Shown here: positions 1 through 64,000 of the stretch, piece after piece
How positions within the stretch are numbered: position 1 is the stretch's first letter
How the letters are laid out: the number at the start of each line of letters is the position of its first letter
Assembly: GCF_000178835.2 (NCBI RefSeq)
Contig: NC_015275.1
Span: forward strand, 2,005,001 to 2,069,000
DNA length: 64,000 nucleotides
Direction: 5' to 3'
Origin: Cellulosilyticum lentocellum DSM 5427
GTDB lineage: Bacteria; Bacillota; Clostridia; Lachnospirales; Cellulosilyticaceae
Notes under the pieces: model-generated
Seen by the model: only the letters and a program-made list of their open reading frames with translations
Told to the model about the DNA's origin: nothing
The model's database searches: none
Program-made: the position numbers and the translations under genes

Positions 1-237
1 GTGATTATTAGGGGACTTCGCAATGGCTCAGATTTTGAGCAAGAGATGAATATGGCACAAATAAATAGTAGCTTATTAAAGGGTCTAGAAACAGTCTTTT
101 TAATGACAGCACCAGAGCATGCTTATATGAGTTCCACTGCTGTAAGAGAAATTGTTTGTTTTGGTGGCGAATATGAAGCTTTTGTACCACCAGCTGTAGC
201 CGATAAGTTAAAAATAAATAAGATGAGGGGTAGATAA
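1..237 (+). CDS. coaD: Phosphopantetheine adenylyltransferase, C-terminal part
   Basis: Transfers AMP from ATP to 4'-phosphopantetheine, the penultimate step of coenzyme A synthesis, in the cytoplasm. The visible 78 residues match the C-terminal half of CoaD: the run IIRGLRNGSDFEQEMNMA carries the conserved R-G-L-R and D-F-E elements, followed by TVFLMTAPEHAYMSSTAVRE and a final FGGEYEAFVPPAV. The usual length is about 160 residues, so the N-terminal nucleotide-binding half lies before base 1. The GTG at base 1 is only where the window begins, not a real start. The next gene begins two bases after the stop, which suggests co-transcription. Confidence 0.93.
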   Translation: MIIRGLRNGSDFEQEMNMAQINSSLLKGLETVFLMTAPEHAYMSSTAVREIVCFGGEYEAFVPPAVADKLKINKMRGR

Positions 238-238
238 A

Positions 239-781
239 GTGGAAAATGCAAGATGTGGTGAAATCGCACTTTTATTAGACCAACTAGAAGACTTAATTGA
301 TGAAGGCAAAACCAGCTTTTTATCTGGAAAGATTTCCATTGATAAGGATGCTATGATTGAGCTAGTAAGAGAGATTAGATTAAAACTGCCTACAGAAGTA
401 CAACAATCGGTGTGGATTGTAGAAGAAAGAAATAAAATTCTTTCAGAAGCACAAAAAGAAGCACACCTTATTGTAGAAGAAGCTAGAGAACAAGCACAAG
501 CGATGATTGAAAGAAATGAAATTACTCAGTTCGCAAGAGAGCGTGCAACTTCTATTGTAGAAACTGCAAAAGAGGATGCAAAACAAATTCATAGAGGGTC
601 TATTGAATATGCACAAGATACTTGTCGTGATATGGAACAACATCTCAAAAATACATTAGAAGCTGTTCATGACGAGGTACAAAATTTTGAATCTTATATT
701 ACAGATATGCTTCGTCAAGTATATGATAATAGACAAGAACTTAAAGAAATGGGTATTCAATTAGATAAAGAAGCAGAATAA
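239..781 (+). CDS. Coiled-coil protein of unknown function linked to coaD
   Basis: 180 residues, rich in Glu, Ala and Gln, with no membrane segment or signal peptide. Residues about 55-150 form a nearly continuous heptad-like helix (KEAHLIVEEAREQAQAMIER and onward), so it is probably a cytoplasmic coiled-coil, possibly related in shape to DivIVA or ATP synthase b-type stalks. It starts with GTG directly after the coaD stop and is followed by a terminator, so it ends the operon. I recall such proteins being conserved next to coaD in Clostridia, but no function is known to me and none is assigned. Confidence 0.85.
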   Translation: MENARCGEIALLLDQLEDLIDEGKTSFLSGKISIDKDAMIELVREIRLKLPTEVQQSVWIVEERNKILSEAQKEAHLIVEEAREQAQAMIERNEITQFARERATSIVETAKEDAKQIHRGSIEYAQDTCRDMEQHLKNTLEAVHDEVQNFESYITDMLRQVYDNRQELKEMGIQLDKEAE

Positions 782-804
782 TGCGCTTAAAATAAAATGA
801 GAAA

Positions 805-832
805 AATAGCACCTATGGTGTTATTTTTTTTT
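805..832 (+). terminator. Rho-independent terminator
   Basis: AATAGCACC, a 3-nt loop and GGTGTTATT form a 9-bp stem with one G-U pair, followed by a run of T. It ends the coaD operon 25 bases after the stop codon. Confidence 0.85.
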
Positions 833-963
833 GATTTCATCACATAATAATAAAATAAGGATTGATAAGAAGCTACTTTTTATACATAGACAAATGGAAA
901 ACAAATGCCTATAATAAAAGTATTGACAATATCAACCAATTACAAGTATTAGGAGGGGAAGCT

Positions 964-3867
964 GTGGCTTATCCAATTAAAGGATATTTATTACAACAAT
1001 CAGAATATATTAAGGAAATTGATAGCGAGGCAGATATTTATATACATGAAGCAACAAAAGCAAAGGTATTACTTATTGCCAATAAAGATCCACATAAAAG
1101 TTTTTGTATAGGTTTTCGTACACCACCCAAGGATAGTACAGGAGTACCACATATTATTGAGCACTCTGTGTTATGTGGTTCTAGAAAATATCCACTCAAA
1201 GATCCTTTCGTAGAGCTAGCTAAAGGATCGCTTAATACGTATTTAAATGCAATGACTTATCCAGATAAAACACTTTATCCAATTTCAAGCCAAAATGATA
1301 AAGACTTTCAAAATCTTATGGATGTTTATTTAGATGCAGTATTTTTCCCAAATATTTATAAGCAAAAAGAAATTCTTATGCAAGAGGGGTGGCGTTATCA
1401 CCTAGAGGATGCAAAGGCACCTATTGAGTATAAAGGTGTTGTTTACAATGAGATGAAGGGTGCTTTTTCATCTCCAGAGGAAATTGGATTTAGATTGATT
1501 AAAGAAACCCTATTTCCTCATACCACTTATGCACATGAGTCAGGTGGTGCACCTGCACATATTCCAGACTTAAGCTATGAAGCTTTCATAGATTTTCATA
1601 AGTCATATTATCATCCATCTAATAGCTATATTTGTTTGTATGGAGACATGGACCCTGAGAAAACATTAGAATATATTGATAAAGAATATTTATCAAAATT
1701 CAGTTATCTAGAGATTGATAGTCATATAGCTGAGGAGCTAGCTTTTAAAGAGGTAGTAACTAAGACAGCGTATTACTCTGCAACACCGGATAAAGATAAT
1801 GGTCTATTTTTATCTTATAACTTTGTAGTAGGAGATGTAGGTAATCGTCAGTTGATGTTAGCCATGTCTATTTTAGAATATGTGCTTTTAGACACACCTG
1901 CTTCACCACTTAAAAAGGCACTTATTGCAGAGGGCATTGGAGAAGATGTCTATGGAGCTTTTCAAACTCATTTAAAACAACCAGTGTTTACAATTGTAGG
2001 TAAAAATGTAGCAGAGGATAAAAAGCAACGTTTTTATGAGGTCATTCATGAAGTATTAGAAGATTTAGCTAAAAATGGATTACCTGAGCATTTATTAAAA
2101 GGTGCCTTACAAGTTAAAGAGTTTGAATTAAGAGAAGGTGATTCTAGCGGTTATTCAAAAGGTTTATTTTATAGTTTAGCAGCTATGAAAAGTTGGATTT
2201 ATGATGCTTCTCCTTTTGTGTATTTAAAATATGAAGAAGAACTATCAGCCTTAAAAACTAATTTGAAAAATGGGTATTATGAAGAACTCATCAAACAACA
2301 TATTTTAAACAATAAGCATTGTGCAAAGGTGGAGCTATATCCTAAAGTTGGACTAGAGAAGGAAATAGAAGATGCAGTTACAGAAAAGTTAGCAGCATAT
2401 AAAGCTAGTCTTAGTGAGAAAGAACTACAAGCTTTAATAGAAGCAACTAAGCACTTTAATGCTTTTCAAATGACGCCAGATGCAGAAGGTGCAGCAGAGT
2501 GTATTCCACTCTTACAAAGAGAAGACCTAAGACGTAAAGCAAAATATCCAAAGTATGTCGTTAGAAAAGAACAGGAAACAGATTATGTGGTAACTACAGT
2601 ATTCACCAATAAAATTGCTTATGTGAATTGGCATATCAGTTTAATAGGTATAGAAGATAAACACATGCCTTATTTGGGGATGATTGTAGGTATGCTAGGT
2701 AAGTTAGATACGAAACACTACACCTATGAAGCACTATCTAGTCACATTGATGAGCACATTGGTAGTATGTCTTATCATATTCAAGCATTAAATGATGCCA
2801 ATCAAAGAGACGGTTATCTACCTACTTTTCTGATTCAGTCGAAAGCTCTTATTAATGAAGTTTCTGAGCAAGTACGTATGATGGGTGAAATATTACAAAA
2901 CACCTTATTTGATAATGCCGATCGTTTATTAGAAATCATACGTGAGATGAAAGCACTTATGGAATCGGCTATAAGTAGTGAAGGACATCGCATTGCTTAT
3001 AGTAGATTACTAGCACATCTTTCTAGCACAGAGCTTTTTGAAGAAAAAACAAAGGGTATTACTTTTTATCATTTTGTTTGTGACATTGAGAAAAACTGGT
3101 CTAGTGTAAAAGATCAAACCATAAGTGCATTAAAAGAAGCTTATGGTTATTTGGCTAATAAAAAACGTATCACGGTAGGCTTAACAGTTGATGAGGAAGA
3201 AGCTTCTCAAATCATTCCTATTATTCAAAATCAGATAGATGACTTACCAGAAGCAAAGATAGAGCCTCTTGTGATGAAATTTGATATAACAGAAGAAAAA
3301 GAAGCTATGATTTATCCAAGTAATGTTAACTATGTGGCAATGGGTTATAATTTTAAAGAGCAAGGCTACAATTATCATGGTGGCATGTTGATGTTAAAAA
3401 CTGTTTTATCAATGGACTATTTATGGAGTAAAGTTCGTGTACAAAATGGTGCCTACGGTTGCTTCTGTGATTTTAGGCGTAGTGGTAATATGTTCTTTGT
3501 ATCTTATCGTGATCCTAATATTGATCAAACTTTAGAGCTCTACAAAGAAATACCAAGCTATTTAGAAGTACTTCAACTTTCAGACAGGGAGTTATTACAG
3601 TATTTAATCGGAACTATTAGTCAAATGGATTTTCCATTTACACCTGCTACCGAGGGAAAAACAGCTCAGACTTACTACTTGATGGGAATCAAAGAGCATC
3701 AGCTTCAACAAAGCAGAGATGAACTCTTTGCAACAACTAATGAAACACTTAAGCAATTTGCACCTCTTGTAAAAGAATGCTTAGAAAAAGAATATTATTG
3801 CGTATTTGGAAATGCACAAAATGTAGAAAATGCGCAAACTGAATTTAAAGATCAAACAATTGTTTAA
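964..3867 (+). CDS. M16 family zinc metallopeptidase, PreP-type
   Basis: A large insulinase-family peptidase of the presequence protease (M16C) type, which degrades small unfolded peptides inside a closed chamber. The inverted zinc motif H-x-x-E-H is visible as HIIEH, followed by SVLCGSRKYPLKDPF and the NAMTYPDKT region typical of PreP, Cym1 and eukaryotic pitrilysins. I start it at GTG 964 (967 residues), because AGGAGGGG at 951-958 is an ideal ribosome site with 5-6 bases spacing. An in-frame TTG at 862 would add 34 residues without such a site. There is no signal peptide, so it is cytoplasmic. It stands alone with its own terminator. Confidence 0.93.
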   Translation: MAYPIKGYLLQQSEYIKEIDSEADIYIHEATKAKVLLIANKDPHKSFCIGFRTPPKDSTGVPHIIEHSVLCGSRKYPLKDPFVELAKGSLNTYLNAMTYPDKTLYPISSQNDKDFQNLMDVYLDAVFFPNIYKQKEILMQEGWRYHLEDAKAPIEYKGVVYNEMKGAFSSPEEIGFRLIKETLFPHTTYAHESGGAPAHIPDLSYEAFIDFHKSYYHPSNSYICLYGDMDPEKTLEYIDKEYLSKFSYLEIDSHIAEELAFKEVVTKTAYYSATPDKDNGLFLSYNFVVGDVGNRQLMLAMSILEYVLLDTPASPLKKALIAEGIGEDVYGAFQTHLKQPVFTIVGKNVAEDKKQRFYEVIHEVLEDLAKNGLPEHLLKGALQVKEFELREGDSSGYSKGLFYSLAAMKSWIYDASPFVYLKYEEELSALKTNLKNGYYEELIKQHILNNKHCAKVELYPKVGLEKEIEDAVTEKLAAYKASLSEKELQALIEATKHFNAFQMTPDAEGAAECIPLLQREDLRRKAKYPKYVVRKEQETDYVVTTVFTNKIAYVNWHISLIGIEDKHMPYLGMIVGMLGKLDTKHYTYEALSSHIDEHIGSMSYHIQALNDANQRDGYLPTFLIQSKALINEVSEQVRMMGEILQNTLFDNADRLLEIIREMKALMESAISSEGHRIAYSRLLAHLSSTELFEEKTKGITFYHFVCDIEKNWSSVKDQTISALKEAYGYLANKKRITVGLTVDEEEASQIIPIIQNQIDDLPEAKIEPLVMKFDITEEKEAMIYPSNVNYVAMGYNFKEQGYNYHGGMLMLKTVLSMDYLWSKVRVQNGAYGCFCDFRRSGNMFFVSYRDPNIDQTLELYKEIPSYLEVLQLSDRELLQYLIGTISQMDFPFTPATEGKTAQTYYLMGIKEHQLQQSRDELFATTNETLKQFAPLVKECLEKEYYCVFGNAQNVENAQTEFKDQTIV

Positions 3868-3872
3868 GAATC

Positions 3873-3904
3873 AAAATGCCCTAGAAATAAATCTAGGGCA
3901 TTTT
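3873..3904 (+). terminator. Rho-independent terminator
   Basis: AAAATGCCCTAGA and TCTAGGGCATTTT form a perfect 13-bp stem around a 6-nt loop, six bases after the M16 peptidase stop codon. Confidence 0.92.
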
Positions 3905-4003
3905 TGCTGGACAATTTCTAATAGAAAGAGTATACGATAGTTCTTTTATTTGATATAATAAATTCATATGTAAAATTATGAATGAGTCCGAAGGAGGAAG
4001 ACC

Positions 4004-4774
4004 ATGGCATATTTTGGTAAGGTGGTCATCATTACAGGAAGTGGACAAGGCATAGGACAGTGTATGGCTTTAGCATATGCCAAGAAAAGAGCTATTGTTA
4101 TTATTGCAGAATCTGATGAAGAAGCAGGAGAAGAAACCAAAAGCTTAATTAAAGCAATAGGTGGAGAATGTTTGTTTATTAAGACTGATATAAAAGAAGA
4201 AGCTTCTGTAGAACAAATGGTTAATCAAGTTGTAGAGCGTTATGGGAAAATAGATATTTTGATTAATAATGCAGCAGTACAGACCCAAGGTGAAAATGAT
4301 ACGTTATTTACTAGAAGTGTAGCTACCTTTGAAGAGACTTTACGAGTGAATGTAACAGGAGCATATATTTGTAGTAAATATTGTGCTATGCACATGCCAG
4401 AGGGAAGTAGTATTTTAAATATTGTTTCGACAAGAGCATTAATGAGTGAACCTCATACAGAACCTTATACAGCTTCCAAGGGAGCACTCCTTGCATTAAC
4501 TCATGCATTAGCCAATAGTTTAGCACATCGTGTGCGTGTGAATGCCATTAGTCCAGGCTGGATTAATGTATCAGAATGGAAAAAGAAAAAAGATCGCAAG
4601 TTTACAGCACTTACAGAAGAAGATCATATGCAACATTTAGTAGGACGTGTGGGTGTGCCAGAGGATGTAGCAGAAGCTGCATTATTTTTAACAAGTGAGG
4701 GTGCAGGTTTTATTACTGGAAGTAATTTTGTGATTGATGGTGGTATGACAGTAAAAATGATTTATGCGGAATAA
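4004..4774 (+). CDS. Short-chain dehydrogenase/reductase (SDR)
   Basis: A 256-residue classical SDR oxidoreductase. It has a Rossmann dinucleotide motif near residue 11 (TGSGQGIG), the structural NNAA at about residue 90, the catalytic Y-x-x-x-K as YTASK with an upstream Ser, and the PGW element after strand 6. The C-terminal FITGSNFVIDGG is the usual end of the family. The substrate cannot be read from the sequence. The start ATG follows GAAGGAGG at good spacing. The following membrane-protein gene starts nine bases after its stop, so they are probably co-transcribed. Confidence 0.9.
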   Translation: MAYFGKVVIITGSGQGIGQCMALAYAKKRAIVIIAESDEEAGEETKSLIKAIGGECLFIKTDIKEEASVEQMVNQVVERYGKIDILINNAAVQTQGENDTLFTRSVATFEETLRVNVTGAYICSKYCAMHMPEGSSILNIVSTRALMSEPHTEPYTASKGALLALTHALANSLAHRVRVNAISPGWINVSEWKKKKDRKFTALTEEDHMQHLVGRVGVPEDVAEAALFLTSEGAGFITGSNFVIDGGMTVKMIYAE

Positions 4775-4783
4775 GGTGATGAA

Positions 4784-5344
4784 ATGATAGTACAAGGGTG
4801 TCATTATATAGAAGAACAGAAGAAAAAATATCTGAAGCATACACTAATATGGACTGCGATTGTGGCAGTACTCTTTGGAAGCGGCTTATTTTTAGTAGGA
4901 AAGAGAGAAAATTATTTCACAGTTATAGCAGGTGTTTTAGTTTTAGGTATTGCACTTAATTTATCTCGTTATATAGGTTTTAGAAAGTTTAAGGATGGAA
5001 AAGAAGTATCAGCTAAGATTTTAGAAGGAATGAAAGGGAGTTACGATTTATTTCATAGTGCGATTATACCAGACGCAAGAGGAACTGCTTTTTTTGAGCA
5101 TATTGTAGTAACTTCTAGAAGTATGTATTTCATTAGTGAAAGTAGTGAGATGATAAAAAAATACCGTTTGTGTCTCGAAAATAAATTAGCAAGTAAAGGT
5201 ATACCGATGAAATCTATTCATTTTGTGCATGTAGATAATGAAGTACAAATAAAGAATCTAGCAATAAAAATTGAAAAAGATGCATGTTATACCAATGAGA
5301 AATTAGGAGAATATACGAAAGTTATTAATGATTTATTAATGTAA
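4784..5344 (+). CDS. Two-helix membrane protein, unknown
   Basis: 186 residues. Two hydrophobic segments lie at about residues 20-38 and 44-62 (WTAIVAVLFGSGLFLVG and FTVIAGVLVLGIALNL), then a soluble domain of about 120 residues that starts at a basic stretch and is probably cytoplasmic. I do not recognise the family. It sits tightly between the SDR gene and the pseudouridine synthase gene, whose ATG is 12 bases downstream, so the three form a probable operon. Nothing in the sequence points to a catalytic role. Confidence 0.8.
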   Translation: MIVQGCHYIEEQKKKYLKHTLIWTAIVAVLFGSGLFLVGKRENYFTVIAGVLVLGIALNLSRYIGFRKFKDGKEVSAKILEGMKGSYDLFHSAIIPDARGTAFFEHIVVTSRSMYFISESSEMIKKYRLCLENKLASKGIPMKSIHFVHVDNEVQIKNLAIKIEKDACYTNEKLGEYTKVINDLLM

Positions 5345-5355
5345 GTGGTGGAAAA

Positions 5356-6324
5356 ATGAGACAGATTACAATTACGCCTTTAGAAGCAAATCAACGTTTA
5401 GATAAATTTTTGATGAAATATTTAAATGAATGTCCTAAAAGCTTCATTTATAAAGGAATGAGAACGAAAAAAATTAAATACAATGGGAAGAAACCTCAAG
5501 GCAATGAAATCTTACAAGAAGGTGATGAAATAAAAATCTTTTTCACAGAAGAACAATTTAAGACCTTTTCTAGTGAAAAAGAAGTAAAAAAAGTGCCTAT
5601 TAGCTTTCAAACTGTTTATGAAGATGAACATATACTGATTGTTAATAAACCTATGGGACTACTTACTCAAAAAGATACAGCAACAGGGCATAGTTTGGCT
5701 GATGAAGTCTTATCTTATTTAAAAGATAATGGGAGTTATGACCCCAAAACCTCTAAAGGTTTTACACCGGCACCATGTAATCGCCTGGATCGCAATACAG
5801 CAGGTATTGTATTAGTAGGTAAACATATTCCAGCGGTTCAAGTACTAGGAGAGATGCTTCAAACGAAGCAAATTTCTAAGTATTATATGAGTATTGTACT
5901 AGGTAGAGTAACAGCTCCAATGATTTTAAAAGGTTATCATATAAAGCAGGAAGGTAAAAATGAAGTAAAGATTACAACAGAATATGTAGAAGGTGCTAAG
6001 CCTGTAGAAACCCGCATTCTTCCTTTAAAGACCAATGGTAGATATACTTTAGTTGAAGTACAGTTAGTAACAGGGAAAACGCATCAAATTAGAGCCCACC
6101 TAAGTAAAATTGGACATCCCATCATTGGAGATCCTAAATATGGTGACCCTATAGAAAATCAATATTTTGCTTCTCAGTACGGCTTAAAGTATCAGATTTT
6201 ATGTGCATATAAAGTGAAATTTGAACTTTGTAAGGCACCATTTCTGTATTTACAAGATCGTGTATTTACTGTACCAGCACCTGCTATTTATTCACAGATT
6301 TGTGCAGGAGAAGCTCTTTTATAA
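5356..6324 (+). CDS. RluC/RluD-family pseudouridine synthase
   Basis: Isomerises uridine to pseudouridine in RNA, most likely 23S rRNA. Residues 1-70 form an S4 RNA-binding domain (RLDKFLMKYL near the start). The catalytic domain holds the signature CNRLDRNTAG with the nucleophilic aspartate at about D145. It also has the IVNKPMGLLTQ element near residue 95 and the GKTHQIRAHL and GHPIIGDPKYG motifs. The 322-residue length is normal. Which site it modifies cannot be told from sequence. It is the last gene of the operon and is followed by a hairpin. Confidence 0.93.
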   Translation: MRQITITPLEANQRLDKFLMKYLNECPKSFIYKGMRTKKIKYNGKKPQGNEILQEGDEIKIFFTEEQFKTFSSEKEVKKVPISFQTVYEDEHILIVNKPMGLLTQKDTATGHSLADEVLSYLKDNGSYDPKTSKGFTPAPCNRLDRNTAGIVLVGKHIPAVQVLGEMLQTKQISKYYMSIVLGRVTAPMILKGYHIKQEGKNEVKITTEYVEGAKPVETRILPLKTNGRYTLVEVQLVTGKTHQIRAHLSKIGHPIIGDPKYGDPIENQYFASQYGLKYQILCAYKVKFELCKAPFLYLQDRVFTVPAPAIYSQICAGEALL

Positions 6325-6336
6325 TAACAAGTAATG

Positions 6337-6379
6337 AAGGGAGTAATTTAGGCATGTGCCATAGGTTGCTCCCTTTCTT
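6337..6379 (+). terminator. Rho-independent terminator between convergent genes
   Basis: GGGAGTAA pairs with TTGCTCCC (one G-U) and encloses an inner GGCA/TGCC stem; CTTTCTTTT follows. It lies between the pseudouridine synthase gene and the convergent minus-strand gene. Confidence 0.75.
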
Positions 6380-6407
6380 TTAAAGTAGTTAGGAAAGAAC
6401 TTGCATT

Positions 6408-7276
6408 TTATGAACTGAGTAAGGTAGGATTATAAGTAGAAGCAATTTCATATGCGCGGTTCAAGTCATTTTCTAGCAAACAAATGTGTAACGCCTTCTC
6501 ATAATCGCCATGAGTGAGCAATAGACGTACAGTTTCTTCGTAGGCATGGTCTAAGCTATAATAATACATAGCTAATTCTGTATCAAAAGGTTCTACGCAT
6601 TTAGCTGCAAAAGAGTAGTGCTTTTTTTCTGCTTCTTCCATACCAATGAGTAAGCAAGTAGATTTAATTAATTCATTTTCTTTTAATTTTTTAGCACATT
6701 CAAGAGCAGAATAATAATCATTCAGTTTGATAAAGAGTTCAAATGCGTCTTCATATTGTTTAGTAAAATAAAGGACTAGCGCAAATTCTGCCACTTCTTT
6801 TAAACCCTGCTCCTTTTGTAATGGATTTTTGCAACACCTAAAACAATCAATGGCTTTCAATCCATTATAAGCATAGAGGTAAGCATAACCAGCTTCATAA
6901 AAGCAGTACTCTTGTTTGTAAAGCTTAGCAGCTTCTAAAGGATTAAAATAACTATAAAAATAAGCTGCTTTTTGATAATCATGAATGTGCAAACAAATAG
7001 CAGCACCACGTTCATAATATTTTTTTGGTCTGCTAAAGTAATGGCTCTCCCATACAGACCTTGTTTTTGATAAGCAATAATAAGGTGTTTATAAGCACCA
7101 GCTTTTTCAAAGCAAGATGCAGCTTCCGTATATTCTTTAGAGTCTAAATAATAAATCCCTGCTAAGAAGGACAAATTATTTTCAGCTAAGAATTTTGCTT
7201 TTTGCAAGGAAGGATAGGAAAAAAATTGAAATCGTGTTTGGCTACATTTCCATAAAAAACGTATGTAGCGTAGCAT
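6408..7276 (-). pseudogene. Helical-repeat (TPR-like) protein, split by a frameshift
   Basis: Two overlapping minus-strand frames (7276-6935 and 6992-6408) clearly belong to one protein of about 290 residues. Both parts carry the same rhythm of short antiparallel helices (for example KEYTEAASCFEKAGAYKHLI and QYEDAFELFIKLNDYYSALE), as in TPR-like repeats. The frame changes at a run of seven A on the minus strand (plus-strand T at 7020-7026): one additional base, or a -1 ribosomal slip, reads from LADQK into KYYERGAAICLHIHDY. The start has a strong AAGGAGG. It may be a real mutation, programmed slippage at A-AAA-AAT, or a homopolymer sequencing error. Function is unknown. Confidence 0.75.
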
Positions 7277-7371
7277 AGAACCGCCTCCTTAGTAAGAAAT
7301 AAACAGATGATTGTTAATTAATATAATAATAACCAATATTTTACAAAAAATCAATAAAAGGGGGAGAAAAT

Positions 7372-7908
7372 TTGGGTTATTGGAATACAAGAGGTTTAAG
7401 AGGAAATGAATTAGAAGAACAAATTAACTTAACCAATGAATTGTATAGAGAAAAGAATCTAGGGATTATTCAGAAAGTACCAACACCTATTAAGCCAATA
7501 CGTATCGATCAAGAAAAGAGAACGATTACCCTAGCGTATTTCGAACAAAAAAGTACAGTAGACTATATTGGTGTTGTACAAGGCGTCGCTATTTGTTTTG
7601 ATGCCAAAGAAACAACGAAAAATTTTTTGCCCATGAGTAATATTCATGACCATCAAGTGCGCTTTATGAGTGATTTTAAAAAGCAGGGTGGTGAAGCTTT
7701 TTTAGTTGTCAACTTTAAAAAGTATGAGGAATATTATTTTCTACCTATTGATGACTTAGAACGTCTTTATAAAGAAGCAGAAGAAGGAGGAAGAAAGTCC
7801 ATTCCTTATGATAAATTTGAGAAAAAATATTTAATTCCTTTAGAAGGCGGTTTATATGTACATTATTTAAAGATACTACAAAGTTATATAGAAGCACGTT
7901 ATCAATAA
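7372..7908 (+). CDS. recU: Holliday junction resolvase RecU
   Basis: Cuts four-way DNA junctions during recombination and chromosome segregation in Firmicutes. The 178 residues match RecU from the first residues on: GYWNTRGLRGNELEEQIN, then IQKVPTPIKP, the catalytic core STVDYIGVVQGVAICFDAKET containing the conserved Asp and D-x-K of the nuclease fold, and NIHDHQVRFM. The start is TTG 7372, preceded by GGGGGAG at proper spacing and fixed by the conserved N-terminus. In Bacillus recU adjoins ponA; here the downstream neighbour is a lipoprotein gene instead. Confidence 0.95.
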   Translation: MGYWNTRGLRGNELEEQINLTNELYREKNLGIIQKVPTPIKPIRIDQEKRTITLAYFEQKSTVDYIGVVQGVAICFDAKETTKNFLPMSNIHDHQVRFMSDFKKQGGEAFLVVNFKKYEEYYFLPIDDLERLYKEAEEGGRKSIPYDKFEKKYLIPLEGGLYVHYLKILQSYIEARYQ

Positions 7909-7956
7909 TGTATAAATAGAGAAATTATTGACAATAATCTATAGGAGGTGAGAGCT

Positions 7957-9177
7957 ATGAAGCACACAATTCCTAAAAGAGTATTGTTAATAGGCCTTGC
8001 AGGTATGCTACTTTCATTAAGTGCTTGTAGCAAAAGCGTTCTTTATGATGAACAGACAGTAGGTCTTGAAGCATATGCGCAAAGGCAAGTACCTTTAGAA
8101 CTTTATGTAGAAGAAGAAATTAAATTAGGTGAGTATGAGCCTGTATCAGGTGTTTACACAGGGGCATATGTTCAAAAAGATGAGAATATAACAGGTGACC
8201 TACTAGCTTATGAGAGAATGTTAGGACAGGTTCAAACTTTTAAAGTATTTGAATATAATTTGGAGGAAAACCTCCCTGCACAAGAGCTTTTAAGATGTAT
8301 GGCACAAAAAAAAGTGCCTTACATTAAGATTGTATTAGATAACAATTATGATTTAACGCCGTTATATCATTTAGTCTATGACTTAAAATCAGCATATGGT
8401 ATGCCAGTATTTATTGAGCTTTACCCACTTACTACTAGAAATTACGCACCTAGTGAATATAAAAAGATTTATCAAAGAGCTTATGAGATTGTGCATAAGT
8501 ATGTTAAAAATGCTATTGTAGTATGGAGCACTGATGAATCCAGGGTTTCTGATATGCCACTTTATTATCCAGGAGATAAGTATATCGATTGGGCAGGTAT
8601 CAATATTTATATACCACGCTATAAGCAAGGTGAACGTTATAGTTATGAAGGAACGAAGCAATTAGATTTTTGGTATAAAAATTTTCAACATGCTAAGCCT
8701 ATGCTGATATCTTCTTTAGCTATTTCACATTTTTCCAGAGTGGATCATGTTTATACCATTCATGAGACACAAGACCAATTAACGTTATTTTATAAAGAGG
8801 TATTGGAAAGTTACCCTAGATTAAGAGGTGTTCTATATATGAATGTGGATATGAACGCCATCAGTAATAACAATAAAGAAGATTACCGTTTGACAACACA
8901 ACCAGCACTTATTAATACAATGAAAGCCCTTACTTTACCACTGGCTTGTGAAAATACATTACAAATACCGCAAAAGGATAAAGTACCTTGCTATATGAAA
9001 TATAGTATTATAGGAACTTATTTTGAGGATAAACTTTATATCTCAGAAGAGTACATGGGTACTTGTTTCCCTAAAGTGAATTTAAAAAAGGTAGCAAAAA
9101 AACAAGATTTACAAGGAGAGGTTTATTATGCTTTAGATGAATTAAGTAAATACACCGCTTGTTATTATAAGTCATAA
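7957..9177 (+). CDS. Lipoprotein with degenerate GH26-like barrel
   Basis: 406 residues. The N-terminus is a lipoprotein signal: a basic start, a hydrophobic core and the lipobox LSAC with Cys at about residue 24, so it is probably anchored outside the membrane. The middle resembles glycoside hydrolase family 26: PVFIELYPL, AIVVWSTDES, then YYPGDKYIDWAGINIYIP, which matches the family's YYPGDxYVDW signature. However, where the family has the HExN acid/base and an E-x-G nucleophile strand, I read IELYPLTTRN and PMLISSLAIS, so both catalytic glutamates seem lost. I choose ATG 7957 because AGGAGGTG at 7943-7950 spaces correctly; an in-frame GTG at 7948 overlaps that site. The substrate, if any, is unknown. 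Confidence 0.8.
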   Translation: MKHTIPKRVLLIGLAGMLLSLSACSKSVLYDEQTVGLEAYAQRQVPLELYVEEEIKLGEYEPVSGVYTGAYVQKDENITGDLLAYERMLGQVQTFKVFEYNLEENLPAQELLRCMAQKKVPYIKIVLDNNYDLTPLYHLVYDLKSAYGMPVFIELYPLTTRNYAPSEYKKIYQRAYEIVHKYVKNAIVVWSTDESRVSDMPLYYPGDKYIDWAGINIYIPRYKQGERYSYEGTKQLDFWYKNFQHAKPMLISSLAISHFSRVDHVYTIHETQDQLTLFYKEVLESYPRLRGVLYMNVDMNAISNNNKEDYRLTTQPALINTMKALTLPLACENTLQIPQKDKVPCYMKYSIIGTYFEDKLYISEEYMGTCFPKVNLKKVAKKQDLQGEVYYALDELSKYTACYYKS

Positions 9178-9201
9178 AAATTTAGGCATGTATTGTTTCC
9201 G

Positions 9202-9260
9202 TCCACCATATATTTTAAAGAGACCCTTAGCCATTTAAAGGAGTGAAAATATATGGTGGA
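9202..9260 (+). promoter_or_regulatory. Perfect inverted repeat enclosing the prkA ribosome site and start codon
   Basis: TCCACCATATATTTT (9202-9216) and AAAATATATGGTGGA (9246-9260) are perfect 15-bp reverse complements with a 29-nt loop. The AAAGGAG site lies in the loop and the ATG (9253-9255) lies inside the right arm, which is followed by TTTTT. In mRNA this would hide the start codon. It could also act as a weak terminator for the upstream gene. Confidence 0.7.
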
Positions 9261-11175
9261 TTTTTCTACGCTCATATTAGAAGACCGTAAAGAAAGGAAA
9301 GCAGATAAGTTTAAAGGAACTTTTTTAGATTATTTAAATCTATTAAGGGAGGATACGACATCCTACCAGCTAGCTCATGAAAGGTTATATCATCTATTGA
9401 CAAAGCCAGGTGTAGAGCATATTAAAACAGAAGAAGATGCTAGGTTAATGCGTATTTATGGAAAAGAAGTTATTAAACGCTATGCCTTTTTTAAAGACGA
9501 TTTTTTTGGTATTGATCAAACAATCATGAAGATTGTACGTTACTTTTGTTCAGCAGCTATGAAAGGGGAAGAATCAAGGCAAGTCCTTTATTTAGTTGGG
9601 CCTGTAGGGGCTGGTAAATCATCCTTGATTGATGCGATTAAACGTTTGTTAGAAGAAAGCCCTCCTATTTATAGCTTACAGGGATGTCCCATGCGAGAGG
9701 AACCTTTACATCTTTTGCCTAAACATCTAAGGGGGCAAGTCGAAAAACTACTGAATATTAAAATTGAAGGAGATTTATGCCCTGTTTGTAAGTATCGCCT
9801 TATGAATGAATTTAATGGTGAGTATGAAAAATTCCCTGTAGAAGCTATAGACTTTTCTATTCGCTCAAGAAAAGGAATAGGGGTAGTACCTCCAGTAGAT
9901 CCTAATAACCAAGATACATCAGTACTGGTAGGCTCTATTGATATATCAAAAATGGATTTATATCCTGAAGATGATCCAAGGGTATTATCTCTAAATGGTG
10001 CGTTTAATGCAGGTAATCGTGGTATTGTAGAATTTATAGAAGTATTTAAAAATGATGTAGAATATTTACATACGATGATTACAGCAACTCAGGAGAAAAG
10101 TATACCGTCTCCGGGTAAGAACGCCATGATTTATTTCGACGGGGTTATTCTAGCTCATTCCAATGAAGCAGAATGGAATAAATTTAAATCAGATCATACC
10201 AATGAAGCTATATTAGACCGTATCGTTAAAATTGAAGTACCGTATTGTTTAGAGCTAAGTGAAGAAATCAAGATTTATGATAAGATGCTTAAACGTTCCA
10301 ATTTTAATTCTCATATCGCACCACATACCTTAGATTTAGCAGGAATGTTTGCTATCCTTTCTAGACTAGCACCATCTGCGAAGGTAGATCCATTAACCAA
10401 ATTAAAGATTTATAATGGTGAGGAAGTTATTGAAAAGGGAACAACAAAACGTATTGATATCTTGGAATTAAAGGATGAAGCAGAACGAGAAGGTATGTCT
10501 GGCATTTCTACACGTTTTATCTTTAAAGCAATCGATACAGCTTTAGCAGAATCTGAATGCCACTGTATTAATCCAATTGGATTAATGGAAGTTTTATTAA
10601 GAGAGGTTAAAGAACTGACTATTTCTGATGAATTAAAGAAAAAGTATTTGGGCTTTTTACAAGATACGATCAAGAAAGAATATCATAAAATACTTGAGAA
10701 AGAAGTGACAAAAGCCTTTATACATGGTTACAAGGAACAAGCTGAAGATTTATTTAATAATTACTTAGATCATGCCGAAGCTTATGCCAATAAAACAAAG
10801 CTAAAGGATCAAAATACAGGAGAAGAGCTGAATCCTGATGAAGAATTTATGCGTTCTATTGAAGAACAATTAGGCATTACTCAAGCAGGTGCTAAAGGAT
10901 TTAGACAAGATGTGACTTCCTATATGTTCTCTATTGTACGTAATGGCGGAAAAGTGGACTATACCTCCTATGAACCACTTAAAGAAGCTATTGAAAAGAA
11001 ACTCACCACCTCTGTAAGAGAATTATCTCGTATTATTACACAAAATAAGGTAAGAGATAAAGAACAAAATGTCAAATATGATGCTATGGTAGAAGAAATG
11101 AAAGCTAATGGCTATTGTAATCATTGTTGTAATGTGATTCTTAAATATGCTGCTAATAATTTGTGGAAAGATTAG
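9253..11175 (+). CDS. prkA: PrkA-type AAA+/serine protein kinase
   Basis: 640 residues, the normal length for PrkA/YeaG. The Walker A motif GPVGAGKS is at residues 116-123 within the AAA+ domain, and the C-terminal third is the PrkA kinase-like domain. The stretch GDLCPVCKYRLMNEFNGEYE is characteristic of the family. In Bacillus, PrkA phosphorylates proteins and affects sporulation and sigma-K-dependent expression; more recent work proposes a protease role. The three-gene order prkA-yhbH-spoVR matches the conserved stress/sporulation cluster (yeaG-yeaH-ycgB in Gammaproteobacteria). Translation start may be controlled by the 9202-9260 inverted repeat. Confidence 0.95.
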   Translation: MVDFSTLILEDRKERKADKFKGTFLDYLNLLREDTTSYQLAHERLYHLLTKPGVEHIKTEEDARLMRIYGKEVIKRYAFFKDDFFGIDQTIMKIVRYFCSAAMKGEESRQVLYLVGPVGAGKSSLIDAIKRLLEESPPIYSLQGCPMREEPLHLLPKHLRGQVEKLLNIKIEGDLCPVCKYRLMNEFNGEYEKFPVEAIDFSIRSRKGIGVVPPVDPNNQDTSVLVGSIDISKMDLYPEDDPRVLSLNGAFNAGNRGIVEFIEVFKNDVEYLHTMITATQEKSIPSPGKNAMIYFDGVILAHSNEAEWNKFKSDHTNEAILDRIVKIEVPYCLELSEEIKIYDKMLKRSNFNSHIAPHTLDLAGMFAILSRLAPSAKVDPLTKLKIYNGEEVIEKGTTKRIDILELKDEAEREGMSGISTRFIFKAIDTALAESECHCINPIGLMEVLLREVKELTISDELKKKYLGFLQDTIKKEYHKILEKEVTKAFIHGYKEQAEDLFNNYLDHAEAYANKTKLKDQNTGEELNPDEEFMRSIEEQLGITQAGAKGFRQDVTSYMFSIVRNGGKVDYTSYEPLKEAIEKKLTTSVRELSRIITQNKVRDKEQNVKYDAMVEEMKANGYCNHCCNVILKYAANNLWKD

Positions 11176-11184
11176 GCGAAGCTT

Positions 11185-12378
11185 ATGACAACCATTTTTA
11201 AAGAGTTTCAACCCCATAGCAGAGATCGTAGCGTGGAGGATCGCAGACGACATAGAGAGTTGGTTGAGAAGAGTATTAAAGATAATATAGGAAGTATTAT
11301 TTCAGATGAAAGTATTATAGGTAAAGCTAAAAATAAGAAAATCAAAATTCCCATTAAAGGTCTTAAAGAATATTATTTTAAACATGGACGTAATCAAAAA
11401 GGTGTTATTTCGGGGACAGGCGAAGAAGAAAAAGGCAAAAAAATCCCTAAAAAGGAATATGGAGAAGGCAAGGCAGGAGATGAAGGGGCGGGTAATGATG
11501 AAGGAGAAGAAATTTATGAAACAGAGATTACAGTAGAAGAAGCTATTCATTACCTGTTTGAAGATATCAGCCTCCCTTATTTAGAGCATAAACAATTCAA
11601 TGAAATTGAAACTCAGTATGGCTCAAAGAGAAATGGCGTAAGAGATAAAGGTGCTAGATGCCGATTATCTAAGAAACATACAGTTATTGAAAAAATAAAA
11701 AGAGAAAAAAGGCAGCAAAAGACTTATAGCGAAATAGGGCAAAGCTTTAATGCTCAGGATAGAATACCATTTCATCAGGATGACTTAAAATATTTTTACA
11801 AGAAACCAAAGCTCAAGAGAGATTCAAACGCGGTAGTTATTTGTATTATGGATACGTCAGGCTCAATGGGGCAAACAAAAAAATATCTTGCACGTAGCTT
11901 TTATTTTTTACTATATCAATTTCTTAGTATTAAATATATACATGTGGAAATTGCTTTTGTCGCTCATACCACAGTTGCTAAAGAAGTAAGTGAAGATGAT
12001 TTTTTCCATAGAGGAGAAAGTGGTGGAACTTATATTAGTAGCGGTTATGAAAAAGCTTTAGAATTGATTGAAGAAAGATATCATCCTTCTAAATGGAATA
12101 TTTATACTTTTCATTGTAGTGACGGGGATAATTGGGGAGAAGATAATGATAGAGCAGTACAGTTAGCTAACGAGTTATGTGATGTATGCAATTTATTTGG
12201 TTATGGCGAAATTAAAACAAGTACGTATACCAGTACCATTATGTCGAGGTATTTAGAGGATGTGAAAAAAGCAAATTTTACAGCTGTCAAGATTACTAGG
12301 AAAGAAGAAGTATGGACAGCTTTTGTGGAAATGCTTGCTATTGAATCCAAAGCAAAATTGGCTAAGGGAGGTGAGTAG
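11185..12378 (+). CDS. yhbH: YhbH/YeaH family protein (DUF444)
   Basis: 397 residues. A basic N-terminal part includes a charged low-complexity linker (residues about 75-110, GEEEKGKKIPKKEYGEGKAG). It is followed by a von Willebrand A-like domain whose metal-site motif is visible as IMDTSGSMGQTKK near residue 225. The family partners PrkA and SpoVR in stress and sporulation; the biochemical role is not established. It starts ten bases after the prkA stop and overlaps nothing, and its own stop is one base before spoVR, so all three are translated from one mRNA. Confidence 0.93.
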   Translation: MTTIFKEFQPHSRDRSVEDRRRHRELVEKSIKDNIGSIISDESIIGKAKNKKIKIPIKGLKEYYFKHGRNQKGVISGTGEEEKGKKIPKKEYGEGKAGDEGAGNDEGEEIYETEITVEEAIHYLFEDISLPYLEHKQFNEIETQYGSKRNGVRDKGARCRLSKKHTVIEKIKREKRQQKTYSEIGQSFNAQDRIPFHQDDLKYFYKKPKLKRDSNAVVICIMDTSGSMGQTKKYLARSFYFLLYQFLSIKYIHVEIAFVAHTTVAKEVSEDDFFHRGESGGTYISSGYEKALELIEERYHPSKWNIYTFHCSDGDNWGEDNDRAVQLANELCDVCNLFGYGEIKTSTYTSTIMSRYLEDVKKANFTAVKITRKEEVWTAFVEMLAIESKAKLAKGGE

Positions 12379-12379
12379 C

Positions 12380-13660
12380 ATGGATTATACAATGAAGGAT
12401 TTAGAGAGGTATAATGAACAAATAGAAAGTATTGCTGGTGAAATTGGACTTGATTATTATCCTCAAGAATTTGAAATCATTAGTTTTGAGGATATGCTTT
12501 GTTATGAAGCTTATGTAGGTATGCCTTCTCATTATTCACATTGGAGCTATGGTAAAAGCTATGATCGCTTAAAAACAGCATATAGATATAATTTAACGGG
12601 TTTACCCTATGAAATGGTTATTAATTCGAACCCCTGTATTGCTTACCTTATGAAAGATAATAGTTTGGTTTTGCAGGTTTTAACAATTGCTCATGTTTAT
12701 GGGCATAATGATTTTTTTAAGAATAATCGTCTATTTACTACACACACCAATGCAAGACTTACCGTAGAGAAGTTTAAAACCCATGCTGATCGTATCAGGC
12801 ATTATATCAAGGACCCTAATATTGGCTATGAGGCAGTAGAGCAGATATTAGATGCAGCTCATTCCATTCGTTATCAGTGCCACAGCTTTAGAAGTAAACC
12901 TTTTGAACCTAGAGAAGAAGTTATTTATCCTTATGACAATCTCCTTGAATATTTAGGTGCCTTTGGTGATTTAGAAGAGTGGCAAAGAGATGTCATTAAT
13001 ATTGTAATGGAAGAAGGTAGGTACTTTCTTCCTCAGATTGAAACAAAGATTATGAATGAGGGCTGGGCTACCTTTTGGCATTATACAATCTTAAATCGTC
13101 TTAACTTAAATCAGGGGATGAGCTTAGAATTTTATAAGGTGCATAATAGTGTCATTTGTCAAGTGCCAGGTCAGCTCAATCCCTACTATTTAGGATTTAA
13201 AATCTGGCAGGATTTGTATCACCAGTATGATGGTGATTTTAAAAAACTAGCAGAAATCAGAATGCTAGAAAGAGATGCTTCATTTATAAGAAAGTATTTA
13301 ACGTATGACCTAGCAGCGAAGAGTCATCTATGTGAATTTCAGGAAGAAGAGCGTTATTATGTCGTATCTGAAGTAGCTAATGACATAGGCTGGAAACAAA
13401 TTAGAAATACACTTGCTAATAATGTAGGTATGGGTGGTATGCCTGTCGTGCAAGTCAAAGAAATGATACATCAAGAGCACACTTTAGTGTTAGAGCATAT
13501 AAGTGATGACAAAGAGTTAAATCTAGCTTATGCCACGGAAACACTCAAGTATATTCAAACTTTGTGGGGGGGCAAGACGATTTTATATACTACTTTATCT
13601 AATATCCCTAGAAAGATTATTTGTACTACGAGCAAAAAAGTAAGTATAGAGAATATTTAG
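12380..13660 (+). CDS. spoVR: SpoVR family protein
   Basis: 426 residues starting at ATG 12380, which follows GGGAGGTGAG at 12366-12375. An upstream in-frame ATG at 12323 lies inside yhbH and lacks a ribosome site. SpoVR motifs are visible: HVYGHNDFFKNN near residue 115, then NEGWATFWHYTILN (about residue 225) and NPYYLGFKIW. In Bacillus SpoVR affects spore cortex formation; homologues are common beside PrkA and YhbH in non-sporulating bacteria too. A strong terminator follows, so this is the last gene of the cluster. Confidence 0.95.
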   Translation: MDYTMKDLERYNEQIESIAGEIGLDYYPQEFEIISFEDMLCYEAYVGMPSHYSHWSYGKSYDRLKTAYRYNLTGLPYEMVINSNPCIAYLMKDNSLVLQVLTIAHVYGHNDFFKNNRLFTTHTNARLTVEKFKTHADRIRHYIKDPNIGYEAVEQILDAAHSIRYQCHSFRSKPFEPREEVIYPYDNLLEYLGAFGDLEEWQRDVINIVMEEGRYFLPQIETKIMNEGWATFWHYTILNRLNLNQGMSLEFYKVHNSVICQVPGQLNPYYLGFKIWQDLYHQYDGDFKKLAEIRMLERDASFIRKYLTYDLAAKSHLCEFQEEERYYVVSEVANDIGWKQIRNTLANNVGMGGMPVVQVKEMIHQEHTLVLEHISDDKELNLAYATETLKYIQTLWGGKTILYTTLSNIPRKIICTTSKKVSIENI

Positions 13661-13664
13661 ATGT

Positions 13665-13704
13665 AAAGAGTCTTGTTAGCTTTTTAAGTAAACAAGGCTC
13701 TTTT
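13665..13704 (+). terminator. Rho-independent terminator
   Basis: AAAGAGTCTTGTT and AACAAGGCTCTTT form a 13-bp stem with one mismatch, ending in TTTT, just after the spoVR stop codon. Confidence 0.9.
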
Positions 13705-13880
13705 ACTTTGAGAGAAGAAAAAATAAGGGTATAAGTTTGAAAATATTATATAAAATAATGCAATATATAAAATATATTGAATTATATTAAGGAGTAATAT
13801 ATAATAACTATAAGAAAAATGCAGTTAATTTTATAAATATTGCTTAATGGAAAGTGATGTCTGGGGAGATTAATTGCATA

Positions 13881-13925
13881 TTTTTGATACTATAACGGTA
13901 ACGTTACCGGTAAGGATATCAAAAA
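13881..13925 (+). promoter_or_regulatory. LacI-type operator palindrome in amylopullulanase leader
   Basis: A perfect 14-bp palindrome CGGTAACGTTACCG (13896-13909) with a central CG step is flanked by a further inverted repeat, TTTTTGATA (13881-13889) and TATCAAAAA (13917-13925). Central-CG palindromes are typical of LacI/GalR-family operators such as maltose regulators. It lies about 140 bases before the starch-degrading enzyme gene. The rest of 13705-14061 is AT-rich leader in which I see only weak promoter-like boxes (for example TATAAA near 13985). Confidence 0.65.
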
Positions 13926-14061
13926 TGAAATTCTATTATGTTTACTACTTATAAGAAGGGTATTAAATCTATCTTGTAGCTAGTATAAATTAATGGTGAA
14001 AGGAGAAGAGGGGTAAAAGAGTATGAGGTAGAAAAAGGAATGAAGGGGGAATAATTAAACT

Positions 14062-17000
14062 ATGAAATTTAAAGGCAATAAAATAAGACTTGCATGGTTA
14101 CTTGTGATTTGTATGGTATTTTCCATGTTTACGGGATTTAGCATGAACTGGAATACCCTTAAAGCAGCTACATTCACAGTTGTAGATGGTGATAAAGCAG
14201 ATTGGAATACCACTTCTTTAGGAAAAGGTTCATCAGATGGATGGGCAAGTACAATACTTGGAGACTTGTATCTATCTAATGATTCTAAGAATCTTTATTT
14301 TTGGATTGATACTAATATTCCTAACTGGGGTGCTACTGGTATGTATGTTGACCTAGGACTTTATGTAGAAGATCAGGAGGTAGGTGATTCTGCTAATCCA
14401 TGGGGAAATCAATATAATTATACTGCTATGGCAGCAGCGCCACAGTATCATGTGAATATTCGTATTGCAGGTGATGTGGCAGGTTATTCTAGTTTAACAA
14501 AGAGTACAACAGGTAGCGCTATAGAAGTTGTATTAGATACAACAAGTAATCCAAAAGATATTGTAGTGAAAGGTAATAGAACAGTAGGGATTGAAGGTTC
14601 TATTCCATTAACTGCTTTAGGTGTAACGACAGATAGCAAGATTCATCCTATTGTTGTCCTGAGTGGAAATACAAGTAATGAGCATGGTGCATTTAATGTT
14701 ATTCCAGAAGACTCTGCTAATATGTTGGCAGATGCATGGAATGAATCAGGTATTAATATGAATCCACAAGGAACTTATGCTAATACTTATACAGTACAGG
14801 CCTCAAGTGTTGTACCGATTGACTTTACAAGTCCCACTGTATCAGGAAAAGATGTTATCTTTAAGTATATGAATGCTGAAGCTAGTAACGTATACGTAGC
14901 AGGTAGTTTTAATAACTGGAACCAAACTGCTAATCAAATGATATTAAACAGTGAGGGTTTATGGGAAACAACAGTAGAAGTAACTGACATTATTAATGAG
15001 TATAAGTTTGTAGTAAATGGTAAAGATTGGGTTCCTGATCCTAAAAATAATAATAAAACGAGTGGTGGAAATAGTTTAGTTTACATAGAAGGTCTTATAC
15101 AAAAAGAACCTTTAGAGGTGAAAATAGGCGAATTTATTTCTTTACCAAAAGTTAAGTATTATAAAGAAAGTCAGCAGGTAGAGGAAGTAGAACCAGTATA
15201 TTCCTTAGTTAATCCTGATAGCAAATTAAGTTTAAGTAGCAATGTATTAAACGTAGCAGCTGATTACCCAGCAGGAAAAATTCAGCTAAAAGCAGAATAT
15301 AATAGTTTAACAACTACCATAGAAGTTAATGCGGTGACAGAACTCATTAAAAGTCCAGTTATTAATCCTGATGGAACAGTAACTTTTAATATTCCAAGTT
15401 ATACAGGTGAAAAGCTTTATATAGCAGGTACAGTAGAAGGAGAAGACTGGGATGGTAAAGAGATTACTAAAAATGAGAAAGGCATGTTCTCTTATACCAC
15501 TAAAAATCCTGTAGCGCCTGGCAAGTATGAATATAAGTTTAAATTATCTAATAAGGATTGGAATGGTTCTTTTAAAGATCCTTTAAATCCTGGAACTGAA
15601 GATAATTCTATTCTTATTGTACCTGGTCTAGTAGTAGAAGCGATAAGTGTGCAAAAAGGAGTGCCGACTTCTTTGCCTACTAGTGCTACATTATGGGATA
15701 GTCAAGGTAAGAGCACAATCGTAACACCTAGCTATGCTTTAAAAGAACCAGTACCAACAGGGGTTACACTTGAAAATGGTATCCTTACAGTAGATAAAAC
15801 ATTTACTGGTAATAGTGTTGATTTAATGGCTAGTTCAGGAGATCAGGAATTAGTGATTAAAGTAGAAGTAGTAAGTCAACTTTATACTTATAAGATTAAT
15901 TATTATAGACCAACCGCAGATTATACAGATTGGAGTATATGGACTTGGGAAACGGGCAAAGGTGGAGTAGATGTTAGTTTTGCTACTGAGTTAGTAGGAG
16001 AATTTAAACAAGCTCTATATAAGGTACCTAGCAATGCACTTAATTTCAAGTTCAAAAAAGGCGACTGGAAAGGTGAAGATGGTGGAGACCGTATTGTCAC
16101 TGTACCAACAGGGCAAACAGAAGTAGAAGTATGGTGTGTACAAGGGGATGAGAAGGTTTATTATTCAAAACCAGATTTAACAGCTAAAGTGCAAAGTGCC
16201 TTAGCAGACAGCGAAGATACGATACTCGTTAGTTTTAATAACCCTATAACAGCACTAACCGATATTGAACTTAAGGACGTGGCAGCCAATCAGGTTATTG
16301 CAACAACTGCAACTAAAATAAGTGATACTTCAGTAAAATTAGTTATAACAGATGGCACAGCTATTGACGTGACTAAACAATATACAGTAAGTGCACCAAC
16401 CTTTAAAGCTAGCAATGTACTTATGAGAAAAATTCTAGATGATGATGCTTATTATTATTCAGGTGATGATTTAGGGATGACTTATTCATCATCAAGCAGC
16501 ACCTTTAAACTATGGGCACCTACAGCTACTAAAGTAGAAGTGGTACTTTATGACAATGCAGTTACTGAAACAGGTGTTACTCATGCTATGACACGTCAGA
16601 GTGCAGGTGTTTGGACTGTGAATTTAGCAGGTAATTTAGCAGGTAAGTTTTATACCTATACGGTTTACTTTGCAGATGGCAGTGTTAATAAAGATGCAAT
16701 GGACCCTTATGCAAAATCTGCTTCAGTCAATGGTAAAAAAGCAGCCATTATTGATTTAAATGCAACAAACCCAGCTGGTTTTTACAGTAATGTAGGTCCT
16801 GCAGTTGCAAGTTCTGCAGATGCTATAGTTTATGAACTTCATGTAAGAGATATGTCTATTGATCCAAATGCACCATTTATCAATAAAGGCAAATATCTAG
16901 CCTTTACGGAGAAAGGATTAACACTAAATGGTGAACCAGTAGGTATTGATCATCTTAAGAAATTAGGGATTACTCATGTACAGCTTTTACCAATCTATGA

Positions 17001-20000
17001 TTTTGGCTCAGTAGATGAAGCTAGCGCAGAAGCTCAGTTTAACTGGGGGTATGACCCACAAAACTATAATGTACCAGAAGGATCTTATGCTACAGATCCT
17101 ACAGATCCTGTTAAAAGAGTTAATGAACTGAAACAAATGATTAATGCACTTCATGAGGCAGGTATTGGTGTTATTATGGACGTGGTATATAACCATACAT
17201 TTGATACAGATGTGACAAGTCCTTTTAATAAAGTAGTACCTGGTTATTATTATCGAACAGATGATACAGGTAAGTTTACTAATGGTTCAGGTTGTGGTAA
17301 TGAAGTAGCTTCAGAAAGACCAATGGTAAGAAAGTTTATTAAAGACTCTGCTAAGTATTGGGCATCAGAATACAATTTAGATGGCTTTAGATTTGACTTA
17401 ATGGGGCTTATTGATATAGAAACCATGAAGCAAATTACGAGCGAAATCAAGAATGAAATCAAGTCAGATTTTATTATTTATGGTGAACCTTGGACTGGTG
17501 GAAGTACGCCATTACAACAACAAACTGTTAAAGGTAGTCAAAAAGGTCAAGATTTTGGTGTATTTAATGATGAGATTAGAGGGGCCATCAAGGGAGATAG
17601 TGATGGGGCAGGCAAAGGTTTTGCAACAGGTGCAACAGGTCAAGAATCTAGCATTGTAGAAGGTGTAAAAGGTGCAATTAATACTTTTGCTACCAATCCA
17701 ACAGAAGTGGTTTCCTATGTAACAGCTCACGATAATCTTAATCTTTGGGATAAAGTACTTGCTACTATGGGCTTAGATGCCAAAACACCTTATGCAAGCA
17801 TAACCGGTAACGTTTTAGAAAATGAAGCCGTTAAACGAAGCATACTAGCAAATGGCATAGCACTTACTTCTCAAGGTACATCCTTTATTCATGCCGGTGA
17901 AGAATTCCTTAGAACAAAATATGGGGACCACAATAGTTATAAGAGTCCAGATAGCATTAATATGATTAGCTGGGCAAACAGAAACAGCTATAAGGAAGTA
18001 ACTGAGTATTATGAGGGGCTTATTGCTCTTAGAAAAGCACATCCAGCTTTTAGAATGACAACAGATAAAGAAGTTAATGCGAATATAGATGCTTATGTGA
18101 AAAGCAACAACGTAGTAGCTTATACATTAAAAAATAACGCCAATGGTGATACATGGAAAAATATTGTTGTCATTTATAACGGCAATAATACTGTTAAAGA
18201 AGTGAAATTACCAAGTACAGCCGATTGGAAAATCGTTGTCAATGATAAAAAAGCAGGAACAGTAGTTCTTAATCAATTGTCAGCGGCTAGCAGTGTACAG
18301 GTAGCACCATTATCTATGATGGTACTTTATGATGAAGGTACCAATTATGAGCCAATACCTAAAACAATAACTCTTACACCAAGTACTTTAGGTATAGCTA
18401 CTAATCAAAGCAAAATGATTAAAGCAGTTGTGAAAGACCAGATGGGCGCAGTTATGTCAGGTCAAAAGATAATTTGGACAGCTCAAGATGATACGATTGC
18501 AAGTGTAGATAGTATAGGTAAAGTAACAGCTAAGAAAGTAGGAAAGACTGCTATTACAGTAAGCTGTGGAGATGCTACAGCAATCTTACCAGTAGAAGTT
18601 GTTAATGCCTTAACGCCTACTAAAATGGAATTAGCATCACCTCAAGATTATGTTTATGAAGGCTATAAGCTTCAGCTTAGTGCTAAAGTATACGATCAAT
18701 TTAATCAAGAGATGCTAGGCGCTAAAGTAGCATGGCAATCTAGTGATCCTTCTGTAGCTAGTATCAACACTTCTGGAGAAGTAACAGGTATAGTAGCAGG
18801 AGAAGTAACGCTTACAGCAACAGCAGGGACAACAAGTGAAACGCTTAATCTTGTTGTTAAAGCTTATGAAAAACGCTATCTCATCCTTGAATACATAAGA
18901 CCTGATAAGGATTATACAGACTGGAATTTATGGGTATGGGGAACTGGTGCTAAGAATGACCAGATTGATTTTACTGAAATCACAGAGGATAAAGCAATTG
19001 CAGTGATGGAATTAGGTCCAGATGCTGACCGTGTAGGTTTTCTTGTAAGAAAGGGAACAGATTGGAATACAGCTAAACAAGATATTACAAGTGATAGATT
19101 CATTCCAGTTCAAAAGGACCAGACCATTGTTAAAGCAAGAGTAACATCAATGGTACAAGAGATAGAGGTTTTAGCACCAGCAACAGCACCTCAGATTTTA
19201 CCACAAGAAGATAGTATCCTATTCTATTATAGGGATAATAACTTATTCAAAACAGATCAAATGGATACTATTCAAAAAGTAGAGGTTGAAATTAATGGTA
19301 AGCTTTATGACATGGCATATGATGCTAAAAATGAGTTATTTAAGTATACCTATAAAGGTTTAGAATCAGGTAAATACTATTATTGCTATTATGTGACAGA
19401 TGCATTTGGTAATAGAGTGAAAAAACTTGATCCTAACAATGTTAAGGTAGAAAATGGTTTATCTGTTATTGAATATCAAAAACTAGATGTCAAGGTAACA
19501 GGTGAAGTAAAACCAGGTGCCTTTAACTTTAGAGAAAGTGCAGTACTCCACATTAAAGCCGAAGCAGTAGGTGAAGATGCAAACAAGCAACTAGAAATTG
19601 ATAAAATAACAGTAGATTTAACAGGCCTTGGTGGAAAAGCTGGTGTAGTAGTAGATAAAGACTTGAAAGCGATTACTTTAACAGCTACAGAAACTACTAC
19701 AGCAGGGCTTAAACAATTACCAATTCAAGTATATGATGTTTATGGCAATATTTATAAAGGTACAGCGGATGTAACGATTAATCCACAAACGTCAGTAGGA
19801 AAAGACCATTTTGATTGGGATGAAGCAGTCATTTACTTTATGCTAACAGACCGTTTTAATAATGGAGATACAAGTAATGACAGTAATAAGGTTAATGTAG
19901 CGGATAAAGGAGCTTATCACGGAGGAGACTTTAAAGGCGTAACATCAAAATTGGATTATCTGAAAAATTTAGGAATTAATACAATTTGGATTACACCTAT

Positions 20001-22275
20001 TGTTGATAATATCGATTTTAATGTTTTAGCTTATAGTGATGAGTATAGTAAACAACCAGGCCAAGTAGGCAGTGATGTGAGCTATTATGGTTATCATGGT
20101 TATTGGGCAAAGAATTTTGAAGCACTTAATCCAGAATTAGGAACAATAGAAGATTTCCATACACTCATTGATGAAGCACATGCACGAAACATGAAGATCA
20201 TGGTAGATGTTGTTATTAATCACACTGGCTATGGCATGAAGAGTGGTGATACACCAGAAGCAAATGGTGGTCCAAGTGGATTAGCCGGTTTCCCAACTTC
20301 TGCTGAGCAAGATGTGTTTAGCGGCATGCTTCGAACAGATGGTAGTACAGATGAAGTTTATGGTGAGCTTGCTGGTCTTCCTGACTTTATAACAGAGAAA
20401 TCAGAAGTAAGGAGTAAGATTATTGAATGGCAAGTGAAATGGGTAGAAGAACTTGGTAAGACTAGTCAGGGTAATACCATTGATTATTTCCGTATTGATA
20501 CAGCTAAGCACGTAGATAAAACAACACTTCAAGCCTTTAAAAATGCTTTGTCAGAAGTGAAACCAAACTTTAGATACATTGTAGAAGCATGGCTAAGTGG
20601 CAATGAAGTAGATACTTATCTTAATAGTGGTTTGGCAGATTCAGTTCTCAACTTTGACTTTAAAGAGATTGCTAAGGACTTTGTAAATGGTAGACTAGAA
20701 GAAGCAGAAGCTAAATTACAACTTTTAAATGAAAAAGCAACAAGTGCAGCCACCTATGGTAACTTCTTAGGTAGCCATGATGAAGATGGTTTCTTGTATT
20801 CACTTGGTATGCAAAATACAGATAAGCTTTTAGTAGCAGCAACACTTCAAGCAACTTCAAAAGGTCAACCTGTTATTTATTATGGGGAAGAAATTGGTCA
20901 AAGTGGTAAGAATAACTGGCCATACTATGATAATCGCTATGACATGGATTGGAGTAAGGCTAACGAAAGTAATTTTATTTTGAAACATTATCAAAAAGTA
21001 TTTGGTATAAGAGCTAAATACTCAGAAATATTTTCTAAGGGTACTAGAAAGCAAGTAGCAGGTAGCAATAGTGATCAGTACATAGCTTTTGAAAGAAGTT
21101 ATGGAGAAGATACACTTGTTGTAGCTGTTAATAATGCTAAAACAAATAAAGAAATTACTTTAAAAGTACCTTATAAAGTAGGTAGTACAGTAACCGATGA
21201 ATATAGTGGTAAGACTTATATAGTGACAAAAGATGAAACAGTATTGGTAACCTTACCAAATGTAGCTGAAGGTGGCACAGTTATTCTGTCAGGTAAGAAA
21301 GCTACAACTGATAATAATGGAGGAAGTAGTGGAGGCAGTAGCAATGGAACAAGTAGTGAAGGAACCACTACTTTGCCAAAAGTTCAAGTAACCCAAAAAG
21401 TACTTGAAGAGAAACCAAACCTTGAACAAGTAAAAGATCAAACGCCTTATACCGCTATAAGCAATCTTCATCAGTTACAAATCATTGATGAGAAGGGTAA
21501 AAACATAGAGAAACTAGAGAGTGGTATAGAAGTAACCATACCACTAACTGCTGAGCAAAAAGCAGCTATTACAGATAAGAGAAAAGTAGGCGTTTATCAA
21601 ATTACTGATTCAGGCAAGTTGATTTTTAAGGGTGGTCAATTAACAGATGAAGGTATAACCTTTAAAATGACGGAGTCTGGTCAATATGCAGTAATGATGT
21701 ACGAAAAAACCTTTGATGATTTAGACTTAGTACCATGGGCTAAAGATAGTATTGAAGTTTTAGCAGCAAGGCATATTGCCATGGGTAAAACAGAGAATAG
21801 GTTTGACCCAAAAGGCACATTAACAAGAGCTGAATTTGCAGCTTACTTATGTCGAATGTTAAATATCAATACTGAGGACATTCAAAATGAAGGTCAATTC
21901 AAAGATATTCAAGGTGATAGCTGGTATAGTGGTTCTGTTATAGCGCTTAAGGAGTTAGGACTTATTAGCGGTTATGCAGATAATAGCTTTAAGCCTAATA
22001 AACCCATTACAAGAGAAGAGTTAGCAGCACTTCTTGTAAAAGCATATACTTATTCTATGAATATGGATTTAGAAAAAATACCAGGATATGACACACAAAG
22101 CTTTAATGATATGAGTCAAGTAGCTACTTGGGCTCAGGTAAGTGTTAAAGCTGCTAAAGCATTAGGTCTTGTTACAGGAAATGGTGATAATCAGTATTTA
22201 CCACAAAAAACTGCAACAAGAGCAGAAATGGCTAGAATGCTTGTGATGTTCTTAGAAAAAACAGGACAATACTAA
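14062..22275 (+). CDS. Secreted S-layer-anchored amylopullulanase with two GH13 domains
   Basis: 2737 residues, exported by an N-terminal signal peptide (cleavage near LKAA, residue 36). Order: a carbohydrate-binding-like domain (40-240); two CBM48-like modules (about 250-345, 430-520); a CBM41 starch-binding domain (608-705); a CBM48 (about 795-900); type I pullulanase GH13 (about 915-1350), with DVVYNH, nucleophile D1112, acid/base E1142 in GEPW and D1224 in HDN; two Ig-like Big_2 repeats (1433-1600); a second CBM41 (1603-1700); an alpha-amylase GH13 (from about 1917), with DVVINH, D2146, E2175 and D2240; a Gly/Ser linker; and three SLH repeats (2551-2737). The pullulanase cuts alpha-1,6 and the amylase alpha-1,4 bonds of starch at the cell surface. 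Own operator region and terminator. Confidence 0.95.
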   Translation: MKFKGNKIRLAWLLVICMVFSMFTGFSMNWNTLKAATFTVVDGDKADWNTTSLGKGSSDGWASTILGDLYLSNDSKNLYFWIDTNIPNWGATGMYVDLGLYVEDQEVGDSANPWGNQYNYTAMAAAPQYHVNIRIAGDVAGYSSLTKSTTGSAIEVVLDTTSNPKDIVVKGNRTVGIEGSIPLTALGVTTDSKIHPIVVLSGNTSNEHGAFNVIPEDSANMLADAWNESGINMNPQGTYANTYTVQASSVVPIDFTSPTVSGKDVIFKYMNAEASNVYVAGSFNNWNQTANQMILNSEGLWETTVEVTDIINEYKFVVNGKDWVPDPKNNNKTSGGNSLVYIEGLIQKEPLEVKIGEFISLPKVKYYKESQQVEEVEPVYSLVNPDSKLSLSSNVLNVAADYPAGKIQLKAEYNSLTTTIEVNAVTELIKSPVINPDGTVTFNIPSYTGEKLYIAGTVEGEDWDGKEITKNEKGMFSYTTKNPVAPGKYEYKFKLSNKDWNGSFKDPLNPGTEDNSILIVPGLVVEAISVQKGVPTSLPTSATLWDSQGKSTIVTPSYALKEPVPTGVTLENGILTVDKTFTGNSVDLMASSGDQELVIKVEVVSQLYTYKINYYRPTADYTDWSIWTWETGKGGVDVSFATELVGEFKQALYKVPSNALNFKFKKGDWKGEDGGDRIVTVPTGQTEVEVWCVQGDEKVYYSKPDLTAKVQSALADSEDTILVSFNNPITALTDIELKDVAANQVIATTATKISDTSVKLVITDGTAIDVTKQYTVSAPTFKASNVLMRKILDDDAYYYSGDDLGMTYSSSSSTFKLWAPTATKVEVVLYDNAVTETGVTHAMTRQSAGVWTVNLAGNLAGKFYTYTVYFADGSVNKDAMDPYAKSASVNGKKAAIIDLNATNPAGFYSNVGPAVASSADAIVYELHVRDMSIDPNAPFINKGKYLAFTEKGLTLNGEPVGIDHLKKLGITHVQLLPIYDFGSVDEASAEAQFNWGYDPQNYNVPEGSYATDPTDPVKRVNELKQMINALHEAGIGVIMDVVYNHTFDTDVTSPFNKVVPGYYYRTDDTGKFTNGSGCGNEVASERPMVRKFIKDSAKYWASEYNLDGFRFDLMGLIDIETMKQITSEIKNEIKSDFIIYGEPWTGGSTPLQQQTVKGSQKGQDFGVFNDEIRGAIKGDSDGAGKGFATGATGQESSIVEGVKGAINTFATNPTEVVSYVTAHDNLNLWDKVLATMGLDAKTPYASITGNVLENEAVKRSILANGIALTSQGTSFIHAGEEFLRTKYGDHNSYKSPDSINMISWANRNSYKEVTEYYEGLIALRKAHPAFRMTTDKEVNANIDAYVKSNNVVAYTLKNNANGDTWKNIVVIYNGNNTVKEVKLPSTADWKIVVNDKKAGTVVLNQLSAASSVQVAPLSMMVLYDEGTNYEPIPKTITLTPSTLGIATNQSKMIKAVVKDQMGAVMSGQKIIWTAQDDTIASVDSIGKVTAKKVGKTAITVSCGDATAILPVEVVNALTPTKMELASPQDYVYEGYKLQLSAKVYDQFNQEMLGAKVAWQSSDPSVASINTSGEVTGIVAGEVTLTATAGTTSETLNLVVKAYEKRYLILEYIRPDKDYTDWNLWVWGTGAKNDQIDFTEITEDKAIAVMELGPDADRVGFLVRKGTDWNTAKQDITSDRFIPVQKDQTIVKARVTSMVQEIEVLAPATAPQILPQEDSILFYYRDNNLFKTDQMDTIQKVEVEINGKLYDMAYDAKNELFKYTYKGLESGKYYYCYYVTDAFGNRVKKLDPNNVKVENGLSVIEYQKLDVKVTGEVKPGAFNFRESAVLHIKAEAVGEDANKQLEIDKITVDLTGLGGKAGVVVDKDLKAITLTATETTTAGLKQLPIQVYDVYGNIYKGTADVTINPQTSVGKDHFDWDEAVIYFMLTDRFNNGDTSNDSNKVNVADKGAYHGGDFKGVTSKLDYLKNLGINTIWITPIVDNIDFNVLAYSDEYSKQPGQVGSDVSYYGYHGYWAKNFEALNPELGTIEDFHTLIDEAHARNMKIMVDVVINHTGYGMKSGDTPEANGGPSGLAGFPTSAEQDVFSGMLRTDGSTDEVYGELAGLPDFITEKSEVRSKIIEWQVKWVEELGKTSQGNTIDYFRIDTAKHVDKTTLQAFKNALSEVKPNFRYIVEAWLSGNEVDTYLNSGLADSVLNFDFKEIAKDFVNGRLEEAEAKLQLLNEKATSAATYGNFLGSHDEDGFLYSLGMQNTDKLLVAATLQATSKGQPVIYYGEEIGQSGKNNWPYYDNRYDMDWSKANESNFILKHYQKVFGIRAKYSEIFSKGTRKQVAGSNSDQYIAFERSYGEDTLVVAVNNAKTNKEITLKVPYKVGSTVTDEYSGKTYIVTKDETVLVTLPNVAEGGTVILSGKKATTDNNGGSSGGSSNGTSSEGTTTLPKVQVTQKVLEEKPNLEQVKDQTPYTAISNLHQLQIIDEKGKNIEKLESGIEVTIPLTAEQKAAITDKRKVGVYQITDSGKLIFKGGQLTDEGITFKMTESGQYAVMMYEKTFDDLDLVPWAKDSIEVLAARHIAMGKTENRFDPKGTLTRAEFAAYLCRMLNINTEDIQNEGQFKDIQGDSWYSGSVIALKELGLISGYADNSFKPNKPITREELAALLVKAYTYSMNMDLEKIPGYDTQSFNDMSQVATWAQVSVKAAKALGLVTGNGDNQYLPQKTATRAEMARMLVMFLEKTGQY

Positions 22276-22286
22276 TAGCCAGATCT

Positions 22287-22326
22287 AAATCGTTCTACCT
22301 TAGTGATAAGGTAGAACGATTTTTTT
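22287..22326 (+). terminator. Rho-independent terminator
   Basis: AAATCGTTCTACCTTA and its exact complement form a 16-bp stem around GTGA, followed by T residues; it ends the amylopullulanase transcript. Confidence 0.95.
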
Positions 22327-22407
22327 ATGACAAGGTATGCTAAAAAGAGAAGAAATGTGCTATAGTAATAGCAGTAATGGACATCATTGCAAAGCGGAGG
22401 AAAAGAA

Positions 22408-23208
22408 ATGGAATTTAAATTATGTGCCCTAGCAAGTGGCAGCAGTGGTAATTGTACTTATTTAGAAGCTGGAGAACAGCGCTTTTTAATAGATGTAGGT
22501 ATTAGCGGAAAGAAAGTAGTAGCAGCGCTTGATCAATTAGAGGTGGCACCAGAAAGCATTAATGGGATTTTAATTACCCATGAGCATTCAGACCATATTA
22601 AGGGAGTAGGCATATTAAGTAGAAAATATAATATTCCTATTTATGCTACAAGCTTAGCTTGGGAGAGGCTTTTAGGCGAAAAAATGATTGGCGTCGTAAA
22701 AGAAGAACATCAAAAAATCTTAGAAAAAGAAGTATATCTACAAGTGGGTGAGCTTAAAATTTTACCCTACCCTATTTATCATGATGCAGTAGATCCTGTT
22801 GGTTACATTTTTGAGTATAAGGATAAAAAAATTACTGTAGCAACGGATATTGGTACGATTGATGATAAAATTGCAGCAAGATTAAGCGGTTCACATGGCA
22901 TCTTATTAGAGTTTAATCATGATATACGTATGTTAGAAGCAGGGGGATATCCTTATTACTTAAAGAAACGTATTTTAAGTGATGTAGGCCATTTAAACAA
23001 TGAAGCTGCAGCTAAAGCACTAGTAGAGTTATACCATCCTGGGCTTGAATGGGCTGTTTTAGGACATCTAAGTAAAGATAACAATGTACCGGATTTAGCC
23101 CTTTTAACAGCACAAACGGCTTTAGAAGAAAGAAATATTATTGTAGGAAAGGATATAGAGGTTATCGTCGCGAAACGTGATGAAGTTTCAAAGGTCTTTG
23201 GATTTTAA
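22408..23208 (+). CDS. YycJ/WalJ-like metallo-beta-lactamase-fold hydrolase
   Basis: 266 residues starting at ATG 22408, seven bases after GCGGAGG; an earlier in-frame TTG at 22387 precedes that site. The metal-binding signature is seen as H58-E-H60-S-D62-H63 in ITHEHSDHIKG, with further ligands in PIYHDA and a late histidine (GHLSKDN). The N-terminus LCALASGSSGNCTY is typical of YycJ/WalJ, a nuclease-like member linked to cell-wall and DNA repair phenotypes. In many Firmicutes it follows walRK, but here it stands alone. Confidence 0.9.
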   Translation: MEFKLCALASGSSGNCTYLEAGEQRFLIDVGISGKKVVAALDQLEVAPESINGILITHEHSDHIKGVGILSRKYNIPIYATSLAWERLLGEKMIGVVKEEHQKILEKEVYLQVGELKILPYPIYHDAVDPVGYIFEYKDKKITVATDIGTIDDKIAARLSGSHGILLEFNHDIRMLEAGGYPYYLKKRILSDVGHLNNEAAAKALVELYHPGLEWAVLGHLSKDNNVPDLALLTAQTALEERNIIVGKDIEVIVAKRDEVSKVFGF

Positions 23209-23250
23209 CAAAAAAATGCCATAAAGTGATAAATTAACGCATAAAAAAAG

Positions 23251-23317
23251 GTCTCATTGTTCATAATAGGAGCGTGGAAAATATTTTGCCATACTGATAT
23301 TGAACAACAAAGGAGAC
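23251..23317 (+). promoter_or_regulatory. Leader hairpin that could hide the ribosome site of the Asn-rich gene
   Basis: GTCTC (23251-23255) and TTGTTCA (23257-23263) can pair with TGAACAA (23301-23307) and GAGAC (23313-23317), with a small asymmetric bulge. The right arm overlaps the AAAGGAG ribosome site at 23309-23315. This is a sequence observation only. Confidence 0.45.
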
Positions 23318-23324
23318 TAACGAC

Positions 23325-23582
23325 ATGACACAAAATAACAAGTACCAAGATTCCAGCAACAATAATTTCAAAAACAGCAACGACAACAACTATCAAAACA
23401 GCAGTAACAATTGCAGAAATAGCAACGATAACAACTATCAAAACAGTAGTAATAATAATAACTTCAAAGATAGCACAGATAATAACAATAATAATTTAAA
23501 AAATGCTAACAGAAACAATTATCAAAATAACGCTGGTACTAATAGCTACAACGACAGCACAGATAACAACAATAATAAATAA
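23325..23582 (+). CDS. Small asparagine-rich low-complexity protein
   Basis: 85 residues, roughly half Asn, with Ser, Asp, Tyr and Gln making up most of the rest. It contains repeats of the type N-x-N-N-Y-Q-N-S (for example DNNYQNSSNN occurs twice). It has no membrane segment or signal. It is likely real because it has AAAGGAG at good spacing from ATG, a dedicated leader and an 18-bp terminator. Glu, Leu, Ile, Val and Trp are nearly absent. It might be a spore or storage-type protein, but it lacks the motifs of gamma-type small acid-soluble spore proteins, so I assign no function. Confidence 0.65.
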   Translation: MTQNNKYQDSSNNNFKNSNDNNYQNSSNNCRNSNDNNYQNSSNNNNFKDSTDNNNNNLKNANRNNYQNNAGTNSYNDSTDNNNNK

Positions 23583-23591
23583 GCTTCGAAA

Positions 23592-23633
23592 AAATAAGAA
23601 GGATGTTTTTCAGATAAAACATCCTTCTTATTT
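23592..23633 (+). terminator. Rho-independent terminator
   Basis: AAATAAGAAGGATGTTTT and its exact complement AAAACATCCTTCTTATTT form an 18-bp stem around TCAGAT, nine bases after the Asn-rich gene. Confidence 0.9.
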
Positions 23634-23655
23634 ATAATAGGGGGTGAACAAAGCC

Positions 23656-25143
23656 ATGCGTTATAAAAGCCCTATAAGTGAACATATTTTTATATTTCCT
23701 TTCAGTTGGAAAAGTAGTAGCCAATTACCCGAACGTTTATTTTATCCACATGTTGAGTTAAAAGGTAAAAGCTTTGATCATTTAAAGCAGTGGCAAGTAC
23801 ATTACTCTACCATTGAAGATGATCAAGATTATAATGAGTTTGTTTATTTTTATAAGCCCATCCGTTCTGCGCTATATACATTTGAAAAAGAACCGATTAT
23901 TGTTAGAAACTATGTTTTTAAGCATTTAGATGAAACACAATTTTTTAAGATTCATATAAAAGAGCAGTTATTTCTATTAGATATTAAACAAATACGCCTT
24001 AAACTCTATAAAACAGGAATAGGATTACTTTCTTTTGAGCTACTTAATCACCATTACCTACAGTTAGAAGAAATAGAAGCCATTAATAGCTTTAGTAAAA
24101 TGATTTATCCCCCTATACTTCCTTTAGAGAAAGCGAGAAATGAATGGTTTCCAGAGTCTGTTAGTATGAGACTTAATAAGGAAACTTATATAGAGGAGCT
24201 TTTTACTGCAGATTACTATAAAGAGAGTTTAACAATTAGTCCTTTAATCATGTTTATATTAGGTGACCCCTTTGTATGTAAAGAAAAAGAAAAATCTTAT
24301 AATCGAATTGTTATTGAGCCTATCCTAGGCAATCAAATGTTTTGTTGCTGTATTTATCAAAGTCCGATCCTTGTAGACGCCATTGAGAAAGGTGAAGTAG
24401 CACAGGAACGCTTAGAGAGATTTATGACCTTAAATAAAAAAATGAGTTATAGTGCTACTAGTTCATATATTAAAAATGACTATAGTATTTATGGGATTAA
24501 TCGCTTTATGTTATTGTGTGTCACGAAAGAATGGTTAGAGGGTAAATTATATAATCAGTTAGTAACCTTAGTACTGATGCAAAGAGCGACACTTCTCAGC
24601 TTATCTACAGAGATTGCTAGGATTTCAACCTTACCCAAGTATGCACTTTCAGAAGCTATATCAAGTATTTATGAGATTTATATTCAATTTATTAATCAAT
24701 TATATTTTAAAGAGGTGACTGAAGAAGGTGAGGGTGCTCGGATTTATGAAGAATTAACCAAATCTTTTAAAATTGAAGAGGAGTTAAAACAACTGAATTT
24801 TGAAGTAGATGAAGTACATGAATATGCAACATTAGTAGAACAGGCAGCTTCTAATATGAAGGTTCAGTTATTAACCATTGCAGGAGCAGCATTGGTGCTT
24901 CCTAGCTTTGTGACAGGCTTTTTTGGAATGAATATTTTTAAAGAAGAAGCACTTCATTGGTGGGAACACAAACAAGTTATTTTATGGTTAAATAGCTATG
25001 TATTATTACCCACTTTAGTTGTAACCGCTTTTTGCATTTGGACCAAGCGAAAACATATGAAGTATTTTGTAATGAAGCTACTATTGATTAGTTTATTTTT
25101 GATGAGTATGATAGTTACTATAAAATATGGCTGTGGTTTATAA
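23656..25143 (+). CDS. CorA-like membrane protein with GMN motif
   Basis: 495 residues from ATG 23656, well spaced from AGGGGGTG; a GTG at 23644 overlaps that site. A long soluble N-terminal region with no motif I recognise is followed by a helical segment and three hydrophobic stretches in the last 95 residues. The first ends in FVTGFFGMN, matching the G-M-N selectivity motif of CorA magnesium/cobalt channels. CorA normally has two membrane helices; here a third (MKLLLISLFLMSMIVTI) closes the protein. The N-terminus is longer and unlike standard CorA, so transport is plausible but unproven. The last codons lie inside a 25-bp hairpin. Confidence 0.75.
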   Translation: MRYKSPISEHIFIFPFSWKSSSQLPERLFYPHVELKGKSFDHLKQWQVHYSTIEDDQDYNEFVYFYKPIRSALYTFEKEPIIVRNYVFKHLDETQFFKIHIKEQLFLLDIKQIRLKLYKTGIGLLSFELLNHHYLQLEEIEAINSFSKMIYPPILPLEKARNEWFPESVSMRLNKETYIEELFTADYYKESLTISPLIMFILGDPFVCKEKEKSYNRIVIEPILGNQMFCCCIYQSPILVDAIEKGEVAQERLERFMTLNKKMSYSATSSYIKNDYSIYGINRFMLLCVTKEWLEGKLYNQLVTLVLMQRATLLSLSTEIARISTLPKYALSEAISSIYEIYIQFINQLYFKEVTEEGEGARIYEELTKSFKIEEELKQLNFEVDEVHEYATLVEQAASNMKVQLLTIAGAALVLPSFVTGFFGMNIFKEEALHWWEHKQVILWLNSYVLLPTLVVTAFCIWTKRKHMKYFVMKLLLISLFLMSMIVTIKYGCGL

Positions 25144-25168
25144 CCACAGCCATATTTTATAGTAACTA
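25112..25168. terminator. Bidirectional 25-bp hairpin between convergent genes
   Basis: Bases 25112-25136 and 25144-25168 are perfect reverse complements (25 bp) around the 7-nt loop TTTATAA. The left arm encodes the last residues of the CorA-like protein and the loop holds its TAA stop. It lies between convergent transcripts and probably stops both. Confidence 0.85.
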
Positions 25169-25178
25169 AGTATTCTAT

Positions 25179-26978
25179 TTAAAGGTCAAAAATAGGTAAA
25201 GCTACAAAGTTTACAGTATCTACAAGTCCTTTGTTGGTTAGACGAAGTTCAGGAATAACGGCTAAAGAAAGAAGTGCCATAGTCATAAAAGGTGAATGAA
25301 GAGGGCAACCAATGGTTTTCCATGCTTCATCAATTTCAGCTACACGTTTTGCTACGACTGTGGCAGGGTCTTCTGACATAAGTCCTGCTATAGGAAGAGG
25401 ATTGAGTGCTAATACTTTTCCATTTTGAACAACGACTTGGCCACCGCCTGCATCGACTAAAGTATTAGCAGCTAGTGCCATATCTTCATCATTGGTACCA
25501 ATAATGCATAAATTATGAGCATCATGAGCAACAGTAGAAGCAACAGCACCTTCTTGAATACCGAAGCCAGTTACAAAACTCATGCTCATGCTTTGCGTAC
25601 CTGAATGACGGTCAATAACAGCAACCTTTAGTAAATCTTGTGATATATCACTAGATACAAATCCTTCTTTTATAGTTAGCATACCTTTTTTATGAAGGGT
25701 ACCAGCTTGAGCTTCAATAATGCCAATAACATGAACAGGAATAGTTGATTCTGCATAGTCATTAGGGACAGCTATTTTAAAGTTTTCGACTGTTAATGGC
25801 TCATAAATATGCATGGTTTTCTTTGCAAACTCTGGATAGGAAGCCGATGGTAAAGTCATCTTAAGCTGTCCGTTTTCAGCCACAACCTGGCCATTAATAA
25901 TGGTTTTCGCTACTGTAACCTTAGTTAAATCACTAAGTAAGACAAGGTCTGCCCATTTTCCAGGAGATACGCTGCCCAGGTCATGCGCTAAACCAAAGCA
26001 TTCAGCAGCATTAATAGTAGCCATTTGAATAGCAACTACAGGACGAACACCTTCTTCAATGGCACGCCTAATAATATAATCCATATGTCCTACAGATAAT
26101 AAAGTATCAGGATGTGTATCATCACTGACTAAACAAGCAAAACGAGAATCTACTTGATGCTCTGTAATGGCCTTAATCGTTTCCTTCACATCACACCAAC
26201 CTGAGCCTTCACGAATTTGAACATACATACCAAGACGCATTTTAGCGAGAGCATCCTCATGTCTTGTTGTTTCATGACAGCAGTTAGCACCAGCTGCAAT
26301 ATAAGCATTAAGGCCAGGGCCTCCTTCATCAGGAACACAATAGTGTCCTGTAATCGTTTTGTGACGGTCTAAAGTGGCTTTTAAAATACCATGCACATTA
26401 GAATCACCACTTAAAACAGCTGGATAGTTCATCATTTCACCTAGGCCAATGATGGTATCTTGAGAAAGACCATGAGCAATATCTCTAAGTGATAAGCTAG
26501 CGCCAGTCGTTTCTAAATCTGCAGTAGCTGGAACACAACTAGGCATAGTGGTATAGACGTTAAGTGGTACTTCCTTACCTTCTTGAATCATAAGACCAAT
26601 ACCCTCTGTACCAAGCACATTGGCAATTTCATGTGGATCCATCATAATAGCAGTTGTACCATGAGGCATAACAGCTCTTGCATACTCTTTAACTGTAAGC
26701 ATGCTGCTTTCTACATGAATATGTCCATCTATAAAACCAGGTGCTAGATAAAGTCCTGTCGCATCTATGCATTTTGTTTTAGGTCCAATGGTGTGAGCCG
26801 CATCGCCTACAAGAGCAATACGCCCTTTTGTAATGGCTACATCCATATGTGGTATAATTTCAGCTGTATTAACGTTAATAAGGTTTGCATTTTTAATCAC
26901 AAGGTCGGCTTTTTTTGCTCCACTTGCTACTAAAACCAGTTCTTGTGTAACGTCTGATCGTTTATATCTTTTTGTCAT
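25179..26978 (-). CDS. ade: Adenine deaminase
   Basis: Converts adenine to hypoxanthine and ammonia in purine salvage. It has 599 residues from ATG 26978, chosen because a G-rich ribosome site (GAGGGGGGG) precedes it; a start at 27008 would lie upstream of that site. The amidohydrolase metal motif is seen as PGFIDGHIHVESSML, and the segments HGTTAIMMDPHEIANVLG and SDDTHPDTLLS are typical of bacterial Ade. The C-terminal domain ends in a region with ALLSLAVIPELRLT. It follows pepF on the same strand, 65 bases apart, so the pair may share a transcript ending in the 25-bp hairpin. Confidence 0.95.
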   Translation of the reverse strand: MTKRYKRSDVTQELVLVASGAKKADLVIKNANLINVNTAEIIPHMDVAITKGRIALVGDAAHTIGPKTKCIDATGLYLAPGFIDGHIHVESSMLTVKEYARAVMPHGTTAIMMDPHEIANVLGTEGIGLMIQEGKEVPLNVYTTMPSCVPATADLETTGASLSLRDIAHGLSQDTIIGLGEMMNYPAVLSGDSNVHGILKATLDRHKTITGHYCVPDEGGPGLNAYIAAGANCCHETTRHEDALAKMRLGMYVQIREGSGWCDVKETIKAITEHQVDSRFACLVSDDTHPDTLLSVGHMDYIIRRAIEEGVRPVVAIQMATINAAECFGLAHDLGSVSPGKWADLVLLSDLTKVTVAKTIINGQVVAENGQLKMTLPSASYPEFAKKTMHIYEPLTVENFKIAVPNDYAESTIPVHVIGIIEAQAGTLHKKGMLTIKEGFVSSDISQDLLKVAVIDRHSGTQSMSMSFVTGFGIQEGAVASTVAHDAHNLCIIGTNDEDMALAANTLVDAGGGQVVVQNGKVLALNPLPIAGLMSEDPATVVAKRVAEIDEAWKTIGCPLHSPFMTMALLSLAVIPELRLTNKGLVDTVNFVALPIFDL

Positions 26979-27043
26979 GATAAAGCCCCCCCTCAAAGTT
27001 ATTTCCAATTATCATATCATCACAATTTGGACTTGGCAATACA

Positions 27044-28846
27044 TTATTTTTTTGTCTGTTTAAACTGAATTATTAGAGAATTAAACACTTCTAAAGCCTT
27101 AGCAATTGGAGCTGAAGTGCTCATATCTACACCAGCTATTTTTAATAGGTCGATAGGATCCTTAGAGGAGCCACCGCTTAAGAAAGCTTTATAGTCCTTA
27201 ACAGCTTCTGTACCTTCTTTTAAAATACGCTCAGATAAAGTAATAGCAGCAGAGTATCCAGTAGCATATTGATAAACATAGAAAGGGGTATAGAAATGAG
27301 GAATACGTGCCCATTCCATAGCAATAGCAGCATCTACTTCTATAGATGGACCATGATATTTTTTCACCAGTTCATAATAAGTGTCGCATAAATAGTCGGC
27401 AGTTAGTGTTTTACCTTCTTGACTTGCTGTATGCATCATTAATTCAAATTCGGCAAACATAGTTTGACGATAAAGTGTGCTACGGAATTGTTCCATGAAA
27501 TAATTAATGAGGTAACGTTTATAAGTTTCTTCCTGTGTTGTTTCTAAAAGATAGTTCATTAGTAAAGCCTCATTGACTGTTGATGCCACTTCAGCTACAA
27601 AGATGCAATAATCACCATAAATATGAGGTTGATGGTGATGAGAATAGTAACTATGCAAAGCATGACCCATTTCATGAGCAAGAGTGAATAAGCTATTAAT
27701 GTTAGGAGAGTAGTTAAGCAATATATAAGGGTGAGGTGCACCATAGCTTCCCCAGGAATAAGCACCGCTGCGTTTACCTTCATTTTCATATTTGTCAATC
27801 CAGCGGTTATCCAAGGCCTCTTTAACAATGGCAAGATAGTCTTCGCCTAATGGTGCCAGTGCTTTAAGAAGGATATCACAAGATTCTTCATAGCTTATTT
27901 CCTTTTCGAAATCTTTAATCATGGGTACAAAAAGGTCATACATATGCAGGGTATCAAGTCCTAATTCCTCTTTGCGTAAAGTAACATAATCATGCATAAT
28001 GGATAAGTTATTATTAACTGTATGAATAAGCTCATGATAAACAGTGACTGGTATATTATTTTCTGAAAGAGCACTATGAAGAGGTGTTTCAAAGTGACGC
28101 ATACTAGAAAAGAAACCATATTGCTTAATATTGGCCGCAAAAAGCGTACTAATGGTGTTTTTGTAACTCGTATAAGTATTATAAAGCGCAGTGAAAGCAG
28201 ATTCTCTAACTGAGCGATTTTGACTCTCCATCAAAGGAATGTAATTACCGTGGGTCAAGCGAACGGTTTCACCCTTGGCGTTTTCAACAGTAGGAAACTT
28301 CATATCTACATTATTCAGCATAGAAAAGGTGTTTTGAGGCATAGTACCTAATTCACCCACGCGAGCTAAGACAGCTTCCATTTCAGATGTTAAAATATGT
28401 GTTTTTTGTCTAAGTATTTCATTTAAATAGCGTTCATAATGACGAAGCTCAGGAAGCTCTTTGAAAAAGGTATCTAGCTGAGCAGCTGTCAGCTGAGTAA
28501 GTTCAGGACCGGAGAAAGCTAGAGCTTCGGAAGCAGCAACAGATAGATCTTCACTTTGACTTGCTAAATCCTGATAGTAAGCATTGCTACCATCTTGATG
28601 AAGGCGCATGTGTGCATAAACATAAAGTTTACCAAGTGCTTCACCAAAAGTATCTTGTAATTTTAAGAAAGTAAGTAATGTATGGGGGTTACTGGTAAGC
28701 TTACCTTCGTAGGGGTTAAATTTATCAAGTAGTTTTTTTGTTTCAGATAAGGTATTTTCAAATAAAAGATCGGTTTCAAATAGGTCCTCTAATTTCCAAG
28801 TATCTTCTATTTTAACGTCTTGACGCTTAGGTTGTGATGTTGACAT
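27044..28846 (-). CDS. pepF: Oligoendopeptidase F (M3 family)
   Basis: A 600-residue cytoplasmic zinc peptidase that cleaves oligopeptides of moderate length. The zinc site H-E-x-x-H is visible as HEMGHALHSYYSHHHQP, with the third ligand in the following FVAEVASTVNEALL helix. The N-terminal PEPF_M3 helical domain is intact. The start ATG 28846 is preceded by AAGGAGC. Nearby are other peptide-handling genes (DppA at 28995, transcribed away), which fits peptide utilisation. Divergent from dppA with about 150 bases between them. Confidence 0.95.
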   Translation of the reverse strand: MSTSQPKRQDVKIEDTWKLEDLFETDLLFENTLSETKKLLDKFNPYEGKLTSNPHTLLTFLKLQDTFGEALGKLYVYAHMRLHQDGSNAYYQDLASQSEDLSVAASEALAFSGPELTQLTAAQLDTFFKELPELRHYERYLNEILRQKTHILTSEMEAVLARVGELGTMPQNTFSMLNNVDMKFPTVENAKGETVRLTHGNYIPLMESQNRSVRESAFTALYNTYTSYKNTISTLFAANIKQYGFFSSMRHFETPLHSALSENNIPVTVYHELIHTVNNNLSIMHDYVTLRKEELGLDTLHMYDLFVPMIKDFEKEISYEESCDILLKALAPLGEDYLAIVKEALDNRWIDKYENEGKRSGAYSWGSYGAPHPYILLNYSPNINSLFTLAHEMGHALHSYYSHHHQPHIYGDYCIFVAEVASTVNEALLMNYLLETTQEETYKRYLINYFMEQFRSTLYRQTMFAEFELMMHTASQEGKTLTADYLCDTYYELVKKYHGPSIEVDAAIAMEWARIPHFYTPFYVYQYATGYSAAITLSERILKEGTEAVKDYKAFLSGGSSKDPIDLLKIAGVDMSTSAPIAKALEVFNSLIIQFKQTKK

Positions 28847-28929
28847 GAAATCAGCTCCTTTTAGATTATATGATTTAATGTTAGTATACTCGATTTTATA
28901 GAAAAATAATAATTATAAAAATATATTTT

Positions 28930-28958
28930 TTGATATTTTCAGTTGTTTTTGATATACT
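28930..28958 (+). promoter_or_regulatory. Sigma-A promoter of the DppA gene
   Basis: TTGATA (28930-28935), 17-bp spacer, TATACT (28953-28958), about 35 bases before the start codon. Confidence 0.7.
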
Positions 28959-28994
28959 GAGGTATATAAAGCGTAGGAATAGGGAGGCATGAAA

Positions 28995-29792
28995 ATGCGT
29001 GTATATATCAGTGCAGATTTAGAAGGCATTACAGGGGTCTCAAAATGGGAAGAAACTCATAAAGGAGGCCACTATTACGATTTATATAGAGAGCAAATGA
29101 CAAGAGAAGTAGTAGCTGCCTGCGAAGGGGCCATTGAAGCGGGAGCAGAGTATATTATGGTTAAAGATGCTCATGAAGATGGAAAAAATCTGATCCATAG
29201 TATGTTACCTAGAGGCGTAAAGGTGATTTCGGGTTGGAGTAACCATCCTTATTGTATGGTAGAAGGCTTAGATGAAAGCTTTGATGCCGTTATTTTTATT
29301 GGTTATCATAGTGGCGCTAGTTCTAATGGAAGTCCTCTTGCTCATACCCTATTACCAGATGTTATTAAAAATGTGACTATCAATGGAGAGGACGCAGATG
29401 AGTTTTTGATTCATGCTTATGCAGCGTATATGTTAGGCGTACCTATAGTAGCGGTCTCAGGAGATGGGGATTTAATGCGCTCTGTACGCAGTTTTAATCC
29501 ACAGATTAAAACCATTGCTGTACAAGAAGGATTTGGAGGAGCTGTTGTTAGTATTCATCCTGATTTAGCCATAGAACGTATTCGTAAAGGTGTTAAAAAA
29601 GGTTTAGAAGCTTTAGAAGAATATACTTTTGAGAAGCCAGAAGAATACGAGCTTATTATTGAATTTAAAAAGCATGCAGATGCTTATAAATTTTCTTTTT
29701 ATCCCAATGTAGAGCAAATAGGGGAGTATACTATCCGTTATGTGTCTAATAATTACATGCATTTACTTGTGCTTTTGCTATTTATTAATTAA
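28995..29792 (+). CDS. DppA-type D-aminopeptidase (M55)
   Basis: 265 residues. Matches the self-compartmentalising zinc peptidase DppA of Bacillus, which releases D-amino acids from peptides. Metal ligands are visible as D8-x-E10 in ISADLEG, H60 in KDAHEDGKN and the later His in GYHSGA, with NGEDADEF supplying the glutamate. Of two candidate ATGs (28989 and 28995), the second has the proper 7-base distance from AGGGAGG. The C-terminus LLLFIN is as in the family. A consensus promoter lies just upstream and a terminator follows, so it is a single-gene unit. Confidence 0.92.
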   Translation: MRVYISADLEGITGVSKWEETHKGGHYYDLYREQMTREVVAACEGAIEAGAEYIMVKDAHEDGKNLIHSMLPRGVKVISGWSNHPYCMVEGLDESFDAVIFIGYHSGASSNGSPLAHTLLPDVIKNVTINGEDADEFLIHAYAAYMLGVPIVAVSGDGDLMRSVRSFNPQIKTIAVQEGFGGAVVSIHPDLAIERIRKGVKKGLEALEEYTFEKPEEYELIIEFKKHADAYKFSFYPNVEQIGEYTIRYVSNNYMHLLVLLLFIN

Positions 29793-29862
29793 TAGAAAGT
29801 GTCATGAGTTACTTTTGGTAGTAACTCAGATAAATGATAAATGATAATCAATTAATTCAGAT

Positions 29863-29895
29863 GAAAAGAAGCTTATTTGAAAAAGCTTCTTTTTC
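29863..29895 (+). terminator. Rho-independent terminator
   Basis: GAAAAGAAGCTT pairs with AAGCTTCTTTTTC around a short A/T loop, with T residues following. A weaker GAGTTAC/GTAACTC hairpin lies just upstream near 29808. Confidence 0.8.
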
Positions 29896-29993
29896 TTTTG
29901 TATAATAGATTAAAAAGAAAGGATAGTGAATAGGTACAATAAAGCTAAGAAGAGCATAATCGGAGAAATAATAATTTGAAATAGGAGGAGACA

Positions 29994-30587
29994 ATGCTTA
30001 CATTAATACTGGTAAGGCATGCCGCCACTGTAGCTAACGAAGCTGGCCTTTATATTGGCAGAAGTGAAAGTCCGCTAAGTTTACAAGGAAAAGAAGAAGC
30101 TAGGAGGCTTTGCAAAAAACTAGATAAGTGGCAGATACAGCAAATTTATACAAGCCCTGCAGAAAGGGTACAAGAAACGATAAAAGAACTTATGGATAAG
30201 GATATACCAGTACAAGTTGCACAGGCCTTACATGAAATCAACTTTGGCATCTGTGAAGGCAAGGATTTTAATTGGTTAAAAAAGAATTATCCAGAGGAAG
30301 TAACGTATATGATTAAGGAGGGGATAGCGTATAGATATCCAAAAGGAGAGAGTTTAGTAATGGCACATCAGAGAGTAGCCGACTGGTTAAATGAGTTTTT
30401 GATGAATCATCAAAGCGGTACTTTTTTAGTAGCGGCTCACGGTGGTACGATTAGATGTATTTTATCAGAGTTACTTGTGAAAAAGCCTTCTTTACATTGG
30501 CATTTTAAAATTGACACAGCTACTATAACTATAGTCAGTATGAATGAGGGGTTTCCAGTTATAGAATCCCTTAATGAGAGGTGCTAA
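29994..30587 (+). CDS. Histidine phosphatase, CobC-like
   Basis: 197 residues of the phosphoglycerate mutase/histidine phosphatase superfamily. The catalytic R-H motif is in LVRHAATVANEAG (H about residue 8), and the second catalytic His is in VAAHGGTIRC. The segment GLYIGRSESPLSLQG resembles alpha-ribazole phosphatase (CobC), which removes phosphate in the last steps of cobalamin assembly. The next gene makes the siroheme/cobalamin precursor, which supports this reading, but a broader phosphatase cannot be excluded. It overlaps the ribosome site of the next gene. Confidence 0.8.
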   Translation: MLTLILVRHAATVANEAGLYIGRSESPLSLQGKEEARRLCKKLDKWQIQQIYTSPAERVQETIKELMDKDIPVQVAQALHEINFGICEGKDFNWLKKNYPEEVTYMIKEGIAYRYPKGESLVMAHQRVADWLNEFLMNHQSGTFLVAAHGGTIRCILSELLVKKPSLHWHFKIDTATITIVSMNEGFPVIESLNERC

Positions 30588-30589
30588 GA

Positions 30590-31189
30590 ATGTATTATCC
30601 GATGATGATAAATTTAGCTTTTTTCAAATGTTTAATTATAGGAGGGGGGCATATTGCTTATCAAAAAGCTAAGATGCTCTTAGCTTATGGGGCTACAGTT
30701 ACTGTACTTAGTCCTGAGTTTTGCGAAGAAATAAAGTGTTTAGAAGGACAGATGAATTTATTAAAAGCAAGCTATTCAGAAGATTATCTTTTAGCCTTTC
30801 AACTTGTTATAGCAGCAACTAATGATAGGGCATGTAATGCTACTATAGGAAAAGCTTGTAAGAAGCAGGGCAAATTATGTGATGTTGTAACTGATCAGGC
30901 ACTTTCTAGCTTTCTAGTACCAGCAGGTATTCGTAGAGGCGATTTGATTATAAGTGTTTCTACGCAGGGGAAAAGTCCTGCTCTAGCTGCTAAGATAAAA
31001 AAGGAACTAGAAAGTCTTTATGATGAATCTTATAGTGACTATGTAGCGTGCTTAGGTGAATGGAGAGCTACTATTAAAAAAGAGATAAAAGACGAAGAAG
31101 AAAGAAGAAGGCTTTTAAAATACATTATTACACTAGATCAAGAGACATTGAAAAGCATTTCATTAAAAGAGCTATCAAGAGTACTATAA
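30590..31189 (+). CDS. Precorrin-2 dehydrogenase / siroheme synthase N-domain
   Basis: 199 residues, the length of Met8p and of the N-terminal part of CysG. An NAD-binding glycine motif LIIGGGHIAYQKA starts near residue 15, and the Met8 signature VVTDQALSSFLVPAGIRRGDLIISVSTQGKSPALA is clear. It oxidises precorrin-2 to sirohydrochlorin and may insert iron to form siroheme. Start ATG 30590 follows GAGAGGTG with 7 bases; it overlaps the end region of the upstream phosphatase gene, so the two are co-translated. No methyltransferase (CysG C-domain) is attached or nearby. Confidence 0.92.
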   Translation: MYYPMMINLAFFKCLIIGGGHIAYQKAKMLLAYGATVTVLSPEFCEEIKCLEGQMNLLKASYSEDYLLAFQLVIAATNDRACNATIGKACKKQGKLCDVVTDQALSSFLVPAGIRRGDLIISVSTQGKSPALAAKIKKELESLYDESYSDYVACLGEWRATIKKEIKDEEERRRLLKYIITLDQETLKSISLKELSRVL

Positions 31190-31286
31190 GATTGCAACAA
31201 TTAATAGATACATTTTTTTTTCTCGTTAAAGTAGTGTATAATACTTTTTAGCAGAAAGATGAATAGGCAAAAGGAGACTTGAGAAA

Positions 31287-31889
31287 ATGGGTTTTTTTAA
31301 AGTGACAGTGGGGGTAATGGGTTCTTCAAAATCGGCAAGAGCCATTGCGGAGGTACAGAATTTAAAGGTAAGAAATTTAAAAACTTTAGTTCTAAAGCCA
31401 GCATTAGATACAAGAGATGGAGGCTATATTTGTAGCCGTTTAATTAAAGATCAGGTGAAAGCAGACATCTTACTTAAATCTGATGAATCTTTAAAAATAA
31501 ATGAGATTATTGCTAATAACTATGATTATATTGTCGTTGATGAATTTCACATGCTCAGTGAAGAACAAATCAAAGAGCTTTATCAAATTAGTGCTATTTC
31601 TACTACTAATATTAGTATGTATGGTTTAAGAATGTCTTGGAAAGGAACCCCTTTTCCAAGTGCCGCTTTGGCTTTAGGTTATGCGGATGAAATTGAAATG
31701 ATTAAGATGGTAGATAAGGATCAAAATCCCTTAAGTCATCATATTAAATATACTAACGGCATACCAAGCTCTTTGGTTCAAGAAAGTGAAACCATTGTAG
31801 TAGGAGATTTGAGTGCAACCTCTTATACGACAGTATCTAAGGTTGATTTTTATAAGATTTATCAAATGCTAGGACAAGTGGAAGAATAG
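31287..31889 (+). CDS. Thymidine-kinase-like P-loop protein lacking zinc ligands
   Basis: 200 residues related to type II thymidine kinases. The P-loop is GVMGSSKSARAI (family GPMFSGKT), the Walker B/catalytic Glu is VVDEFHML (family DEAQF), and the lasso element YGLRMSWKGTPFPSAALALGYADEI matches YGLDxxFxGxPF. However, all four structural zinc cysteines of typical enzymes are missing: the region QNPLSHHIKYTNG and the end TSYTTVSKVDF contain none. It may be a functional zinc-free kinase or a diverged relative with another substrate. The gene stands immediately before the pyrimidine operon, which suits a thymidine salvage role. Confidence 0.8.
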   Translation: MGFFKVTVGVMGSSKSARAIAEVQNLKVRNLKTLVLKPALDTRDGGYICSRLIKDQVKADILLKSDESLKINEIIANNYDYIVVDEFHMLSEEQIKELYQISAISTTNISMYGLRMSWKGTPFPSAALALGYADEIEMIKMVDKDQNPLSHHIKYTNGIPSSLVQESETIVVGDLSATSYTTVSKVDFYKIYQMLGQVEE

Positions 31890-31901
31890 ATAAATAGCTG
31901 C

Positions 31902-31930
31902 TTGACAGAAGCCGAATACAGTGATAAAAT
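31902..31930 (+). promoter_or_regulatory. Sigma-A promoter of the pyr operon
   Basis: TTGACA (31902-31907), 17-bp spacer, TAAAAT (31925-31930). It predicts transcription from about 31938 and a leader of about 280 bases. Confidence 0.88.
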
Positions 31931-31994
31931 AGCGATAATTAAATAAGGAAATTGCCTTTAAGTTTGGCCCAGAGAGACCAAGAAGGAGAACAAA

Positions 31995-32153
31995 GTGAGA
32001 AGATTAAATACAATTATAGTACGAATAAAAGTAATGCAACAATTCTATATAAAATTAGTGAATACAAGCGTTTCTAGACCACTCAATAGAGTAGTTTGTT
32101 TAGCTATTTCTAAAGCTTGTGTCGTAGGACGTGTAAAGGCAATAGAAGGATAA
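31995..32153 (+). CDS. Putative leader peptide of the pyr operon
   Basis: A 52-codon frame starting with GTG 31995, six bases after AAGGAG (31983-31988). The predicted peptide is basic (begins MRRLNTIIVRIKVMQQFYIK, ends VVGRVKAIEG) and resembles nothing I know. Its ribosome site is one strand of the PyrR-type hairpin, and its UAA stop (32151-32153) lies at the top of the terminator's left arm. The placement suggests that its translation, not its product, matters: a ribosome at the stop would block terminator folding. Whether it is translated is unproven. Confidence 0.5.
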   Translation: MRRLNTIIVRIKVMQQFYIKLVNTSVSRPLNRVVCLAISKACVVGRVKAIEG

Positions 32154-32174
32154 ATCATCCTTTTATTGCCTTTT
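32135..32174 (+). terminator. Attenuator terminator upstream of pyrB
   Basis: The left arm 32135-32151 (starting AAAGGCAATA) pairs with the right arm 32157-32173 (ending ATTGCCTTT) over 17 bp with one G-U, with a 5-nt loop and a T tract. Confidence 0.9.
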
Positions 32175-32215
32175 ATTTTGCTAAAAATTAAATTTACATT
32201 AAGGGATGGTGTCAG

Positions 32216-33142
32216 ATGCTAAGAAGAAAAGACTTACTAGGAATTAGAGATTTAAGTGTCAATGAAATCATGACCATATTACAAACAGCTGAAAGCATGA
32301 AAGGAATAGTAACTGGTGAAGCGACTAAACTAGATGTATTGAAAGGGAAAAGTGCTGTAACACTTTTTTATGAAAACAGTACAAGAACACGTATGGCCTT
32401 TACAATGGCAGGGACTTATTTAGGTGCACATGTAGCAGACCTTGGTGTAGCTAGCAGTAGTGTACAAAAAGGAGAAAGCTTAGTAGACACAGGCATCACT
32501 TTAGATAGTATGGGTATTGACTATATGATTATGAGACATGGCATGAGTGGGGCAGCACATTTACTTGCTAAAAATGTTAAAGCATCTGTGATTAATGCAG
32601 GAGATGGCGCCAATGAGCATCCTACTCAAGCATTATTAGACTTCTATACCATTTATGAAAAAAAAGGTGGTTTTAAAAATCTAAAGGTAACAATCGTTGG
32701 TGACATTGCCCATAGTAGAGTGGCTAGATCCAATGTGTTTGGACTCACTCAATTAGGTGCACAAGTAACCTTAGCAGGACCAGGAACATTAACAGCAAAA
32801 AGTATGGAAAAACTAGGATGCACCGTTGTGACGGATGTGAAGGCGGCGGTTAAAGATGCGGATATTGTCATGGCACTACGTATTCAGCTAGAACGTCAAA
32901 AAGGAGGATTATTTCCTAACCTTAGAGAATATAGCCAAATATACGGTTTAAATAAAGAGATTTTTGAATATGCAAAACCAGATGCACTCTTAATGCATCC
33001 AGCACCTGTTAATAGAGGTGTTGAACTCACACCAGAGTTAATGGATAGCAAGGTATCAGTCATAGATGAGCAAGTTACTAACGGTGTAGCAGTGAGAATG
33101 GCTATTTTAGCATTACTTCAAGAAGGGAGAGAAAACGCATGA
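32216..33142 (+). CDS. pyrB: Aspartate carbamoyltransferase, catalytic chain
   Basis: Joins carbamoyl phosphate and aspartate to carbamoyl aspartate, the committed step of pyrimidine synthesis. In 308 residues the carbamoyl-phosphate motif is seen as FYENSTRTRMAF, then HPTQALLDFYTI, and the aspartate loop LRIQLERQ followed by LMHPAPVNRGVEL. No regulatory chain gene (pyrI) follows, so it is probably the unregulated trimeric type, with control at the leader attenuator. Its TGA overlaps the pyrC ATG by four bases (ATGA), giving translational coupling. Confidence 0.97.
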   Translation: MLRRKDLLGIRDLSVNEIMTILQTAESMKGIVTGEATKLDVLKGKSAVTLFYENSTRTRMAFTMAGTYLGAHVADLGVASSSVQKGESLVDTGITLDSMGIDYMIMRHGMSGAAHLLAKNVKASVINAGDGANEHPTQALLDFYTIYEKKGGFKNLKVTIVGDIAHSRVARSNVFGLTQLGAQVTLAGPGTLTAKSMEKLGCTVVTDVKAAVKDADIVMALRIQLERQKGGLFPNLREYSQIYGLNKEIFEYAKPDALLMHPAPVNRGVELTPELMDSKVSVIDEQVTNGVAVRMAILALLQEGRENA

Positions 33143-34410
33143 TTACTTGTATCAAAAATGGATTAATTATTAATCCTAAAACACAAATGGAAGAGGTTAA
33201 TGACCTTTGGATTAAAGAGGGAAAAGTTGTTTATATAGGAAAGGACTACAGTGAAGAAGCTAATGAAATCATTGATGCTACAGGTAAGTGGGTAGTACCA
33301 GGATTAATCGACTTGCATGTACACTTCAGAGCGCCAGGCTATGAGCATAAAGAAGATATTGAAAGTGGTGCAAAGGCGGCAGCCAAAGGTGGTTTTACAA
33401 CTGTATGTTGCATGCCTAACACAAATCCGGTTATTGATAATGAGTGCGTTGTAGAATATATTTATGCAATGGCTGCTAAAGCAAATGGGGTCAATGTGCT
33501 TCCAATTGGAGCCATTACGAAAGGACAACAAGGTGAAACACTAGCAGATATCGGAAAAATGAAAGAACATGGTATTTGTGCGCTTAGCGAAGACGGTAAA
33601 ACAGTTATGGATTCAGGTCTTATGAAAAAAGCAATGGCATATGCAAAACCCTTTAACCTACCAATCTTCTCACATACAGAAGACCGTAACTTAACAGGTG
33701 GAGCCATGAACGCAGGTGAAAATGCACAGCTTTTTGGTATTAAAGGTATTCCAAGAGAAGCAGAAGAGATTATTGTAGCAAGAGATATCTTACTTGCTAA
33801 ATACACAGGTACACCACTTCACTTATGCCATATTAGCACAGAAGGTAGCTTAGAAATTATCCGATTTGCAAAAGCGCAAGGCATTAAAGTAACAGCTGAA
33901 ACAGCACCACATTACTTTATTTTAGACGATAGTATTTTAGGGGATTATGATACCAACAAAAAAATGAGTCCTCCATTACGTACGACGAAAGATGTAGAAG
34001 CGATGAAACGTGCCATTATAGATGGAACGATTGATATTATTGCAACTGATCATGCACCACATCACTATGACGAAAAAAATGTAGAGTTTGAAAAAGCACC
34101 TTTTGGTATTGTAGGATTAGAAACAAGCTTTGGTTTAAGTTACACACACTTAGTAAAAACAGGCCTCATCTCACCAATGGCTTTAATTGAAAAAATGAGT
34201 ACAAAGCCAGCTGAGATTGTAGGCATTGATAAAGGTGATTTATCAGTAGGAAAAACGGCTGATATCACTATTCTTGACCCAGAAGCAACTTATACTATTA
34301 ATGAAGCTACTTTTGCAGGAAAGAGTAAAAACTCACCATTTATAGGTATGACTGTACAAGGAGAAGTAAGTTGTACCTTAGCAAATGGAAAAGTCATTTA
34401 TCAAAAATAA
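33139..34410 (+). CDS. pyrC: Dihydroorotase (type I)
   Basis: Cyclises carbamoyl aspartate to dihydroorotate. 423 residues with the amidohydrolase zinc motif PGLIDLHVHFRAPGYEHKED near residue 55, a later metal histidine in FSHTED, and the catalytic Asp in IIATDHAPHHYDEK. The C-terminal NSPFIGMTVQGEV is typical of the bacterial type I enzyme. It starts inside the end of pyrB. A gap of about 110 bases separates it from pyrF and holds promoter-like boxes. Confidence 0.97.
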   Translation: MITCIKNGLIINPKTQMEEVNDLWIKEGKVVYIGKDYSEEANEIIDATGKWVVPGLIDLHVHFRAPGYEHKEDIESGAKAAAKGGFTTVCCMPNTNPVIDNECVVEYIYAMAAKANGVNVLPIGAITKGQQGETLADIGKMKEHGICALSEDGKTVMDSGLMKKAMAYAKPFNLPIFSHTEDRNLTGGAMNAGENAQLFGIKGIPREAEEIIVARDILLAKYTGTPLHLCHISTEGSLEIIRFAKAQGIKVTAETAPHYFILDDSILGDYDTNKKMSPPLRTTKDVEAMKRAIIDGTIDIIATDHAPHHYDEKNVEFEKAPFGIVGLETSFGLSYTHLVKTGLISPMALIEKMSTKPAEIVGIDKGDLSVGKTADITILDPEATYTINEATFAGKSKNSPFIGMTVQGEVSCTLANGKVIYQK

Positions 34411-34417
34411 ATTAAGA

Positions 34418-34445
34418 TTGCAATTTACTGAAAAAATGGTAGAAT
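34418..34445 (+). promoter_or_regulatory. Possible internal promoter before pyrF
   Basis: TTGCAA (34418-34423), 16-bp spacer, TAGAAT (34440-34445) in the only sizeable gap inside the pyr operon. It could give a second transcript free of leader attenuation. Confidence 0.35.
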
Positions 34446-34519
34446 AATTATTAATTATAATGTATAAAAATTCAAACAGATAGATTCTAAAACTAAGAAG
34501 TCAAAGGAGCGTAAAAAAG

Positions 34520-35434
34520 ATGATTGATCGTTTAATAAGTCAAATAGAAGCTACTCAAAACCCTACAGTGGTGGGATTAGATCCAACATATGCTATGATT
34601 CCTTCCTTTATAAAAGAAGAAATGTTAGAAACTTACGGAAAAACTCCAAAGGCTGTAGCAGAGATGTTTATTCGCTTTAATAAAAGTATTTTAGATGAGG
34701 TAGCAACTCTCATTCCATCAGTTAAACCACAAATCGCCATGTATGAACAATACGGCTTAGAAGGGCTAAGAGCTTATATGGAAACAGTAGCTTATGCAAA
34801 AGAAAAAGGTCTAGTGGTTATTGGAGATATTAAAAGAGGTGATATCGCATCGACAGCAGCTGCTTATGCAGGGCATATCGCAGGTGTTAAAATTGAGGGT
34901 GAACACTTTGACTTATGGCAAGAAGATGCCGTTACGCTTAACCCTTATATGGGATTTGACGGAATTGAACCTTTCATTGCAGCGTGCAATGAGCAAGATA
35001 GAGGATTATTCATCTTAGTAAAAACAAGTAATCCAAGTGGTGTAGAAATTCAAGACCTTATGGTAAATGGTTTACCAGTATACGATTACTCAGCCGACTT
35101 AGTAAGTAAATGGGGAGAACTTACTATGGGAACCGAAGGCTATAGCCGTATCGGTGCCGTAGTAGGTGCTACATACAAAGAGCAAGGTATAGAGCTTAGA
35201 AAAAGAATGCCACACACTTTCTTCCTAGTACCAGGTTATGGTGCTCAAGGTGGCAAAGCAGAGGACTTAAAGGATTATTTTGATAAAAATGGTTCAGGAA
35301 TCATTGTTAACTCTTCAAGAGGTATTATTGCAGCTTATCAAAAAGATAAGGAAGTAACAGAAAAAGAATTTGCCATAGCTGCTAAGAAAGCAGTATTAGC
35401 TATGAGAGATGACTTACAAGGAGTGATGCGTTAA
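34520..35434 (+). CDS. pyrF: Orotidine 5'-phosphate decarboxylase (type 2)
   Basis: Converts OMP to UMP, the final step. 304 residues, the longer type 2 form. The catalytic Asp/Lys array is visible as VIGDIKRGDIASTAAAYA near residue 100, with VGLDPTY at the N-terminus and the phosphate-binding end VNSSRGIIAAY. The start ATG follows AAAGGAGCG. Its TAA stop overlaps the carA ATG (TAATG), so translation is coupled. Separated from pyrC by a gap with possible promoter boxes. Confidence 0.96.
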   Translation: MIDRLISQIEATQNPTVVGLDPTYAMIPSFIKEEMLETYGKTPKAVAEMFIRFNKSILDEVATLIPSVKPQIAMYEQYGLEGLRAYMETVAYAKEKGLVVIGDIKRGDIASTAAAYAGHIAGVKIEGEHFDLWQEDAVTLNPYMGFDGIEPFIAACNEQDRGLFILVKTSNPSGVEIQDLMVNGLPVYDYSADLVSKWGELTMGTEGYSRIGAVVGATYKEQGIELRKRMPHTFFLVPGYGAQGGKAEDLKDYFDKNGSGIIVNSSRGIIAAYQKDKEVTEKEFAIAAKKAVLAMRDDLQGVMR

Positions 35435-36501
35435 TGAAAGCTCAATTAATTTTAGAAAATGGGATGATCTTTGAGGGTAAGGCCTTCGGATACCTTAAAG
35501 AAACAATCGGAGAAGTCGTATTTAACACAGGGATGACAGGTTATCAAGAGATCTTAACAGACCCTTCATACTATGGACAAATGGTAGTGATGACTTATCC
35601 ACTTATCGGAAACTACGGTATTAATCTTGAAGATATGGAAAGTAGCAAATCTCATGTACGTGCTTTAATCGTAAGAGAAAAAAGTGACTACCCAAATAAC
35701 TTTAGATGTGAACTTACTTTAGATGGTTACTTAAAATCACAAAAAGTAATCGGACTTGAAGGTATTGATACAAGAGCTTTAACAAGAGTATTAAGAGATC
35801 ATGGTACTATGCGCGCTATCATTGCTGTAAGAGAATTGACACCAAGTCAAATCAAGCTTAAAATAGATGCTTTTAATAACCAAATGGCTGTTTCAGAAGT
35901 AACAACTAAAGAAAGCTATGTGATCGAAGGAAATAAAACACATATTGCAGTCATTGACTGTGGTATTAAAAGTAATATTCTTCGCTCTTTTGAAGCAAGA
36001 GGCTGCAAACTTTCAGTTTTCCCTGCTTCAGCTAAACCTGAAGAAATATTAGCGGTTAACCCAGATGGTATCTTCTTATCAAATGGTCCAGCTGACCCTA
36101 AAGATGTACAAGATACAGTAGCAACAGTTAAAACTTTAATCGGTAAAAAACCTATTACAGCTATCTGTCTTGGACACCAATTACTTTGCTTAGCCCTTGG
36201 TGGTAATACAGCAAAACTTAAATTTGGTCACCATGGTTGTAACCACCCAGTTAAAGACTTTATTACAAACCGTGTGTATATTACATCTCAAAATCATAAC
36301 TACTATGTAGAAACACTTCCAGAAGGTGCAGTAGTGACGCATACGAATATGAACGACCGAACTGTAGAAGGGATGTACTTTAAAGATTTAAATATTTACA
36401 GTGTTCAGTTCCATCCAGAAGCATGTCCAGGACCAACAGATACAGCACATATTTTCGACGAATTTATCACTGTTATGCAAGGAGGAAAATTAAATGCCTA
36501 G
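35434..36501 (+). CDS. carA: Carbamoyl-phosphate synthase small subunit
   Basis: The glutamine-hydrolysing subunit that channels ammonia to CarB. 355 residues: an N-terminal CarA-specific domain ([19 protein letters not shown]) and a class I glutaminase domain. The nucleophile is in [17 protein letters not shown], and the His/Glu pair in [11 protein letters not shown]. It overlaps pyrF by one base and carB by eight. Being inside the pyr operon, it is probably pyrimidine-controlled and also supplies arginine synthesis. Confidence 0.97.
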
Positions 36502-39500
36502 AGATATGAGCATCAAAAAAGTATTAGTTATAGGATCAGGTCCTATTGTTATAGGTCAAGCGGCTGAATTCGACTATTCAGGAACACAAGCTTGCCAAGC
36601 GATTCGTGAAGAAGGTATTGAAGTAGTCCTTGTCAATAGTAACCCAGCTACTATTATGACAGATGAAGAAATAGCAGATAAAATTTACATCGAACCATTA
36701 ACTGTAGAATTCCTTGAAAAAGTTATTGCTAAAGAAAGACCAGACAGCGTTTTAGCAGGTGTAGGTGGTCAGACGGCTCTTAACTTAGCAGTGGAATTAA
36801 ATGATAAAGGAATTTTAGAAAAATATAATGTACGTGTGATTGGTACACAAATTTCAGCTATTAAAGAAGGGGAAGACCGTGAACTCTTTAGAGCCCTTAT
36901 GAAGCGTATCAATCAACCATGTATTGAAAGTGAAATTGTAGAAACAGTTGAAGCAGCTGTGGCGTTCTCAAGAAAAATTGGTTATCCAGTAGTTGTTAGG
37001 CCAGCTTATACCTTAGGTGGTACAGGTGGCGGTATTGCAGAAACAGAAGAAGAGCTAAGAGAAATCTGTGCAAGTGGTCTTCATCTTTCTCGTGTACACC
37101 AAGTACTTATTGAAAAATGTATCAAAGGCTGGAAAGAAATTGAATATGAAGTAATGCGTGATAACTATGGTACAGCCATTACTGTATGTAATATGGAAAA
37201 TATTGATCCAGTTGGTATTCACACAGGAGATAGTATCGTAGTTGCACCTTCTCAAACACTTTCAGATAGAGAATATCAAATGCTTCGCCGTGCATCACTT
37301 GATATTATTTCAGCTTGTGATATTAGAGGAGGTTGTAACGTACAACTTGCTCTTCATCCAGATAGTTTTGAGTATGCTGTTATCGAAATTAACCCTCGTG
37401 TAAGCCGTTCTTCAGCTTTAGCTTCTAAAGCAACAGGTTATCCAATTGCCAGAGTATCAGCTAAAATTGCACTTGGTTACGGTCTTGATGAAATTCCAAA
37501 CACTGTAACAGGCAAAACTTATGCTTGTTTCGAGCCAACACTTGATTATGTGGTATGTAAAATACCAAAATGGCCATTTGATAAATTCTATACAGCTAAA
37601 CGTACACTTGGTACGAAGATGATGGCAACCGGTGAAATTATGTCTATCGGTAATAACTTTGAAAGTGCCTTCTTAAAAGGTCTTCGCTCACTTGAGATTG
37701 GTAAATTTAGCTTTAAACATAAAAAGCTTGAAGAATGCACTTTAGATGAACTCAAAGAAAAAGTAATCACAGCAGATGATGAAAGAATTTTTGCCCTAGC
37801 TGAAATGCTTCGTCGTCATTATAGAAAAGAACAAGTATGTAAAATTACAGGAATGGATATTTTCTTCGTAGAAAAATTCCACTGGATTGTAGAACAAGAA
37901 GAGCTTCTTTCTGAAATGAACTTTGATGAGTTAACACCAAAATATTTACGCAAGCTTAAGAAAAGAGGCTTCTCAGATAAAGCGATTGCAGATTTAATCG
38001 GCGTAAGTGAAGATGATATTCGAGACGTTCGTTTTAAATGGAACATTGTACCTGTTTATAAAATGGTTGATACTTGTGGTGGAGAGTTTGAAGCGGAATC
38101 ACCATATTATTATTCAACTTATGATGAAGTAGATGAAGTTGAAGTATCTGACAAACAAAAGGTCATGGTTATTGGTTCAGGTCCAATTCGTATCGGTCAA
38201 GGGATTGAGTTCGATTACTGCTCTGTTCATGCGATTATGGCTCTTAAGAAAAAAGGGATTGAAACAATCATCGTTAATAATAACCCAGAAACAGTAAGTA
38301 CAGACTTTAATACATCAGATAAGCTTTACTTTGAACCATTAACAGATGAAGATTTCTACCATATTTACTTAAAAGAAAAACCAATGGGTGTCATTCTTCA
38401 ATTTGGTGGTCAAACAGCTATTAAACTAGCTAAATTCTGTGAAAAAATGAATATTCCTGTACTTGGTACACATCCAAAGCACATGGATGAAGCAGAAGAT
38501 AGAGAAAAATTCGATGAAATCTTAGAAAAACTTCACATCAAACGTCCAAAAGGGAAAGCGATTTGGTCAGTTGAAGAAGGTCTTAAAGTAGCAGAAGAAT
38601 TAGAGTATCCAGTACTTGTACGTCCTTCTTATGTACTTGGTGGTCAAGGAATGGAAATCACTTATGAAGCACACCAATTAGAAAGATACCTCATCAATGC
38701 GTTTGATAGAGACCCAGAAAACCCAGTACTCATTGACCGTTATCTAATGGGACGTGAAATCGAAGTAGACGCCCTTTCAGATGGTGAAAACATCCTTATT
38801 CCAGGAATCATGGAACACTTAGAAAGAGCTGGTATTCACTCAGGAGATAGTACAACACTTTATCCAAGTGTGAATATTCCAGACCATATTAAAGAAAAAA
38901 TCATTACTTGTACACAAATGCTTGCGAAAGAACTAAAAGTACTTGGTATGATTAATATCCAATATATTGAATACAAAAATGATTTATACATTATCGAGGT
39001 TAACCCACGTTCTAGCCGTACAGTACCTTACATTTCTAAGGTAACAGGGGTACCAATTATCGATCTTGCTGTAGAAGCAATGCTTGGTAAGAAAATTACA
39101 GACCTTGGTTATGGCACAGGGCTTTACCCAGAACCAAAAGACTTCTATGCTGTAAAAGTACCAGTATTCTCAACAGAAAAATTACCAAGAGTAGAAGTTA
39201 GCCTTGGACCAGAAATGAAGTCAACAGGAGAAGTACTTGGTGTAGGAACAACGGTAGAAGAAGCACTTTACAAAGGCTTTATTGCAGCAGGTAAATCTCT
39301 TCCAATGCAAGGTGGTACTATCTTTGCAACGGTTCAAAAATATGATCAAGATGAGTTCGTAACCATAGCAAAACGTTTTGCTAGCATGGGATACAAATTT
39401 GTGGCTACAGAAGGTACAGCTAAGAAATTACAAGAAAATGGCATTGAAGCGAGAGTGGTAGAAAAACTATCACCAGTGAAGGGAAATAAATTTGTAGAAG

Positions 39501-39739
39501 AAACAGATGAAATCTTTAAACTCCTTAGAAGTGGTGAAATTGACCTTGTAGTTAACACACCTACTAAAGGAAATGACTCTAAACGTGATGGTTTCAAAAT
39601 CAGACGTTTAGCAATCGAATCTTCTATTCAAATCTTAACCTCATTAGACACTGTAAGAGCACTAGCTGATATAGTATCTAAGCAAATGACTACAGAGCAA
39701 ACAGATATCTATGATATGGGAGTAAGTCGTCATGAGTAA
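36494..39739 (+). CDS. carB: Carbamoyl-phosphate synthase large subunit
   Basis: Makes carbamoyl phosphate from bicarbonate, ammonia and two ATP. 1081 residues with two tandem ATP-grasp halves: the first begins [22 protein letters not shown], the second near residue 558 with [21 protein letters not shown]. Each holds an RPSY/RPAY-xLGG loop and an E-x-N-P-R metal site ([26 protein letters not shown]). The C-terminal MGS-like regulatory domain (from about residue 940) would bind UMP. It overlaps both carA and pyrK by eight bases, so expression is tightly coupled. Confidence 0.98.
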
Positions 39740-40499
39740 ACAAGTTGTAAATGGAAAAATCATAGGGCAAGGTGAAATTGCCCCTATGATTTATAAAATG
39801 ATTATAGAAGCACCAGAAGTAGCTGAAAATGCAAAATGTGGACAATTCGTTAATGTGTATCCAGAATCTAAAAGTACATTATTGCCTAGACCAATCAGTA
39901 TTTGTGAAGTAGGTGAAACGACTATTACACTGGTATATGGTGTGGTAGGAGAAGGGACAAAAGAGTTTTCTAAGCTTGTAACAGGAGATACCATTCGTAT
40001 CAGTAGTGCACTTGGAAATGGCTATGACGTACAAGAAGCACTGGTTTCTGTTTTAGTGGGCGGTGGTATTGGTGTACCACCATTAGTGGAACTTGCTAAG
40101 CATATTCCCGGTGAAAAAATCGCTGTGCTAGGTTTTAGAGATGAACCTTTCTTAGTAAAGGAATTAGAAAACTTAGGCGTAAAAGTATATGTTGCTACAG
40201 ATAGTGGAAAAGTAGGCTTTAAAGGAAATGTGATTGAACTTATTAAGGCGGAAGGCATTAAAGGCGATTATTTCTATAGCTGTGGACCTAAAGTTATGCT
40301 TAAGGCATTAGCAGCTTATTGTGCTGAAGTTGATGTGCCTGTTCAAGTTTCGCTTGAAGAACGTATGGGCTGTGGTTATGGTGCATGCGTAGGGTGTGTT
40401 TGCAAAACAAAAGCGAATACAGAAAAGGGCTTTGAACATAAAAAAGTATGTAAAGATGGTCCTGTTTTCTTAGGAAGCGAGGTGAAGTGGGATGAGTAG
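39732..40499 (+). CDS. pyrK: Dihydroorotate dehydrogenase electron-transfer subunit
   Basis: The FAD and 2Fe-2S partner of the PyrD type 1B enzyme, passing electrons to NAD. 255 residues: a flavin domain with [11 protein letters not shown] (the R-P-[IF]-S motif), a nucleotide domain [14 protein letters not shown], and the C-terminal iron-sulfur cysteines in [14 protein letters not shown] plus a later KVC. It overlaps carB and pyrD by eight bases each. Its presence marks this as an NAD-linked dihydroorotate dehydrogenase, suited to anaerobic growth. Confidence 0.97.
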
Positions 40500-41439
40500 G
40501 CTAACAGATATTGATCAAATAGCAGCAGCTAAAGGCATTGACCTAAGTGTTAACCTTGCAGGCATCACTCTTAAAAATCCTATCACAACAGCTTCAGGAA
40601 CCTTCTCACCTCATGAGAGTAGTGAGTTTTATGATTTAAGTGAACTAGGAGCCATGATTACCAAAGGGATTGCAAGTATACCTTGGGATGGGAATCCAGT
40701 GCCTAGAATTGCAGAAACTTATGGTGGGATGATTAATGCCGTAGGTCTTCAAAATCCAGGAGTAGACTATTACATTGAACATGAATTACCTTTTGCAAGA
40801 AAGTTTGATACAAAGATTATTGCAAACGTAGCAGGACATAGTATCACAGAGTACTGCAGCGTTGTAGAACGCTTAAATGAAACAGATGTAGATATGTTAG
40901 AGGTTAATATTTCTTGTCCTAATGTGAAAGAAGGTGGGATTGGTTTTGGAACTTCTTGTGATATGGCATCTAAAGTAACAAGAGAAGTGAAACGTCTCAC
41001 TACTAAACCTATTATTATTAAATTAACACCCAATGTAACGGATATTGCCTCTATTGCGCAGTCTGTAGAAGCAGAAGGAGCAGATGCAGTTTCTCTTATT
41101 AATACTTTACTAGGGATGAAAATTGATGTTCATCGTAAACGTCCAGTGATTGCTAATAAAATGGGTGGCTTCTCAGGTCCAGCTGTTAAACCAGTAGCAG
41201 TAAGAATGGTTTACCAAGTAAGAAGAGCAGTTAATATTCCAATCATAGGGCTTGGCGGCATTATGACAGGTGAAGACGTAGTGGAATTCCTTATGGCAGG
41301 AGCAGATGCTATTTCAGTAGGGACAGCAGCTTTTGCGAATCCAACAGCACCTGTTGATATTAAGAGAGAGCTTATTGACTATATGGAACGTTATGGGTTT
41401 AAAAACTTACAAGAAATTAGAGATGCTTTTGAGGGGTAA
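40492..41439 (+). CDS. pyrD: Dihydroorotate dehydrogenase, catalytic subunit (type 1B)
   Basis: Oxidises dihydroorotate to orotate with bound FMN. 315 residues. The type 1B catalytic Cys is in LEVNISCPNVKEGG; the FMN-binding segments IIGLGGIMTGEDVVEFLMAGA and SVGTAAF are clear. It works as a heterotetramer with PyrK encoded just upstream. A terminator ten bases after its stop ends the main pyr transcript. Confidence 0.97.
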   Translation: MSRLTDIDQIAAAKGIDLSVNLAGITLKNPITTASGTFSPHESSEFYDLSELGAMITKGIASIPWDGNPVPRIAETYGGMINAVGLQNPGVDYYIEHELPFARKFDTKIIANVAGHSITEYCSVVERLNETDVDMLEVNISCPNVKEGGIGFGTSCDMASKVTREVKRLTTKPIIIKLTPNVTDIASIAQSVEAEGADAVSLINTLLGMKIDVHRKRPVIANKMGGFSGPAVKPVAVRMVYQVRRAVNIPIIGLGGIMTGEDVVEFLMAGADAISVGTAAFANPTAPVDIKRELIDYMERYGFKNLQEIRDAFEG

Positions 41440-41448
41440 AAAAGAGTG

Positions 41449-41477
41449 GAAAGGGGAGGTTACTCTCCTTTCTTTTT
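41449..41477 (+). terminator. Rho-independent terminator after pyrD
   Basis: GAAAGGGGAG and CTCTCCTTTC pair over 10 bp (one G-U) around GTTA, followed by TTTTT. Confidence 0.88.
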
Positions 41478-41555
41478 AAGAACTGAGTGTAAAATTTTCC
41501 ACTGGCACATATAAAATTTACTTCTATACATTAATAAAACGAAGGGATGAAGAAA

Positions 41556-42227
41556 ATGAGCTACAAAAAAGAGTTTATAGAATTTATGGTAAGATCAGGG
41601 GTATTAACTTTTGGAGATTTCACCACAAAAAGCGGTCGTAAAACACCTTACTTCGTCAATACAGGAAATTACAAAACAGGTGCACAAGCAGCTAGACTTG
41701 GTGAATTCTATGCTAAAAGCATTATGGAAAATGGTAAAGGAGATGTAGATGCTCTTTTTGGACCAGCTTATAAAGGAATTCCATTATCAGTAGCAACAGC
41801 CATTGCACTATCAAATGAATTTGACAAAGATCTTAACTACTGCTTCAATAGAAAAGAAGAAAAAGATCATGGTGAAGGTGGATCTATGGTAGGATACAAG
41901 CTTCAAGATGGTGACAAAGTACTCATCGTTGAAGACGTTATCACAGCAGGAACAGCAGTAAGAGAAGTGTTCCCAACCCTTAAAGGCGCTGCAGATGTGC
42001 AAATTGAAGGACTTATTATTTCTGTAGATAGAATGGAAAGAGGTCAAGGAGATAAAACAGCCATTCAAGAAATCGAAACAGAATTTGGCATTAAAACATA
42101 TCCAATCGTAACTGTTAGAGAAATTATTGATACAATCCACAACGTAGAGATTGATGGAAAAGTATATATTGATGATGCAATGAAAGCAAGAATGGAAGCT
42201 TACTTAGCTGAGTATTGCGTGAAATAG
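41556..42227 (+). CDS. pyrE: Orotate phosphoribosyltransferase
   Basis: Joins orotate and PRPP to give OMP. 223 residues from ATG 41556; an in-frame ATG at 41547 abuts the GAAGGG ribosome site, so the second is preferred. The PRPP-binding motif is VLIVEDVITAGTAVRE near residue 125, and the flexible catalytic loop is RKEEKDHGEGG. It lies behind the pyrD terminator, so it relies on read-through or a separate promoter in the 78-base gap, where I see only weak boxes. Own terminator follows. Confidence 0.96.
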   Translation: MSYKKEFIEFMVRSGVLTFGDFTTKSGRKTPYFVNTGNYKTGAQAARLGEFYAKSIMENGKGDVDALFGPAYKGIPLSVATAIALSNEFDKDLNYCFNRKEEKDHGEGGSMVGYKLQDGDKVLIVEDVITAGTAVREVFPTLKGAADVQIEGLIISVDRMERGQGDKTAIQEIETEFGIKTYPIVTVREIIDTIHNVEIDGKVYIDDAMKARMEAYLAEYCVK

Positions 42228-42261
42228 TACAAAATATACAAATAAGGAATAGTTAATAGCA

Positions 42262-42296
42262 AAAAAGCAGAAACCCTATAAGGATTTCTGCTTTTT
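42262..42296 (+). terminator. Rho-independent terminator after pyrE
   Basis: AAAAAGCAGAAA pairs with TTTCTGCTTTTT (12 bp) around an 11-nt loop. Confidence 0.9.
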
Positions 42297-42489
42297 GTCT
42301 TATTAAAAATGATTGATTGCCTTCATATGGCGAATTTAATCAGATATAAGTATAGAGAGAGAAATAAAATCTATAAGAGGAATAGGCATTTTCTCATGAA
42401 ATATTAATCTTGGACATATCAATTTCTCATAAAGAGGAGTTATATTAATCTTACAAACACTTAACATAAAGGAAATGGGGAGAATAGTA

Positions 42490-42975
42490 ATGGGAAAAAA
42501 AGAAACAAATATTATTTTAGCGGCTATTTTAATTATCATCGGGATAGGTGGTATCTTAAAACAAGTTTTTAATATTAATCTATTTGGTTATATTTCTTTC
42601 TGGGATTTAGGTATTTTAGCACTGGGGTTATATTTTGAGTGGCAGTATTTTACCACAAGAAGGTCACCAGGCATTCTTGTTCCAGGAGGTATTTTTACAG
42701 TTGTAGGATTATTTAGCTTTTTAGAGGCCTTACTTGGAGGACTATTCTTTACACACTTTCCAGCAGGGGAGCTAGGTGTAGCATTAGGGCTATTTCAGCT
42801 TTATTGGTTTGGTTCTCGTAATAAATTCTTATTAATTCCAGTAGGTATTTTATTAATTTCTGCTTTAGATGAAATGAGTACCAATTTTTTTAGATGGTTT
42901 AATGGTTCTTTAGTATGGTCTATTGGTCTTATTGCTATTGGTATTTATCTTATTGCAAATAGAAAAAGAAATTAA
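42490..42975 (+). CDS. Small multi-helix membrane protein
   Basis: 161 residues from ATG 42490, seven bases after GGGGAG; an upstream ATG at 42475 precedes that site. Hydrophobic segments lie near residues 6-27, 36-52, 65-83, 88-103 and 133-153, with few charged residues between, so four or five membrane helices. It resembles LiaI/LiaF-type or DUF5668-like envelope proteins in layout, but I see no diagnostic motif. A strong terminator follows, so it is a single-gene unit. Confidence 0.8.
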   Translation: MGKKETNIILAAILIIIGIGGILKQVFNINLFGYISFWDLGILALGLYFEWQYFTTRRSPGILVPGGIFTVVGLFSFLEALLGGLFFTHFPAGELGVALGLFQLYWFGSRNKFLLIPVGILLISALDEMSTNFFRWFNGSLVWSIGLIAIGIYLIANRKRN

Positions 42976-43032
42976 AGTCATATTAAATATTTATTATAGA
43001 AAAGCTTATTAAGTTTAGCAAATAAAAATTCA

Positions 43033-43086
43033 ACAAAAAAGGTAATCCTTTCAGTGAAGTATCACAGTAAGGATTACCTTTTTTGT
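43033..43086 (+). terminator. Rho-independent terminator
   Basis: ACAAAAAAGGTAATCCTT (43033-43050) and AAGGATTACCTTTTTTGT (43069-43086) are perfect 18-bp complements; the T run lies in the right arm. Confidence 0.88.
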
Positions 43087-43119
43087 GCCAGACTCTTATT
43101 TAACTTCTATAACATGCTA

Positions 43120-43480
43120 CCCATTTCTTAAAAAAGACACAGCAATGGCTCCTCAGCACAGTATGAAGTTTCATAAGGCATAGGTAGCAACATCATAAAA
43201 GTTAAACCAATGAGTGAGGAGCTCCTTAAAGTCTTGGCCGGGCTGCCCTAAGCTAGGTGCCAAGGCCTTAAGACTCTGGTTAAAACTTTATTTGAATCAT
43301 ACAAGATGTAAAAACGTTTTTGGCAACTTATAAATGGCGCCTCCCTGTCAGCGTACTAGTGACATTTTCCTTGGAGACAGAGGTATCTGTAGCAACAGAT
43401 TGAAACTTACGAGGCCCGGTCAGTTCCTCAAGTTAATGTTGCGGTGATTATGCTGAGGAAGTTGTTTGATTTGTTTTTAC
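43120..43480 (+). ncRNA. Candidate structured non-coding RNA, class not identified
   Basis: No gene fits here. Bases 43141-43440 are about 43% G+C by my count, richer than the flanks, and rich in paired arms. TCCTCAGCA (43150-43158) with TGCTGAGGA (43451-43459) closes the region. Alternatively GCTCCTCA (43148-43155) pairs with TGAGGAGC (43215-43222). AGTCTTGGCC (43230-43239) pairs with GGCC and AAGACT (43264-43275), ATCTGT with ACAGAT (43385-43400), AACTT-GAGG with CCTC-AAGTT (43404-43434), and TGTCA with TGACA (43346-43364). A T-rich tail follows on the plus strand, and TATAAC (43108-43113) could be a -10 box. I see no RNase P, tmRNA, SRP or T-box core. Strand is inferred. Confidence 0.55.
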
Positions 43481-43574
43481 ACGTATATATATGTTAGCTA
43501 CAAGTGGAATCCCTAATAGAAAATAAAAATATTTTTAAACGCTATTTATAACATTTCTTCATAAAAAAGTAGGA

Positions 43575-44441
43575 TTAGCCATTAATAATTTCTCCACCAT
43601 TAATATGAATGGTTTGTCCTGTTATATAACTAGCAGCTTTAGAAGCTAAGAAAACATAAGCACCTGCACATTCTATGGGTTGACCAGCACGACCTAGTGG
43701 CGTGGTAGTACCAAAAGCAGGAATGCTGCTTACATCAAAACTAGAAGGAATAAAAGGTGTCCAAATAGGACCTGGTGCAACAGCATTAACACGTATACCA
43801 GACTTTGATTTTGTAAGAGCCATAGAAAGGGAGCGCGTGAAAGCTGTAATGGCACCTTTGGTCATGGAGTAATCGATGAGTTTTTCATGACCATGAAAAG
43901 CGACGACAGAAGTTGTATTAATAATGCATGCACCTGATTTGAGATGCGGTAAGACGGCCTTAGTCATATAAAAAGTGCCATATACATTAGTTTTAAAAGT
44001 TTTATCAAACTGTTCGGTAGTAATGGCTTGTAAACTTGAGTTTTCATATTGGACAGCAGCATTATTGACTAGGATATCGATATGCTTATAGGTATCCATG
44101 ACTTTTGTGACTACGTCTGTAGCGAAAGTTTCTTCTGTGAGATCACCTTTAATAAGAAGACAGCTTTGGCCATAAGCTTCAACAGCTTTTTGTGTATCCT
44201 CTGCATCTTTATCTTCATTATAGTAAACAATGGCAACATCAGCTCCTTGCTTGGCATAAGCCACTGCTACAGCACGTCCAATACCACTATCACCACCTGT
44301 AATAATAGCTACTTGTTCTTGGAGTAAACTACCATTTGGAAGAGTCGTTTTATCATCAAAAATGGGGAGTGGTTGCATTTCGTATTCAAAACCAGGATGC
44401 CTTGTTTGTTGTTGCGCTTTAAAATGGTTAGGGAAAGACAT
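43575..44441 (-). CDS. SDR oxidoreductase of the general-stress (GS39/YdaD-like) type
   Basis: 288 residues with the long N-terminal extension (HPGFEYEMQPLPIFDD) that marks the YdaD/YhxD-like subgroup of short-chain dehydrogenases. The cofactor motif is TGGDSGIGRAVA near residue 49, then NNAA, the catalytic Y-x-x-x-K as YSMTK, and the end ITGQTIHINGG. Relatives are induced by general stress in Bacillus; the substrate is not known. ATG 44441 is preceded by AGGAGG. It is monocistronic between the putative RNA region and the divergent RNase J gene. Confidence 0.92.
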   Translation of the reverse strand: MSFPNHFKAQQQTRHPGFEYEMQPLPIFDDKTTLPNGSLLQEQVAIITGGDSGIGRAVAVAYAKQGADVAIVYYNEDKDAEDTQKAVEAYGQSCLLIKGDLTEETFATDVVTKVMDTYKHIDILVNNAAVQYENSSLQAITTEQFDKTFKTNVYGTFYMTKAVLPHLKSGACIINTTSVVAFHGHEKLIDYSMTKGAITAFTRSLSMALTKSKSGIRVNAVAPGPIWTPFIPSSFDVSSIPAFGTTTPLGRAGQPIECAGAYVFLASKAASYITGQTIHINGGEIING

Positions 44442-44643
44442 GACAATACCTCCTAAAAGTAATAAATGATTAAGAATAAAAATTCAAATTTAGTATGAGC
44501 TTAATGTAAGTATTTCAATATGGAAATTTTATCAAAGCTTAATGGCAAGTAACTTTATCATTTGTCTCATTTAAAAATAACACTACATACTTTTTTAGGA
44601 AAAAGTTATACTAAGTATAAAAGTAATAAAGCGAGGATGAAAG

Positions 44644-46302
44644 ATGAAAAATGCTGTGAAAGTCATTCCTCTTGGAGGGCTTGGAAGTATTGGCAAAAAT
44701 ATAACCGTTATAGAGTATGAAGAAGAAATTATAGTGATTGACTGTGGCATGGGTTTTCCAGATGAACAAATGTATGGGGTAGATTTGGTTATTCCTGATA
44801 TTACGTACTTATTACAAAATAAGAATAAAGTAAAAGGTATCTTTTTCACTCATGGACATGAAGATCATATAGGTGCAGTTCCCTATATATTAAAACAGAT
44901 GAACATTCCCTTGTATGGAACTCCTCTTACTTTAGGCATTATAGAAAACAAACTCCAAGAACACGGTCTCCTAACAAAAAGTGAATGTCACTGCGTGGAA
45001 GCTGGTGACGTGATTGCTTTAGAACAAATAAAGGTAGAGTTTGTGAGAAGTACACATAGCATTGCCGGTGCGTGTTGTATTGCAGTGCATACACCTGAAG
45101 GAATTATTTTTCATACAGGGGATTTTAAAGTGGATTATACACCTGTTGATCAGAAGGGAATGGATTTACAGCGGATTGGTGAATTAGGAAAAGAAGGCAT
45201 ATTACTCCTTTTAGCAGATAGCACTAATGTAGAACGTAAAGGACACTCTCCATCAGAAGTAACTATTGGTAAGACCTTAGAGCGTTTATTTGACAATGTG
45301 AAAGGACGTATTATTGTTGCGACCTTTGCATCCAATATTCATCGTATTCAACAGATTATTAATGCAGCGGTGCTTTATGGACGTAAAGTAGCTTTTAGTG
45401 GCAGAAGTATGGAAAACATAACGAAAGTAGCTAGCAGTTTAGGGTATTTGAATATACCAGAAGCTACTTTAATAGAAGGTGAGCAAATCAAGAATTATTC
45501 TAATGACCAGATTACTATTGTTACAACAGGAAGCCAAGGGGAGCCTATGGCAGCACTGGCACGTATTGCCTTTGGCAAACATCGATCAATTCAAATAGAA
45601 CCTAATGATTTATTTATTATCTCTGCTTCCCCTATTCCGGGAAATGATAAATTAGTTTCAAAAGTGATTAATGAGCTTTACAAAAAAGGAGCCCAAGTCA
45701 TTTACAAGGATTTAGAAGAGGTTCATGTATCAGGACATGCTTATAAAGAAGAACTGAAACTTATGCATACGTTAACACATCCTCAATATTTTATGCCAGT
45801 GCATGGAGAATATAGGCATCTGATTCATCATCGCAATCTAGCAAGACAAATGGGGATGCCACATGATCATATTTTTATTTTAGAAGATGGAGATGTTTTA
45901 GAAGTAAATAAGGTAACAGCTGGAGTGATCGGAAGAGTAAGGGCAGGAAATATTTTAGTAGATGGTATTGGTATAGGAGATGTAGGTAATATTGTACTAA
46001 GGGATCGTAAGCATTTAGCAGAAGAGGGGATGCTCATAGTAGTTGCAGCTATTGATTTAGAAACTTATTCTATTATGAGTGGTCCTGATATTATTACCAG
46101 AGGCTTTGTTTATGCCAAGGATTCAGAGGATTTAATAGAAGAAGTAAAAGCTGTAGCTAATAAAGAATTAGAGATGTGTCTTGCTTATCAAATGACAGAA
46201 TGGCATATTTTAAAAACGAGCATTAAAAAGGTGGTAGAGCAACTTTTATATGAAAAAACAAAACGAAGACCCACTATTTTGCCAATTATTATGGAAGTTT
46301 AA
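44644..46302 (+). CDS. rnj: Ribonuclease J
   Basis: A 552-residue exo/endoribonuclease of mRNA decay and rRNA maturation in Firmicutes. The metallo-beta-lactamase zinc motif is FFTHGHEDHIGAVPYIL near residue 75, with H-T-G-D-F-K following. The beta-CASP domain supplies FASNIHRIQQII and the late HVSGHAYKEELKLM. The C-terminal dimerisation domain is complete. The preceding 44442-44643 gap is AT-rich with no gene. A small gene follows 26 bases later. Confidence 0.95.
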   Translation: MKNAVKVIPLGGLGSIGKNITVIEYEEEIIVIDCGMGFPDEQMYGVDLVIPDITYLLQNKNKVKGIFFTHGHEDHIGAVPYILKQMNIPLYGTPLTLGIIENKLQEHGLLTKSECHCVEAGDVIALEQIKVEFVRSTHSIAGACCIAVHTPEGIIFHTGDFKVDYTPVDQKGMDLQRIGELGKEGILLLLADSTNVERKGHSPSEVTIGKTLERLFDNVKGRIIVATFASNIHRIQQIINAAVLYGRKVAFSGRSMENITKVASSLGYLNIPEATLIEGEQIKNYSNDQITIVTTGSQGEPMAALARIAFGKHRSIQIEPNDLFIISASPIPGNDKLVSKVINELYKKGAQVIYKDLEEVHVSGHAYKEELKLMHTLTHPQYFMPVHGEYRHLIHHRNLARQMGMPHDHIFILEDGDVLEVNKVTAGVIGRVRAGNILVDGIGIGDVGNIVLRDRKHLAEEGMLIVVAAIDLETYSIMSGPDIITRGFVYAKDSEDLIEEVKAVANKELEMCLAYQMTEWHILKTSIKKVVEQLLYEKTKRRPTILPIIMEV

Positions 46303-46327
46303 TATAGAAGGAAGAAAGGTGAGTAAA

Positions 46328-46531
46328 ATGAAAGTTAAGATGGTCTGTACTAGAGATCAAGAAACAAAGGTAGTTGATTTACCCATGAGTGAGGAGGACT
46401 TACTTAAAATAAGAGCTACAGTTTTGGACCGTGATTCTATTGGATACATTGCAGGAGCGGATGTGAAATGTTATGACGAGACAGATAATGAAATAGAAAA
46501 TATTTTTGAATTCAATAAAAGTCTTCAATAA
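46328..46531 (+). CDS. Small conserved-looking protein after RNase J
   Basis: 67 residues from ATG 46328 (RBS AAAGGTGAG); a longer frame from 46250 would overlap RNase J without its own site. Acidic, soluble (MKVKMVCTRDQETKVVDLPM at the start), probably an alpha/beta fold. I do not recognise it. It shares the RNase J transcript and is followed by a 19-bp terminator, so any role would be tied to RNase J expression. Confidence 0.7.
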   Translation: MKVKMVCTRDQETKVVDLPMSEEDLLKIRATVLDRDSIGYIAGADVKCYDETDNEIENIFEFNKSLQ

Positions 46532-46546
46532 CTAAAAACGAGTCAC

Positions 46547-46591
46547 AAAAAAGGGTATAAACATTTACTTTTAATGTTTATACCCTTTTTT
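46547..46591 (+). terminator. Rho-independent terminator
   Basis: AAAAAAGGGTATAAACATT and AATGTTTATACCCTTTTTT form a perfect 19-bp stem around a 7-nt loop. Confidence 0.93.
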
Positions 46592-46632
46592 ATAAAGCTA
46601 GTAACGGGACATTCATTTAAGTATATAACTGG

Positions 46633-46734
46633 TTAAATGGTTACGTTTAATAACCTGTAAGTAATATATATAGTAGTTATAAATACAATGTACATAAAGG
46701 GAAATTCGTATTTCTTAAAGATTTTTAATATCAT
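46633..46734 (-). CDS. Putative 33-residue single-helix membrane peptide
   Basis: A short frame with AAGGAGT (plus-strand 46743-46749) eight bases before its ATG. The peptide has a basic start (MILKIFKKYEFPF) and one hydrophobic helix (MYIVFITTIYITY), ending LLNVTI. It resembles small membrane peptides such as type I toxins in size and layout only. It is the only candidate gene in the 46592-46933 stretch, which otherwise is AT-rich and featureless to me. Confidence 0.4.
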   Translation of the reverse strand: MILKIFKKYEFPFMYIVFITTIYITYRLLNVTI

Positions 46735-46933
46735 TACACTATACTCCTTAATAACTTATATATATACATAATAATATGAATCATTTTAATATTAAATGTA
46801 TTTTCTTATAAAAATAAATTATAAATCTGAAAAATTTATAAAGTAAGAATTTGTAACAAATAGAGTCAATGGTACCTCTTATTAAAAAATACTGATATTA
46901 TACGCCGATAAACATAAATATTTATTGACTAAC

Positions 46934-46967
46934 AAAAAAAGGATACAAGTAATAACTTGTATCCTTT
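46934..46967 (-). terminator. Terminator downstream of the tRNA-Thr remnant
   Basis: AAAGGATACAAGT and ACTTGTATCCTTT form a perfect 13-bp stem around 4 nt; on the minus strand it runs into seven T. It is the original terminator of the tRNA transcript. Confidence 0.85.
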
Positions 46968-46976
46968 AAATAGTAA

Positions 46977-47023
46977 AGCTCTCAACGGGACTTGAACCCG
47001 TGGCCTCCACCTTACCAAGGTGA
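46977..47023 (-). tRNA. tRNA-Thr(GGT) 3' half, prophage attachment site
   Basis: On the minus strand, tRNA positions 27-73 are present: the anticodon arm TCACC-TTGGTAA-GGTGG (anticodon GGT, threonine), variable loop AGGCC, T arm ACGGG-TTCAAGT-CCCGT, acceptor strand TGAGAGC and discriminator T. The 5' half and D arm are absent; phage sequence begins instead. This is the usual scar of an element integrated into the 3' part of a tRNA gene, with the intact copy expected at the far end. No CCA is encoded. Confidence 0.88.
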
Positions 47024-47164
47024 AACACTATGTTTTTACATTTACATGAAAAACTTTGAAAGCATTGATATTCAAAAGGATTTTTGGGTTTTAAACATAT
47101 ATTTATTTAACTAATTTTAGCTGGTTTTAACTGTATTTACTGACATATTTACTGACATGAAATA

Positions 47165-48262
47165 TCAAAATAAAATACCCTCCAATTGTTGCATTGTATC
47201 TTTTTGTAAGTCGGGAAGTACGTGCGAATATACATTTAAGGTTGTTTGAACATCGCTATGTCCCAGAATCTCACTTACTATTTTAGGGTTTGTACCATTT
47301 TGTAGTAATATAGTAGCGAAACTATGCCTAATATCATGGAATCGTATAGGTTCTAGTTTATATTCTTTTATAAGCTTTTTAAATGTTTTACCTAGATTTT
47401 CAGGATTTATTGATTCTCCATTATTGTGTGTACATATAAAACCTGAGTTTATATACTGTTTACCTAATAAATTCTCATTTTCTTCTTGACATCTTTTTTG
47501 ATAATCAAGGGCTAGTTTGGTCTTTTTAAGTAGCACAATTTTTCTTCTAGAGCTTTTTGTTTTTGTATCTTTTAATTTAAAGTTCCGTTGCATAGATCGT
47601 GAAACTGATATATCTCCGGTAATTGTGTTGTAATCACTCCATTTTAAACCACATATTTCTCCTTGTCTCATACCCGTAGTAAATGCAAGTAAAAATGGTA
47701 CATACCATTTTGTATCTTTAACAATATTTAAAAATTTATTAATTTGAACATTGTCCCATACTGTAAATTCTTGAGTAGTTAAAGAAGGAAGAGTAATCCC
47801 TTTAATGGGGGATATCTCTAATATCTTCCATTCAACACCTTTATCCATAATGCTTTTTAAAACATAGAAGTATTTTCGTATAGTTGCGGGAGATAAATGT
47901 TTTAAAGTCATTAAATATCTTTGTATGTGTATAGGTTGTATTGTTTTTAGTTTAACATTTCCAAATGCAGGAACAAGGGATTTATTTAATATTCCTTTAT
48001 AATTTTCTAACGCTCTATATGAAATGGTAGGCTTAGCATGCATTTCATACCATTGTTCCGCTAGTTCTCCAAAAGTCATATCATCAGCTTCAATCATGAT
48101 AGAGTTTTTTTTGATTTTATTCTGCATTTTAAGAAGTTCTTCTTTAGCTTCAGAACGCTTATCGAACCCACCACCAGATTTATATTTTCTTTTTCCACCA
48201 ATGTATCCTAAATAAATCATAGGATAATATCTATTACCACGTTTTCTTATATAATCAGACAT
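47165..48262 (-). CDS. int: Phage integrase (tyrosine recombinase)
   Basis: 365 residues from ATG 48262, downstream of AAGGAG; an in-frame GTG at 48274 touches that site. Domains: an N-terminal arm-binding part (RKRGNRYYPMIYLGYIGGKRK), a SAM-like core-binding domain and the catalytic domain. Catalytic residues are visible: Arg in FTTGMRQGEICGLKW, H-x-x-R in FHDIRHSFAT, His in ILGHSDVQ and Tyr in TLNVYSHV. It lies next to the tRNA-Thr attachment scar, so it is the likely enzyme for integration and excision. Confidence 0.95.
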   Translation of the reverse strand: MSDYIRKRGNRYYPMIYLGYIGGKRKYKSGGGFDKRSEAKEELLKMQNKIKKNSIMIEADDMTFGELAEQWYEMHAKPTISYRALENYKGILNKSLVPAFGNVKLKTIQPIHIQRYLMTLKHLSPATIRKYFYVLKSIMDKGVEWKILEISPIKGITLPSLTTQEFTVWDNVQINKFLNIVKDTKWYVPFLLAFTTGMRQGEICGLKWSDYNTITGDISVSRSMQRNFKLKDTKTKSSRRKIVLLKKTKLALDYQKRCQEENENLLGKQYINSGFICTHNNGESINPENLGKTFKKLIKEYKLEPIRFHDIRHSFATILLQNGTNPKIVSEILGHSDVQTTLNVYSHVLPDLQKDTMQQLEGILF

Positions 48263-48351
48263 ACAAACAAACACTCCTTATTGAAATATTGGAGCACATA
48301 ATATATACTTAACTTGTTAGGGTGTATATGTATATTTCATGCACTCAATAG

Positions 48352-48384
48352 GGGTTAAGTGTTGGTAGCACTTAACCCTTTTTT
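48352..48384 (+). terminator. Hairpin with T run between integrase and ImmA genes
   Basis: GGGTTAAGTG and CACTTAACCC form a 10-bp stem around TTGGTAG, followed by TTTTTT on the plus strand, although the flanking genes lie on the minus strand. It might stop antisense transcription into the lysogeny genes. Confidence 0.6.
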
Positions 48385-48387
48385 ATA

Positions 48388-48819
48388 TTATAGGATTGAA
48401 TAATTTTTATAAGTTTCAATGAATCCTCTATCAGCTTTTGATAATTCATGTTCATACACACATAAATTATCATTTTTCCAAAAACCTATTACATCAAGTA
48501 ACTTACATGCAAAATAGTTAGCTTCGTTTTCTTTTTTATTTTTTCTAATCCCAATATGAGTAAAATGTGCTTTTTCGAAAGGATGAAGAATTGCATGAGC
48601 TATTTCGTGAGCTAATACAATCAGTTTGTGAAAGTAGGATAGTGCACAGTTTAAAATAATAACCCCATATCGTTTCTCGTAGAAATAATATCCGCCGCCG
48701 CTTCCAATATTAACCTCATGTACTATAATGTGATTTTCAGTAGCTATTCTATATAAATCTGTAATACTTCCTTGTTGAGTTATTTTGTCTATAAGTTTAT
48801 TGATAAATTCTTTATGCAA
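48388..48819 (-). CDS. ImmA/IrrE-type metallopeptidase
   Basis: 143 residues with the zinc peptidase motif LAHEIAHAILHP (H-E-x-x-H) near residue 70 and a following NEANYFACKLL carrying the third ligand. In ICEBs1 and related elements ImmA cleaves the immunity repressor encoded beside it, triggering induction. The repressor gene lies directly upstream, 22 bases away, on the same strand, exactly as in that system. This suggests peptidase-controlled, possibly RecA- or signal-dependent prophage induction. Confidence 0.9.
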   Translation of the reverse strand: MHKEFINKLIDKITQQGSITDLYRIATENHIIVHEVNIGSGGGYYFYEKRYGVIILNCALSYFHKLIVLAHEIAHAILHPFEKAHFTHIGIRKNKKENEANYFACKLLDVIGFWKNDNLCVYEHELSKADRGFIETYKNYSIL

Positions 48820-48841
48820 TACAAGCCCCCCTAGTAATATT

Positions 48842-49246
48842 CTATTTCCTGTATTTTTTAGGAGTAAATCTTTCTTTATTCTTAAGTTTAACCATTTCTA
48901 ATGCCCCTTGAATTGCAACCCTATAAAGCTCTTTATCATCTTCATTAACTTCTCCACCATATGCTAGGGCCTCTCCATTTTCTAAATTAGACATTATTTT
49001 TTCAAGCGATTTTGCAATATCCTTTTCATCTCTAGAATTTAACTTTAATATTTTATCTTCTCTCTCCAATAAATAATCTATGGATACATGGAAATAATCT
49101 GCAACCTTCTGAAGCTTGTCAGTAGAAGGCGAACTTTTATCCCATTTACTAATAGTTCCTTTACCAAAGCCTAATTCTCTTTCGAGAGAGCTTTGTGTTG
49201 TAGCATTTCTTCTACATAATTCTTGTATTTTTTCAACCAGCATCAT
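48842..49246 (-). CDS. CI-like repressor with XRE helix-turn-helix
   Basis: 134 residues. The N-terminal DNA-binding domain (residues 1-62) shows RRNATTQSSLERELGFGKGTISKWDKSSPS, a classic XRE helix-turn-helix, followed by a short acidic and basic tail without the S24 self-cleavage domain. Inactivation therefore probably depends on the ImmA peptidase downstream. It likely binds the repeated TGAATATTTTCA-type sites in 49302-49473. Start ATG 49246 (or 49243) follows AAAGAGGTG. Confidence 0.9.
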   Translation of the reverse strand: MMLVEKIQELCRRNATTQSSLERELGFGKGTISKWDKSSPSTDKLQKVADYFHVSIDYLLEREDKILKLNSRDEKDIAKSLEKIMSNLENGEALAYGGEVNEDDKELYRVAIQGALEMVKLKNKERFTPKKYRK

Positions 49247-49292
49247 ATTACACCTCTTTCAATTGAATGAAGAAAAAACATCAAAAACTATG

Positions 49293-49321
49293 TTGACATG
49301 ATGAATATTTTCAACTATACT
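49293..49321 (+). promoter_or_regulatory. Rightward early promoter with operator in spacer
   Basis: TTGACA (49293-49298), 17-bp spacer, TATACT (49316-49321). The spacer contains TGAATATTTTCA (49302-49313), one of three related near-palindromic sites; the others are TGAATATTTTCT (49432-49443) and TGGAAATATTCA (49462-49473). It likely drives the early genes from 49526. Confidence 0.75.
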
Positions 49322-49452
49322 GTATTTAAGCATAACCCATATGCAAACATAAAGACAGTAAATAAAAGATATAGATATAAATAAAACGTCTCGTTCCCTA
49401 ACTAGCGTATTATTTGTCATATCTTAAATGATGAATATTTTCTTCAACTACA

Positions 49453-49481
49453 ATAATACAATGGAAATATTCAACTGTCAA
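49453..49481 (-). promoter_or_regulatory. Leftward promoter for the repressor, facing the early promoter
   Basis: On the minus strand TTGACA (49481-49476), 17-bp spacer, TATTAT (49458-49453); the third operator-like site lies in its spacer. It points toward the repressor and toward the rightward promoter, so their transcripts would overlap by roughly 115-120 bases. Confidence 0.7.
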
Positions 49482-49525
49482 TATATTATGCTTAAAAAAT
49501 AAACAATTAAAAGGAGGAATGTATC

Positions 49526-49732
49526 ATGGCAAGATGCGTGACTAGGAAATACACAACTTTTGGTAAAGAAGTGGCTAAGAAACTGATTGATTTAGACATG
49601 AACAACTCAGATTTAGCTAAAAAAATTGGTGTAAGTCCCATGTATATATCAGACATCTTACAAGGGAAGAGAATAGCTACGGAGCGCAAGAAACAAATAG
49701 CTGAAATATTAGGACTAACGATTGCTATTTAA
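49526..49732 (+). CDS. Cro-like helix-turn-helix protein
   Basis: 68 residues, nearly all an XRE-type DNA-binding domain: LIDLDMNNSDLAKKIGVSPMYISDILQGKR. As the first rightward gene opposite the repressor, it is the probable Cro counterpart that blocks repressor synthesis in lytic growth. AAAGGAGG precedes its ATG. The ribosome site of the next gene overlaps its end. Confidence 0.85.
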   Translation: MARCVTRKYTTFGKEVAKKLIDLDMNNSDLAKKIGVSPMYISDILQGKRIATERKKQIAEILGLTIAI

Positions 49733-49745
49733 AGGAGGTACATAT

Positions 49746-49943
49746 ATGTCAAAAAAGCATGTTTACAGTGTAAAGGAAGCTGCAAAAAAATTAGATGTAT
49801 GTGAAATGACTATATATCGAAAGGTTAAAACCAATGAAATCCCTGCAAAAAGGGTTGGTAAAGCTATACGTATACCTGCGCAATATATTGACGATTTCTA
49901 TAATAATCCAATTAGTGATGTTCAAAAGTTTATTTTTGGTTAA
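49746..49943 (+). CDS. Excisionase-like helix-turn-helix protein
   Basis: 65 residues from ATG 49746 (RBS AAAGGAGG at the stop of the previous gene). It has the MerR/Xis-type winged-helix layout of the excisionase family: YSVKEAAKKLDVCEMTIYRKVKTNEIPAKRVGKAIRIP. It may act as the recombination directionality factor for the integrase or as an early regulator; the sequence does not decide. Confidence 0.8.
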   Translation: MSKKHVYSVKEAAKKLDVCEMTIYRKVKTNEIPAKRVGKAIRIPAQYIDDFYNNPISDVQKFIFG

Positions 49944-49983
49944 AACAACAATTTGATTAAGTAAAGAAAGAGAGGTACTAAAG

Positions 49984-50814
49984 ATGAATAAAGAATTAAA
50001 TCAGGCATTGGCTACAGGTAATAATACTCCAGTAGTGCTAATCGGTAAAAATGGACAAGCTATTGAAACTATAAGCAGCATAGAAGTATCAGAAATGGTA
50101 GAAAAGCCACACAACGATTTATTAAAGGATATTAGAAGATATATTACTCAATTAGCCGAGGGAAATCTTTCCCACAGCGAATTCTTTATTGAAAGTACAT
50201 ATTTAGATGCAAATAGACAAAGTAGAACATGTTATCAAGTTACTAGAAAAGGTTGCGAACTAATTGCAAACAAGCTTATAGGAACAAAGGGCACATGTTT
50301 TACAGCAAGATATGTAAATAGATTTCATAGCATGGAAAACTACATAAAACAAAAAGAATCATATCAGATTGATGATCCCATTGAACGTGCTAAAGCTTGG
50401 ATATTAGAACAGCAAGAAAAGCAAGTATTACAACTAGAAAATAAGCAGCAACAGCAGATAATCGGCGAGCTTCAACCTAAAGCATCCTATTACGATTTAG
50501 TATTACAAAGTACGGAACTCATGCCTATTACTTTAATAGCTAAAGACTACGGCATGAGTGCAAATGCAATGAATAAAACACTATTTAATCTAAATGTTCA
50601 GTATAACCAATCAGGTACATGGCTTTTATATGCAAAGCATCACGCTAAAGGATACACACAATCAAAGACACAAACTTATACAAGAGGTGATGGTTCAACT
50701 GGAATTAAGCTTCATACTCAGTGGACACAAAAAGGAAGACTATTTCTTTATTCTTTATTAAAAGAAAATGGGATTTTACCAGTTATAGAACGTGAAGATG
50801 GAGGACAAGCATAA
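49984..50814 (+). CDS. Phage antirepressor (Rha N-domain plus KilA-C)
   Basis: 276 residues. Residues about 25-115 form a Rha-type DNA-binding domain (VSEMVEKPHNDLLKDIRRYI, YQVTRKGCELIANKLIGTKG). A Gln-rich coiled linker follows (EQQEKQVLQLENKQQQQI). Residues about 165-265 form a KilA-C/ANT domain (AKDYGMSANAMNKTLFNLNV, WTQKGRLFLYSLLK). Such proteins counteract the repressor during induction. Its stop overlaps the next start (TAATG). Confidence 0.88.
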   Translation: MNKELNQALATGNNTPVVLIGKNGQAIETISSIEVSEMVEKPHNDLLKDIRRYITQLAEGNLSHSEFFIESTYLDANRQSRTCYQVTRKGCELIANKLIGTKGTCFTARYVNRFHSMENYIKQKESYQIDDPIERAKAWILEQQEKQVLQLENKQQQQIIGELQPKASYYDLVLQSTELMPITLIAKDYGMSANAMNKTLFNLNVQYNQSGTWLLYAKHHAKGYTQSKTQTYTRGDGSTGIKLHTQWTQKGRLFLYSLLKENGILPVIEREDGGQA

Positions 50815-50990
50815 TGAGTAAAAAAGCAAAGGAACTAAAGCAACAAAAAAGAGATGCTATTACATCTACTTTACAAGCTAAGATGAGGGCCAATAGAGAA
50901 AAGGTACATGAATGCTTAAGAGTAGGAGATAGTGCAGGAGCAAGCCATTACAGTTCTTTAAATACTCAGTTAAGGGGGCTATTAAAATGA
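50814..50990 (+). CDS. Small basic phage protein
   Basis: 58 residues, helical and basic (starts MSKKAKELKQQKRDAITSTL, ends LNTQLRGLLK). It starts in a TAATG overlap with the antirepressor gene and ends in an ATGA overlap with the next one, which strongly supports a translated gene. Function unknown. Confidence 0.7.
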   Translation: MSKKAKELKQQKRDAITSTLQAKMRANREKVHECLRVGDSAGASHYSSLNTQLRGLLK

Positions 50991-51229
50991 AAAACCTTCT
51001 TAAAGAGATATTAGCAGCTATTGCACTAATAGTAGCATTTACGCTCGTTTTATTTCCACCTTCATTATCATCAGATGAAGTCAAAATAATCTTAGGCTTA
51101 CCAAGTGTAATTTTTCTCAGCTTTTACATGGGAGTGTATATTACCAAACGTGAACGTTACAAAAGAGAATTTGAAAAGAAAAAAAGCATGGCAAAGGCGG
51201 CAACCTTTAACCATGCACATAGAAAATAA
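50987..51229 (+). CDS. Small phage membrane protein
   Basis: 80 residues with two hydrophobic segments (ILAAIALIVAFTLVLFPPS and IILGLPSVIFLSFYMGVYI) and a strongly basic tail (KREFEKKKSMAKAATFNHAH). Coupled to the previous gene through ATGA. Function unknown; the inner-membrane location follows from the layout. Confidence 0.72.
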   Translation: MKNLLKEILAAIALIVAFTLVLFPPSLSSDEVKIILGLPSVIFLSFYMGVYITKRERYKREFEKKKSMAKAATFNHAHRK

Positions 51230-51271
51230 AATTTCAAGATGATATTAACACGAAAGGAGTGAATATGCAAT

Positions 51272-52042
51272 ATGTCAGATGCGATTAACAGGGCATATTA
51301 CTCTATTATTCCAGCAAATGTTAGATATGATAGTGATCTTACCGCTAATGCTAAGCTGCTCTACGGAGAAATAACAGCACTTTGCAATGACAAGGGATAT
51401 TGCTGGGCGAGCAATGAGTATTTTTCTAAGCTCTATGGGGTTAGTAAAAAATCTATATCGACATGGATTAGTCAATTAGTCAAAAAGAATTATATAAGTT
51501 TAGATATTACATACAAAGAAGGTAGTAAAGAAATTCTCTATAGGTATTTACGAATTCTTCCATACCCTATGGAAGAAAAGGTTAATACCCCTATGGAAGA
51601 AAAGGTTAAAGAGAATAATACAGATATTAATAATACATTTAATAATAATATAGTGCTGATTATTGAGTATTTGAATAGTATTTGTGGAACTAATTATAAA
51701 CCAACTAGTAAGACTACAAAGAGATTAATTGTAGCTAGATTAAAAGAACATTATACCGTTGATGATTTTAAAAAAGTAATATTCACAATGTCAAGTAAAT
51801 GGAAAGGAACAAAGTTTGAACAGTATTTAAGACCATCAACCTTATTCAATGAAGATAAGTTCGAGGGGTATCTAAATCAATATAAGAATATAGGTAAATT
51901 TGAGAATGGTGCATCAAGTAGCAAAATTGAAAAATTTAATAGTATGGCTTCTCATGATTGGGACTTTGATGAATTAGAGAAATTACAACTAGAAAGGAAA
52001 TCAAAACTAGTTAAAGAAAGAGAGGGACATTCAAGTGAGTGA
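51272..52042 (+). CDS. Phage replication organiser (HTH plus Phg_2220_C domain)
   Basis: 256 residues. The N-terminus is a winged-helix domain of the HTH_36 type (AKLLYGEITALCNDKGYCWA, YGVSKKSISTWISQLVKKNY). After a short repeat (PMEEKVN/PMEEKVK) comes the C-terminal domain found in phage replisome organisers: IIEYLNSICGTNYKPTSKTT, WKGTKFEQYLRPSTLFNEDK and FEGYLN. It probably binds the phage origin and recruits the host helicase loader. No separate DnaC-like loader is seen nearby. Confidence 0.88.
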   Translation: MSDAINRAYYSIIPANVRYDSDLTANAKLLYGEITALCNDKGYCWASNEYFSKLYGVSKKSISTWISQLVKKNYISLDITYKEGSKEILYRYLRILPYPMEEKVNTPMEEKVKENNTDINNTFNNNIVLIIEYLNSICGTNYKPTSKTTKRLIVARLKEHYTVDDFKKVIFTMSSKWKGTKFEQYLRPSTLFNEDKFEGYLNQYKNIGKFENGASSSKIEKFNSMASHDWDFDELEKLQLERKSKLVKEREGHSSE

Positions 52043-52223
52043 TCCACACAAAGCAACAGATGAACTGTTAATTTGGGCAGCAGAAGTGGCTGAAAAGGCA
52101 GATTGTAATACAACATTGGTTGTAGCTAATTTTTACGAAGAGAATAAGAAACCAGGTAGAACGGTAGAGCAGTTAAAGGTAGTAGTAGAAAATAATTTGA
52201 TAAATGGGGTGAATCACAAATGA
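52035..52223 (+). CDS. Small phage protein, unknown
   Basis: 62 residues starting with GTG 52035, overlapping the replication gene by eight bases, and ending in an ATGA overlap with the next gene. Acidic and helical (DELLIWAAEVAEKADCNTTL). The overlap arrangement is the main evidence that it is translated. Confidence 0.65.
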   Translation: MSDPHKATDELLIWAAEVAEKADCNTTLVVANFYEENKKPGRTVEQLKVVVENNLINGVNHK

Positions 52224-52639
52224 AGATAAAAACAATAGTTACAGGCTGCAACAGAAAACAAGCAAGAAGTATTGCATTAGAACAAGAAGCCAGAGCAAAG
52301 AGAGAAGAAACTAAAAATAAAATAGCTAATAAACTACTAAATGATACTAAAGAACAGCTTATAGCTAAATCTAAAGATCTTATAGTAGTGGTAGACAAGA
52401 GTATTGAGCTAGCTAAAGAGATTGCAGATCTAACCCAAACAAACGAAAGTTTGGACAAGGAAAATGCTAGCCTAAAAAATAAACTTAAGCTCAGAGAACT
52501 TACTATAAGTTGTCGAGAGGAAGAAATTGATAAGCTTAAGTTAAACATTAATACTCTACAACAGGCACTTAAAGAAGCAGATAAGGATATAGCATTAGCA
52601 AGCAGACCGCTTTGGAAGAAGGTGCTTGGAAAATGTTAA
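52220..52639 (+). CDS. Coiled-coil phage protein
   Basis: 139 residues. A basic N-terminus (GCNRKQARSIALEQEARAKR) is followed by a long coiled coil of about 90 residues (KSIELAKEIADLTQTNESLD and onward) and a basic end. Possibly involved in a nucleoprotein complex during replication, but no specific family is recognised. Confidence 0.72.
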   Translation: MKIKTIVTGCNRKQARSIALEQEARAKREETKNKIANKLLNDTKEQLIAKSKDLIVVVDKSIELAKEIADLTQTNESLDKENASLKNKLKLRELTISCREEEIDKLKLNINTLQQALKEADKDIALASRPLWKKVLGKC

Positions 52640-52860
52640 GTGAAATCTATGCTTTAGATAAAAATAATGTAGATATTAAAAAGCTTACACAGGTTTGCGA
52701 TAAGATTAGAAAACTTAAAAGTATGCCAAGCGGTGTTACAGAGATAGTATGGCAGTTTCAAAGAGATAAAGTAGCTACAAGCTATTGTAGGGACAGGCTG
52801 TATTGGTTGGCATATCAACTAGAGAAAAATGGAATTTCAGTAGGTTGGAAGAAGCTATAA
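52633..52860 (+). CDS. Small phage protein, unknown
   Basis: 75 residues from ATG 52633 (MLSEIYALDKNNVDIKKLTQ), overlapping the coiled-coil gene by seven bases; the longer TTG-started frame at 52612 is less likely. Its TAA overlaps the next ATG. No motif recognised. Confidence 0.62.
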   Translation: MLSEIYALDKNNVDIKKLTQVCDKIRKLKSMPSGVTEIVWQFQRDKVATSYCRDRLYWLAYQLEKNGISVGWKKL

Positions 52861-53123
52861 TGCAAGTTTGGAAAGCTTATGTAGGGAATAGCAAGCTAGG
52901 TGGTAAGCCCTTAACAGCAGAGGTAGTACATAAAAGCTTTAGTAAAAGCAGAATAAAGGCTTGTGAGATAGAGGATATATTTCACTATTTAGGCACTATT
53001 AAGTGCAATGGTAATTGTGAGGAACATCTTAAGAGTTACCTAAGAAGTGAAATAGGTAGCGAAGAAGTTAAATTTAATGAGGTAATAGATGAATTAGGAG
53101 AAAAACAGTTAAGGTTGTGGTGA
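52860..53123 (+). CDS. Small phage protein, unknown
   Basis: 87 residues starting at the TAATG junction at 52860 (MQVWKAYVGNSKLGGKPLTA). Three cysteines occur in IKACEIEDIF and IKCNGNCEEH, too few for a clear zinc finger. Function unknown. Confidence 0.62.
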   Translation: MQVWKAYVGNSKLGGKPLTAEVVHKSFSKSRIKACEIEDIFHYLGTIKCNGNCEEHLKSYLRSEIGSEEVKFNEVIDELGEKQLRLW

Positions 53124-53124
53124 T

Positions 53125-53361
53125 ATGCAGAAATCAAAGCAGCAACTTAAAGATGAATCTGTAGAGAGATTTAGAATCACAGTAGAAGCAACTAGAAAAG
53201 ATATACGATCACTAGATGAAAAGATTAGTGAACTTAATGAATTAAAAATTAATGAAGCTACAGCAGAAGTAATAAATGTATTAGAAGGCATAAGAAGAGA
53301 TCTTTGCTATGGGAAAGACAATGTGAAAAGGATAAGGAGGGTTCTAAATGCCAAAACCTAA
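53125..53361 (+). CDS. Helical phage protein, unknown
   Basis: 78 residues, charged and almost fully helical (EATRKDIRSLDEKISELNEL), with a basic C-terminus (DNVKRIRRVLNAK). It overlaps the next gene by 14 bases. Function unknown. Confidence 0.65.
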   Translation: MQKSKQQLKDESVERFRITVEATRKDIRSLDEKISELNELKINEATAEVINVLEGIRRDLCYGKDNVKRIRRVLNAKT

Positions 53362-53533
53362 GATTTATATGGCAGTTACAGCAGATAGTTTAGAATTACC
53401 TCTTTTTGTAGGAACAAGTACAGAGGTTGCAGCTTGGGCAGGTATAACATGTAGAGCTTTATATTCAAATATAAATCAAGGAATGAGTGGAAAATACAAA
53501 GGGAGGAAATTTATAGCTATAGAGGAGGAATAG
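53348..53533 (+). CDS. Small phage protein, unknown
   Basis: 61 residues. The segment TEVAAWAGITCRALYSNINQ reads like a small helix-turn-helix of a type seen in phage proteins that sense codon-repeat NUMOD-like sequences, but the call is weak. GGAGG lies just before the ATG. Confidence 0.65.
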   Translation: MPKPKIYMAVTADSLELPLFVGTSTEVAAWAGITCRALYSNINQGMSGKYKGRKFIAIEEE

Positions 53534-53534
53534 T

Positions 53535-53912
53535 ATGCATGGGAATAAGCCAATAGAAATAGTTCAGCTTGATTATTATACAGGTGAATATGTTGGAGAA
53601 TATGTAAGCGTATGTGAAGCAGCAAAAGATAATAATGTTGCAGCTCATAGTATAAGAACATCAATTCAAAAGAATATAAGAATGAGAAGTTGCAAGTTAT
53701 TCTTTATGAAAAAATCAGATTATAATCCACAAAAGGATTTATCACTAAAAATAGGACTCATTAATTGCTACATGAATCTATTAAATATTTTAAATGATAA
53801 ATATGAAGTTATTGATGAGTTAGAACATCAATTCTTAATAAAAACAAAAGATGGTGATCTAATAAAATATCCAAAAAATATGTTTAACTGTAGCAAACAA
53901 AGGGATGTTTAA
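53535..53912 (+). CDS. Phage protein with NUMOD1-like N-terminus
   Basis: 125 residues. The start (IEIVQLDYYTGEYVGEYVSV then CEAAKDNNVAAHSIRTSIQK) resembles the NUMOD1 DNA-binding module found beside homing nucleases, here without a nuclease domain. The C-terminal part is a charged domain (INCYMNLLNILNDKYEVIDE) of unknown function. GGAGG precedes the ATG. Confidence 0.6.
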   Translation: MHGNKPIEIVQLDYYTGEYVGEYVSVCEAAKDNNVAAHSIRTSIQKNIRMRSCKLFFMKKSDYNPQKDLSLKIGLINCYMNLLNILNDKYEVIDELEHQFLIKTKDGDLIKYPKNMFNCSKQRDV

Positions 53913-53943
53913 CAAAGTTGATTTTTAATAAGGAGGAATATAG

Positions 53944-54492
53944 ATGGCTGTTAAATTACCAGTTAGTTCTTTTAAGAAAATGATTGATAGTTGTAAAAGA
54001 GTTACAGCTAAAAATGATGCAAGACCTGATTTAAGGAATATCAACATAGATGTAACAGGCAATAAGCTTAGAATATGGGCGCTAGATGGTTATAGAATCG
54101 AGATTAATGAAATGTTCGTACAGGATGAAGATAATTTTAAAGCAAGTTTTGAAAGCATTTATGTACCTACAAATGAACAAGAAGTTCAAATAAGTATAGT
54201 AGATGAGCAACTAGAAATAACATATATACCTAGTGGGCTAAGAATGTATATTCCACAAGACAATAAAGACAAAGTATTTAATATTGATGGATTTATTGAA
54301 GGGCAAAAAGAGAAAGACTTTAAGATATCATTTAAAAAACAGTTTCTAGAAGATGCATTAAAAAAAGCAGGTAAAAATGATAAGTTGACATTTGGATTTA
54401 ACCCTAAGAGTAATTTAGAAGCAGTACATATAACGTATACAGATAGAGAGATAAACATGGAATCATATGTACTACCAGTTAGAAGTTGTTAA
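53944..54492 (+). CDS. Two-domain DNA sliding-clamp-like protein
   Basis: 182 residues resembling part of the bacterial beta clamp (DnaN, about 370 residues, three domains). RPDLRNINIDVTGNKLRIWA followed by LDGYRIEI corresponds to the clamp motif R-P-x-L-x-x-[IV]-x-[IL]-x-[IV] ... A-T-D-[GS]-x-R, and the C-terminus MESYVLPVRSC is like the clamp ending. With only enough length for about two clamp folds, it would need three subunits to close a six-domain ring, as PCNA and T4 gp45 do. It lies among replication genes. This is an inference from motifs, not a search. Confidence 0.65.
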   Translation: MAVKLPVSSFKKMIDSCKRVTAKNDARPDLRNINIDVTGNKLRIWALDGYRIEINEMFVQDEDNFKASFESIYVPTNEQEVQISIVDEQLEITYIPSGLRMYIPQDNKDKVFNIDGFIEGQKEKDFKISFKKQFLEDALKKAGKNDKLTFGFNPKSNLEAVHITYTDREINMESYVLPVRSC

Positions 54493-54524
54493 AACAAAGT
54501 GTTTTTTGTTGAAAGGGGATAAAC

Positions 54525-54695
54525 ATGAAAGTAAGAATGATGGTATGGAATAGACCAGGATTCACAGCAGGCAAGATTTATAAGGTAGAAGGTAAGACAA
54601 GAAATACTTATCTTCTAAGAAACAATAAAGGCTATTTACATAGTGTTAAAGCGGATGATTGTAAGCAAGTAGGCTTCTTAGAAGGTTTATTCTGA
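54525..54695 (+). CDS. Small phage protein, unknown
   Basis: 56 residues (MKVRMMVWNRPGFTAGKIYK), probably a compact beta protein of SH3-like size. GAAAGGGG is correctly spaced before the ATG. Function unknown. Confidence 0.62.
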   Translation: MKVRMMVWNRPGFTAGKIYKVEGKTRNTYLLRNNKGYLHSVKADDCKQVGFLEGLF

Positions 54696-54711
54696 TGAAA
54701 GGGTGATAAGA

Positions 54712-54891
54712 ATGAGTGCAAGGCCAAGAGGTACAGATACAGCTAGAGTAATCCAAGTTATAGAAACAACTTCTTTAAGAGGTACTGGAGATAACGAAAG
54801 TGATAAATGTAGGATTGTAAGGCAATATTGGAGTATGCAAGGGGAATTATTAGCAGAGGATGATCCATGCAAAGATAATAAGAACAAATAA
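54712..54891 (+). CDS. Small phage protein of a common clostridial type
   Basis: 59 residues from ATG 54712 (RBS AAAGGGTGA). RVIQVIETTSLRGTGDNESD and the ending RQYWSMQGELLAEDDP resemble a small beta protein that I have seen in many clostridial prophages; its function is unknown. Confidence 0.68.
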   Translation: MSARPRGTDTARVIQVIETTSLRGTGDNESDKCRIVRQYWSMQGELLAEDDPCKDNKNK

Positions 54892-54906
54892 CTTTTTGTA
54901 AAGGGG

Positions 54907-55122
54907 ATGATTAAAATAGGCAGAGAGAATGTTCGAGTTAAAGACTTAAAAGTTGGTGATGATGTACTTATTACTTCACACGTTAGTGATGGTATTCAAA
55001 TGAGAAAAGGCAAAGTAGAAAAGATAACTGACAAAACAGTATTCGTAAGCAGCGGAAGAGGACCTATTGCAATGAGGACTAGGAATATTGTGTTAGTTAA
55101 GAGATTTAACAAGACAAATTAA
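54907..55122 (+). CDS. Small SH3-like phage protein, unknown
   Basis: 71 residues with alternating hydrophobic strands (VKDLKVGDDVLITSHVSDGI, RKGKVEKITDKTVFVSSGRG), typical of a small SH3 or KOW-like barrel. AAAGGGG precedes its ATG. It overlaps by four bases the end of a convergent membrane-protein gene. Function unknown. Confidence 0.68.
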   Translation: MIKIGRENVRVKDLKVGDDVLITSHVSDGIQMRKGKVEKITDKTVFVSSGRGPIAMRTRNIVLVKRFNKTN

Positions 55123-55292
55123 TCTTTGTTCTTTTTAAACAGGTTTATAGCAGCAGTATATAAAGTTCCTACGATAAACATAAGAGGAATTATGAGTAGG
55201 TAGTCCATTGAGAACGAAAATATGTTTTTGGTTATAAGGTCATAAAGCAATATTGTAATAAAACATGGGATAAAGATATTCAAAAATTTCAA
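55119..55292 (-). CDS. Small membrane protein on the opposite strand
   Basis: 57 residues starting with TTG 55292 after AAAGGAGTG; an ATG-free longer frame runs to 55343. Two hydrophobic helices (FLNIFIPCFITILLYDLI and LLIIPLMFIVGTLYTAAI) and a basic tail. It is reversed relative to its phage neighbours, so it may be a cargo gene. Function unknown. Confidence 0.5.
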   Translation of the reverse strand: MKFLNIFIPCFITILLYDLITKNIFSFSMDYLLIIPLMFIVGTLYTAAINLFKKNKD

Positions 55293-55384
55293 ACAAATCA
55301 CTCCTTTAAAAAGAAGTATAAGGGAGAAAATAGATAATAGCAATTTAAATTTGACTTTTGTTTAGATAAAAAAATAAAAAGAAG

Positions 55385-55429
55385 AGGAGTAAAGAGGTTT
55401 GTCCGGACAATAAACAGCTGTTTACTCCT
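55385..55429 (+). promoter_or_regulatory. Nested palindromes upstream of the DNA methyltransferase
   Basis: TTGTCCGGACAA (55399-55410) and TAAACAGCTGTTTA (55411-55424) are two adjoining perfect palindromes. AGGAGTAAA (55385-55393) is the exact complement of TTTACTCCT (55421-55429). The structure ends 9 bases before the start codon. It may be an operator or methylation-sensitive control site. Confidence 0.6.
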
Positions 55430-55438
55430 GTGATAAAA

Positions 55439-56317
55439 ATGAACGTATTAAGCTTATTTGATGGAATTAGCTGTGGTATGGTAGCACTCGAAAGAGCAGG
55501 GATTAAAGTTGATAACTACTATGCTAGTGAGATTGAACAAGACTCAATTAAAATATCTAAAAAAAACTATCCATGGATTATACAACTAGGAGACATAACA
55601 AACATAACAAAAGAAATGCTAGATACCATAATGCCTATAGATATTGTTATAGGTGGGAGTCCTTGCCAAGACCTCAGTGTATACAAATATGACAGAGGAG
55701 AAGTTACAGGGCTAAACGGTGAAAAAAGTGGACTGTTTCACCACTATGTAAGAATACTTAAATATCTTAATCCTAAGTATTTCTTACTTGAAAATGTCCC
55801 TATGGAAAAACAGTGGGAAGATATGATAAGTGAAATTTTAGGTGTTAAGCCTATAATGATTAATTCAAATCTTGTATGTGCTGCTGATAGGAAAAGGCTG
55901 TATTGGACAAATATACAAGGGATTGAACAGCCAATCGATAAAGGAATAATGATAAAAGACATAATACTCAATTCATCTGATGTAGCAGATAAGTATTGGT
56001 ATGACAAAGAATTTATTTATAACGGAGATGAAGAAAAAGTACAATGTACACTTATTATGAAAGGCCATAGACATATGAAAGAAGTATACAATCAAAAATT
56101 TAAAAGTAGTACATTAACAACTTGTAATGGGGGAAATTTGCAAAAAAAAGTGTACCAAGATGGAAGATGTCGTAAGTTTACACCTTTAGAGTATGAAAGG
56201 TTACAAACATTGCCAGATGGGTATACAGAAGGTGTTTGTGATACTTCCAGGTATTCAGCAATAGGGAATGGGTGGACTGTAGATGTAATAGCACATATAT
56301 TAAGTTATTTGAAGTAA
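55439..56317 (+). CDS. Orphan C5-cytosine DNA methyltransferase
   Basis: 292 residues from ATG 55439. It adds a methyl group to cytosine C5 in DNA using S-adenosylmethionine. Motifs in order: I, VLSLFDGISCGMVALERAG; IV, the catalytic GGSPCQDLS (Cys about residue 78); VI, LLENV; VIII, ADRKRLYWTN; IX-X, FTPLEYERLQTLPDGY and IGNGWTVDVIAHIL. The target-recognition region is short. No restriction gene is adjacent, so it probably protects phage DNA from host nucleases. The recognition site is unknown. Confidence 0.92.
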   Translation: MNVLSLFDGISCGMVALERAGIKVDNYYASEIEQDSIKISKKNYPWIIQLGDITNITKEMLDTIMPIDIVIGGSPCQDLSVYKYDRGEVTGLNGEKSGLFHHYVRILKYLNPKYFLLENVPMEKQWEDMISEILGVKPIMINSNLVCAADRKRLYWTNIQGIEQPIDKGIMIKDIILNSSDVADKYWYDKEFIYNGDEEKVQCTLIMKGHRHMKEVYNQKFKSSTLTTCNGGNLQKKVYQDGRCRKFTPLEYERLQTLPDGYTEGVCDTSRYSAIGNGWTVDVIAHILSYLK

Positions 56318-56342
56318 AACAAAATGAATTTTGATAAGAACT

Positions 56343-56373
56343 TTGACAACTGAATATTGGTTAGTGGTATACT
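56343..56373 (+). promoter_or_regulatory. Promoter of the cargo gene at 56394
   Basis: TTGACA (56343-56348), 19-bp spacer, TATACT (56368-56373), directly before a ribosome site. The spacer is two bases longer than ideal. Confidence 0.55.
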
Positions 56374-56393
56374 CTTCTAAAGGGGAGATGCGC

Positions 56394-56741
56394 ATGTTTA
56401 ATGAGATATGTATATATGAGGCAAAAATCGATAAACAAGAAGAAATTGAATTGCTGATGAAAGAAGTTGCAGACTTTTATACAAGCCAACAAGGTGTAAT
56501 TGAGGTAAGATATATTAAAAGAACGCATAGACAGAAGGATTTTAATGCAGTTAAAGAAGGCGAACTACCTATTAGGTTAACGAAGAATGTAGGCAAGGTA
56601 ACTTATGTTTTATATTGGGTAGTTGAGAATGAAGAGGTGCATGCGAGAGTATCTAAGCTTGGATTAGAGCAATTTTACAAGAGATGGAACAGGTGCCTTA
56701 CGACAATGCCCAAGATCATACTAGGAGAGAATATTGTATAA
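56394..56741 (+). CDS. ABM-like dimeric barrel protein, probable cargo gene
   Basis: 115 residues from ATG 56394, seven bases after AAAGGGGAG. The segment IEVRYIKRTH after a helix (EIELLMKEVADFYTSQQGVI), and the overall beta-alpha-beta-beta layout, resemble the antibiotic-biosynthesis monooxygenase (ABM) ferredoxin-like fold, but no active residues can be named. It has its own promoter and its own terminator within the early region, the typical arrangement of a lysogen-expressed cargo (moron) gene. Confidence 0.6.
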   Translation: MFNEICIYEAKIDKQEEIELLMKEVADFYTSQQGVIEVRYIKRTHRQKDFNAVKEGELPIRLTKNVGKVTYVLYWVVENEEVHARVSKLGLEQFYKRWNRCLTTMPKIILGENIV

Positions 56742-56787
56742 AGCGTTAAGTATCATATATAGTACAGTTATAATGGCAAAGTAAAAT

Positions 56788-56819
56788 ACCACTAACTAAT
56801 AAACAGTTGGTGGTTTTTT
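56788..56819 (+). terminator. Terminator of the cargo gene
   Basis: ACCACTAACT pairs with AGTTGGTGGT (one G-U) around a short loop, followed by TTTTTT. Confidence 0.85.
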
Positions 56820-56854
56820 GTTTGAAAAAATAAGAATTTGAAAGGGTGATTAGC

Positions 56855-57136
56855 GTGAAAGTAATTTTATATAAAAGGAGATACGGAGTACACAGGTTTG
56901 TAAAAGAGTGTGAAGTTCCAGTAAGTTTTAATAAAGTATATATTAAAGAGGATGTTATCAACGAAGATTTGTTGTTAGACTTGTTGCCTAAAAATTGGCT
57001 ACCAGTTGAACCTAGAGAAATATTATTAACCATATCAGATAAAGAGGGTTGTGGAACGGGTCAAAGAGGCTTAAATAGATTTTTACCATGGGCTAAGTAT
57101 TTTGATAGTTATGTCATTGAGTTACAAGAAGATTAG
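56855..57136 (+). CDS. Phage protein, unknown
   Basis: 93 residues from GTG 56855, preceded by GAAAGGGTGA. It has a beta-rich start (MKVILYKRRYGVHRFVKECE) and the segment LPKNWLPVEPREILLTISDK. No family recognised; it is part of the small-gene cluster between the cargo gene and the late genes. Confidence 0.65.
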   Translation: MKVILYKRRYGVHRFVKECEVPVSFNKVYIKEDVINEDLLLDLLPKNWLPVEPREILLTISDKEGCGTGQRGLNRFLPWAKYFDSYVIELQED

Positions 57137-57170
57137 AATAAAATCCAAAATTGAAAGGGGTGACGTCGCT

Positions 57171-57272
57171 GTGAAAAAAAGAGATTACTGGAGAACACAT
57201 TGTAAAAGGAATTATGGGTGTTATGGTGATAAAGGAACGTGCTTGTTTGGGAAGGTCGCTAGATTACATTAG
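57171..57272 (+). CDS. Putative 33-residue Cys-containing peptide
   Basis: Starts with GTG 57171 downstream of GAAAGGGG. The peptide MKKRDYWRTHCKRNYGCYGD carries Cys, Cys and a third Cys soon after (DKGTCLFGK) next to His, which could hold a metal ion. Too short to be sure it is a gene. Confidence 0.35.
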   Translation: MKKRDYWRTHCKRNYGCYGDKGTCLFGKVARLH

Positions 57273-57319
57273 TTTATTCTTACTTGGGTAAATAAAATCA
57301 GAGTTTGGGAGTGACAAAG

Positions 57320-57556
57320 ATGTTTGAAATAAAATGTAAGCTATATAAATTAGCTGTGTGGTATATCGGTAAATGTAACAAGAAATGGGATAAGCCAACA
57401 CAACAAATCAAAGAATTTGATAGATTAACTTATAGGAACATAGATAAAGCATACCTAAAATGTGGGGCTGATTGTGAATGGCAAAATTTTAGCAGGTATG
57501 ATGTATTAGACAATGCTATACAGAAATTAGCCAGTTATGAAGATAATAAAATATAA
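57320..57556 (+). CDS. Phage protein with KLAxYED ending
   Basis: 78 residues from ATG 57320 after GGGAGTGA. The ending DNAIQKLASYEDNKI matches a C-terminal pattern found in many small phage proteins from Firmicutes. Contains Cys pairs (KCGADC, KCNKKW). Function unknown. Confidence 0.68.
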   Translation: MFEIKCKLYKLAVWYIGKCNKKWDKPTQQIKEFDRLTYRNIDKAYLKCGADCEWQNFSRYDVLDNAIQKLASYEDNKI

Positions 57557-57573
57557 GTTTGGAAGGTGAGAGT

Positions 57574-57999
57574 ATGGAGTTTATACAGGTAGAAGAACTT
57601 ATGAAAGCAGGGAAAGAAGTTAATGACCTAGTAAGAGAGTGGTGGAAACCAAGCAAAGGAGATTTATTTACTGAACTGTTAGAGGAAGGACTTCAAAGAA
57701 AAGCATGTATACTATGCAATGAAAATCTTGATAAAGCAAATAACAGTAAGAATGCTGTTTATCCATTACTTACAGTAGGTCAGTTAATTAACTTTATAGA
57801 ATGGAGAACGGACTATGCAATAGAAAAAATTACTTATGGCATTGATTGTTATTGGGTATATCCATATTTTGATGATTCAAATTATGTTGATGCGCCTAGA
57901 TGGTTTTCAAATGAAATATCTTTTAATGCTGAGGAATTAATAGACGCACTATGGAAATGCGCTTGTGAAGTAGCAAGAGATAGCTACTATAACAAATAA
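57574..57999 (+). CDS. Phage protein, unknown
   Basis: 141 residues from ATG 57574, after GGAAGGTGAG. The N-terminal half is helical and acidic. The second half (LLTVGQLINFIEWRTDYAIE, then CYWVYPYFDDSNYVDAPRWF, and ELIDALWKCACEVA) looks like a compact aromatic-rich domain. I recognise no family. It is the last rightward gene before a reversed exported-protein gene. Confidence 0.68.
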   Translation: MEFIQVEELMKAGKEVNDLVREWWKPSKGDLFTELLEEGLQRKACILCNENLDKANNSKNAVYPLLTVGQLINFIEWRTDYAIEKITYGIDCYWVYPYFDDSNYVDAPRWFSNEISFNAEELIDALWKCACEVARDSYYNK

Positions 58000-58018
58000 A
58001 ATCTGATTTTGAATAAAT

Positions 58019-58048
58019 AAAAAACATATCGGCATAATGCCGATATGT
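58019..58048 (-). terminator. Terminator of the reversed exported-protein gene
   Basis: ACATATCGGC and GCCGATATGT form a 10-bp stem around ATAAT; on the minus strand it runs into TTTTT. Confidence 0.85.
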
Positions 58049-58053
58049 AAAAA

Positions 58054-58528
58054 TTAGAAGTATGAAAAATCTTTCTCTACTAAATTACTAGCATATAGGA
58101 TAGCTCGAAATAAATTATATTGTTCTTTAGCATCTAAAGATGTTAGTAATCTTTTTAGAGTACCGCTAATATAAGTTAAATCATCAGTAGCATCCCTCAG
58201 TATTCTTAATTTAGTTTTTTGTTCTAGTGTGACTTTTGATTGGTCTATGGCTTTTATTTTATCACCTATAGCATTTAACTGAGAAATATATATATCTAAA
58301 TAGCCTGGATCAGGTTTACTAGTAGTAGTGCTTATATTACTAATGAAATAGTTCTCTATTATATTTATCATTTGCTTGTGAATATTATTAAGCGCGCCAT
58401 ATGATTCCTCTATTACTGTATTTGTATCAACAGTAGTAATGTTTTGTGCAAAAAAAATGTGATGAATGAAAAGTGAAACATATTAAACATATAAGAATTA
58501 AATAACGTTTAAAGTGATGTTTAGTCAT
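58054..58528 (-). pseudogene. Exported protein, out of frame at an 8-A/T run
   Basis: ATG at 58528 (after GAGGT) opens a signal-peptide-like sequence, MTKHHFKRYLILICLICFTF, that then goes out of frame at eight T (plus-strand A 58450-58457). With seven T the frame continues as FFAQNITTVDTNTVIEESYG into a helical domain ending VEKDFSYF, about 158 residues in all. A shorter internal start at 58371 has no ribosome site. The gene is reversed in the phage and has its own terminator, so it looks like a cargo gene that is broken, or switched on and off by run-length change. Sequencing error is also possible. Confidence 0.6.
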
Positions 58529-58691
58529 TTTATACCTCGATATAAGTAATAATTACCTAGATATTATAAGTAATATTTTAATTTTTATTCTATAAACAAA
58601 TTCGACTTTTGAGCATTAATAGAACTTTAAGAAAGCAACAACATTAAATTTATTGTTTATACGTGATTTTTTCTAAAAGGAGCTGATTGAT
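58529..58691. promoter_or_regulatory. Upstream region of the exported-protein gene with direct repeats
   Basis: The 11-base word TATAAGTAATA occurs at 58541-58551 and 58565-58575, 24 bases apart. A minus-strand TATAAT (58568-58563) could be the -10 box of the reversed gene. The rest is AT-rich, with the ribosome site of the rightward recombinase near 58676. Confidence 0.4.
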
Positions 58692-59657
58692 ATGAGTAGA
58701 GTCTTATATTCACAGGAACGTTGGGAAAAAGTTAATGCAGTAAACAAGGAGTTAATGCAGTTATATTTAAGAAGTACTAGGGCAGATAGGAGAAGACCTA
58801 ATACGTGTTCAGAGTACACATACGATTTGAGGTTTTTTCTTATTTGGAATTTACTATATAACAATAACATGAATGTTCTTGAATTTAAAAAAAGAAACTT
58901 TGAGGACTTTAAATTTTTTATGACAGATGAGAGAAATGTAAGTAATGCACGTGCTAATAGGCTGCTATGCGTAGTTAGAAGAATGATGGATTACGCAGAA
59001 GATGATGACGACTTATATGAATTTTATGTTAGAAATGTAGCTGCTAAAGTAAAGAGTTTAGAGAAGAAACCAGTGAAGGAAAATACTTTTTTAAAGCAAG
59101 AGCAAATTGACTTACTAAGAGGTTACTTGATTAATAAAAAAATGTATCAACATTTATGTTTGCTGGATGTATTTTATGACACAGGGGCAAGAATTAATGA
59201 AGTACTTCAAGTGAAAAATACAGATACACTTAAACATGGTTACATAAAGGTAGAATGCAAGGGTGGAGAAAAACAATATATTTTAATCCACGAGCATTCA
59301 CAAGAGAGTATAAAGTTACATTTAAGCGTTAAAGAAAGTGGAGATGCATTTTGGCAGAGTAAGTATGGCGAAGTTAAAAAAACATCAACATTACGAGGAT
59401 GGGTAAAAGATATGTATGAAATATTAAAAGAGATAGATCCATCTACACCATACTTTACTCCACATTCATTTCGACATACTGTCATAGAAAACTTATGTAA
59501 TGGAACGCATTATCTTTGCAAAAAGATAGGAAGAAAGTTAACAATAGAAGAAGCTCAAATCATTGTCCATCATAAGAGTATTGATATGACTAAGTCATAC
59601 ATGAAGCCAAAAGATGGAGAGATAGTATTCAAGCTATTTGGTATCAGTTTAGGATAG
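58692..59657 (+). CDS. Tyrosine recombinase/phage integrase-like protein
   Basis: 321 residues from ATG 58692 (AAAGGAGC upstream). An N-terminal core-binding domain (TCSEYTYDLRFFLIWNLLYN) is followed by the catalytic domain: Arg in YDTGARINEVLQVK, H-x-x-R in TPHSFRHTVIENL, His in IIVHHKSIDM and Tyr in TKSYMKP. It is clearly different from the integrase at 47165. Placed before late genes and terminase, it may resolve genome multimers or regulate, as recombinases in this position do in some clostridial phages; that role is an inference. Confidence 0.88.
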   Translation: MSRVLYSQERWEKVNAVNKELMQLYLRSTRADRRRPNTCSEYTYDLRFFLIWNLLYNNNMNVLEFKKRNFEDFKFFMTDERNVSNARANRLLCVVRRMMDYAEDDDDLYEFYVRNVAAKVKSLEKKPVKENTFLKQEQIDLLRGYLINKKMYQHLCLLDVFYDTGARINEVLQVKNTDTLKHGYIKVECKGGEKQYILIHEHSQESIKLHLSVKESGDAFWQSKYGEVKKTSTLRGWVKDMYEILKEIDPSTPYFTPHSFRHTVIENLCNGTHYLCKKIGRKLTIEEAQIIVHHKSIDMTKSYMKPKDGEIVFKLFGISLG

Positions 59658-59666
59658 GAGAAACAA

Positions 59667-60113
59667 ATGTATACATATAAACAGATCGAAGAAATGCTTA
59701 AGATATATCCAGTAATTAAGGCAGAAATAAAGAATATTGAAATGGATATGTTAGAGGTAGAAAATAATGTTGGGTTTAGAGGTGCAACTGATGATCCTAA
59801 ACCATCTACGCCTACTTATCAATTTAACTCCAATGTAGAAAACGAAGCATTGAGTATCAGTAGAGATAGATTGCTTAGCAATCTCAAAGAAGAAAAGAAG
59901 AAAAGACAAAGAAAGATAGATAGAATAGAGAATGCAATGTCTATTCTAAGTGAGATAGAAGAAGAGATTATAAGCCTATACTATTTCAAGAAATCTAGCA
60001 TGACATCTATATCATACAAGATAGATAGAGATAAGAGCCAAGTATACAGGAAAAAGAAATATGCTATTAAAAAAATGGCTGATATTATGAACGTTTCAAG
60101 GTTACAAAAATAA
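59667..60113 (+). CDS. Phage late transcription regulator (sigma-70 region 4/ArpU-RinA-like)
   Basis: 148 residues. A coiled-coil N-terminal half is followed by a C-terminal helix-turn-helix similar to sigma-70 region 4: LSEIEEEIISLYYFKKSSMT, then ISYKIDRDKSQVYRKKKYAI. Proteins of this type (ArpU, RinA) switch on the packaging and structural genes. The position just before the terminase region fits. AGGAGA precedes its ATG. Confidence 0.8.
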   Translation: MYTYKQIEEMLKIYPVIKAEIKNIEMDMLEVENNVGFRGATDDPKPSTPTYQFNSNVENEALSISRDRLLSNLKEEKKKRQRKIDRIENAMSILSEIEEEIISLYYFKKSSMTSISYKIDRDKSQVYRKKKYAIKKMADIMNVSRLQK

Positions 60114-60120
60114 ATGCAAC

Positions 60121-60307
60121 AAAAATACCACAAAAATACCACGAAAATGCAATCAAAAAGCACTAGAAAATGCATTTTTATAAGAGTAGTATAGTATTAT
60201 CAAGAAATTGATTAAGGCACTAGTAAGGGTTACATTACAAGCCATTGTGTATTAATCGTCTATCTAACAAATATATTTCTTGAAGAATAAGGTACAAAGT
60301 AGGAATA
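60121..60307 (+). promoter_or_regulatory. Possible late-gene control region
   Basis: A tandem repeat of AAAAATACCAC (60121-60131 and 60132-60142) is followed by two AAAATGCA words and an AAATGCATTT palindrome. TATAGT near 60190 could be a -10 box. No gene is seen here; the repeats may bind the late regulator encoded just upstream. Confidence 0.35.
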
Positions 60308-60347
60308 AAAGAGCAGTAGCTAAGTATGCAAAGCTATTGCTCTTTTT
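60308..60347 (+). terminator. Rho-independent terminator before the phage tRNA
   Basis: AAAGAGCAGTAGCT pairs with AGCTATTGCTCTTT over 14 positions (one G-U), followed by TTTTT. It lies five bases before the tRNA, so the tRNA needs a read-through or processed transcript. Confidence 0.8.
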
Positions 60348-60351
60348 GTTT

Positions 60352-60425
60352 TGGAATGTAACTCAGTTGGTTAGAGTGCTGTTCTTATAAAGCAGTGGTC
60401 GTGAGTTCGAGTCTCACCATTCCGA
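60352..60425 (+). tRNA. tRNA-Ile, anticodon UAU (reads AUA)
   Basis: Acceptor TGGAATG/CATTCCG with a U-G first pair; D stem ACTC/GAGT; anticodon stem CTGTT/AGCAG (one G-U) with loop CTTATAA, giving anticodon TAT; variable loop TGGTC; T stem GTGAG/CTCAC with loop TTCGAGT; discriminator A. No CCA is encoded. All arms are intact. UAU is a rare bacterial isoleucine anticodon; most bacteria read AUA with a lysidine-modified CAU tRNA. Confidence 0.9.
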
Positions 60426-60454
60426 TTACACTAAAGAAAGGTGGTGATATATTA

Positions 60455-61012
60455 GTGAATACAGTAGAACCAATAAGAGACTTTAACATCATACAAGATA
60501 TAGCAGATGTATTAAGAGAACAACGTGAAAGAGACTATGTTTTATTCATGTCAGGCCTGTACTTAGGCAGAAGAATATCTGATATATTACCACTTAGAGT
60601 TAGGGATGTTAGAGATAAAAAACAGATATACTTTAGGGAAAAGAAAAAGAATAAGGAAATAACTTTAGACATTAATGACGATCTAAGAAAAATATTTAAG
60701 GATTATTGTAAAGGGAAGAGAGATTATGAATATCTATTCAGACGTAGCAAAGGTAAGAATGAGCCTATAACAAGGCAACAATACTGGTACATACTTAATC
60801 AAGCAGCTAAAAAGATAGGCTATGAAGAAAAGATAGGTTGTCATAGCATGAGAAAAAGTCTTGGTAGGTGGCTTTATGATAATGGTGTTGATGTATATAA
60901 GATAATGTTAATACTTAATCATGAAAGTATAGATTATACAAAACGATACATAGGTGTTACCAGAGATGAAATAAATGATGTATTAAGCATGGTTTCTTTT
61001 ATTAAAAAGTAA
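60455..61012 (+). CDS. Small tyrosine recombinase (catalytic domain only)
   Basis: 185 residues from GTG 60455, well spaced after AAAGGTGGTGAT; a longer frame from 60395 would overlap the tRNA. Only the catalytic domain of the family is present: Arg in YLGRRISDILPLR, H-x-x-R in CHSMRKSLGRW, His in LILNHESIDY and Tyr in TKRYIGV. Such short recombinase-like proteins occur near terminase genes in many clostridial phages; the function is not settled. It is the third tyrosine recombinase in this prophage. Confidence 0.88.
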   Translation: MNTVEPIRDFNIIQDIADVLREQRERDYVLFMSGLYLGRRISDILPLRVRDVRDKKQIYFREKKKNKEITLDINDDLRKIFKDYCKGKRDYEYLFRRSKGKNEPITRQQYWYILNQAAKKIGYEEKIGCHSMRKSLGRWLYDNGVDVYKIMLILNHESIDYTKRYIGVTRDEINDVLSMVSFIKK

Positions 61013-61310
61013 AAATTGCATTATAAAGAAGAAATTATATTTTTTTAAGCATTAATTGACTTAATCAGTAAATGTCAAACATGAAAGAAAAGACATGAGT
61101 TTCTTCTATTAGAGAAAAAAATAGAAAGTTATTTGACAGAATATATATTTAGTAAAATATCACACAATTAATAAAAACAGCATGTAAGATATGATAATCA
61201 TAGCTTTTGTTATTTCAGCTAAGAAAACATCAAAAAGTAAGACAACAAAAGTTAGATAAATTTTATAGCGGTCAAAACTTAAAAACGCTAAAGAAATGGA
61301 GGTTTTCAAG
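61013..61310 (+). other. AT-rich gap before the packaging genes
   Basis: About 300 bases without a gene. TTGACA occurs at 61133-61138, but no convincing -10 box lies at 16-18 bases (nearest TAAAAT is 14 away). TTCTATT and AATAGAA near 61103-61125 can pair. The ribosome site GGAGG at 61298-61302 belongs to the next gene. Confidence 0.4.
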
Positions 61311-61805
61311 TTGGCAAAATCAAGTGAGGAAATTGTAATGGAAAACCTCAAAACCATTGAGGAATGGGCATTACAAGGAATGACTCAAAAAGAAATGGCA
61401 GAATGCTTAGGTATAGGAGATTCCACTTTTAGGAAGTTAAAAAAGCAAAATGTAGCGCTTTTAGCGGTTTTGAAAAAAAGCGCTAATACAAGAAAGAATA
61501 TGCTTGAACAACAAGTAAAAGAAGTTGAACATTCTTTGTTTGAAAGAGCAAAGGGATATGATGAAGAAAAGTCTTATTTCTTTAAAGTAAAAAGAAAAGG
61601 CACAGATGAAGAGGGTAATAAGTATGAAGTAGAAGAAGTAATAGAAAAGAAAGCAATTGAACATATACCTGCTGACATTAGTGCAGCTAAATTTTTTCTA
61701 ACCAATATGGCCAAGAAGGTTTGGCAAGATAATCCTCATAAAGTTGAGAATGATAAAGAGAACCTTAAGATTAGAAAGAAAGAAATGGAAGGAAAAGAGT
61801 GGTGA
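61311..61805 (+). CDS. HTH protein, probable terminase-small-subunit-like
   Basis: 164 residues from TTG 61311, eight bases after GGAGG; ATG 61296 overlaps that site. The N-terminal helix-turn-helix is WALQGMTQKEMAECLGIGDS followed by TFRKLKKQN, then a helical, charged domain (LFERAKGYDEEKSYFFKVKR and a PADISAAKFFLTNMAKKVWQ segment), as in transposase-like proteins and some small terminase subunits. The segment AAKFFLTNMAKKVWQDN is typical of the latter. A separate candidate for the small subunit lies at 62623. Confidence 0.72.
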   Translation: MAKSSEEIVMENLKTIEEWALQGMTQKEMAECLGIGDSTFRKLKKQNVALLAVLKKSANTRKNMLEQQVKEVEHSLFERAKGYDEEKSYFFKVKRKGTDEEGNKYEVEEVIEKKAIEHIPADISAAKFFLTNMAKKVWQDNPHKVENDKENLKIRKKEMEGKEW

Positions 61806-61809
61806 TATA

Positions 61810-62508
61810 GTGGCACAAGAGTTTAGTAAGAAGTTTTATAAATCATCAGAATGGCTCACGCTAAGAGAACAAATATTACTAGAACGTGGCGCAATATGTG
61901 AGAAATGTGGTCAAGCAATAACTGAGTCTAAACATATTCAACTACATCACATTAAAGAATTAACGATACAGAATATAGATGATGTAATGACAACGCTTAA
62001 TCCTAAGAATATCTTAGTGCTATGCCAAACATGTCATAACATGATACATGGTAGATATTGCAAAGGGGCAGTAAGAAAGGTTAAACCAAAGAAAGTTAAT
62101 ATAGTATATGGTCCACCAATGGCAGGTAAGACAAGTCTTGTTATGGACTATATGCAACCAGGAGACTTGATAGTTGATATGGATAGATTGTATAAGGCAA
62201 TGTCATTTATGCCAATGTACAATAAACCTAATCAAATTAAGTTCAATGTGTTAGCAGTAAGAAACTTATTGTTAGATCATATTAAAACTAGATATGGTAG
62301 CTTTACTAATGCTTGGATAGTTGGTGGGTATGCTAACAAGGTTGATAGAGAAAGACTGGCGAAAGAATTAGGTGCAGAATTAATCTTTGTAGAAGCAAGT
62401 AAAGAAGATTGCTATTATCGGTTAGAGTATTGCAATGACTATAGGCAAGAGCATCAAGAAGAATGGAGAGAGTACATAGATAAATGGTTTGAAGAGTATA
62501 GAAAATAA
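61810..62508 (+). CDS. HNH endonuclease fused to a P-loop NTPase domain
   Basis: 233 residues from GTG 61810, five bases after the previous stop. Residues about 1-85 form an HNH nuclease: zinc pairs C-x-x-C in ICEKCGQAI and LCQTCHNM, and the active HH in IQLHHIKEL. Residues about 100-230 form a kinase-like P-loop domain: IVYGPPMAGKTSLVMDYM, then a Walker-B-like LIVDMDRLYK and a lid (RLEYCNDYRQ). HNH proteins beside terminase help cut cos ends in HK97-type phages; the attached NTPase is unusual and its partner or substrate is unknown. Confidence 0.85.
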   Translation: MAQEFSKKFYKSSEWLTLREQILLERGAICEKCGQAITESKHIQLHHIKELTIQNIDDVMTTLNPKNILVLCQTCHNMIHGRYCKGAVRKVKPKKVNIVYGPPMAGKTSLVMDYMQPGDLIVDMDRLYKAMSFMPMYNKPNQIKFNVLAVRNLLLDHIKTRYGSFTNAWIVGGYANKVDRERLAKELGAELIFVEASKEDCYYRLEYCNDYRQEHQEEWREYIDKWFEEYRK

Positions 62509-62622
62509 AATATTATGTAGTTTTAATCCCCCCATAATTAATCTACTTGACATACGAAGGGACCGTTGGAGGGTGAACTCTTCTTTCACACAAACCCCAA
62601 AAATGAAATCGAGGTGAAGATT
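62509..62622 (+). other. Gap next to terminase, possible cos region
   Basis: Between the HNH protein and the small terminase subunit. It contains CCCCCC (near 62530), unusual in this AT-rich DNA. cos sites of HNH-containing phages often lie here, but nothing in the sequence proves it. Confidence 0.25.
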
Positions 62623-62982
62623 TTGAAAGCTATTTCAAAAACAGAAGTTTTCGAGCAAGAATTAGAAAAGTTGATTGAGATATTCAAAGATGTAGAAGAA
62701 AGTAAGCAAAAGCTTGTTCAAGGACTATTACAAGAAACAGCTTACTTGAAATCTGAATTATTTGTGATGCATCAGGTGTTAGATGAAGTTGGTATGATAA
62801 AGGTACACCCTACAGATAAAACTAAGCAGAAAACTTTACCTATAGCTAACGAATATCGAAGAACAGCTAATATTTATGCTTTAAACATAAAAACACTGAA
62901 TGGCATACTTGGTAAAGACACAATGGAGGGAGAAGATCCATTCGATAAGTGGCTACAAGAAAAGATGAGTAAAGATGAGTAA
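62623..62982 (+). CDS. Probable small terminase subunit (P27-like)
   Basis: 119 residues from TTG 62623, five bases after GAGGTGA; a longer TTG frame at 62566 lacks a site. It is helical, with a middle segment ELFVMHQVLDEVGMIKVHPT and the ending IANEYRRTANIYALNIKTLN, which resembles the C-terminal helices of P27-family small subunits. It overlaps the large subunit gene by eight bases, which is the usual arrangement. It would recognise phage DNA for packaging. Confidence 0.7.
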   Translation: MKAISKTEVFEQELEKLIEIFKDVEESKQKLVQGLLQETAYLKSELFVMHQVLDEVGMIKVHPTDKTKQKTLPIANEYRRTANIYALNIKTLNGILGKDTMEGEDPFDKWLQEKMSKDE

Positions 62983-64000
62983 TAAATTTATAGGTTATAA
63001 ACCAAGTAGATATGATTTATCTAATAGTAAGATAGATGGTAAGCATTCATATTTATTAGAGTACTATAACAAGGCATTAGCTATTGATGATGAAGTCATA
63101 ATAGGTGAAGAACTTAAGAAGTGTCTAAGTAATTTAATAGATGACTTAGATAATCAGAACTATTACTATGATTGTTCTGATGCAGAATTAAGAATAGAGT
63201 TTATTGAAACATTCATCAAGCATACAAAAAGTCCTTTTAATGGCAAACCTTTTATTTTAGAACTTTGGGAAAAAGCAGTAATAGAAGCTTTTTATTCGTT
63301 TAAGAGAAGTAAAAATGGACTCAGAAGGTTTAAAAAGCTGATATTATTGGTTGCTAGAAAGAATGGAAAGAGTACTTTTTGTGCAGCGCTTTGTTTTACT
63401 GAATTTATGATAGGTAATGCAGGTTCTGATATTATTTGCTCATCAAATGATGATGCGCAAGCAAATTTAATATTTGAGGAAATAGCAAGTATGAAAGAGA
63501 TGTTTGATCCTAAGGATAAGCGTACACACAAGAATCTAAAAGGCATCTTTAACCTTAGAAATAAATCAACTATAAAAAAGCTTTCAGACAAGACAAGAAA
63601 TAAAGAAGGTAGAAATATTGAGTTTGCAATATTAGATGAAAGTCATGAAATGAAAGACAATGTTATAGCAAAGTCGATAGAGCAGTCACAGTCAATTAAA
63701 GATGAACCTATTTTTATTAATATAACGACAGAAGGATTTGTTGATGATGGGTATCTAGACAAAGAATTGAAATATGCTAGAGAAGTTTTAAGAGGTGACA
63801 GAGAAGATGATACACTTCTGGCATGGCTTTATACAATGGACAATGAAATCGAGGTATATCAAGACGAATTGTCATGGAAAAAGGCTAATCCGTCACTAGG
63901 AACAGTTAAGAAATGGGATTACTTACGTGATCAACTTAGAAAGGCACAAGCAGACAAGGCAGAAAGAGTATTCACCCTCTCTAAAGACTTCAATTTCAAA
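62975..64000 (+). CDS. Large terminase subunit, N-terminal part
   Basis: 342 residues are visible; the gene continues beyond the window. The packaging ATPase motifs are present: Walker A in LVARKNGKSTFCAALC (near residue 125) and Walker B plus catalytic Glu in FAILDESHEMKD. A typical ELWEKAVIEAFYSF stretch precedes Walker A. The C-terminal nuclease domain lies outside. It overlaps the small subunit by eight bases. It powers translocation of phage DNA into the head. Confidence 0.92.
   Translation, partial: MSNKFIGYKPSRYDLSNSKIDGKHSYLLEYYNKALAIDDEVIIGEELKKCLSNLIDDLDNQNYYYDCSDAELRIEFIETFIKHTKSPFNGKPFILELWEKAVIEAFYSFKRSKNGLRRFKKLILLVARKNGKSTFCAALCFTEFMIGNAGSDIICSSNDDAQANLIFEEIASMKEMFDPKDKRTHKNLKGIFNLRNKSTIKKLSDKTRNKEGRNIEFAILDESHEMKDNVIAKSIEQSQSIKDEPIFINITTEGFVDDGYLDKELKYAREVLRGDREDDTLLAWLYTMDNEIEVYQDELSWKKANPSLGTVKKWDYLRDQLRKAQADKAERVFTLSKDFNFK

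Follow-up and report, generated by a model that had tools for sequence, protein, structure and literature searches.

The intergenic stretch 42976-43574 of the window, by which we mean the whole 64,000 nucleotides analysed (bases 2005001-2069000 of the one-contig genome of Cellulosilyticum lentocellum DSM 5427, 4,714,237 bases), contains what we take for a gene for a non-coding RNA, encoded on the minus strand. It belongs to a family of about 40 paralogues scattered over the genome and is a putative member of the regulon of an alternative sigma factor. We assign this combined reading a probability of about 0.7; its core, that the minus strand encodes a non-coding RNA here, we hold with high confidence. 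At the level of sequence, the dispersed copies, a promoter-like motif with a fixed distance between its boxes, a hairpin of terminator type at the 3' end and covarying helices with a pseudoknot are established, and transcription of the family is predicted from such features. The RNA locus is flanked by an ORF at 42475-42975 (plus strand) and a short-chain dehydrogenase gene at 43575-44441 (minus strand; Pfam adh_short), and the window's ORF list holds no frame of at least 40 aa between them, in agreement with the initial annotation, which had called the region gene-free. It had also pointed to a raised G+C content, which holds against the AT-rich flanks (0.40-0.435 versus 0.24-0.33) but not against nearby coding DNA, where values are equally high (up to 0.42). 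Its proposal of a folded RNA was sound, but the extent has to be corrected from 330-360 nt within 43120-43480 to about 448 nt, because about 85 nt of the 3' end had been left out, with most of one helix E arm, the CTGG arm and the terminator hairpin lying beyond these boundaries; the multicopy family, the common promoter and the gene's own terminator had been missed. Elsewhere, the window carries a phage-type integrase gene (PF00589, 47165-48274) and a tRNA-Ile gene (60351-60426). The features of the RNA locus are the following:

43035-43482, minus strand: non-coding RNA gene, about 448 nt, predicted ends, defined by promoter, terminator, structure and 40 copies
43510-43516, minus strand: -35-like box TTAGGGA, part of TTAGGGA-N16-CATATA at 43488-43516
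43488-43493, minus strand: -10-like box CATATA, predicted start near 43482
43306-43482, minus strand: 5' domain closed by helix P1 (43473-43482 with 43306-43315)
43276-43279, minus strand: CCAG arm of the pairing that closes the 3' domain (helices 1-2 of the structure count)
43088-43091, minus strand: CTGG arm of the same closing pairing, included in the structure count
43224-43277, minus strand: hairpin B
43240-43248, minus strand: segment GGGC-A-GCCC in the loop of hairpin B, self-complementary
43215-43222, minus strand: helix C, 5' arm GCUCCUCA
43148-43155, minus strand: helix C, 3' arm UGAGGAGC, pairing with GCUCCUCA
43180-43203, minus strand: helix E, 5' arm, forming a 23-bp duplex of -25.9 kcal/mol in the window copy
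43102-43125, minus strand: helix E, 3' arm, used in the comparison of same-copy and swapped arms
43033-43086, minus strand: terminator-like hairpin, 25-nt arms, 92% complementary

A DNA search of the genome with 43080-43540 returned 42 matching stretches, and searching the retrieved loci with a profile (genomes and loci are cited below by our own G and L numbers) resolved 29 near-full-length copies besides partial ones. The covariance model R2, built for the 3' domain, matched the genome at 41 places, 40 of them at E<=1e-7, a number to be taken as a census and not as an independent test because 38 of the 40 had been in the training set of R2. With ORFs counted from the first start codon, the 29 full copies are situated between larger ORFs, four of them overlapping short ORFs of 72-108 aa, and in four further full copies a neighbouring ORF intrudes into one end by up to 59 nt. 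In 19 of the 29 cases, the ORF next to the terminator is oriented towards the RNA.

The presence of 40 copies in one genome and their intergenic placing, together with R1, a model of 151 positions of the 5' domain, finding none in 39 of 40 relatives (at E<=0.1 it matched two of 41 genomes, C. lentocellum and G007, the latter with E 1.6e-10), would also be expected of a non-autonomous mobile repeat of the Bacillus cereus bcr1 kind, whose folding and transcription serve its own spread, whose promoter was captured from the sigma regulon and which has no function for the host. It would suit such an element that the copies are still kept in C. lentocellum with its broken sigma gene (see below) and that the window copy is bracketed by an AT-rich direct repeat (13/14 positions, 43016-43029 and 43517-43530). 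This repeat is, however, not seen across the 29 copies, for which neither target duplications nor terminal inverted repeats rose above permutation in nine flank combinations, direct and inverted (18 tests). Neither a transposase nor any ORF resides inside the RNA copies, the single copy of G005 comes with promoter and terminator, and old, divergent copies retain the promoter and compensatory pairing. We therefore treat a mere repeat as a possibility to be taken seriously, if not the probable one. The RNA family may nevertheless have multiplied like a mobile repeat in the C. lentocellum lineage. Searches with copy L013 in plasmids and phages and with a 27-base core pattern in IMG/VR gave no match. 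By eye, what reads as the end of an IS3-type element abuts the decayed copy in G007 (L045 1-180), and similar sequence is seen at copy L032.

Most copies share a motif in front of them. TTAGGGA-N14..20-CATATA has 39 matches genome-wide, whereas its reversed form has 0 and 2, and TAGGGA-N15..17-CATATA is found no more than 320 nt upstream of 35 of the 40 copies, with a spacing of 16 bases in each and with these 16 bases variable in sequence. A consensus sigma-70 scan of the 42900-43650 region does not list the TTAGGGA-N16-CATATA site, which is in line with recognition by another sigma factor. At the opposite end, the terminator-like hairpin is flanked by an A-run and a T-run, i.e. by T-runs on both strands, and would be usable in both directions. 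A stable fold followed by a T-rich octamer was present in 34 of 37 family members as compared with 51 of 300 random 80-mers of the window; at -15 kcal/mol only 5 of the 300 pass, a level that all 34 members reach, L040 only just. The hairpin sequences are unrelated between many copies. A dedicated terminator scan of 42900-43650 reported no site.

The motif is not restricted to RNA copies. In C. lentocellum it precedes genes for DUF1659 (PF07872) and DUF2922 (PF11148) as well as what reads as a decayed DUF2922 gene, and yvrJ (PF12841) is preceded by the near motif TAGGGGA-N16-CATATA. TTAGGGA-N16-CATATA is also located just upstream of a tRNA-Gln gene (CTG anticodon; L039 2695-2803, G000:C1:102095-102203) beside a short RNA copy, where by eye it is overlapped by a sigma-70-like promoter. 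DUF2922 is present in 20 of 41 genomes, C. lentocellum included, and in nine of the 19 relatives concerned the motif lies upstream of it, exactly in six (G002, G004, G014, G017, G019 and G023) and nearly so in three (TTAGGGT in G001 and G003, CATATG on contig 39 of G005); a relaxed scan gave no motif for the G005 DUF2922 gene nearest the RNA of that genome. DUF1659 was tested by Pfam in C. lentocellum, G004 and G005. A gene without confident Pfam family likewise follows the motif in G001, G004 and G014 (L131 326-1279, L130 1861-3162, L126-L128), with several copies in G014. The C-terminal part of its product resembles an ORF of the window at 51866-51991 (40 aa, 45%).

A candidate for the factor reading this motif emerges from the same neighbourhoods. 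A sigma-70-family gene adjoins DUF2922 in seven of the 19 relatives, namely G004, which served as query, and G001, G002, G003, G006, G007 and G019 at 46-63% identity, while G008 has more distant sigma-70-family genes. In G004 the protein combines Sigma70_r2 (residues 14-63) and Sigma70_r4 (120-166) in one chain of 169 aa. By relaxed scan, the motif is found in five of the seven (G001-G004 and G019) and in neither G006 nor G007; in the stretches retrieved for G014, G017, G023 and G005 the motif occurs but that sigma gene does not. The assignment of sigma factor to promoter is thus drawn from gene context in five genomes. Taking the sigma gene beside DUF2922 and the common motif together, we consider it quite likely that the RNA family belongs to the regulon of this sigma. 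If the motif is indeed read by the small sigma-70-family factor encoded beside DUF2922 in the relatives, the RNAs would be produced together with the DUF1659, DUF2922 and YvrJ proteins.

The main result against a present function in this strain comes from the sigma gene itself. Its C. lentocellum orthologue (L153 1498-2001; G000:C1:4133181-4133681) contains one in-frame TAG where seven out of seven relatives have a Gln codon, and the RNA family may therefore be silent or weakly expressed in DSM 5427 at present. Next to this orthologue, C. lentocellum carries a conserved divergent gene of an uncharacterised family that has no match in Pfam or NCBIfam and perhaps a ComK-like look. One match to RsoA-type HTH_16 was found in the C. 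lentocellum genome and set aside; it falls inside a 202-aa sigma-like ORF elsewhere.

Homologues in other organisms are few. Among the 31 genomes searched with R2, only G005 gave a convincing match outside C. lentocellum (E 1.6e-12), and since the G005 sequence was part of R2, the model R3 was built as a test from 32 C. lentocellum copies, leaving out G005, G007, L070, L074, L075, L187, L023 and L039, and run on 25 loci (155,629 bases). R3 recovers the G005 RNA (E 4.3e-7) in the orientation and position that its promoter predicts, just downstream of it, and also detects G007 (E 0.0026) and the divergent copies L187 (5.8e-14), L075 (2.1e-11), L070 (0.0014) and L074 (0.01); L129 of G001 and the other relatives' loci give nothing at E<=1. 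The G005 RNA is thus a divergent homologue in another Cellulosilyticum species, with one detected copy that has both promoter and terminator; a DUF1659-DUF2922 pair is 2.3 kb away. G007 is Sporanaerobium hydrogeniformans, of a sister genus, and its copy is decayed by sequence; its contig NZ_PEDL01000023.1 was the only one to carry the 27-base core pattern among named genomes, a set from which C. lentocellum itself is possibly absent. A weak R2 match in G004 (E 0.012) was rejected because it lies inside an apparent membrane-protein gene with no motif nearby. In G001 (L129), non-coding sequence with a hairpin resembling a terminator comes after the promoter motif; found by neither R2 nor R3, this unit enters none of our counts.

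Comparison of the copies gives a picture of the fold. The comparison used alignments A2 (39 rows, without L023, which has a mutated core arm, and L129) and A3 (37 rows, without L023, L129, L070 and L074). Compensatory changes among homologues, which the initial annotation had named beforehand as a test, are present: the counted structure has seven pairs with double changes as compared with 1.7 in shuffles, none of 500 of which reaches seven, where neither shuffles nor permutations take account of shared descent among the copies. The 9-bp closing pairing noticed in the initial annotation recurs as the 9-10 bp of P1 (GUGUAAAAAC with GUUUUUACAC), and the alternative partners that it had described for one arm are also found (TGAGGA/TCCTCA). 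Hairpin B contributes 12 counted pairs, four of them with changes on both sides, on a pair list picked on the same alignment that was used for counting; by eye, an inner pair of this hairpin reads A-C on the minus strand in many copies. Helix C (8 bp) is nearly invariant, with 97.2% of cells paired on A3 and compensation in L132 and, by eye, in L070.

Helix E comprises at least 20 pairs in many copies. Arms taken from the same copy pair with a mean of -18.2 kcal/mol in the 37 members, swapped arms with -12.55 (sd 0.61; lowest of 5000 permutations -14.67), a test weakened by a 5' arm that was mispicked for at least four rows (L020, L030, L032 and L035), all of which were kept. Covariation supports this long helix, and since it crosses helix C, the 3' domain is a pseudoknot. 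The short copies L036, L038, L039 and L041 all lack nearly the same stretch, HMM positions from about 222-224 to 391-400, which covers the greater part of the P1 domain. This is an indication of a modular RNA; with somewhat less assurance, the RNA may be conceived as a 5' domain (P1) joined to a pseudoknotted 3' domain.

The loop of hairpin B deserves separate mention. It is self-complementary in 35 of the 37 members and lacks a palindrome in two, and it exists in six palindrome sequence types: GGUGCACC in 27 members, GGUGCGCC in three, GGAC-N-GUCC in two, and singly GGGC-A-GCCC in the window copy, GUGCAC in one further copy and GGUACC in the G005 RNA. Set against composition shuffles (36 of 37 observed, shuffle mean 15.9, highest 27), the palindrome is only moderately special. 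It is conceivable that the RNA pairs with itself through this loop, and we give dimerisation somewhat less than an even chance.

A family of many sibling small RNAs that act by base pairing, with conserved unpaired stretches binding target messages, could equally have its own promoter and terminator, and near-invariant stretches do lie between the helices in A3. The size of about 450 nt and the long intramolecular helices speak against such regulators, and we consider them unlikely. We rather envisage that the RNA acts in trans as a dimer or a scaffold and not by pairing with messages, because the longest helix changes its sequence freely while complementarity is kept; this proposed function is itself rather doubtful. 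The trans-acting role, already suggested in the initial annotation, is something we infer.

The strand, which that annotation had left open, is better decided. On the minus strand, 43100-43500 folds better than shuffles (z -2.41, 3 of 100 as good), and helix E is better on this strand in 27 of the 37 members. That the plus strand instead gives rise to a trans-acting RNA, 330-360 nt long and lying between 43120 and 43480, is very improbable, despite the T-runs on both strands of the terminator hairpin and some short helices outside our model, found in a strand-neutral search (helices of at least 5 bp, wobble cells scored per strand), that lean to plus (2 minus against 14 plus, 0 against 10 and 1 against 8), for the plus strand folds like shuffles (z -0.33, 33 of 100 as good), the two promoter-like matches of a sigma-70-type scan, against 3.2 expected by chance, are both on minus, wobble cells in the same search favour minus in P1 (26 against 2) and in the core of helix E (17 against 4), and the consensus alignment energy over 29 copies is -117 for plus as compared with -135 for minus.

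Our best reading is that C. lentocellum probably harbours a new family of RNAs, putatively trans-acting and perhaps self-pairing, that has multiplied like a mobile repeat. A more far-reaching version would be an RNA-protein system built on a new class of pseudoknotted, self-dimerising RNAs of about 450 nt. Counted by genes, these RNAs would be what a dedicated alternative sigma factor chiefly produces, alongside DUF1659, DUF2922 and YvrJ, with one copy in a sister species and 40 in C. lentocellum, whose sigma gene would later have acquired its stop codon. This version is less likely than not to hold in full and is offered as a speculation. To our knowledge, it would be rare for a bacterium to have some 40 structured RNA genes under one alternative promoter. 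One promoter tying the orphan families DUF1659, DUF2922 and YvrJ to an undescribed structured RNA would offer a handle on the role of the operon, and the sister species (G005) with its one detected copy provides a clean test bed.

The placing of the RNA outside known classes has stood up, as has its description as a stand-alone folded RNA without an Rfam entry. At gathering score, all families of Rfam 15 (among them raiA, OLE, ROOL, GOLLD, 6S, T-box, RNase P, tmRNA and introns) yielded only the tRNA at 60352 in the window and only 16S rRNA in loci L132, L129, L187, L070 and L155. At E<=10, 42970-43580 and L013 2880-3520 returned sub-threshold matches only, those in 42970-43580 being of miRNA, snoRNA and CRISPR type (best E 0.03). 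A search of the open-licence literature retrieved no paper naming C. lentocellum together with noncoding RNA, and papers naming DUF1659, DUF2922 or YvrJ do not, by title and opening of the abstract, deal with such a regulon. A term search of the main text of two large ncRNA surveys met neither the genus or species nor Lachnospiraceae, and the genus name Cellulosilyticum is absent among the matches listed for papers with RNA terms.

Three known systems invite comparison. In Bacillus subtilis, SigO-RsoA transcribes yvrJ, according to an excerpt of PMC8103513, and yvrJ is, by motif alone, among the motif-bearing genes of C. lentocellum, with a promoter nearly the same as that of the RNAs. There, however, regions 2 and 4 are split over two proteins, whereas the G004-type sigma unites them in one. 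The B. cereus repeats bcr1-bcr18, described in part of PMC6542083 as dispersed, species-group-limited elements of 100-400 bp with an average of 39 bcr1 copies per strain, resemble our family, by their description, in being dispersed and limited to few species. They differ in that the RNA copies have no TTTAT-type site or target duplication (three flank definitions) and in that most carry their own promoter and terminator. OLE, ROOL and GOLLD are, like the family presented here, large, intricately paired, stand-alone bacterial RNAs; our family is other in sequence, shorter and without Rfam match, and has about 40 copies and a sigma-linked promoter. Palindromic loops that change in sequence and yet stay self-complementary are put forward in an excerpt of PMC12286853 in support of self-pairing by OLE and GOLLD, and the loop of hairpin B behaves likewise, as far as sequence can tell. 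Should the RNA indeed pair with itself, it would be a sequence-unrelated and much shorter addition to the few natural RNA homo-oligomers.
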